DNA of 32,515 nt, from assembly GCA_024277755.1 (NCBI GenBank), contig JAJRUN010000121.1, positions 1-32,515 on the forward strand, given 5' to 3'. The position numbers and the translations under genes were made by a program. Each line of letters begins with the position of its first letter. Position 1 is the stretch's first letter. The notes below the pieces were generated by a model. That model made no database searches and was not told where the DNA came from. It saw nothing but the letters and a program-made list of their open reading frames with translations. Shown piece by piece: positions 1-32,515 of this stretch. The stretch comes from Gammaproteobacteria bacterium (lineage in GTDB: Bacteria > Pseudomonadota > Gammaproteobacteria > Tenderiales > Tenderiaceae).

Positions 1-452
1 ACATTGTTATTATTAACGCTTTCGTTGTAATACTCACGCCGGTCGGCGATTTGATTTTCCAGCCCACTGATGCGGGTCTGCAAGTGTTGAAAGCTCTCGC
101 TGGCCTTTAACTCGGGATAATCCTCAGCTACAGCAAACAGGCTACCCAAACCCATGCGCAACATACTTTCGGCAGGCCCCAGGGCCGCCACATCACCAGC
201 AGCACGGGCGCTGGCCACTTGCGAGCGGGCCTGCATGACCTTTTCCAGGGTCTCCTGCTCATACCCCATATACTGTTTGCAGGTCTCCACCAGCTTGGGC
301 AATTCATCGTGGCGCTGCTTTAACAGCACATCGATATTGGACCAGGACTGGGATACGTTATGCTTAAGACTCACCAGGTTGTTGTAGATCATGACCGCAT
401 AGACCACAATCACCAAAACAATACCAAGAAAAATAAAAGTGCTGATTTCCAT
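1..452 (-). CDS. lemA: LemA family membrane protein (3' end cut by window edge)
   Basis: LemA proteins are small membrane-anchored helical proteins of uncertain function. The ATG at 450-452 opens a frame that runs off the left edge, giving about 150 residues without a stop. Residues 4-24 form one hydrophobic segment, as in LemA. It is followed by family-typical helical motifs: SWSNIDVLLKQRHDELPKLV near residue 37, then YPELKAS and ADRREYYNESVN near the end of the visible part. Only the C-terminal portion should be missing, since the family is usually about 180-200 residues. It is divergent from the gor gene that starts 69 bases away, so the short gap must hold both promoters. The family call is firm; the role is unknown. 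Confidence 0.9.
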   Translation of the reverse strand, partial: MEISTFIFLGIVLVIVVYAVMIYNNLVSLKHNVSQSWSNIDVLLKQRHDELPKLVETCKQYMGYEQETLEKVMQARSQVASARAAGDVAALGPAESMLRMGLGSLFAVAEDYPELKASESFQHLQTRISGLENQIADRREYYNESVNNNN

Positions 453-520
453 GGGGGGCTTCTCCTGTTCCTCCAATCGACAATTATGTTGATCTATCGG
501 CTAATCAACAAAGGATATTA

Positions 521-1870
521 ATGAACACACATTACGATCTTATCGCAATTGGCGGCGGCAGCGGTGGTCTGGCCGCCACCAAACAGGCGGCCAGTTTAGG
601 TGCCCGTTGCGCCGTCATAGAAGGCGACCGCCTCGGCGGCGCCTGCGTCAATGTCGGCTGCGTACCCAAAAAGGTCATGTGGTATGCCGCCAGTCTCGGC
701 CATAGCCTGGCTGATGCTACCGATTACGGCTTTGCCATCGACAACAACGGTTTCGACTGGCACAAGATGAAACAAGGCCGCGACAGCTATGTTCAACGCC
801 TCAACCAGATTCACCTCAACAACCTCGGCAAGGCACAGGTCGATCTCATCACCGGTTACGCCCGTTTTGTGGATGCACACACCGTCTAGGTGAACGGCCA
901 GCAATACAGCGCCGACCACATCATTATCGCCACCGGCGGCAGACCACTGCAACCCAGGTTGCCCGGCACGGAACTGGGCATTACCTCGGACGGCTTTTTT
1001 GAACTGACACAACAGCCACAAAAAACCGTCATCGTCGGTGGCGGTTATATCGCGGTCGAGATTGCCGGGGTACTCAATGCCCTCGGTAGCAAAGTGGATA
1101 TCCTGCTGCGCGGCGACCTGCTGCTCAGCGCCTTTGACCCTTTGATTCGTGACACCGTCCGCGAACAGATGCAACAGGACGGCATCAACATCCACAACAA
1201 CATCAACCTGGATGCCGTGACGCTGGGGGAAAATGACAAGCTGGTGCTGATATCTGAGGACAAGCCCGAGCTGAGTGGCTATGACTGCCTGATCTGGGCT
1301 ATTGGCCGCATCCCCAACACCGACCAGATTAACCTCGAAGGCATTAATTTAATCTGTGATGTGGGCGGGTTCATCCCGGTGGATGAATACCAAAACACCA
1401 ATATCGACAACATCTACGCCCTTGGCGATGTCACCGGCAAGGCCACGTTGACTCCTGTGGCCATCGCCGCCGGACGCAAACTGGCCCAGCGCCTGTTTGC
1501 TGGCAAGACCAACAGCAAGCTGGATTACAACAATATTCCCAGCGTGGTGTTTACCCATCCTCCCGTGGCCACGGTGGGCCTGACCGAACCACAGGCACGT
1601 GAACAATACGGCGACCAGGTCAAAATTTATCAAACCAAATTCACAGGCATGTACCACGCCATGACCGGGCACAAAACCAAAACAGCCATGAAACTGATTT
1701 GTGTCGGCACAGATAAAAAAGTGGTGGGCTGCCACATTGTCGGCACAGGAGCCGACGAAATGCTGCAAGGCTTTGCCGCCGCTATCAAGATGGGCGCCAC
1801 CAAGGCAGACTTTGATAACTGCGTTGCCATCCACCCCACCAGCGCCGAAGAGTTGGTTACCTTAAAATAG
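521..1870 (+). pseudogene. gor: Glutathione reductase interrupted by an in-frame TAG
   Basis: NADPH-dependent glutathione reductase, a cytosolic FAD flavoenzyme that reduces glutathione disulfide. The frame starts at an ATG behind AAAGGA. It has the FAD-binding motif GGGSGG (residues 11-16), the redox disulfide motif CVNVGC (C42, C47), the NAD(P)-binding GGGYIAVE segment, and the C-terminal catalytic HPTSAEE (His near 438). Codon 123 (887-889) is TAG. The reading frame continues perfectly on both sides, for 449 codons in all, which is normal family length. From recalled E. coli Gor, the interrupted position corresponds to a glutamate, so a single GAG to TAG change would explain it. The remainder shows no decay. 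It could be a very recent nonsense mutation, a sequence error, or a read-through site. A GTG directly after the stop could in principle restart translation, but the two halves would split the FAD domain. Confidence 0.9.
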
Positions 1871-1878
1871 ATATTTAT

Positions 1879-1991
1879 TATCACGAAGATTGTGAATTGT
1901 AAGAGCCAAAAGGCCAAACAAATCAAAACAGCTAACCGTTTATTGAGTGGTAAATACATTTTTTCTTCGTGACCTTCGTGGTGAATTAAAA
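1879..1991. repeat. Intergenic CTTCGTG-type palindromic repeat, copy 1
   Basis: The gap between gor and the carbonic anhydrase gene begins with TCACGAAG (1881-1888). It ends with two tandem CTTCGTG units followed by GTGAATTAAAA (1965-1991), so the ends are inverted relative to each other. A related arrangement with the same GTGGTGAAT end lies at 9871-9943. The resemblance of the two gaps is seen directly. That this is a dispersed, possibly mobile palindromic family is inference. Confidence 0.5.
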
Positions 1992-2020
1992 TAGAAAATA
2001 CAGATTAGGAGAATTCAAAC

Positions 2021-2551
2021 ATGAGCATCCGCAGCTTTCAGGGCACACACCCCAATATCGCCGCCAGCGCCTATATCGACGAGGACGCCGTCATCATCGG
2101 CGCTGTCACTATCGGCGCAGACACTTCAGTCTGGCCCACCGTTGCCATTCGTGGTGATGTGCAGAAAATCAGCATCGGCGAGCGCAGCAATATTCAGGAC
2201 GGCTCCGTGTTGCACGTCACCGCCGACAATGAATACAACCCCGGAGGATTTCCACTGAAGATCGGCAACGGCGTCACTGTCGGCCACAAGGCCATCCTTC
2301 ACGCCTGCACTGTCGAAGACCATGCCCTGATTGGGATGGGCGCAATTATTCTCGACGGTGCAATCATCAGAACCAAAGCACTGATCGGCGCAGGCAGCGT
2401 TGTTGGCCCAGGCAAAGATATTGAAGGCGGCTATCTGTGGCTGGGCAGTCCAGCCAAAAAAATACGGCCACTGTCTGACAAAGAGCTGGCCTATCTGGAG
2501 TATTCAGCCCAGCACTATGTCAATCTAAAAAACAAATACAGCGACCACTGA
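2021..2551 (+). CDS. Gamma-class carbonic anhydrase-like protein (YrdA/PaaY family)
   Basis: Left-handed beta-helix protein of 176 residues, the normal size for the YrdA/CaiE/PaaY group, which bind a metal between subunits of a trimer and include gamma carbonic anhydrases. Hexapeptide-type repeats run through residues 22-140. The three expected metal-ligand histidines are H65 (SVLHVT), H89 (VGHKA) and H94 (LHAC). The RGD and R..IQDG motifs around residues 44-61 are also family hallmarks. It starts at an ATG behind AGGAG. It follows gor by 150 bases and is probably transcribed separately or by read-through. True CO2-hydration activity is not certain, because several close family members are inactive or act on acyl-CoA. 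Confidence 0.88.
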   Translation: MSIRSFQGTHPNIAASAYIDEDAVIIGAVTIGADTSVWPTVAIRGDVQKISIGERSNIQDGSVLHVTADNEYNPGGFPLKIGNGVTVGHKAILHACTVEDHALIGMGAIILDGAIIRTKALIGAGSVVGPGKDIEGGYLWLGSPAKKIRPLSDKELAYLEYSAQHYVNLKNKYSDH

Positions 2552-2628
2552 AATAGCCGATAGATTAAGGACGAGCTAAGAAAAAACGATCCGTTTTCAG
2601 AGATAATTAACAAAAATTATCAGGTTGT

Positions 2629-4194
2629 ATGTTACTCAATTCCCACCAAACCAGAGCAAACCTTCAGCAGCAACTCATCAAGCTCATAATCGTCTGTCTG
2701 TTGTTGATTTGCAGCAATAACAGCTGGGGCGAAACCAACTACCGCGACACCCCCGTGCTCACCCTGCGCGCCCAGCAATACATGAAAATCGGTGACTACT
2801 ACGCCGCACGCCAGGAATATCAAAGAGCCATCGCCGCCTACCTGAAGGCCGCCGAACTATCGCCCGACAACCTGCCGCCGGAGCAACAGCTGGGCATTGC
2901 CGAACGACTGGCCAATTTGCAGCAATTGGAGCCGGCCATCAACAATCTACAGAAAATCCGTCGCGACGAACCAGACAACGCCCAGGCTCGCCTGTTGTTG
3001 GCCAGATATCTCGGCTGGAACAGTCAACTGCGCGAATCCGCCATCGTCGCCGATGAATTATTGGCCCTGCAACCAAACAGCCTGGATGCCCGAATCATCA
3101 AGGCCACCGTCTCCAGTTGGCGCGGTGATTACGCCACCGCCATCCCCTTGTTCGAAGCCGTGCTACGCCAGCAAGAAGACTTTGACACTCGCCTCAGCTA
3201 CTACTACGCCCTGAGCAAAGTCAGCCATGTGATCTGGCGCAATAAAATGGCCGATGAACTGAAGGCAGAAAATGAATATCAACAATTGGCACTGGAGGAT
3301 TTGAGCTGGACACTGCAAAGCCAATCAGCCCCTTCAGTGTCATACCTGTATGAGTTTTACAATGACTCATATAAAAATAAACACATCGAACAGCGCTTGC
3401 AATTCAGGCGTTCCTGGCGGGATAACAGTAGCTTTCTAAACATGACCCGCACAGAAGCCGCTGATGATTTTGGTTATCGTTACAACCTGGACATGCTCAC
3501 CGTCGGCATAGAAAAATCACCCGGCGACGCCAACCGCCTGTCAGCCGAAATTGGCATCACACGCTACAACGATTTTGACTATTCTGACGTACTCACCAGC
3601 CAACTGTTTTTCAGCCACCGGCGACCTGACCTTTTCCTCAGCATGGAATACAGACATGAAGCCAATGACGATTACACCCTGATCATCTTCAACAACATCA
3701 GAACCCACAAACTGGAATTCAAGGCCAACTACCTGCCCAGTGATTTTTGGGATATAGAGTTTAACCATTTGTATGCCAGTTACTCTGACCAAAACCGTTC
3801 AAATGAAACCGAACTGACATTTCGTTACGCCATCCACCACACTCCGCCACGCATCAGCATTGCTTACAGACATGAACGCTTGGCCTTCGCCATGCAAAAA
3901 TACAGTGGTTATTACAATCCCGACCTGGCCAATACCGACAAGTTATTAGTGCAAATATATCAACTTGGAAATCGCTACGAGACCGGTGCCGAAATTTATT
4001 CAGGCTACCAGAGCAATCGTTACTTTGGCATCGCCAACAACTACAGCCTCATCGGCTGGAGTGCATTTTATCGCCTGCATTTACGCCGCAACCTGTTTCT
4101 TGAAGTGACATACGAGGGCAGCAACTCAAGCTATGCAACTCCTTATGGCTACGACTATAATCTGATAAGCGCCAGCGCAAAGGTTTTTTTGTAA
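2629..4194 (+). CDS. TPR-repeat protein with C-terminal outer-membrane beta-barrel
   Basis: A 521-residue exported protein. Residues about 13-35 form a signal peptide (hydrophobic IIVCLLLIC core, likely cut near SWGE). Residues about 40-230 are TPR-like helical repeats, visible as YYAARQEYQRAIAAYLKA and further helix pairs containing PDN turns. From about residue 245 to the end, short alternating strands rich in aromatic residues (YRYNLDML, YRHEA, RYETGAEIYSGYQSNRYFG) alternate with polar turns, as in outer-membrane barrels. This resembles the YaiO-type design of TPR plus barrel, often linked to polysaccharide secretion, but no polysaccharide gene is nearby. The ribosome binding site before the ATG is weak. 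The architecture is well supported; the function is not known. Confidence 0.7.
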   Translation: MLLNSHQTRANLQQQLIKLIIVCLLLICSNNSWGETNYRDTPVLTLRAQQYMKIGDYYAARQEYQRAIAAYLKAAELSPDNLPPEQQLGIAERLANLQQLEPAINNLQKIRRDEPDNAQARLLLARYLGWNSQLRESAIVADELLALQPNSLDARIIKATVSSWRGDYATAIPLFEAVLRQQEDFDTRLSYYYALSKVSHVIWRNKMADELKAENEYQQLALEDLSWTLQSQSAPSVSYLYEFYNDSYKNKHIEQRLQFRRSWRDNSSFLNMTRTEAADDFGYRYNLDMLTVGIEKSPGDANRLSAEIGITRYNDFDYSDVLTSQLFFSHRRPDLFLSMEYRHEANDDYTLIIFNNIRTHKLEFKANYLPSDFWDIEFNHLYASYSDQNRSNETELTFRYAIHHTPPRISIAYRHERLAFAMQKYSGYYNPDLANTDKLLVQIYQLGNRYETGAEIYSGYQSNRYFGIANNYSLIGWSAFYRLHLRRNLFLEVTYEGSNSSYATPYGYDYNLISASAKVFL

Positions 4195-4381
4195 ACCGAG
4201 GCATTGAAATACTATTGAGCGACTAAGAACGTAGGCGTCATACAACAAAAACATCTGCAATTTGTTTCAACAGATTAACCCATCAAAAAACGTCAGTATT
4301 GCGCACTACAGATCTAAGGCGGATAACCCTGAATCACTGGCATCGAATTAATTTCGATTCAACAAAGGGAGGGGGATAGTA

Positions 4382-4938
4382 ATGAAGCGAAGCAAACTAA
4401 CACCATTCTTGATATTAATAGGAGTGACTACAGTCGGGTGCACACCGTTGAGCGAAACACGGCTTGACCCTGTTTTGGTGGATGTTCCCCGAGATCTTTT
4501 AGGTTCGGTTCGCAGTGAACCGTGTGATTATTTTTTCGGGAAGTGTTTGAAAAAATCGACAACGGTGGTTACTGGTCAGCAGCCTACGCTCGTACTGAAT
4601 GGATTCAGCGTGAAGGAGTGGAAAGGATCAGCTCGCTTCACAGCTCAGTTGATTTTGAGGGCCGGCCAGGCACGGGATTCATTAGTGGCGATATGAGTTA
4701 TAGCTCGCCAACTGGCCCAGTGGAGAATCGAGTGATTATCAGGCGGTCTGGCTCAATTTCGGAGAACGACACGCTCATTGGTGGCGGTTTGGATCTCGTT
4801 GATTTGCAATGTAAAGTGGTCGGCAAAACGGGCTGGCTGGTTCAGGGATTTTATGTAGCCCCGGAGAACTCCTTTGATACTGAATTCAGACACCAATGGG
4901 CCACCAGCTTCACATTTATTCCCGGGGTCTTGGATTAG
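4382..4938 (+). pseudogene. Small putative lipoprotein, apparently frameshifted
   Basis: A strong ribosome binding site (GGGAGGGGG) precedes an ATG encoding a signal sequence that ends in TTVGC, a weak lipobox with Cys at residue 20. In this frame the protein ends at 4696 (104 residues) and its second half looks non-natural. From about 4528 the next frame reads on as a plausible globular sequence to 4938 (NGGYWSAAYARTEW, then GPVENRVIIRR and GKTGWLVQGFYVAPE). The switch falls close to runs of six T (4531-4536) and six A (4550-4555). I read this as one gene of about 185 residues with a one-base indel near 4528-4556. Two overlapping genes, the second starting at GTG 4543, are the alternative. 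I do not recognise the family. Confidence 0.5.
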
Positions 4939-4945
4939 CACTACC

Positions 4946-4964
4946 AACCAACCGCTTGGTTTTT
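4946..4964 (+). terminator. Weak hairpin with short T tract
   Basis: AACCAA and TTGGTT pair around a CCGC loop and run into five T. It lies just after the stop of the putative lipoprotein gene, which supports 4938 as the true end of that gene. Confidence 0.4.
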
Positions 4965-5218
4965 GACTTGGTGACATTTTCAGCATCTTTTTTTCGGCAG
5001 CGGCAAGAACTTCAAACCATTGGTATGGTAACCTGCACCTAATCATCAGCGGCGGCAAATAAGTTTAAATACATTTATTCTTAATAATTTTCATCGTTGA
5101 GGGTTTTAGGCCGGGGGGCACTTTTTATATGAGAACTTATTTTTGCAGTCCATGTTGGTTTGTTCTTCATCCCCCTATAGTTTGATCAGGTTTATTTTTA
5201 AGGTTAGGGAGAAGCGGT

Positions 5219-6043
5219 ATGAAGAAGTATTTTTTGAATGCCACAATAGCAGCAGCAGGAATTGCTTTGGTCAGTGGCGTATCTATTGTCAAGGCAGCGG
5301 GCTCTGAAAGCCCGGATTTTGACTCGTCATCGGGTATTTTATCCTTACCCATCGTTAGCGTTGACTCAGCCACATGGTATAAAGACGTCCAGCTGGAGCT
5401 GTTCTTTGACACAGGGCAATTTAATTTACTGTCTGCAACCACCACTGAAGCCTCAGTGTCACTGGAGTCGCGGATAGCAACACTGGAAGACCTGGTTGTT
5501 CCCGCTATGACTGTTAACGAAGAGGCGGCACTTGATTCAAGAGTGGATGCGCTTGAAGGCCAGATTGTTTCACCCATTAGCGAAGAGGCGGCCAGCCTTG
5601 ATGAACGTATAAGCGCCCTGGAAAGCGTGCTTAATCCCGCGATCATTACCACCAACCTGCAGCCAGGAAAATATCTTGATAATGGCGACTGGTGTTTTAA
5701 TCTGTCTGGCCCCTACGTATATAACGAGTCCCGGGTAACTTATTTTATACAGTCTTGTACGGACTATGCCACCCCCATAGTAATGGAACTTATTTCCGGT
5801 TCGGTAGAAAGTCATCCACAGATGGGAGAGCGTCTGACTGATCTAAACATGCCCGACAATCGAATTTACGGGCTTGTAACAGATAGCGACACATCGCTCT
5901 CACCCACGCGTTCTTGGTATGCAAATAATGTAGTCGGTGTTAGGCAGTCTGGTGATTTTTTGACTGTAGATCTTTACACTGCTGGCAGTACGGATGCAAT
6001 CACTGCCTACAAGACAATCACGCTGACCAAACAGGCAGAGTAA
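5219..6043 (+). CDS. Exported protein with three coiled-coil-like repeats, unknown function
   Basis: A 274-residue protein starting at an ATG behind AGGGAGAAG. Residues 1-27 form a clean signal peptide ending in VKA. Residues about 32-75 are beta-rich (GILSLPIVSVDSATWYKDV), resembling a small domain that recurs in secreted gammaproteobacterial proteins. Three related units follow at 81-95, 104-119 and 126-140. Each follows the pattern (S/A)L..R...LE....P with a period of about 22 residues, and the hydrophobic spacing suggests a short oligomeric coiled coil. The C-terminal half (about 145-274) is beta-rich, with two cysteines (C159, C180) that could form a disulfide. The product is periplasmic or surface-exposed. 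A strong terminator follows, so the gene is probably monocistronic. No family was recognised. Confidence 0.75.
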   Translation: MKKYFLNATIAAAGIALVSGVSIVKAAGSESPDFDSSSGILSLPIVSVDSATWYKDVQLELFFDTGQFNLLSATTTEASVSLESRIATLEDLVVPAMTVNEEAALDSRVDALEGQIVSPISEEAASLDERISALESVLNPAIITTNLQPGKYLDNGDWCFNLSGPYVYNESRVTYFIQSCTDYATPIVMELISGSVESHPQMGERLTDLNMPDNRIYGLVTDSDTSLSPTRSWYANNVVGVRQSGDFLTVDLYTAGSTDAITAYKTITLTKQAE

Positions 6044-6078
6044 AAATATTGTAATTAGAGCGTGTAAAACACATTACC

Positions 6079-6108
6079 GGGCCAGCAATATTTTCTGGCC
6101 CTTTTTTT
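6079..6108 (+). terminator. Rho-independent terminator
   Basis: GGGCCAG pairs perfectly with CTGGCCC around a nine-base loop and is followed by seven T. It sits 35 bases after the stop of the 5219-6043 gene. Confidence 0.88.
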
Positions 6109-6143
6109 ATGAGTGACGAAAAATCAGGCACAACGAAAAAAAC

Positions 6144-6254
6144 CTACCCACCATTGTCTTTATCAGCCTTTTTTTCTTCCTTAACCAGCAACCAGACAAA
6201 GACACCAATCAGCAGCAGAAGCACAACCACTTCGGTAATGACTATAAATTTCAT
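6144..6254 (-). CDS. Small membrane peptide of 36 residues
   Basis: On the minus strand an ATG at 6252-6254, behind an AGGA about seven bases upstream, opens a frame of 36 residues. Residues 3-24 are almost all hydrophobic (IVITEVVVLLLLIGVFVWLL). They are followed by a charged tail, KEEKKADKDNGG, as in a single-pass small membrane protein. It lies 55 bases downstream of yaiL on the same strand and may share its transcript. The composition and ribosome binding site favour a real gene, but length alone cannot exclude chance. Confidence 0.55.
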   Translation of the reverse strand: MKFIVITEVVVLLLLIGVFVWLLVKEEKKADKDNGG

Positions 6255-6309
6255 AACCTGTTCCTAAATTAAATCATTTTATCAACATGCCAAAAATCAA
6301 GACAGCCAC

Positions 6310-6855
6310 TCACCACATCAAGTCATCAGGGATCTTGTAATCAGCATACGGATCATCTTCATCCTGCTCTGGCTCGGCACTGTGTTCTGCAGTGATAATA
6401 TATTTTTCATCACGCTGTTTTATTTTCTCTGCCACCGGCATGGGCACCAGTTCATAACGCTCACCTAACCTGGCAATGACCAGACGACCGGTGATGAGAT
6501 GTTTGTGTATTTTTTCTGATACGTGAATGCGCTTGACCACATTGGCATCGCTAAAATTATAGACAACATCGCCATCACGTTCTTCAACGCAATTATTTTC
6601 AATCAGCTGTTTAATCTGCGCGGCGATGGCCTTGCGTTCAGCTTCTTCTTTTAACTGCTGGTTAAGCTGGCGGTCGCGTTCAACTTTTTCCGCGAGGGCT
6701 TTTTGTGCCAGCAGCTTGGCCTCGTCCATCTGCGGCGCAGCACCTTTTGAGGACTTCTGTTTTTTGTTTTTATATTGGCTGTGCTTGATTTTTTGTGCCT
6801 TGTTTTTATCAACCAGGCCACTTTTTTTCAGTTGATCAAAAAGTGAGTTTGCCAT
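6310..6855 (-). CDS. yaiL: DUF2058 family protein YaiL
   Basis: A 181-residue protein of the YaiL/DUF2058 family, sometimes described as a nucleoprotein or polynucleotide-associated regulator; its molecular role is not established. The N-terminus (MANSLFDQLKKSGLVDKNKA) is the family signature. A lysine- and glutamate-rich, probably coiled-coil region follows (about 25-85). A compact C-terminal domain (about 86-165) contains YNFSDANVVKRIHV and RLVIARLGERYELVP. The acidic tail ends in DDLMW. Length is normal. It follows the DUF3422 gene on the same strand with an 85-base gap, so it may have its own promoter. Confidence 0.88.
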   Translation of the reverse strand: MANSLFDQLKKSGLVDKNKAQKIKHSQYKNKKQKSSKGAAPQMDEAKLLAQKALAEKVERDRQLNQQLKEEAERKAIAAQIKQLIENNCVEERDGDVVYNFSDANVVKRIHVSEKIHKHLITGRLVIARLGERYELVPMPVAEKIKQRDEKYIITAEHSAEPEQDEDDPYADYKIPDDLMW

Positions 6856-6940
6856 GACTATACTCCGGGCGTTCTAAGTTATAACGATGTATTGATTCGG
6901 TAAAGTGCAGTTCTTTGAGCGACTTATGTCGTTACAAAAT

Positions 6941-8290
6941 CTAGTCACCACCAATATGAACTGAGCGCCGAATACGACGAACCAACAAAAACACCGTGCC
7001 AATAATAATTGGAATGGCAATACCGGTTGCCAATTCGGTGTCAAATTTTATGCCTGCCGCCTTGACTGCCTTTAAACCGTATGAAGTCAGCCCAAGCAGA
7101 TAGTAGCTCAGCACAACAATTGACAAGCCTTCTACTGTTTCCTGCAGGCGCAGTTGCAAATGGGCGCGTTTATCCATGGAATGCAGCAGGTCACGACTCT
7201 GTTTTTCCATGGATATTTCAACACGAGTCCGCAATAAAGATGAGGCGCGTTCTACCCGAGTCGAGAGAGTGTCCAGCTTGTCGTGTACCAGGGCGCAGCT
7301 TCCCATGGCAGAGGTGAGGCGCTGCTCCATAAATTCTTTAAACATCTGCAGGCCCTGAATACGTTTTTCACGTAATTCTGAGACGCGCAGTTTAACAATA
7401 TCGTAGTACATGGATGAGGCGTTAAAACGCTGGCTACTCTTGGCAGAGATGCGTTCTATTTCTGCGGCCAGGTGTGTTAATTCATTTAGCAGTCCCTGTT
7501 CATCTTCGACACATTCAAGCTTGATATTTGTTTCTGTCAAAGCCGCAAGCCGTTCATCGAACCGGGCCAGTTTGGGAATATAACTGCGCATCAACGGCAC
7601 GGGCAGCATGGCCAGCATGCGATAGGTTTCAATCTCCAGCAGGCGCTGCACCAAACGACCGGCCTGACGACTCCGCAACTCTACGTCGTGAATCAGGATA
7701 CGGCCAAAGCCGTCACTGTGCACCTGGTTGTCGGTCCAGACAATGGCATTACCTGCCGCCACTTCAGAACCAATCACCGTGTTCGATGCAAACAGAACAG
7801 ACAGCTCTTTCAAACCGCGCTGTGGTCGATCACTGGCCTCAAAGGCAATATGGGTGGCAACAATAACTTCGCCGGGCAGTGTTGCCAGCCACTCTTTGGG
7901 GACATGATTAATTGCTGGCTCGGAAAACGGCGTTTCAAAAGGGGCGTTATGAAAAAAGGTATAGGTGGAATATTCGGTGTGACGCTCCCAGGTCATTCGA
8001 TACATACCCAGCGTGACACTGAAATGATCATCATGCAGCGCCGGTGGTGCGACGCCATAACGTTCGCATAACTGGGCGATGCAACTGCGTTCGAGACCCG
8101 CCAGATCATTATCACACAGCAGTACCAGGTGTGATATTTGTGTGGGTGCTTCCAGCAGCTCTACAGCACCCGCATGCAATTCATTGTGCAATTTAAAACG
8201 CTGGCTGTGTTCAGAGATCCCCAACATCTTTTTTTTCAATGGCTCGGCCGCTTCAGCCAGGGATTGTGATGCTGTTGGCTCACCGTTCAT
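6941..8290 (-). CDS. DUF3422 family membrane protein
   Basis: A 449-residue protein of the DUF3422 family, whose function is unknown. Family features visible are HNELHAG near residue 35, the RMTWERHTEYSTYTF segment near 97-111, and RLVQRLLEIETYRMLA near residue 215. A long helical section (about 260-375), probably coiled coil, precedes two C-terminal membrane helices: about 385-402 (LSIVVLSYYLLGLTSYGLKA) and about 418-437 (IAIPIIIGTVFLLV). The protein ends in a basic tail. The topology suggests a large cytoplasmic domain anchored by a C-terminal hairpin, reminiscent of CorA-like layouts, though no GxN motif is visible. The family call is secure. Confidence 0.88.
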   Translation of the reverse strand: MNGEPTASQSLAEAAEPLKKKMLGISEHSQRFKLHNELHAGAVELLEAPTQISHLVLLCDNDLAGLERSCIAQLCERYGVAPPALHDDHFSVTLGMYRMTWERHTEYSTYTFFHNAPFETPFSEPAINHVPKEWLATLPGEVIVATHIAFEASDRPQRGLKELSVLFASNTVIGSEVAAGNAIVWTDNQVHSDGFGRILIHDVELRSRQAGRLVQRLLEIETYRMLAMLPVPLMRSYIPKLARFDERLAALTETNIKLECVEDEQGLLNELTHLAAEIERISAKSSQRFNASSMYYDIVKLRVSELREKRIQGLQMFKEFMEQRLTSAMGSCALVHDKLDTLSTRVERASSLLRTRVEISMEKQSRDLLHSMDKRAHLQLRLQETVEGLSIVVLSYYLLGLTSYGLKAVKAAGIKFDTELATGIAIPIIIGTVFLLVRRIRRSVHIGGD

Positions 8291-8369
8291 GTATTTGCTT
8301 CCTCAAATAATCAATATCAGCAGCATTCCATCATAGGCATGCGACAGGCGTATGACAATGTAGAACGAC

Positions 8370-8402
8370 AAAAGGCGGAGCAGATCAGACGCTCCGCCTT
8401 TT
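8370..8402 (-). terminator. Rho-independent terminator downstream of gatB
   Basis: A perfect 12-bp stem, AAAAGGCGGAGC with GCTCCGCCTTTT, closes a nine-base loop. The outer A/T pairs give a T tract on either strand. It lies 18 bases beyond the gatB stop, so it ends the gatCAB transcript. Confidence 0.88.
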
Positions 8403-8419
8403 GCTTAAAGTGCCAGGGC

Positions 8420-9853
8420 TTAGCCTTGCAGTTTGACCCTTAATAACTGATTTACCTGGCTAGGGTTGGCCTTGCCTTGTGAGGCCTTCATTACCTGACC
8501 AACAAAGAAACCCAGCACCTTTTCGTTACCACCACGGTACTGTTCTACCTGGGCCTGATTATTGGCCAGCACTTCATCAACGATCTTTTCAATCGCCCCG
8601 CTGTCTGTTACTTGTTTCAGGCCTTTGGCTTCAATGATGGCATCGGCATCACCCTCGCCTTCCCACATGGCGGCGAAGACCTGCTTGGCGATCTTGCCGG
8701 AGATGGTATTGTCTTTAATACGTTTGATCATGCCACCCAGCATGTCAGCCGTCACCGGACTGTCAGCCAGCGCCATGCCGTTTTTATTTAACGCACCAAG
8801 CAATTCACTGATCACCCAGTTGGCAGCCAGTTTGGCATCTTCGCCTTCTTTGACTACCGCCTCAAAAAACCCTGACAGAGCGCGATCACTGGTGAGAGTG
8901 CTGGCATCATCGGCTTTAAGCTTATACTCATCAATGAAACGCCTTTTCTTGGCATCAGGCAATTCAGGCAGTGTGGCACGTATTGCTTCGATATATGCGT
9001 CATCAATCTCTACCGGCAACAAATCAGGATCAGGGAAGTATCTGTAATCGAAGGCCTCCTCTTTGCTGCGCATGGAGCGGGTTTCGTTTTTATCGGCATC
9101 GTAAAGGCGGGTTTCCTGCACCACTTTACCGCCAGCCTCAAGCACATCAATCTGTCGTTCCACTTCGATGTTAATGGCACGTTCAACAAAACGGAATGAG
9201 TTGATGTTTTTCAATTCGGCGCGGGTGCCGTACTCTTGCTGACCCTTGGGCCGAATCGACACATTGGCATCACAACGAAACGAACCTTCCTGCATGTTGC
9301 CGTCACAAATTTCCAGATATTGCACCAGCGAGTGAATCTTTTTCATGTAGGCAACGGCTTCTTTGGCGCTGCGCATGTCTGGCTCGGAAACAATCTCCAG
9401 CAACGGTGTGCCAGCACGATTTAAGTCTATCCCAGTCATACCATGAAAATCTTCATGCAGGGATTTACCCGCATCTTCTTCGAGGTGGGCACGGGTAATA
9501 CCGATGACTTTTGTGCTGCCGTCTTCCAGCTCGATTTCCAATTCACCCCTGGCCACAATCGGATGATCCATCTGACTGATCTGATAGCCCTTGGGCAGGT
9601 CAGGATAAAAATAATTTTTACGCGCAAACACTGAGCGCCGAGTGATTTCACAGTTATTGGCCAGGCCAAACTTGACGGCCATGCGCAGGGCCTCTTTATT
9701 GAACACAGGCAACACACCCGGCAGCCCCAGATCCACCGCGCAGGCCTGGGTGTTAGGTTCAGCACCATAGGCGGTGGAGGCACCGGAAAAAATCTTACTC
9801 TTGGTCGCAAGCTGGGCGTGAATTTCCAGACCGATGACGACTTCCCATTGCAT
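8420..9853 (-). CDS. gatB: Asp-tRNA(Asn)/Glu-tRNA(Gln) amidotransferase subunit B
   Basis: GatB is the kinase and tRNA-binding subunit of GatCAB. It activates the side chain of mischarged Glu-tRNA(Gln) or Asp-tRNA(Asn) with ATP before amidation. The 477-residue product is full length. It starts with the signature [13 protein letters not shown] and carries [41 protein letters not shown] and the cradle-domain hallmark [13 protein letters not shown]. The C-terminal YqeY-like helical domain ends with the expected [17 protein letters not shown] motif. It is separated from gatA by 90 bases that contain a palindromic repeat. The presence of GatCAB suggests that the cell lacks a direct GlnRS and/or AsnRS route. 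Confidence 0.97.
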
Positions 9854-9870
9854 TGCTTATTCCTCTTTTA

Positions 9871-9943
9871 TTTTTTACCACGAAGCACACGAAAACCACT
9901 AAAAAAACAGCGTTTAACTTAGTTCGCTTCGTGGTGAATAAAA
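9871..9943. repeat. Intergenic CTTCGTG-type palindromic repeat, copy 2
   Basis: The gap between gatA and gatB starts with ACCACGAAGCACACGAAAA (9877-9895) and ends with CTTCGTGGTGAATAAAA (9927-9943). The nine-base ends ACCACGAAG and CTTCGTGGT are exact inverted repeats. The right end matches the right end of the 1879-1991 gap almost base for base. The element lies inside the gatCAB operon and would form a hairpin in its mRNA. Confidence 0.55.
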
Positions 9944-11398
9944 CTACCTAAAAGCCTCTGGCGCACGGGTGTGCCAGTCGGTGTGCTGTTGATATTGATG
10001 CGCCACATTCAACAGCCGCGCTTCGTCAAAATAGTTGCCGATAATTTGCAAACCCACCGGCCGCTGACCCACAAAACCACATGGCACTGACATGCCGGGC
10101 AAGCCGGCCAGGTTAGTGGCAATGGTATAGGCGTCAGACAGATACATAGTGACCGGATCATCGGTCTTCTCACCCAGATTAAAGGCCACGGTTGGCGAGG
10201 TTGGCCCCATGATCACATCGACCTTTTCAAACGCCTGCTTAAAATCCTGCGAAATCAACTGCCGCGATTTCTGCGCCTTGATGTAATAGGCATCGTAGTA
10301 ACCCGCCGACAGAACATAAGCACCAATCATGATGCGGCGTTTTACTTCCGTGCCAAATCCTTCACCACGGGAGCGCTTGTACAGATCTTCCAGGTCTTTG
10401 GGGTTGTCACAGCGATAACCGAAACGGACACCATCAAAACGTGACAGATTGGATGAACATTCCGCCGGGGCTACCACGTAATAGGCGGGGATAGACAGAC
10501 CTGTGTTAGGCAGGCTGATATCGACAATCTCGGCGCCGAGTTTTTTATACTCATCAATGGCTACCTGAACTGCGCTGGCAACATCATTATCCAGTCCTTC
10601 AGCGAAATATTCCTTTGGCAGACCAACCTTCAAACCTGCCAGCGGCTGATTCAGCGAGGCACTGTAGTCAGGCACGTCACGCTCAATCGAAGTTGAATCT
10701 TTATCATCAAACCCGGCCATGGCATTCATCATCAGGGCACAGTCTTCAGCCGTGCGCGCCATTGGCCCGGCCTGGTCGAGACTGGAGGCAAAGGCGATCA
10801 TTCCGTAACGTGACACCCGGCCATAGGTGGGCTTTAGACCGGTAATACCGCACAGCGCGGCTGGCTGACGGATTGAACCACCTGTATCGGTGCCGGTTGA
10901 GGCTGGCGCCAAGCGCGCGGCAACAACAGCCGCTGAACCACCGGAAGAGCCTCCCGGCACCGCATCCAGATCCCAGGGGTTTTTCACCGCACCGTAAAAA
11001 CTGGTTTCGTTGGATGAGCCCATGGCAAACTCGTCCATGTTGGTCTTGCCCAGCATCACCGCACCGGCCTGTTTGAAATTGCTGATGACGGTGGCATCGT
11101 AAGGCGAAATAAAATTATCCAGCATCTTCGAGCCACAGGTGGTCTTGATGCCATTGGTACAAAAGATATCTTTCTGCGCCAGCGGAATACCCGTCAGGGT
11201 GCCAGCCGTACCGGCCTTGATCCGGGCATCGGCCTGCCTGGCCGCAGCCAGGGCCTCGTCAGCGGTAACGGTGATATAGCTGTTAACCTGAGGATCTAGT
11301 CTTTCAATGCGCTCAAGATAGGTTTGCGTTAGCTCGACACTGGAAAACGCTCCCTGTGCCAGGGACTGGGATAATTCGGCGATGGTTTTGTTATGCAT
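9944..11398 (-). CDS. gatA: Asp-tRNA(Asn)/Glu-tRNA(Gln) amidotransferase subunit A
   Basis: GatA is the amidase subunit that releases ammonia from glutamine or asparagine for tRNA-dependent amidation. The 484-residue product has a complete amidase signature. The Lys-cisSer-Ser triad is visible as K76 (PLAQKDIF), S151 (PGGSSGGS) and S175 ([10 protein letters not shown]), with the 75- and 24-residue spacing expected of Gat[17 protein letters not shown] follows. The gene lies 57 bases after gatC and upstream of gatB, the usual C-A-B order. The ribosome binding site before the ATG is weak, which could mean partial coupling to gatC translation. Confidence 0.97.
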
Positions 11399-11455
11399 GT
11401 TTTGAATTCTGTGTTGCGATGATTTGAATGACTCAACAGGGCTGACGGGCAGCTA

Positions 11456-11743
11456 TTATTCAATAACCTTGGGCACCAGATACAAGCCATTTTCAGTCTG
11501 CGGTGCAATCTGCTGAAAATGCTCGCGCTGATCTGATTCGGTGGCCACGTCGTCGCGCAGGCGCTGAACCATTTCCATTGGGTGAGCCATCGGTTCAACG
11601 CTGTCAGTATCGACACTGTCCATCTGTGCCACTAAATCGAAAACATTGGAGAGGTTACGAACATATTCAGGCACATCGGCTTCAGCCACTTCAAGCCGCG
11701 CTAGATGGGCTATTTTTTCAATATCACTGCGTTCAATACTCAT
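11456..11743 (-). CDS. gatC: Asp-tRNA(Asn)/Glu-tRNA(Gln) amidotransferase subunit C
   Basis: GatC is the small subunit that wraps around and stabilises GatA-GatB. It has 95 residues, the normal length. It shows the family opening (IEKIAHLARLEV), the central VAQMDSVDTDSVEPMAHP and the C-terminal REHFQQIAPQTENGLYLVPKVIE. The start ATG lies behind GGAG and opens the operon. It is divergent from mreB across a 159-base gap that must carry both promoters. Confidence 0.96.
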   Translation of the reverse strand: MSIERSDIEKIAHLARLEVAEADVPEYVRNLSNVFDLVAQMDSVDTDSVEPMAHPMEMVQRLRDDVATESDQREHFQQIAPQTENGLYLVPKVIE

Positions 11744-11814
11744 CTCAAAACTCCAATTTTTTCACTTTACCCACCGTTGCTGGCGAGGCAGGCGAATTTA
11801 ACATACTTATTAAC

Positions 11815-11844
11815 TTGCCCAAAGCCCCCACAAATTGCTAAATT
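11815..11844 (+). promoter_or_regulatory. Possible sigma-70 promoter for mreB
   Basis: TTGCCC (11815-11820) and TAAATT (11839-11844) are separated by 18 bases and lie about 60 bases before the mreB ATG. Each box matches the consensus at only four of six positions. It is offered as the best candidate in the gatC-mreB gap, not as an established promoter. Confidence 0.28.
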
Positions 11845-11893
11845 ACTGCAAGTTTTGGTCGCAACCTGTACCAAGCGCACAATTTCAGGGTAA

Positions 11894-12952
<1,059 letters not shown>

Positions 12953-12973
12953 TCGCAAACGGACTTTTTTATG

Positions 12974-12997
12974 GCTGGCAGGCGGGGGCCTGCCAGC
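12974..12997 (+). promoter_or_regulatory. Perfect stem-loop between mreB and mreC
   Basis: GCTGGCAGGC and GCCTGCCAGC form a perfect 10-bp, GC-rich stem around a GGGG loop, starting 22 bases after the mreB stop. No T tract follows (ATTGAATATAG), so it is not a standard terminator. It could act as an attenuator, an mRNA-processing or 3'-protecting structure that sets mreB above mreC and mreD, or a Rho-related barrier. The structure is certain; the function is inferred. Confidence 0.7.
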
Positions 12998-13045
12998 ATT
13001 GAATATAGATATTAACCATCAGCCTTTTAGGCTAGAGGGCGCATC

Positions 13046-13891
13046 ATCAAACCCCTATTTGTACACGGCTCATCTGCCAGCGTACGCTTTCTCGCGTGCC
13101 TGCTGCTCTCTATTCTGTTAATGACACTGGATCACCGTTTTCAGTACCTGAAAGAGATTCGCGCCGTTGTTTCTGTGATTGTCTACCCGGTGCAGTATAT
13201 TGTGAATTTCCCGGTCAGTGCCGGCAAATGGGCCGATGACAGTTTTTCCAGCCGTGAAGCGCTGATGGCGGAAGTCACCCGCCTCAAAACCCAGCAATTG
13301 CTCTACGACGTCAGGCTGCAAAAACTCGCTGCACTGGAAAGTGAAAACATGCGTTTGCGCCGACTGCTGGACTCATCATCAAAAGTCGGTGAGCGGGTCT
13401 TGATTGCCGAACTGCTGGCGGTGGATATGGAGCCTTTTTCCAGTCAGATCGTCATCAACAAAGGCAGCGGCGACAACATCTACCCCGGCCAGGCCTTGTT
13501 AGACGCCAACGGCATCATGGGACAGGTGACCAGTGTTGAGCCACTCACCAGCACCGCTACCCTGATCACTGACCCCAATCACGCCATCCCTGTGGCAGTG
13601 AACCGCAACGGCTTGCGCACCATTCTTATCGGCACCGGCAGCTCAGAACAATTGGATATCCCCTACTTCCCCAATAATGCCGACATCCAAATCGGCGACC
13701 TGCTGGTTAGCAGCGGCCTGGGGGGGCGTTTTCCACAAGGTTATCCTGTTGCCACCATTACCGAAATTGATATTGACCCCGGTCAGCCCTTTGCCCGGGT
13801 CAGAGCCAAACCCACCGCAAAACTACAGCGCAGTCGCGAAGTATTGCTGGTCTGGCCAAACAAAGCTGACACAGACGGAGAGCAAAACTAA
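13046..13891 (+). CDS. mreC: Rod shape-determining protein MreC, apparent ATC start
   Basis: Bitopic membrane protein whose periplasmic beta-domains link MreB to PBP2 and RodA. The first ATG in frame (13121) lies inside the only membrane helix, so it cannot be the true start. The frame is open back to a TAG at 13028-13030, and no ATG, GTG or TTG occurs between that TAG and 13121. At 13046 the frame reads ATC-AAA-CCC-CTA-TTT, aligning with the MKPIF start of E. coli MreC, with AGAGGG seven bases upstream. From there the product has 281 residues: helix about 16-28 (LACLLLSILLMTL), a coiled coil about 70-110 ending LESENMRLRRLLDSS, then the two beta-domains with GLGGRFPQGYPV. Its stop overlaps the mreD ATG by one base. 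Confidence 0.93.
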   Translation: MKPLFVHGSSASVRFLACLLLSILLMTLDHRFQYLKEIRAVVSVIVYPVQYIVNFPVSAGKWADDSFSSREALMAEVTRLKTQQLLYDVRLQKLAALESENMRLRRLLDSSSKVGERVLIAELLAVDMEPFSSQIVINKGSGDNIYPGQALLDANGIMGQVTSVEPLTSTATLITDPNHAIPVAVNRNGLRTILIGTGSSEQLDIPYFPNNADIQIGDLLVSSGLGGRFPQGYPVATITEIDIDPGQPFARVRAKPTAKLQRSREVLLVWPNKADTDGEQN

Positions 13892-14382
13892 TGGCACATG
13901 CAACCCGCGGCGGCAGCATAGTGGTCATCGGTCTCACTTTTTTCACCGCCCTGGCGCTGACCATTGTCCCGCTACCGGAGTGGCTGGTTGATTTTCGCCC
14001 CGAGTGGCTGGCATTGGTTTTGATCTACTGGTGCATGGCTCTGCCTAGCCGTATCGGCATTCTGACCGCCTTTACCCTAGGGCTATGCCTCGACGTCCTC
14101 AAAGGCGGAATATTAGGGCAACACGCTCTGGCACTGATTGTTATTACCATTCTGACCCTCAAAATCTACCAGCAAATTCGCGCCTACCCGATGTGGCAAC
14201 AGGCCCTCAGCATTATGGGGCTGATCATCCTTTATCAAATTCTGGTGATGTGGATCAACGGCATTATTGGTATCCAGAGCAGCAACTGGAACTACTGGTT
14301 GCCCGCCATCAGCAGCACTCTGCTGTGGCCCTGGCTTTACCTGATCCTTAGAGATGTCAGGCGACATTTTGGCATCAGGTAA
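13891..14382 (+). CDS. mreD: Rod shape-determining protein MreD
   Basis: Integral membrane partner of MreC in the elongasome. It has 163 residues, matching the family. The very hydrophobic sequence has about five or six membrane segments (for example VVIGLTFFTALALTIVPLP and HALALIVITILTLKIYQQI). The family-typical FRPEWLALVLIYW and the LGLCLDVLKGGILGQHAL segment are present. Its ATG overlaps the mreC stop (TAATG), which indicates translational coupling. mrdA starts nine bases after its stop. Confidence 0.95.
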   Translation: MAHATRGGSIVVIGLTFFTALALTIVPLPEWLVDFRPEWLALVLIYWCMALPSRIGILTAFTLGLCLDVLKGGILGQHALALIVITILTLKIYQQIRAYPMWQQALSIMGLIILYQILVMWINGIIGIQSSNWNYWLPAISSTLLWPWLYLILRDVRRHFGIR

Positions 14383-14391
14383 TTCCTAAGT

Positions 14392-16236
14392 ATGTACTCA
14401 CGCATCGCCATCAAAGACCAGATTCGCGAAGGCCAGCTATTCAGTTCGCGCGCCATTATCGCTCTGATTTTTATCATTCTGACCCTGCTGGCAATTATTA
14501 GCCGCATGGTCTACCTGCAAATCCTCAGTCATGAACACTACACCACCCTGTCGCAAAACAATCGTGTCAGCATCCAGCCGATAGCTCCCACCCGCGGCCT
14601 GATCCTTGACCGCAACGGCGTTGTGCTGGCACAGAACCTGCCCACCTACACCCTGGAAATCATCGCTGAACGGGTCAACAATATGGATCAAACCATCACC
14701 GAACTCAGGCAGATCGTCGACATCAGCGACGACCAAATCAAACGCTTTCACAAACAACTGAAGCACAAACGCCGCTTTCAACCCGTGCCACTACGAGTGC
14801 GCCTCAGTGAAGAAGAAGTCGCCCGCCTGGCCGTCAATCGCCACCGCTTCCCGGGGATTGAAATCGCTGCGCGGCTGGTGCGTGACTACCCCCAGACCAG
14901 TCTGGCGGTACACTCAGTGGGCTATGTCAGCCGCATCAATGAAAAAGAATTGGGACAGATTGACCCTTCCAACTACGCCGCCACCAGTCATATCGGCAAG
15001 CTGGGCATAGAAAAAGCCTATGAACAACAGCTGCATGGCCGCGTTGGCTTTCAGAAGGTTGAAACCAACGTCCTTGGCCGTACCCTGCGGGTGCTGGAGC
15101 GCACGCCGCCCATCCCCGGCCAAGACATCACCCTGACCCTGGACGCTGAACTGCAACGCACCGCCAAGCAGGCCCTGAAAGGCAATACCGGCGCCGTAGT
15201 TGCCATCGATCCCAATAACGGCGAAATACTGGTGATGGCCAGCACCGGCGATTATGACCCCAACCTGTTCGTCAACGGTATCGACCACCAAAGCTACAAT
15301 AAACTGCGCACATCCCTCGCCAAACCACTGTTTAACCGCGCCCTGCAAGGGCAATACCCTCCGGGATCAACCATTAAACCCTTTATCGGTCTGGCGGGGC
15401 TTGAAGACGGCACTATTACCACTGAAACCTCTTTATTTTGTCGCGGCTGGCACACCATCAAGGGCGATGACCATAAATACCGCGACTGGAAAAAACGCGG
15501 CCATGGTCACACCGACCTGAAAAAATCCATCGTCGAATCCTGCGATGTCTTCTATTACGACCTGGCCCAGACCATGGGCATTGATCGCATCCATGACTTC
15601 CTGGCACCGTTTGGATTTGGCCGCAAGACCGGCATTGATATCTCCGGCGAAGCCAATGGCATTTTGCCGTCAACCAAATGGAAGCGTCGTGTCCGCGGCA
15701 AACCCTGGTATCTGGGCGAAACCCTGATCGCCGGGATTGGTCAGGGCTATACCCTGACCACGCCACTGCAACTGGCCAAGGCCACGGCCGTTCTTGCCAA
15801 TCGTGGCCACAGCGTACAACCACACCTGCTTAAGCGGGCCACCCGACCTGATTCAGCGCCACTTGAATACCCAATCGATCACAGCACAATCATAAATATG
15901 ATTAAAGAAGACAACTGGGACGCAACCATCAAGGCCATGGAAGATGTCATCTATGGCCGCCATGGTACCGCCCGCCGCCTCAATCATGGCCAGCCTTATC
16001 GTATCGCTGGCAAAACAGGCACCGCTCAAGTATTTGGCATCAAGCAGGATGAAGAATATGTTGAAGAAGACGTGGGTAAACATCTGCGTGATCATGCCCT
16101 ATTCATTGCCTTTGCCCCCGTCGACAAACCCCTGATTGCCATCGCTGTGATTGTCGAAAACGGTGGTCATGGCGGCTCGGTCGCTGCCCCCATTGCCGGT
16201 GCCGTCATCGACCAATACCTGGGAGGACAACCATGA
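14392..16236 (+). CDS. mrdA: Penicillin-binding protein 2 (elongation transpeptidase)
   Basis: Class B penicillin-binding protein that crosslinks new peptidoglycan along the side wall with RodA as glycosyltransferase. It has 614 residues. One N-terminal membrane anchor (about 19-42) is followed by the dimerisation domain with RGLILDRNG (69-76). The transpeptidase domain has STIK (catalytic S326, K329), SCD (383-385) and KTGT (541-544). Unusually for the SxN box, the third residue is Asp, as is also typical of PBP2. It lies between mreD and rodA, and the rodA ATG overlaps its end by four bases. Confidence 0.97.
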   Translation: MYSRIAIKDQIREGQLFSSRAIIALIFIILTLLAIISRMVYLQILSHEHYTTLSQNNRVSIQPIAPTRGLILDRNGVVLAQNLPTYTLEIIAERVNNMDQTITELRQIVDISDDQIKRFHKQLKHKRRFQPVPLRVRLSEEEVARLAVNRHRFPGIEIAARLVRDYPQTSLAVHSVGYVSRINEKELGQIDPSNYAATSHIGKLGIEKAYEQQLHGRVGFQKVETNVLGRTLRVLERTPPIPGQDITLTLDAELQRTAKQALKGNTGAVVAIDPNNGEILVMASTGDYDPNLFVNGIDHQSYNKLRTSLAKPLFNRALQGQYPPGSTIKPFIGLAGLEDGTITTETSLFCRGWHTIKGDDHKYRDWKKRGHGHTDLKKSIVESCDVFYYDLAQTMGIDRIHDFLAPFGFGRKTGIDISGEANGILPSTKWKRRVRGKPWYLGETLIAGIGQGYTLTTPLQLAKATAVLANRGHSVQPHLLKRATRPDSAPLEYPIDHSTIINMIKEDNWDATIKAMEDVIYGRHGTARRLNHGQPYRIAGKTGTAQVFGIKQDEEYVEEDVGKHLRDHALFIAFAPVDKPLIAIAVIVENGGHGGSVAAPIAGAVIDQYLGGQP

Positions 16237-17372
16237 ACCGCAATCGCGATTATGGCCGCTGGATAGACCGCCGTCCCACAGGCAGTTTTACCGCCCGCAG
16301 CTTGCACATGGACTGGCCACTGTTGCTGGGGCTGCTGGTGCTTTCCGCTGTCGGACTGGTGATTTTATACAGCTCCGGCGGCCAGGACATGGCTCTGATC
16401 TGGCGTCAATGCATTCGCCTAGGTATTGCCTTTGGCCTGATGTTTCTCATCGCCCAAATTCCGCCGCACCACATTGAGCGCTGGGCACCGTGGATCTTTG
16501 CCGCCGGGATACTGATGCTCATTGGTGTACTGGCCATCGGCACCGTTGGCAAGGGCGCTCAACGCTGGCTCGATTTAGGTTTTTTTCGTTTCCAGCCGTC
16601 CGAGATCATGAAACTGGCGGTGCCGATGATGATCGCCTGGTATCTGGCTGAAAACACCCTGCCACCGTCACGCCGGGCCATGCTCATCACCGCCCTGATC
16701 ATCGCCGTGCCGGTGGGCCTGATCGTCAAACAACCCGACCTGGGCACCTCACTGCTCATCGCCATGTCCGGCATCTTTGCCCTGCTGCTGGCAGGCATCT
16801 CTGGACGCCTGGTAGGTGGATTATCACTACTGGCAGCGGCTTTCGCGCCATTGGTGTGGTTCTTTGGCATGCATGGCTATCAACGCCAGCGGGTGCTCAC
16901 CTTCCTCAACCCGGAAAGTGACCCGCTCGGCGCCGGCTATCACATCATTCAGTCCAAGATTGCCATCGGCTCCGGCGGCCTATACGGCAAAGGCTGGCTT
17001 AACGGCACCCAGTCACAACTGGAATTTCTACCCGAACGCTCTACCGATTTTATCTTCGCCGTCTTTGCCGAGGAGTTTGGCTTTTTCGGCATCCTGGTGC
17101 TGCTGGCCATCTACCTATACATCATCGCCCGAGGCCTTTACATCGCCGCCCAGGCCCAGGACACCTTTACCCGCCTGCTGGCCGGCAGCCTGACCCTTAC
17201 CTTTTTTGTCTACCTGGTGGTCAATATCGGCATGGTCTCGGGCATGTTGCCGGTAGTGGGTCTGCCACTGCCACTGGTCAGTTATGGCGGCACATCGATG
17301 GTGACACTGATGGCTGCATTTGGCATGCTGATGTCAATCCAAACCCACCGAAAACTGAATACAAGCGGATAA
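16233..17372 (+). CDS. rodA: Peptidoglycan glycosyltransferase RodA
   Basis: SEDS-family glycosyltransferase that polymerises lipid II in the elongasome. It has 379 residues with about ten membrane helices. Family landmarks are GAQRWLDLGFFRFQPSEIMKL near residues 109-129, KQPDLGTSLLIAM, the loop motif GAGYHIIQSKIAIGSGG, LPERSTDFIFAVFAEEFGF, and the C-terminal LPLPLVSYGGTS. The start ATG overlaps the end of mrdA, so the two partners are translationally coupled. mltB begins six bases after its stop. Confidence 0.97.
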   Translation: MNRNRDYGRWIDRRPTGSFTARSLHMDWPLLLGLLVLSAVGLVILYSSGGQDMALIWRQCIRLGIAFGLMFLIAQIPPHHIERWAPWIFAAGILMLIGVLAIGTVGKGAQRWLDLGFFRFQPSEIMKLAVPMMIAWYLAENTLPPSRRAMLITALIIAVPVGLIVKQPDLGTSLLIAMSGIFALLLAGISGRLVGGLSLLAAAFAPLVWFFGMHGYQRQRVLTFLNPESDPLGAGYHIIQSKIAIGSGGLYGKGWLNGTQSQLEFLPERSTDFIFAVFAEEFGFFGILVLLAIYLYIIARGLYIAAQAQDTFTRLLAGSLTLTFFVYLVVNIGMVSGMLPVVGLPLPLVSYGGTSMVTLMAAFGMLMSIQTHRKLNTSG

Positions 17373-17377
17373 TTCCT

Positions 17378-18403
17378 ATGCACAAGAAATGGCAAAAACT
17401 AACCCTCTCAGCACTGCTGTGCGCTGGCCTGATAAGCCCACAACTGAGCCAGGCCAGCACCGCCCAACGCCAGGATGTCCAGGCCTTCATTAACCGTCTC
17501 GCCAATGAACATGGTTTCAAGCGCGACGAGCTGACAAAGATGTTTGATCAAATCGAACTCCAGCCAAAGATCATCGACGCCATGAACCGCCCCTACGAAG
17601 GCAAGCCCTGGCATCAGTACCGCCCCATCTTCGTCACCCGGGCACGCATCAATGAGGGGGCGAAATTTCTACAGGAAAATTATCAAGTCCTGAAACAGGC
17701 AGAACAGAAATATGGCGTACCCACCGAGATCATCACCGCCATCCTCGGAGTGGAAACCCGTTACGGCCGTTATCGCGGCAAATATAAGGTGGTCAACGCA
17801 CTGGCCACCCTCGGCTTTGACTACCCGCGCCGCAGCAAGTTTTTCCTCAAGGAACTGGAAGCCTTTCTGCTGCTCAGCCGTGAAGAAGGGTTTGAGCCGC
17901 TCACCATCACCAGTTCCTACGCCGGTGCCATGGGCAAGCCGCAATTCATGCCCAGCAGCTACCGCATGTACGCCGTCGATTTTGATGGCGATGGCGTCCG
18001 TGACCTGCTCGACAACAGCGCCGACGCCATTGGCAGCATTGCCAACTACCTGGCCCGCCACGGCTGGCAGCGCAACCAGCCGATTGCCATTCAGGCCAAC
18101 GCGACTCAGCAGGGGCCACAAAAAATGGGCCGGTTGAAAAAACCCGCCAAGCCGGTTCAATACTGGCAGGATAAAGGCTACCAGCCAACCGAAACAATCG
18201 CCGCGCAGCTGAAGGCAGACCTGATTGTGCTGGAAAATAAACAAGGCCCGGAATACTGGTTCGGTCTGCAAAACTTTTATGCCATCACCCGCTACAACCA
18301 CAGTGAACTGTATGCCATGGCAGTGTTCCAATTAAGCCAGGGCATCAAACAACAGTATCAGGCCAGTCAGCCACAGGCCGGCACAGAATCACAAAACAAT
18401 TAA
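17378..18403 (+). CDS. mltB: Lytic murein transglycosylase B
   Basis: Cleaves the MurNAc-GlcNAc bond of peptidoglycan with formation of an anhydro end. It has 341 residues. The signal peptide (about 1-27) appears to be type I, with cleavage near SQAS; no lipobox is visible, whereas E. coli MltB is lipid-anchored, so this form may be soluble in the periplasm. The catalytic Glu is E126 in ILGVETRYGRYRG. The family features SSYAGAMGKPQFMPSSYRMYAVDFDGDG and the NSADAIGSIANYLARHGW segment are present. Its position directly behind rodA couples wall cutting with wall synthesis. Confidence 0.95.
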   Translation: MHKKWQKLTLSALLCAGLISPQLSQASTAQRQDVQAFINRLANEHGFKRDELTKMFDQIELQPKIIDAMNRPYEGKPWHQYRPIFVTRARINEGAKFLQENYQVLKQAEQKYGVPTEIITAILGVETRYGRYRGKYKVVNALATLGFDYPRRSKFFLKELEAFLLLSREEGFEPLTITSSYAGAMGKPQFMPSSYRMYAVDFDGDGVRDLLDNSADAIGSIANYLARHGWQRNQPIAIQANATQQGPQKMGRLKKPAKPVQYWQDKGYQPTETIAAQLKADLIVLENKQGPEYWFGLQNFYAITRYNHSELYAMAVFQLSQGIKQQYQASQPQAGTESQNN

Positions 18404-18408
18404 CCAGC

Positions 18409-18414
18409 TATAAT
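18409..18414 (+). promoter_or_regulatory. Consensus -10 box just before rlpA
   Basis: A perfect TATAAT ends seven bases before the rlpA ATG, and no Shine-Dalgarno sequence is present in the 18-base gap. If it is used, transcription would start at or next to the ATG. No good -35 box is seen at the proper distance (around 18386-18391), so it may be chance. Confidence 0.3.
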
Positions 18415-18420
18415 ATTCGA

Positions 18421-19302
18421 ATGAACTTAACGATGCCCTGCGGCGCTCAATCAATAAAAACAGTTATCCAGGCCGTCATACTGGTGACGTTGGCCGGTTG
18501 CTCATCCAGCCCGTTTCAGCGCGGTGACAGCGCACCCAATGTCCATGTCAATGTTGACGCCATTCCCAATCCTGTCCCCAAACTCGAGCCACTGAGCAAA
18601 TACGGCAATCCCGATACCTACACCGTACTGGGCAAGCGTTACACAACCCTGAAAAACAGCCGCGGCTTCATTGAGCAGGGCGTTGCCTCGTGGTACGGCA
18701 CCAAATTCCACGGCCGCCGCACCTCCAGCGGTGAGGATTACAACATGTATGCCATGACCGCTGCGCACAAGAGCCTGCCTTTACCTACTTATGTTGAAGT
18801 CACCAATCTCGACAACGGTCGCCAGATCATCGTCAAGGTCAATGACCGCGGCCCCTTCCATGACGGCCGGATCATCGACCTGTCGTATGCCGCAGCCATC
18901 AAACTGGGCATCAACAAGGCAGGCACCGGCCGGGTCGAAATCCGCGCCATTGACCCAGACAACCCCAGCGCACATCGCAGCCAGCCAAGCGCTTCAGGCG
19001 TCACCGTGCAGGCACTTGCCGTACCCATTATCACCACCCCCGAACCAATCGCCAGCAATGCCGCGATTCGAAACATCTACCTCCAGATCGGTGCCTTTAG
19101 CTCAAAAACCAATGCCGAAAACCTGCGCAACCGCCTGACAAACATGGCCAACCACCCCATCCACATCCTTCCGGGAGACAACCCTGCCCTACCGGTCTTC
19201 CGGGTGCGGATTGGCCCACTGCCCAGCGACCAGGCCGCCCAACGGCTGGCCTTCAAACTGATTGATGAAGGCATTACCAATACCAGTGTTGTGGTTGATT
19301 AA
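18421..19302 (+). CDS. rlpA: Septal/rare lipoprotein A lytic transglycosylase RlpA
   Basis: Outer-membrane lipoprotein that cleaves peptide-free (denuded) glycan strands at the septum. It has 293 residues. The signal peptide ends in a textbook lipobox, LAGC, near residue 28. A double-psi beta-barrel (about 82-180) carries GVASWYGTKFHGRRTSSGE, MTAAHKSLPLPTYVEV and NDRGPFHDGRIIDLSYAAA. A linker rich in Pro, Ser and Ala leads to a C-terminal SPOR domain (about 217-293, opening IYLQIGAFSSKTNAENL). There is no visible ribosome binding site before the chosen ATG. A downstream in-frame ATG at 18433 would also retain the lipobox. Confidence 0.95.
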   Translation: MNLTMPCGAQSIKTVIQAVILVTLAGCSSSPFQRGDSAPNVHVNVDAIPNPVPKLEPLSKYGNPDTYTVLGKRYTTLKNSRGFIEQGVASWYGTKFHGRRTSSGEDYNMYAMTAAHKSLPLPTYVEVTNLDNGRQIIVKVNDRGPFHDGRIIDLSYAAAIKLGINKAGTGRVEIRAIDPDNPSAHRSQPSASGVTVQALAVPIITTPEPIASNAAIRNIYLQIGAFSSKTNAENLRNRLTNMANHPIHILPGDNPALPVFRVRIGPLPSDQAAQRLAFKLIDEGITNTSVVVD

Positions 19303-19551
19303 AGCTGGAATAATCACTGCCAACACCTCGCGGCCCAGTTTATCCTTGAGGAAATTGCCTCACACCACGATATCGGCTTCGTTTTTTTGCTAGGCTCCAT
19401 CTCAGCGGGGTATCGATCAATAAGCTCAGAGAGAAGGCGATTCCTCGAAACAGTAGCAGGCAGAAACATCCCCAGATCCATTTCAGGCTCTATTTTATCC
19501 CGCAGTTGGCGTTGTTCACTGCTTTTCAATTTACGTATTTCGAATACACAA
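19303..19551 (-). pseudogene. Decayed reading frame, family not recognised
   Basis: On the minus strand the frame covering 19529-19395 reads naturally (LRDKIEPEMDLGMFLP, SRNRLLSELIDRYPAEMEP). After a run of seven A the sense appears to continue in a neighbouring frame (EADIVV, a stop, then GNFLKDKLGREVLAVIIPA) up to the rlpA stop. An indel in the A run plus one nonsense change would explain this. I could not assign a family. Confidence 0.4.
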
Positions 19552-19806
19552 TCACATTGAAATTATGATCGCCATGGCCGATACGGTGTGGGTCACCTTC
19601 CCTTCGTCACACACTGCAATATGGATATTGCTGCGTTGCAGTACACCACCTTCAATGTCTGAAGCATTGGACGAGCCGATTTTAAGGCGTTTGATGGTGG
19701 TCTTTTTGTTACCAAATGCCTCCAAAAAGGCAAACGGAAACGTCTGTGCATCGAACGGTTGTTCGGCTAATAGGGTAATCGCTTCTTCTATTTCTACTGC
19801 GTTCAA
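19552..19806 (-). pseudogene. N-terminal remnant of an MmeI-like DNA methyltransferase
   Basis: The 84-residue frame opens NAVEIEEAI and continues with EQPFDAQTFPFAFLEAFGNK, TTIKRLKIGSSNASD and GGVLQRSNIHIAVCDEGKV. I recognise these as the N-terminus of the large MmeI-type (type IIG) or class I SAM-dependent DNA methyltransferases, normally about 900 residues or more. The similarity fades after about residue 74 and a stop follows. Methyltransferase motifs and the nuclease domain are absent. The expected ATG is replaced by ATTG, leaving only a TTG start behind GGAG. It looks like a residue of a lost restriction-modification gene. Confidence 0.65.
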
Positions 19807-20250
19807 TGGTGCTTACTCCAGCGTTCCACTTTTGGCCCTACTGTACGGGGCCAGTTGATTACTATCCACCGTTAGCAGTTGCAGCAATTTGTTATGCACA
19901 CAGCTGCTACTGGCGTGGCAATTACCCATGTTTTCTTAACAGATTGAGGCGTGCATACATGGTTTGTTCCAGCATTATGTCGAACTATTCTATTCATTTC
20001 GACCATGTAACACGCATATATCGTATAGGCCGACATATCGGGGGAAACGCTGGATTTTCTATTGTTTGTCAACAGATGGCTGCCTCAGTGGGAGGGGGCG
20101 TTCCATAATCGAGGTGAGTAAAAACACACCCCAATCTATTTCAGCCCCCATATATGCGGCCAACTGGCTATTCTAGAGTTAAAGTTACATTTTCAGGAAC
20201 ATTCCCGTTAAAATAGCGTCACACGACGCATAAGCTGTGCCCCTGTCTCT
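19807..20250. other. Gap without a recognisable gene
   Basis: About 440 bases between the methyltransferase remnant and dacA. All frames are short and overlapping, none with a convincing ribosome binding site or a familiar family. Codon use and GC content differ from those of the flanking wall genes. It is probably further debris of the element that delivered the methyltransferase, plus the dacA promoter region at the right end. I see no RNA gene and no clear inverted repeat. Confidence 0.5.
20185..20214 (+). promoter_or_regulatory. Possible dacA promoter
   Basis: TAAAAT at 20209-20214 is a good -10 match (five of six), about 50 bases before the dacA start. TTACAT at 20185-20190, 18 bases upstream, is only a poor -35. 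It is supported mainly by position after a gene desert, where a new promoter is needed. Confidence 0.3.
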
Positions 20251-20264
20251 CTACCCGCAAGTTG

Positions 20265-21446
20265 ATGAACATGACCGAATTAAGCAAAGCCCTTTTTCCC
20301 CGCCCGACTCAGATGGTTGCCGCCTTTATCTGTTTTCTGCTGGCTGTCACTGCACCGGCCGCTTTCGCTGCCAGCATTAGCGCACCGCCAGCCCCGGACA
20401 TTGCTGCCCGCGGTTATCTGCTAATGGACTACAACAGCAGTCATATCATTGCCTCAAGAAAGGCGGATGAACGCCTGGAGCCCGCCAGTCTGACCAAGAT
20501 GATGACCTCCTACGTTATTCTCTGCGAACTTGATTCCGGCAAGATCAGCCTGAGTGACGAGGTATTGATCAGCGAAAAGGCCTGGCGTATGCCCGGCTCA
20601 CGCACCTTTATTGAAGTTGGCAAACGTGTCTCGGTTGAAACCCTGCTCAAGGGCATGATTATCCAGTCTGGTAATGACGCCACCGTCGCCCTGGCCGAAT
20701 ATGTTGCCGGCAGTGAAGACACCTTTGCCAATCTGATGAATCAGACCGCCACCGCCCTGGGGATGACTGCCAGCCACTTCGTTAACAGCACCGGCCTGCC
20801 CCACGCAGATCACTACACAAATGCCCGCGACATGGCGCTACTGGCACAGGCACTGATCCGCGACTTTCCTGAACACTATGCCTGGTACTCGGTCAGGCAA
20901 TTCACCTACAACGGCATCAAGCAATACAACCGCAACAAGCTGCTGTGGCAGAACGACAAGGTTGACGGCATCAAGACCGGGCACACAGAGGCGGCCGGTT
21001 TCTGTCTGGTGGCCTCGGCCAAGCAGGACGATATGCGCCTGATTACGGTGGTGCTGGGTGCCAAAAGCGAAAACGCCCGCGCCCGCGAGAGTCAGAAGCT
21101 ATTGAGCTACGGCTTCCGTTTTTTCGAAACCCACAAACTCTACGCCCCGGGCGAAGCGCTGACCGAGGTGCGGGTCTGGAAGGGTGACGCTGATAGCCTT
21201 GCCCTCGGCCTGAACAAAGAGATGCTCATCACCATCCCCCGTGGCCAGTATGACAACCTCAACGCCAACATGAAGGTTACTCCCAGAATCATCGCCCCGG
21301 TCAACAAGGGCAAGCAATACGGCATGGTGGACGTTATGCTTGATGGTGAAACTGTGGCCAGCCAACCACTGGTGGCACTACAAGACGTGGCTGAGGCTGG
21401 CCTGATTGACAGCCTGATCGACGAAGCCCTGTTGCTGTTTGAATAA
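20265..21446 (+). CDS. dacA: D-alanyl-D-alanine carboxypeptidase (PBP5/6 type)
   Basis: Removes the terminal D-Ala of peptidoglycan pentapeptides in the periplasm. From the ATG at 20265 the protein has 393 residues; a TTG just before and an ATG six bases later are also in frame. The signal peptide is about 1-36 (ends AAFAAS). Catalytic motifs are SLTK (S75-K78), SGN (135-137) and KTG (237-239). The PBP5 C-terminal domain follows, and a terminal amphipathic helix (about 378-393) should attach it to the inner membrane. It is separated from rlpA by the degenerate region, although the two are close neighbours in many relatives. The aminotransferase gene follows after 10 bases. Confidence 0.95.
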   Translation: MNMTELSKALFPRPTQMVAAFICFLLAVTAPAAFAASISAPPAPDIAARGYLLMDYNSSHIIASRKADERLEPASLTKMMTSYVILCELDSGKISLSDEVLISEKAWRMPGSRTFIEVGKRVSVETLLKGMIIQSGNDATVALAEYVAGSEDTFANLMNQTATALGMTASHFVNSTGLPHADHYTNARDMALLAQALIRDFPEHYAWYSVRQFTYNGIKQYNRNKLLWQNDKVDGIKTGHTEAAGFCLVASAKQDDMRLITVVLGAKSENARARESQKLLSYGFRFFETHKLYAPGEALTEVRVWKGDADSLALGLNKEMLITIPRGQYDNLNANMKVTPRIIAPVNKGKQYGMVDVMLDGETVASQPLVALQDVAEAGLIDSLIDEALLLFE

Positions 21447-21456
21447 CAAAAACGCC

Positions 21457-22329
21457 ATGACTAGCAATACAGACACCGTTTATCTCAACGGCAAATTTCT
21501 ACCCCAGGATCAGGCCTTTGTGCCGGTGATGGATCGGGGCTTTGTATTTGGCGATGGCGTCTATGAGGTCATCCCTGTCTATGGCGGTCGCCTGTTTCGC
21601 CTCGCCGAACACCTGCGTCGGTTGGATGACAGCCTGGCGGGGATTCGTCTCAACAATCCCATGAGCCATGACCAGTGGGCCGGGATATTAAACCGCATCG
21701 TCAATGAAAATGGTGCTGGCGAACAATCGGTTTACCTGCAACTGACTCGTGGCCACGCGCCACGTGACCACGGTTTTCCTCAGGATACCCAGGCCACCGT
21801 CTTTATTTCCAGCAGCCCGCTGAAGCCGGTAGCTGAAGCGCTGTTAAAAGATGGCGTGGCCGCCATCAGCCTTGAAGATATTCGCTGGAAACACTGCCAC
21901 ATCAAGGCCATTGCCCTGTTACCCAACATCCTGCTGCGCCAGCAGGCTATCGAGGCCGGTGCCCAGGAGGCTATCCTGATCCGCGATGGTCTGATCACCG
22001 AGGGCGCTGCCAGCAATTTATTTATTGTCAAAGATAATGTGATAAAAACCCCAGCCAAGGGGCCTTTCCTGTTACCCGGCATCACCCGCGACCTGATCCT
22101 GGAACTGGCGGCAGCCAACAACATCCAATATCAGGAAGGCAGCTTTGGCCTGAATGAGCTGCAACAGGCCGACGAGATCTGGCTTTCCAGCTCCACCAAA
22201 GAAGTTTTGCCCGTCACACGACTGGACGACAAAGCCGTGGGCAACGGCCAGCCCGGCCCTGCCTGGCAACAGATCCGCAGGCTGTATCAAGATTACAAAC
22301 AGGCGTTGATCGCCGGTGAAGTGGAATAA
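21457..22329 (+). CDS. D-amino-acid aminotransferase-like PLP enzyme (class IV)
   Basis: Fold-type IV PLP transaminase of 290 residues from the ATG at 21457; a TTG at 21439 inside dacA is also in frame but less likely. The opening VYLNGKFLP, the DRGFVFGDGVYEVIPVYGG motif (residues 26-44) and the PLP lysine K150 in CHIKAIALLPN match Bacillus-type D-alanine aminotransferase. EAILIRDGLITEGAASNLFIV and the SSSTKEVLPVTRLD loop also match. It probably interconverts D-alanine and D-glutamate with keto acids, fitting its place right behind the D-Ala carboxypeptidase gene. Branched-chain aminotransferase or aminodeoxychorismate lyase activity is the main alternative in this superfamily. Confidence 0.85.
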   Translation: MTSNTDTVYLNGKFLPQDQAFVPVMDRGFVFGDGVYEVIPVYGGRLFRLAEHLRRLDDSLAGIRLNNPMSHDQWAGILNRIVNENGAGEQSVYLQLTRGHAPRDHGFPQDTQATVFISSSPLKPVAEALLKDGVAAISLEDIRWKHCHIKAIALLPNILLRQQAIEAGAQEAILIRDGLITEGAASNLFIVKDNVIKTPAKGPFLLPGITRDLILELAAANNIQYQEGSFGLNELQQADEIWLSSSTKEVLPVTRLDDKAVGNGQPGPAWQQIRRLYQDYKQALIAGEVE

Positions 22330-22333
22330 CAAG

Positions 22334-22603
22334 ATGGCAAAAGATACCGACCAATTGATGGATTTCCCCTGCTCCTTCGCCATCAAAGCGATGGGACTGG
22401 CGACAGATGACTTTGATGTGCTGGTGGTGTCACTGGTTCGGCCACACGTGAAAGACCTGAATGAAGGCGCTGTCAGCAGCAAACCCAGCAAGGGTGGCAA
22501 GTACATCTCCGTCACCGTCACCTTTGAGGCCGAGAGCCGTGAGCAGCTCGACAATATTTACCGCAGCGTCAGCGGCCATGAACGTGTGCTGATGGCACTT
22601 TAA
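22334..22603 (+). CDS. ybeD: DUF493 family protein YbeD
   Basis: Small ACT-like ferredoxin-fold protein of 89 residues, close to E. coli YbeD (87). YbeD proteins lie before lipB in many gammaproteobacteria, and their function remains unclear. The sequence shows [12 protein letters not shown] near the start, VRPHVKDL in the middle and [22 protein letters not shown] as the conserved second half. The ATG at 22334 lies four bases after the aminotransferase stop. An upstream in-frame GTG would overlap that gene and is less likely. Its stop overlaps the lipB ATG (TAATG). Confidence 0.92.
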
Positions 22604-23250
22604 TGCCCGCCAACAGTCTTCTGATTCGCCAGCTGGGGCAGCAGCCATACGAACCGGTCTGGCGGCAAATGCAGCAGTTTACCGATCAGCGCGATGAATC
22701 CACGGCGGATGAAACCTGGCTGGTGGAACACCCGCCGGTCTTTACCCTGGGCATGAACGGCAAACCGCAACACCTGCTCAACCCGGGGCAAATACCCGTC
22801 ATAAAAATCGATCGTGGTGGTCAGGTCACCTATCACGGCCCGGGCCAGCTGGTGGCCTACCTGCTCATCGACATCAAACGTCGCAAACTTGGCATCCGCG
22901 CCATGGTGGAACAGATCGAACAAGCCATCATTGACCTGCTGACCGACTACCAAATAGCGGCCCGCAGCCGCCGCGATGCCCCCGGTGTTTATGTCGCTGA
23001 CAGCAAGATCGCCGCCCTCGGTCTGCGGGTACGGCGCGGCTGCACCTATCACGGCCTGGCCCTGAACGTGAACATGGATCTGGAACCTTTTAGCCGCATC
23101 AACCCCTGTGGGCATAAAGGCATGACAGTCACCCAAACAGCTGACCTGAATGGCCCGGACACCACCACCGCAATCGCCCCTGAACTGTGTCAAAAACTGG
23201 CCCGGCAGCTGGGCTATAATGGCCTCGAATTCGCAACGCAGACCGATTAA
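22603..23250 (+). CDS. lipB: Octanoyltransferase LipB
   Basis: Transfers the octanoyl group from acyl-carrier protein to the lipoyl domains of dehydrogenases and GcvH, the first step of lipoate synthesis. It has 215 residues. The catalytic pair is visible as C169 ([10 protein letters not shown]) and K135 ([10 protein letters not shown]), at the same numbering as I recall for E. coli. The signature [18 protein letters not shown] (71-88) is intact. It is coupled to ybeD by a one-base overlap, and lipA starts immediately after its stop codon with no gap. Confidence 0.96.
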
Positions 23251-24219
23251 ATGGCTGATAAAAACCTGGAACGTGAACGCATCGAATCTCTCGCCCCGCT
23301 CAAGGGCGAATCCAAAACAGCGCGTATTCCAATCAAAGTCCAACCCAAGGCTGAGCCGCTGAAAAAACCGCGCTGGATCAGAGCCAAAGCCCCCAGCAGT
23401 GCGGAAGTATCACGCCTGAAAGGCATCCTGCGGCAGCAAAAACTGTTTACCGTCTGCGAAGAGGCACAATGTCCCAACCTGGGAGAATGTTTTGACCACG
23501 GCACGGCCACCTTTATGATCATGGGTGGCATCTGCACCCGCCGCTGCCCGTTTTGTGACGTTGCCCATGGCAAACCCAAGGCCCTCGATGGCAACGAGCC
23601 AGCGCATCTGGCCGACACCATCAAGGCGATGAAGCTGAAATACGTGGTTATCACCTCGGTGGACCGCGATGATCTGCGTGATGGCGGCGCGGGCCACTTC
23701 GCCGCCTGCATCAAGGCCGCACGGACACAATCACCCGACCTGAAGATTGAGATTCTGGTGCCGGACTTTCGTGGCCGCATGGATGTTGCCCTGAAAGCAC
23801 TGGCCGATGCGCCACCCGATGTTTTTAATCACAACCTGGAAACCGCACCAAGGCTCTACAAGCAGGCTCGCCCAGGGGCCGATTATCAATGGTCATTAAC
23901 CTTGCTGAAAAAATTTAAACAACAACACCCTGAGATTCCAAGTAAATCCGGTCTGATGCTGGGATTAGGTGAAACCGACGCAGAAATCATTGAGGTGATG
24001 CGCGACCTGCGCGCCCACGATTGCAATATGCTGACCCTTGGGCAATACCTGCAACCCAGCCAACACCACCTGCCTGTTGAGCGTTATGCCACCCCGGAAA
24101 CCTTCGACAGACTGGCCGTAATCGCCAAAGAACTTGGCTTTGACAATGTTGCCAGCGGGCCGATGGTACGCTCGTCCTATCACGCCGATCAACAGGCGGC
24201 AGGCAAACACATTTCCTGA
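23251..24219 (+). CDS. lipA: Lipoyl synthase LipA
   Basis: Radical SAM enzyme that inserts two sulfurs into protein-bound octanoyl chains. It has 322 residues. The auxiliary cluster cysteines are C69, C74 and C80 ([12 protein letters not shown]), and the radical SAM cluster is C95, C99, C102 (CTRRCPFC). The C-terminal RSSYHA near residue 312 provides the serine ligand to the auxiliary cluster. It lies directly abutting lipB and closes the dacA to lipA run, ahead of a hairpin terminator. Confidence 0.97.
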
Positions 24220-24227
24220 ACAAAAAA

Positions 24228-24260
24228 GGCCCACCTCGCTTGAGGTGAGCCCCTTCTCTT
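24228..24260 (+). terminator. Hairpin terminator after lipA
   Basis: GGCCCACCTC pairs with GAGGTGAGCC (nine of ten) around a GCTT loop, nine bases past the lipA stop. The following tract, CCTTCTCTT, is pyrimidine-rich rather than pure T, so strength is uncertain. Confidence 0.55.
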
Positions 24261-24277
24261 CCAAAACCAGCTACTTT

Positions 24278-24394
24278 TTACAGGTGTTTTTTATGAAAAC
24301 CACCGTGCATGGCAATATTTTCATCCACCTGGGTTGCGATTACACCGATCACAATCGGCACCAGACACGCTAACAAAATCAATCCAAACGACAT
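24278..24394 (-). CDS. Small membrane peptide of 38 residues
   Basis: A minus-strand ATG at 24392-24394 is preceded by GGAGGTGTGTG, a near-perfect Shine-Dalgarno at good spacing. The frame runs 38 residues. Residues 2-21 are hydrophobic (SFGLILLACLVPIVIGVIAT), a single membrane span. A short polar tail follows, QVDENIAMHGGFHKKHL, with three His and two Lys. It lies downstream of petABC on the same strand but beyond their terminator-like hairpin, so it may be transcribed on its own. No family was recognised. It could be a small respiratory-complex accessory subunit or a regulatory peptide, but that is speculation from position only. Confidence 0.6.
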   Translation of the reverse strand: MSFGLILLACLVPIVIGVIATQVDENIAMHGGFHKKHL

Positions 24395-24486
24395 CACACA
24401 CCTCCACATTTATGAGGGACAACCTGTCCACGCTATAAGGAAAGACCTTATTTGCTCTGATTTCTGTGACACAGTTCACATAAATG

Positions 24487-24518
24487 AAAAAGGCCACACG
24501 TTTCCATGCGGCCTTTTT
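24487..24518 (-). terminator. Terminator of the petABC operon
   Basis: AAAAAGGCC and GGCCTTTTT form a nine-bp outer stem, with T tracts on both strands and a partly paired inner loop. It lies 33 bases beyond the cytochrome c1 stop. In principle it can work in both directions. Confidence 0.75.
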
Positions 24519-24550
24519 GTTACTGTCACAGCTTTTTTCTCAACTAGCCG

Positions 24551-25210
24551 CTAATGAAGTTTGCTCCAGACACGACGTTTGAGCAGATAAAGCAGCGTGG
24601 TAAGTATGATCAAATATAAAATCACATACTTGCCAATGGTACGGCGAGACTCGGCACTTGGATCAGAAGCCCAAACAAGAAAAGATGCTACATCATGAGC
24701 TTGAGCCTCAATCTCGGCACGTTCATCATCCGATTCGGCATCCGCGTAGGCCAAAACATCAGGCATTTTGATCCCTGGAAACAGATGATTATCAGTCTCT
24801 TCTTGCTCAGCACTCTTATAGTAATAGTCCGTCAACAGGGTATAGATGTGCTGCGGCCCCTTCTGTCTGGCAACCGCCATCAGAGAAAGATCCGGTGGCA
24901 CTTTGCCGTAAGACTCTTTACGTATCTCAATCGGGGTTAGGCTCAGCATTCGATCGTCAATATCCTGGTCTTCCAAAAGAGCGGTGATCTGCTCTTCCTT
25001 CATACCGATCTCTTTCAAATCTGCAAATTTTATGTATTTGAGGCTATGACACATCATGCAGGTGCCAACCACAATCTCGGCACCACGTTGGCGGGCCTGC
25101 TCCGAGCTATCTATATCAACCATTTTCAACGCCCCCGCCGCGCTGGCCATGACACCCTGAGCAGTTGCAAACATCGCCACAGCGCTCAACAGCACTAACA
25201 ACCTTCTCAT
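24551..25210 (-). CDS. petC: Cytochrome c1 of the bc1 complex
   Basis: Haem c subunit of complex III that passes electrons from the Rieske centre to soluble cytochrome c. It has 219 residues, on the short side for the family. The signal peptide is about 1-25. The haem-binding site is CMMCH (C51, C54, H55), and the probable axial methionine is M149 in FPGIKMPDVL. A C-terminal membrane anchor (about 194-212, YVILYLIILTTLLYLL) is followed by basic residues. The ATG overlaps the end of cytochrome b by four bases, so the two are translationally coupled. Confidence 0.94.
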   Translation of the reverse strand: MRRLLVLLSAVAMFATAQGVMASAAGALKMVDIDSSEQARQRGAEIVVGTCMMCHSLKYIKFADLKEIGMKEEQITALLEDQDIDDRMLSLTPIEIRKESYGKVPPDLSLMAVARQKGPQHIYTLLTDYYYKSAEQEETDNHLFPGIKMPDVLAYADAESDDERAEIEAQAHDVASFLVWASDPSAESRRTIGKYVILYLIILTTLLYLLKRRVWSKLH

Positions 25211-26505
25211 GACTCGTCCTCCAGGCGCTTACGAATATTTTTCAGCTCTTTTTCATCATTTTCGCGTCGCAGATAATGTTCCGACCTGAGTAACTCCTCC
25301 TGCTCTTCACGAATCAGCCGTTCCGCTTCACGCGGCAGGCCCTGCACCCTGCTACGACGTTCTTCACGCTTGGAAATAAATGGCAACAACAGAAACAGAC
25401 CAAAGTAGACAAACGTTGCAATGCGACCCAACAGGACAAATATCCCCTCAGGCGCTTGTGCACCCACATAGCCCAACACCATCAAATCAACAAACCACAC
25501 ATACACCATGATGCGATAACCAGGACGGAACTTGGCACCGCCAGGCACATTGGACCGATCCAGCCAGGGCATGGCCAGGAAGATCAATATAGACATGGCC
25601 ATGGCAACCACACCACCCAATGGGTCAGGAATAGAGCGCAATATGGCGTAGAACGGCAGAAAGTACCATTCCGGCACAATATGTGGCGGCGTCACCATCG
25701 GATCAGCGGGGACATTGTTTTCCGGCATAATCCAAAATTCAGGGGCAAAAAACACAAAGCCAAAGAAGATAATCAGAAACACACCCAGTCCAAACAAATC
25801 CTTAACGGTAAAATAGGGATGGAACGGAATATTGTCCTTGGCATGCAACGTGATGCCCGACGGATTGGAGCTCTTGACCCAGTGCAGCGCCACCAGATGG
25901 ATAGCAACGGCGACACAAATGATGAATGGAAACAAATAGTGCAAGGCAAAAAAGCGCGTCAAGGTAGCATCACCCACCACAAAATCACCACGCAGCCAGA
26001 TCACCACGCTCTCACCAATAAATGGCGTCACGCCAAACAGTGCGGTAATCACCTGCGCGCCCCAGAAAGACATCTGCCCCCAAGGCAACAGATAGCCCAT
26101 AAAGGCCGTGGCCATCAGTAGCAATAACAACAATAGGCCAGTCCACCACAGCAGCTCGCGTGGACGCCGATATGAACCGTAATACAGCGTTCGACCAATA
26201 TGAATGAAGATCAGCGCAAAAAAGGCCGACGCGCCGGTGGAATGCAGATAGCGAATCAGCCAACCGTAGTTTACCTCACGCATGATGTGCTGAATGGAAT
26301 CGAAGGCCATACCCACATCAGCTTTGTAGTGCATGGCCAGAAAGATGCCACTGACCAGCTGCACAATCAAAATAAACATGGCCAGGAAGCCGAAGCTCCA
26401 CATGTAATTCAGGTTTCTTGGGACAGGGTATTCAGTCAGTTCATGCTTGATCATTTCATCAAGCGGAAAACGCTCGTCAACCCAGGCAAATACTTTTTTA
26501 ATCAT
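25207..26505 (-). CDS. petB: Cytochrome b of the bc1 complex
   Basis: Membrane subunit with the two b haems and the quinol and quinone sites. It has 432 residues and about eight helices. Haem-ligand histidines are in IRYLHSTGASAFFALIFIHI and in HYLFPFIICVAVAIHLVALH. The Qo-site PEWY is present in VPEWYFLPFYAILRSIP. After the last helix there is a strongly charged tail of about 55 residues, rich in Arg and Glu (for example REAERLIREEQEELLRSEHY), which most cytochromes b lack. It lies between petA (12 bases away) and petC (overlapping). Confidence 0.96.
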   Translation of the reverse strand: MIKKVFAWVDERFPLDEMIKHELTEYPVPRNLNYMWSFGFLAMFILIVQLVSGIFLAMHYKADVGMAFDSIQHIMREVNYGWLIRYLHSTGASAFFALIFIHIGRTLYYGSYRRPRELLWWTGLLLLLLLMATAFMGYLLPWGQMSFWGAQVITALFGVTPFIGESVVIWLRGDFVVGDATLTRFFALHYLFPFIICVAVAIHLVALHWVKSSNPSGITLHAKDNIPFHPYFTVKDLFGLGVFLIIFFGFVFFAPEFWIMPENNVPADPMVTPPHIVPEWYFLPFYAILRSIPDPLGGVVAMAMSILIFLAMPWLDRSNVPGGAKFRPGYRIMVYVWFVDLMVLGYVGAQAPEGIFVLLGRIATFVYFGLFLLLPFISKREERRSRVQGLPREAERLIREEQEELLRSEHYLRRENDEKELKNIRKRLEDES

Positions 26506-26517
26506 GACTCAGCTCCC

Positions 26518-27033
26518 CTAAACCTTTTTGCCAACAATGATTGTCTTTTCATCGACAAACTCGTAATGGGGCACAATTAGATTACTGGGTGCCGGACCAC
26601 GAACAACTCGACCGCTATTGTCATAAATACTGCCGTGACAAGGACAAATCCAGCCTTCCTCGTTACGGTTAGGCACACACCCCAAATGAGTGCAGAGCCC
26701 CACCACCACCAGCCACTCAGGCTTCTGAATACGATCTGCGTCTGCCTGCGGATCAATCTCAGTCGACACATCCTGCATATCAGCAATCGTCTCGTCGCTG
26801 CGATGGGTAACAAACACCGGCTTCCCCTGCCACTCAATGGTATGGGTCTTGCCTTTGGGAATGGAGGCCAAATCAACCAACGAGGTCGATTTGGACGTCA
26901 CATCTTTACTGGGATTCATACTGCTGATAAACGGGACACAGGCACCCGCCACACCGACAGCACCTACGGCCGTGGTCACTTTTCCAAGAAAGTCACGACG
27001 ATCAGGACTATCCAGATCTTTATCACTCGCCAT
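26518..27033 (-). CDS. petA: Rieske iron-sulfur subunit of the bc1 complex
   Basis: Carries the 2Fe-2S cluster of complex III. It has 171 residues, shorter than the usual 190-200. A twin-arginine motif (DRRDFLGKV, residues 11-19) leads into the single membrane anchor (about 20-38). The cluster-binding boxes are CTHLGC (C114, H116, C119) and CPCHGS (C130, C132, H133). Only ten residues separate the boxes, so the insertion often found there is missing. The ATG lies behind AGAGG and is the first gene of the operon; the 230-base gap to uppP should contain its promoter. Confidence 0.95.
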   Translation of the reverse strand: MASDKDLDSPDRRDFLGKVTTAVGAVGVAGACVPFISSMNPSKDVTSKSTSLVDLASIPKGKTHTIEWQGKPVFVTHRSDETIADMQDVSTEIDPQADADRIQKPEWLVVVGLCTHLGCVPNRNEEGWICPCHGSIYDNSGRVVRGPAPSNLIVPHYEFVDEKTIIVGKKV

Positions 27034-27263
27034 CTCTACAACCTCTGAGTTGTTACTTGCATAAGATTATTACGGTACAAATTACTACGTCTTCTTTTCT
27101 TAATTATTGAGTAATTTTCTACGGACTAACAGCCATTATACCCTGACAAACTCCGTGGACTTTTAATCCTACAATACGCAAGGGTAATGCGTCTAGCAAA
27201 ACATTAGGCCTTGGTGAAACACCACTGAAAAACAACGGTTTAAATCAAAACTTTAAATGAAGA

Positions 27264-28061
27264 TCAAAACGCCAATAACAGCAACACCAGCCCGAGCAAC
27301 AAACGATAGACCACAAACGGCATCATGCCAATACGCTCCAGCAGCTTGAGAAAGACATGAATACACAGATAGGCACTAACGCCTGAGATGGCCGCCCCGA
27401 GAACCAGCGCCTGCCAGTCCACCATGCTATCGGATGAGGCCAGCTCCAGGGTCTTCATCCCGCCAGCCAACAGAATCACAGGGATCGAGAGCAGAAAGGC
27501 AAAGCGTGCCGCCGCTTCACGTGTCAGGCCCAACATCAGCGCTGCCGTCATAGTGATACCGGAACGGGAAGTACCGGGGATCAGAGCAATGGCCTGAGCA
27601 CAACCAATTATTAGAATGTCTTTCCAGCCAATAGAATGCTCGCTGCGCTGGCGCTTACCGGTCTTGTCGCTCCAACCCAGCAAAATACCAAAAACGACGG
27701 TAGTGGTGGCAATCACCAGAGTCGAACGCAGATGTTCTTCAATCAAATCCCCAAACAACAAACCCGCCAGGCCCACCGGAATCGTACCCAAGCCCACCGC
27801 CCAGGCCAGGCGACTATCACCCACCGTCTTGCGCTGCACCAGCGATGCGGCCCAGTCGCGCATCATTACCTGCAAATCTTTGCGAAAGTAGGCCACCACG
27901 GCTGCCAGCGTGCCCACATGCACCGCAACATCAAAGGCCAGTCCCTGATCCTGCCAACCGACGATTACCGGTACCAGAATCAAATGGGCCGAGCTGGATA
28001 TGGGCAGAAACTCAGTCAGCCCCTGCAAAATCGCCAATACAAAAATCTGAAAAATATCCAT
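27264..28061 (-). CDS. uppP: Undecaprenyl-diphosphatase UppP (BacA)
   Basis: Integral membrane phosphatase that recycles undecaprenyl diphosphate to the lipid carrier for wall synthesis and confers some bacitracin tolerance. From the ATG at 28061 the protein has 265 residues and starts MDIFQIFVLAILQG as relatives do; in-frame starts up to 28076 add at most five residues. The two catalytic motifs are LQGLTEFLPISSSAHL near the start and PGTSRSGITM near residue 165. About eight hydrophobic segments are visible. It lies upstream of petABC on the same strand but is separated by 230 bases. Confidence 0.95.
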   Translation of the reverse strand: MDIFQIFVLAILQGLTEFLPISSSAHLILVPVIVGWQDQGLAFDVAVHVGTLAAVVAYFRKDLQVMMRDWAASLVQRKTVGDSRLAWAVGLGTIPVGLAGLLFGDLIEEHLRSTLVIATTTVVFGILLGWSDKTGKRQRSEHSIGWKDILIIGCAQAIALIPGTSRSGITMTAALMLGLTREAAARFAFLLSIPVILLAGGMKTLELASSDSMVDWQALVLGAAISGVSAYLCIHVFLKLLERIGMMPFVVYRLLLGLVLLLLAF

Positions 28062-28207
28062 CATCCACCCCATCAAAACCTGCCGCCATTCTACCTATCC
28101 AAAATCGATACGTCTTGCCCGATGCATAGTGGCCAGAGTCACCGTATAATGTCGCAACACCGGCAACCGCCAAATTAAACCTTGCAGCAAAGGAAGGACC
28201 CCGCAGC

Positions 28208-30520
28208 ATGTCATTGCCCCCGATCGAACAACGCATCGCCCTGGAAATCAATGCCAAAGAGGTACAGATTATCGCTGCCATCGGTCTGCTTGATGAAGGT
28301 GCCACCGTGCCCTTTATCGCGCGTTACCGTAAAGAGGTGACCGGCGGCCTGGACGATATCCAGCTGCGCACCCTGGAGGAACGCCTTGGCTATCTGCGGG
28401 AACTGGAAGAGCGTCGCACCGCAGTGATCAACGCCATCAATGAACAAGGCAAGATGACCGACACCTTAAAAACCAGCCTCATGGACGCCGAGACCAAGAC
28501 CCGTCTTGAAGATCTCTACCTGCCTTATAAAATCAAGCGCCGCACCAAGGCCCAGATTGCTCGCGAAGCGGGACTGGAGCCACTGGCCAGCATCCTGTTT
28601 GAGGACCCCAGCCTTGATCCGGAAACAGAGGCTGCCAAGTTTCTCAACCCCGACGCAGAGATAAAAGATGCAGCTGCGGCACTGGACGGTGCCCGCCAAA
28701 TCCTGATGGAACGCTTCGCCGAAGACGCCGAACTGGTGGGCGAGCTGCGCGCCTATACCTGGGACAATGGCCAACTGCACTCCACAGTGATTGCCGGTAA
28801 AGAGAATGAGGCGGCCAAATTCTCAGACTATTTCGACAAGGCCGAGCCAATCAAAGCAGTACCCTCACATCGCGCCCTGGCCATGTTCCGGGGCCGCAGC
28901 GAAGGTTTCCTCAGCCTGTCACTGGATCTGCCCGGCGATGAAGAAGCCGCCGCCAACCGCACCCCGGGGATGGGTGAAAACATGATTGCCCGCCGTTTCG
29001 GCATTAAAAACGAATCCCGTCCAGCGGATAAATGGTTACAGGACACCGTGCGCTGGACCTGGCGCGTCAAGCTGGCCATGCACATTGACATGGATCTGAA
29101 AAAGCAGCTACGCGCAACCGCCGAACTGGAGGCCATCAAAGTCTTTGCCAGCAATCTAAAAGACCTGCTGCTGGCCGCCCCGGCCGGGCCGCGTGCCACC
29201 CTCGGCCTCGATCCGGGCCTGCGCACCGGCGTCAAGGTTGCCGTGGTCGATCACACCGGTAAGCTGGTGGATCACGCCACCATCTACCCGCACCAACCCA
29301 GAAACCAGTGGGACCAATCCATCCACGTCCTTGGCCAGCTGTGCAAAAAACACAACGTTGACCTGATCAGCATCGGCAACGGCACCGCCTCACGCGAAAC
29401 CGACAAGCTGGCCGCCGACCTGATCAAGCTGCACAAAGAACTGAAGATGACCAAGATCATGGTCTCAGAAGCAGGGGCATCGGTTTACTCCGCCTCTGAA
29501 CTGGCCTCGCGCGAATTCCCCGATCTGGACGTCTCCATCCGTGGTGCCGTTTCCATCGCCCGTCGCCTGCAAGACCCGCTGGCAGAGCTGGTCAAGATCG
29601 AGCCCAAGGCCATTGGCGTTGGCCAGTACCAACACGACGTTAACCAAAGCCAGCTGGCCCGCTCGCTGGAAGCAGTGATCGAAGATTGCGTCAACGCGGT
29701 GGGCGTTGATGTCAACACCGCCTCGGCGGCGCTGCTGGCCCAGATCGCCGGACTCAACACCACCCTGGCACAAAACATCGTTGATCACCGCGACCTCAAC
29801 GGCACCTTTAAAAACCGCAAAGAGCTGCTCAAGGTCACCCGGCTTGGCCCCAAGGCCTTCGAGCAGGCGGCGGGGTTTCTGCGCATCATGAACGGCGACA
29901 ACCCGCTCGACGCCTCTGCTGTCCACCCCGAAGCCTATCCACTGGTGCAGCGTATTGCCGAATCCAGCAGCAAGGATGTGCGCGGCGTAATTGGTGACAG
30001 CGCCTTCCTCAAAAAACTTGAACCGAAGCAGTTTACCGATGAAAAATTCGGTGAACCCACCATCCGCGACATTTTGGCCGAACTGGATAAACCCGGCCGC
30101 GATCCACGCCCTGAGTTCAGCACTGCCACCTTCAAGGACGGCATCGAAAAGGTCGCTGACCTGAAAGAAGGTATGATGCTCGAAGGCGTGGTCACCAACG
30201 TCACCAACTTCGGTGCCTTTGTCGATGTTGGTGTGCACCAGGATGGCCTGGTGCATATCTCCGAACTGGCCGACAAATATGTCAGCGATCCGCGCGAAGT
30301 GGTCAAGGCAGGTGAGGTGGTCAAAGTGCGGGTGCTGGATGTGGATCTAAAACGCCAGCGCGTCGCCCTAAGCATGAAAAAACAATCCGATGGCGGCGAA
30401 CGTATCAAAGAAGAACGGACTGCTAACCCGCCACGCAGCAGCAATCGGCCACAAAAACAGCGCCAGCCTCAGCAACAGCAGGGCGCAATAGCAGCGGCAT
30501 TTGCCAACCTGAAACGCTAA
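28208..30520 (+). CDS. tex: Tex family RNA-binding transcription accessory protein
   Basis: Tex (YhgF in E. coli) is a conserved nucleic-acid-binding protein linked to transcription and stress tolerance. It has 770 residues, standard length. The N-terminal helical Tex domain includes [17 protein letters not shown] (residues about 36-52). A YqgF-like RNase H fold follows (about 330-455, with [17 protein letters not shown]). Helix-hairpin-helix motifs (about 500-570) include [17 protein letters not shown]. An S1 domain (about 655-725) contains [21 protein letters not shown]. The tail is basic and Gln-rich. The ATG is preceded by AAGGAAGGA. It is divergent from uppP. Confidence 0.97.
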
Positions 30521-30537
30521 CGACAAAAGGATTCACC

Positions 30538-30921
30538 ATGAACCAACTCACCCCAGCTCAACTCAGCAGCATCGATCAGATGTCGGCCGAACAACGTTAC
30601 GACTATTTCATCAACACACTGCTGGAACAAAAAGAGATCTGGGGGCTTTCCAGTGACAGTGGCTGGCTGATTCTGCCTGACGAAGGCGAAGAACACCTGC
30701 CTGTCTGGCCTCATGCACAACTGGCAGAGGCATGGGCAATGGGCGATTTTGCTGACTGCCAACCCAAGGCCATTCCCCTGGATGACTGGTTTGATAAATG
30801 GCTGCCCGGCATGATTGAGGATGGCCTATTGATCGCCATCTGTCCGGGCACAGACAACGACAGCATCATCGTTGCTGCTGACGAGCTGCTGGATGAACTT
30901 CGTGAAGCGGGTAATGGATAA
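30538..30921 (+). CDS. DUF2750 domain protein
   Basis: Small cytosolic protein of 127 residues of the DUF2750 family, function unknown. Family features are SAEQRYDYFINTLLEQKEIW (residues 16-35), the hydrophobic GWLILPDEGEEHLPVWPH, and the C-terminal helix ending the domain after LIAICPG. It has a good AAAGGA ribosome binding site, lies 17 bases after tex and overlaps the next gene by eight bases, suggesting a small operon. No catalytic residues are evident. Confidence 0.82.
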   Translation: MNQLTPAQLSSIDQMSAEQRYDYFINTLLEQKEIWGLSSDSGWLILPDEGEEHLPVWPHAQLAEAWAMGDFADCQPKAIPLDDWFDKWLPGMIEDGLLIAICPGTDNDSIIVAADELLDELREAGNG

Positions 30922-31102
30922 GCGTAATAGTTCAGATACGGTGCCATCCCCCTGCATCCGCCACTGCTGTCTGAATAACGACGACATCTGCCTCGGCTGT
31001 TTCCGCTCAATTAATGAGATCACTGACTGGCATCACGCCAGCAATGATGAACGCCTCAAAATTATGGCCAACACCCGTCAGCGCCAGCAAGACGCCCGCT
31101 AA
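30914..31102 (+). CDS. DUF1289 family cysteine-rich protein
   Basis: A 62-residue protein from the ATG at 30914, which overlaps the DUF2750 gene by eight bases. An upstream in-frame start at 30872 lies inside that gene and precedes the conserved part, so it is less likely. The motif SPCIRHCCLNNDDICLGCFR (residues about 11-30) has the four family cysteines plus one extra, and is followed by EITDWHHASNDE, typical of DUF1289. The cysteine pattern suggests metal binding. The role is unknown; members often accompany stress or RNA-related genes. Confidence 0.85.
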   Translation: MDKRNSSDTVPSPCIRHCCLNNDDICLGCFRSINEITDWHHASNDERLKIMANTRQRQQDAR

Positions 31103-31512
31103 TAATCGACCTTGCGCCTAAGCGCCTTCTGCTTGCCCTGCTTGGTCTTGCTATCCATACGCCGTCGTTGCGAGCCTCTGGTCGGCTTGGTGGCCTTACG
31201 TTTTTTCTGCACTACCATCGCCTGGCGGATAATATGCACCAACCTTTGCAGCGCATCTTCACGGTTTTTATCCTGACTGCGAAACCGCTGGGCTTTGATA
31301 ATGATCACCCCGTCAGCGGTAATGTGATGATCTTTAAGCAATAACAACCTCTCTTTATAACCTGGCGGCAGAGATGACGCCTTAATATCAAAACGCAGAT
31401 GCACAGCCGATGAGACTTTGTTGACGTTTTGACCACCTGCACCCTGGGCACGAATAAAGCTTATTTCAATTTCAGCGGCGCCAATGGTGACCTGATTGGA
31501 AATCTGCAACAT
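31099..31512 (-). CDS. arfB: Alternative ribosome-rescue factor ArfB (YaeJ)
   Basis: Peptidyl-tRNA hydrolase that frees ribosomes stalled at mRNA ends. It has 137 residues. The release-factor GGQ motif is G26-G27-Q28 (RAQGAGGQNVNKVSSAVHLRF). The C-terminal basic tail (about 105-137, KRKATKPTRGSQRRRMDSK and onward) is the part that enters the empty mRNA channel in homologues. Length fits ArfB rather than full release factors. Its end overlaps the end of the convergent DUF1289 gene by four bases. Confidence 0.95.
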   Translation of the reverse strand: MLQISNQVTIGAAEIEISFIRAQGAGGQNVNKVSSAVHLRFDIKASSLPPGYKERLLLLKDHHITADGVIIIKAQRFRSQDKNREDALQRLVHIIRQAMVVQKKRKATKPTRGSQRRRMDSKTKQGKQKALRRKVDY

Positions 31513-31716
31513 GGCTGAACAACCGTCCTTTATATGATTTAGCGTAAATAGTACGGGATTTTATCCCTTCCATGGGTTATAGTCCCTGAGCTTGCGATGG
31601 CCCAAGCGGGCTTTCTTAGACCCCCCGAACACCTGTTTCTCGGCACCTCTCTGAACCCTCTTTTACATCCATCTGCACGCGAACATTTTAGTTTTAATAA
31701 TTTTTAGGATTCAATT

Positions 31717-31920
31717 ATGAACACTGGTACCGTTAAATGGTTTAACGAATCAAAAGGCTTTGGCTTTATTTCTCCAAAAGATGGCAGCGATGATGTCTTT
31801 GTTCATTTCAGCGCCATTGGCGGTGACGGCTTCAAAACCCTCACCGAAGGCCAAACTGTCAGCTACCAGGTTGAAACCGGCCCTAAAGGCCTGCAGGCAG
31901 CACAGGTAATGCCTGCTTAA
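31717..31920 (+). CDS. Cold-shock domain protein (Csp family)
   Basis: Single cold-shock domain of 67 residues that binds single-stranded RNA or DNA and melts mRNA structure. The RNP1 motif KGFGFI (residues 13-18) and the RNP2-like VFVHF (27-31) are intact, as is the opening [14 protein letters not shown]. The 204 bases before it contain no other gene and probably include a long 5' leader, as in many csp mRNAs. The ribosome binding site is a modest AGGA. A strong terminator follows. Confidence 0.95.
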
Positions 31921-31935
31921 TCAACCCAGCAGCAC

Positions 31936-31969
31936 AACAACCCCGCTCACTGAAGCGGGGTTGTTTTTT
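31936..31969 (+). terminator. Rho-independent terminator after the cold-shock gene
   Basis: AACAACCCCGCT and AGCGGGGTTGTT form a perfect 12-bp stem with a six-base loop and a run of T. It lies 15 bases past the stop codon. Confidence 0.92.
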
Positions 31970-32029
31970 CAACGCTCTTATTTGTTTAAGCAGCGCCAAA
32001 TTCAACCATGAGCCACAAGGAACACCACC

Positions 32030-32290
32030 ATGAAAAAACTATTTGTTGGTAACCTGCCAGCCAGTACCAAAGACAATGATGTTATCGAGTTGTTTTCTCA
32101 ATTTGGCAAGGTGCGCTCGCTTAAACTTGCTTCTGATGTCTTTACCAGCCAATGCAAAGGCTTTGGTTTTATCGAAATGGAAGGCCATGAAGCCCGCGCC
32201 GCCATTGCCGGCCTGAACGGAAAAGATTTTAACGGTAAGCCGTTAAAGGTCAATTTTGAAGTCCCAAAAAAGTCACGTGGGCGCAGATAG
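32030..32290 (+). CDS. Single-RRM RNA-binding protein
   Basis: An 86-residue protein made of one RNA recognition motif. RNP2 is LFVGNL (residues 4-9) and RNP1 is KGFGFIEM (about 43-50). The C-terminus is a short basic tail (PKKSRGRR). This is the small bacterial RRM type known from cyanobacteria (Rbp proteins) and several proteobacteria. The ATG is preceded by AAGGA. It lies just after the cold-shock gene but behind that gene's terminator, so it is probably a separate unit or a read-through partner. RNA targets are unknown. Confidence 0.93.
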   Translation: MKKLFVGNLPASTKDNDVIELFSQFGKVRSLKLASDVFTSQCKGFGFIEMEGHEARAAIAGLNGKDFNGKPLKVNFEVPKKSRGRR

Positions 32291-32334
32291 CCCCCACTCA
32301 CATCACAGGTCACGCAGTAACGCTCACCCCGCAA

Positions 32335-32360
32335 AACCGGTCATCAGGGCCGGTTATTTA
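32335..32360 (+). terminator. Possible terminator after the RRM gene
   Basis: AACCGG and CCGGTT pair around a nine-base loop, 44 bases past the stop. The T tract is short and interrupted (ATTTA), so efficiency is doubtful. Confidence 0.4.
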
Positions 32361-32436
32361 CAATCATTTCCGCAAAACCTCAGCACAGAAGCCCGCAGAT
32401 ATTTAACATTCAGCCAGATCTGGCGATACAGTTAAT

Positions 32437-32515
32437 GAGACCTTTGCACGATACAGGTGCGAAAGAAAAATGAGCTAATATTTTTCTGATTGAGGCAGAA
32501 AATGCAGTTAATAGC
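32437..32515. mobile_element. Probable end of an insertion sequence (IS5-like), cut by window edge
   Basis: From 32437 the sequence begins GAGACCTTTGCACG, which I recognise as resembling the terminal inverted repeat of IS5-family elements. An AT-rich stretch without a gene follows, as between such an end and its transposase. The preceding TTAA-like bases could be part of a target duplication. The other end and the transposase lie outside the window, so this rests on the terminal motif alone. Confidence 0.45.

What the first reader, a model, noticed from the sequence alone, without database searches (positions are those of the whole stretch)
13031..13121. mreC lacks ATG, GTG or TTG at its natural start; an ATC sits there
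Between the upstream in-frame TAG (13028) and ATG 13121 there is no standard start codon, but the coding sequence clearly begins before 13121: the membrane helix would be lost otherwise. ATC-AAA-CCC-CTA-TTT aligns exactly with the usual MKP(I/L)F start and has AGAGGG at fitting distance. AUC or AUU starts are rare and, as in infC, can make expression sensitive to initiation-factor IF3. With the stem-loop just upstream, this could keep MreC low relative to MreB.
Basis: partly seen in the sequence, partly recalled or inferred. Interest (0 to 1): 0.55.

Follow-up and report, generated by a model that had tools for sequence, protein, structure and literature searches.

The report
mreC starts at recurrent AUU/AUC/AUA codon
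A cell-shape gene begins with a rare, weak start codon instead of ATG, and this oddity recurs across many families of related bacteria, which suggests that evolution keeps the production of this protein low.

Summary
ATC 13046-13048 is the start codon of mreC; an independent genome of the genus has ATC there too. Of 311 distinct mreC loci from the window's class, 276 align at N-terminal Phe5. In 193 the first codon is ATA, ATC or ATT (ATH); in 161 of these no in-frame ATG/GTG/TTG lies between the preceding stop and it. Internal starts are unlikely: codons 2-13 are under purifying selection (dN/dS 0.13). ATH genes carry a strong Shine-Dalgarno (median -7.1 kcal/mol); ATG/GTG/TTG genes, E. coli included, mostly a weak one (-3.2). 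The contrast survives tree correction (p=1.5e-8) and is not significant for mreB or mreD, but an independent-pairs test is under-powered and not significant. This fits selection for weak initiation of mreC and overlapping mreD, on the IF3-discrimination principle known from infC. IF3 control and MreC levels are inferred, not shown. Ten open-access literature searches listed no earlier report.

The parts
11903..12952 (+). mreB, ATG start
   Evidence: ORF; NCBIfam TIGR00904 531.8 bits (cut-off 365.75)
12974..12997 (+). strong hairpin in the mreB-mreC spacer (10-bp stem, GGGG loop); role open, not specific to ATH-start loci
   Evidence: spacer folding z -3.26
13021..13033 (+). small helix AGCC-TTTTA-GGCT directly 5' of the Shine-Dalgarno; similar helix in genus relatives
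   Evidence: one compensatory A-T/C-G change (L003), one broken pair (L005): weak evidence
13028..13030 (+). in-frame TAG that closes the frame upstream of mreC
13034..13039 (+). Shine-Dalgarno AGAGGG, GAGG 7 nt before the start codon
   Evidence: duplex energy -6.3 kcal/mol
13043..13045 (+). first ATC, not conserved (ACC in L003, GTC in L004, L005, L006, L011); not the start
13046..13048 (+). ATC start codon of mreC
13046..13891 (+). mreC, 281 codons from ATC plus stop
   Evidence: TIGR00219 191.3 bits (cut-off 92.75); PF04085 144.1 bits
13049..13120 (+). codons 2-25: N-terminal tail and start of the membrane helix, lost if translation began at ATG 13121
   Evidence: dN/dS 0.13 for codons 2-13 and 0.20 for 2-25 over 70 pairs
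13121..13123 (+). codon 26 ATG, first canonical in-frame codon, within the hydrophobic stretch; not the main start
13891..14382 (+). mreD; its ATG overlaps the mreC stop (TAATG), so its translation is probably coupled to mreC
   Evidence: median mreC-mreD gap -4 nt in 125 ATH loci

Best explanation
ATC 13046 is the initiation codon of mreC, one copy of a near-cognate AUH start that recurs across the Gammaproteobacteria and appears to be held by selection. Initiator tRNA-fMet would pair with AU and mismatch at the third base; a strong Shine-Dalgarno brings the 30S subunit to the codon and IF3 proofreading makes many attempts fail. The result would be a low synthesis rate of MreC, and of MreD through the overlapping mreC stop/mreD start, relative to ATG-started MreB from the gene upstream. 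Lineages with ATG (including E. coli) mostly lack a good Shine-Dalgarno, which would keep initiation weak by another route. Shown by sequence: identity of the start, recurrence, third base varying among A/C/T, purifying selection from codon 2, and the association between codon and Shine-Dalgarno strength. Inferred: fMet initiation at AUC, IF3 sensitivity, low MreC/MreD output, and that excess MreC is what selection acts against.
For: Start identity: no canonical codon before codon 26; 161 of 276 anchored loci have ATH and no in-frame NTG back to the stop, 15 of them with the stop 1-2 codons upstream, 35 within 4; dN/dS 0.10 for codons 2-6, 0.13 for 2-13; SD cores of 4 nt or more in 98 of 129 strict loci of the first data set, 91 of the 98 at spacing 6-9 nt; E. 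coli K-12 MreC (MKPIF) has its ATG at the aligned codon. Start use rather than ordinary Ile: ATA at codon 1 in 26 of 129, 13.0 expected from the same genes' internal Ile codons, z 4.1. Retention: at least 60 changes among ATA/ATC/ATT on the tree against at least 20 between ATH and NTG. Trade-off: SD median -7.1 (146 of 161 at or below -4.4) for strict ATH, -3.2 (12 of 37) for NTG; tree-corrected difference 3.12 +/- 0.53 kcal/mol, p=1.5e-8, n=240; mreB p=0.29, mreD p=0.17; local folding around the start not different, p=0.80. E. coli mreC: -3.0. Positive control: infC shows an ATH start, judged by eye, in 21 of 21 parsed loci of 30 given (in 3 of them an in-frame NTG lies further upstream). Precedent: Feeney et al. 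2017, PMC5472188 (passages and Discussion): sigR GTC start with an extensive RBS, repressed by IF3, sets operon stoichiometry. Cost of excess: Liu et al. 2020, PMC7793260 (abstract and passages): MreC overexpression gives morphological defects that MreD co-expression suppresses.
Against: No expression, ribosome-profiling or peptide data. The class is split: 47 of 276 anchored loci use NTG at this position, 22 have only an upstream NTG and 14 have neither; 35 of 311 rows could not be anchored. Twelve of 37 NTG genes still have a strong SD (for example L169, L179, L216). 32 ATH rows also have an in-frame NTG further upstream. The independent-pairs test had only 7 well-supported pairs (3.7 in the predicted direction, 1.2 against) and is not significant. 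The mreD estimate, though not significant, points the same way as mreC (+1.05 +/- 0.76). A strong SD may simply compensate for a weak codon, giving ordinary rather than low output. Reviewers of Liu 2020, in the same file, questioned whether the MreC effect is specific or a general effect of disturbed stoichiometry.
Confidence: 0.77

Rival explanations
1. Compensation without regulation: the ATH start is a historical accident, and a strong Shine-Dalgarno evolved to bring mreC output back to normal. The codon is retained by history, not because weak initiation is useful.
For: Strong SD accompanies ATH; ATH versus NTG follows the tree (20 changes against a mean of 43 on 50 label shuffles); the independent-pairs test is not significant.
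Against: Each ATH codon is one point change from ATG and the third base changed at least 60 times among A/C/T; if full output were wanted, ATG would be gained often and keep its SD, but 25 of 37 NTG genes have SDs weaker than -4.4, E. coli among them.
Confidence: 0.2
2. Translation really begins at an internal canonical codon (ATG 13121, codon 26, or GTG/TTG at earlier codons in others); the ATH codon is not used.
For: Codon 26 Met is nearly invariant in alignment A1; gene finders limited to ATG/GTG/TTG would place the start at such a codon.
Against: Purifying selection on codons 2-13 (dN/dS 0.13); SD at 6-9 nt from the ATH codon; loss of the N-terminal tail and much of the membrane anchor; E. 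coli's ATG lies at the aligned codon 1.
Confidence: 0.03
3. Assembly or sequencing error changed an ATG to ATC in this draft genome.
For: The window comes from a draft of 153 contigs, 85% complete.
Against: ATC/ATT/ATA at the same codon in independent genomes of the genus and in 82 of 155 families.
Confidence: 0.005
4. Beyond fixed throttling, the codon makes MreC a target of changing IF3 activity, so that envelope growth follows the state of translation initiation.
For: The same codon class in infC and in pcnB of this genus; Feeney 2017 shows IF3 repression of a non-canonical start.
Against: No measurement; 47 of 276 anchored loci use NTG; free IF3 may be nearly constant because infC is autoregulated.
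Confidence: 0.3

Closest known systems
infC (initiation factor IF3), AUU/AUC start, IF3 autoregulation
   Same: AUH start with a Shine-Dalgarno, recurrent across families; expected IF3 discrimination
   Different: mreC encodes a morphogenetic membrane protein, so no autoregulatory loop; the E. coli mreC uses ATG
pcnB (poly(A) polymerase), AUU start in E. coli (recalled)
   Same: AUH start; in the window's own genome pcnB shows GGGGCCAAAACT-ATT-AAC, with a TTG 18 codons upstream as the only other candidate before the conserved domain
   Different: Not in the mre operon; no start-codon/SD trade-off was examined here
sigR of Streptomyces, GTC/GTT start repressed by IF3 (Feeney 2017, PMC5472188)
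   Same: Non-canonical start plus extensive RBS sets the ratio of two operon partners; missed by annotation
   Different: GTC, not AUH; the paper finds it in Streptomyces and no evidence for it in two other actinobacteria; a transcription factor
mreC of E. coli K-12 (ATG start)
   Same: Orthologous gene, same order mreB-mreC-mreD, similar first residues MKPIF
   Different: ATG without a good Shine-Dalgarno (-3.0 kcal/mol) instead of ATC with one

Membership tests
MreC family | match to the curated MreC models over their cut-offs | tested here: met
   TIGR00219 191.3 bits against 92.75; PF04085 144.1 against 28
MreC family | mreB-mreC-mreD order | tested here: met
genes with a non-canonical AUH start (infC class) | no ATG/GTG/TTG available upstream of the conserved N-terminus | tested here: met
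   window; 161 of 276 anchored loci
genes with a non-canonical AUH start (infC class) | AUH at the homologous first codon in related genomes | tested here: met
   193 of 276 anchored loci; 82 of 155 families
genes with a non-canonical AUH start (infC class) | Shine-Dalgarno at usable distance | tested here: met
genes with a non-canonical AUH start (infC class) | fMet initiation at the AUH codon in vivo | not testable with these tools
   needs N-terminal peptides or ribosome profiling
genes with a non-canonical AUH start (infC class) | repression by IF3, lost when the codon is ATG | not testable with these tools
   needs infC alleles or IF3 overproduction with reporters

The most novel reading that the evidence does not exclude
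MreC dosage in most Gammaproteobacteria is under direct initiation-factor control: a near-cognate start codon, held across the class, with ATG minus Shine-Dalgarno as the alternative in other lineages, links the rate of side-wall synthesis to IF3 and the initiation state of the ribosome pool. This would make infC, pcnB and mreC a small recurrent AUH regulon and offer a testable route from translation capacity to cell width.
Probability: 0.28. Interest if true: 0.88.

Novelty: new member of a known kind. Interest (0 to 1): 0.72.

Why it matters
Few bacterial genes are known to use AUU/AUC/AUA starts, and those I can name (infC, pcnB; recalled) serve translation or RNA metabolism. A core cell-shape gene with such a start in dozens of families, Pseudomonas included, would be a large addition, and the start-codon/Shine-Dalgarno association gives evolutionary evidence that weak initiation is the selected trait. 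It also has practical weight: gene finders that accept only ATG/GTG/TTG would truncate MreC. The P. aeruginosa MreC numbering of Martins et al. 2021 (construct 97-258 = codons 113-274 here, offset 16) implies a start at codon 17, so the cytoplasmic tail appears to be missing from that reference model (inference).

Tried and rejected
Assembly error: rejected, relatives share the codon. Upstream start: rejected for strict loci; 15 have a stop within two codons. Internal start: rejected on dN/dS and SD position. First ATC at 13043: rejected, not conserved. Upstream hairpin as the partner of the odd codon: not supported, since the spacer is over-folded to the same degree in NTG loci (42% of 19 with z below -2, against 42% of 114 ATH loci; only spacers giving 45-250 nt were tested, 30 shuffles each); a role of its own stays open. 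Local mRNA folding as the difference between ATH and NTG genes: none found (p=0.80). Independent-pairs test: under-powered and not significant; the tree-corrected regression carries that claim, with a tree built from MreC itself and lambda at its bound of 1. Other classes: matches found, but the 30 loci returned were all from the window's own genome or class, so start codons outside the class were not examined. 35 of 311 rows with divergent N-termini were set aside before the codon counts, as were 22 duplicates and 3 loci without the start. The NTG, canon_up and none classes rest on a simple anchor (Phe at codon 5, one inserted residue allowed). In one search the alignment of some distant loci did not reach residue 1. 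mreB/mreD control starts were assigned among canonical codons only; lack of any canonical codon was seen for mreB in 5 of 237 loci (L001 lacks the mreB start; the other four were not checked for truncation) and for mreD in 1 of 233. That the class is Gammaproteobacteria is read from the titles of named relatives, not from a taxonomy of the window itself. Literature: ten searches; no listing pointed to a non-canonical mreC start. Passages of three listed papers were opened for this (PMC5945682, PMC3694923, PMC3244453) and say nothing of it; the others were judged by the listing alone. The library is open-access PMC only, so subscription papers are not covered.

Full report
What is there. The frame that encodes MreC (TIGR00219 191.3 bits; PF04085 144.1 bits) is closed upstream by TAG 13028-13030 and contains no ATG, GTG or TTG before ATG 13121, codon 26. 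Between them lies AGAGGG CGC ATC ATC AAA CCC CTA TTT. mreB ends 93 nt before the second ATC, and mreD begins on the last base of the mreC stop codon (TAATG).

Recurrence. In the same genus, the codon in front of AAA-CC is ATC, ATT or ATA in all six genomes with a match of seven searched, while the codon before it varies (ATC, ACC, GTC). After removing 22 duplicates and 3 loci without the start, 311 remained, 276 of them with Phe at codon 5 as an anchor. Classes: ATH with no in-frame canonical codon back to the stop 161 (ATC 71, ATT 59, ATA 31); ATH with such a codon somewhere upstream 32; ATG/GTG/TTG at codon 1 in 37, and in 10 more with a further upstream candidate; only an upstream canonical start 22; neither 14. 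Strict cases among titled genomes include Pseudomonas, Stutzerimonas, Lamprocystis, Thiorhodococcus drewsii, Ectothiorhodospira, Methylophaga and Candidatus Thiodiazotropha; the two Methylobacter genomes are ATH with an upstream TTG.

Is it really the start? Four lines agree. (a) In 15 strict loci a stop codon lies one or two codons before the ATH, in 35 within four. (b) Codons 2-13 show dN/dS 0.13 and codons 2-6 0.10, about the level of codons 60-130 (0.12), over 70 nearest pairs, so they are translated. (c) In the first data set (129 strict loci) 98 have a Shine-Dalgarno core of four or more bases, 91 of them at spacing 6-9 nt. (d) ATA, the rarest Ile codon inside these genes (217 of 2,018 internal Ile codons), occurs 26 times in 129 starts against 13.0 expected gene by gene, as expected if the codon is not read by an isoleucine tRNA. 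E. coli K-12 mreC has its annotated ATG at the aligned codon (MKPIF), and a 367-residue MreC chain (7eft; the length of E. coli MreC, organism not shown) aligns from its residue 1 to codon 1 of a Pseudomonas mreC.

The trade-off. Anti-Shine-Dalgarno duplex energies are strong for strict ATH genes (median -7.1 kcal/mol; 146 of 161 at or below -4.4) and weak for ATG/GTG/TTG genes (median -3.2; 12 of 37); sequence 43-60 nt upstream of ATH starts gives -2.7, and shuffled start windows -4.0 (n=129). E. coli K-12 mreC, ATG, has -3.0. With a tree of 308 MreC proteins built without the first 28 codons, the difference is 3.12 +/- 0.53 kcal/mol, p=1.5e-8 (n=240; strict classes 2.83 +/- 0.58, p=2e-6, n=198). 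The same test on mreB (+0.50, p=0.29) and mreD (+1.05, p=0.17) is not significant, though both point the same way. Start-region folding does not differ. Against: the independent-pairs test has only seven well-supported pairs and is not significant, and one third of NTG genes keep a strong Shine-Dalgarno. On the tree the state changes at least 20 times (mean 43 on 50 shuffles), while the third base changes at least 60 times among A, C and T in 193 rows. The tree is not rooted, so direction is not shown. The simplest reading is stabilising selection for weak initiation, reached by codon in most lineages and by a weak Shine-Dalgarno in others.

Mechanism. [quoted passage not shown] In that paper a GTC start with an extensive RBS keeps SigR below its operon partner RsrA. 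infC in these relatives shows an ATH start, judged by eye, in 21 of 21 parsed loci of 30 given; in 3 of them (L265, L286, L291) an in-frame NTG lies further upstream. pcnB in the window's genome shows GGGGCCAAAACT-ATT-AAC, the only other candidate before the conserved domain being a TTG 18 codons upstream, and the genus relatives L296, L298 and L303 have ATT there with no canonical codon upstream; one relative, L301, has an upstream ATG. By analogy the mreC codon should limit MreC, and MreD through the overlapping start (median gap -4 nt in 125 ATH loci), relative to MreB. The mreB-mreC spacer adds structure of its own in both classes, a possible second layer. That excess matters is supported by Liu 2020 (PMC7793260, abstract and passages: MreC overexpression defects suppressed by MreD; reviewers there doubted its specificity) and by the model of Martins 2021 (PMC8137920, passages: accumulation of MreC beyond a threshold as a possible signal). 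IF3 sensitivity and MreC levels were not measured here.

Annotation consequence. Martins 2021 numbers P. [quoted passage not shown] its construct 97-258 (6zm0) aligns to codons 113-274 counted from the ATH codon of P. insulae. The annotated protein would thus lack the tail and begin inside the hydrophobic stretch. This is inference; no genome titled P. aeruginosa was read.

Verdict. The start-codon claim is close to certain (about 0.95 by my estimate); selection for weak initiation is likely (about 0.7); regulation through changing IF3 is possible (about 0.3). Ten literature searches in open-access papers showed no earlier report in their listings, and passages of three listed papers held none.

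Noticed in passing
L300 (G000 contig 97), L296, L298, L303: pcnB in the window's genus begins at ATT (ACT/ACC-ATT-AAC/AAT) with no canonical start close by, so this genome has at least two likely AUH-start genes.
   Followed up: partly
window 12953-13029 and the mreB-mreC spacer of relatives: The spacer is more folded than shuffles in both ATH and NTG loci (median z -1.65 and -1.42; window -3.3): a possible attenuator or processing site between mreB and mreCD.
   Followed up: partly
window 13021-13033: A short helix directly 5' of the Shine-Dalgarno recurs in the genus (AGCC/GGCT, CGCC/GGCG, CAGCCCC/GGGGCTG) with one compensatory change and one broken pair.
   Followed up: partly
positions -2 and -1 of ATH-start mreC loci: C is enriched (0.60 and 0.55; mreB 0.44 and 0.41) and G nearly absent at -2 (0.02) immediately before the ATH codon; unexplained.
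   Followed up: no
L047, L392, L090: mreC with GTT (L047 Halioglobus, L392) or CTG (L090) at codon 1, G-rich SD-like sequence upstream and no canonical start: other possible near-cognate starts.
   Followed up: no
L053, L059, L065, L074, L111: In a Competibacter-like group an upstream GTG/TTG at codon -9 is available and codon 1 then varies (Ile, Val, Ser, Phe), a natural contrast to the ATH start.
   Followed up: partly
PDB 6zlv, 6zm0; PMC8137920: P. aeruginosa MreC numbering appears to begin at codon 17, inside the hydrophobic stretch, probably because the ATH start was not recognised.
   Followed up: partly
G000: infC was not found in the window's own draft assembly (85% complete), so its start codon could not be checked there.
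   Followed up: no
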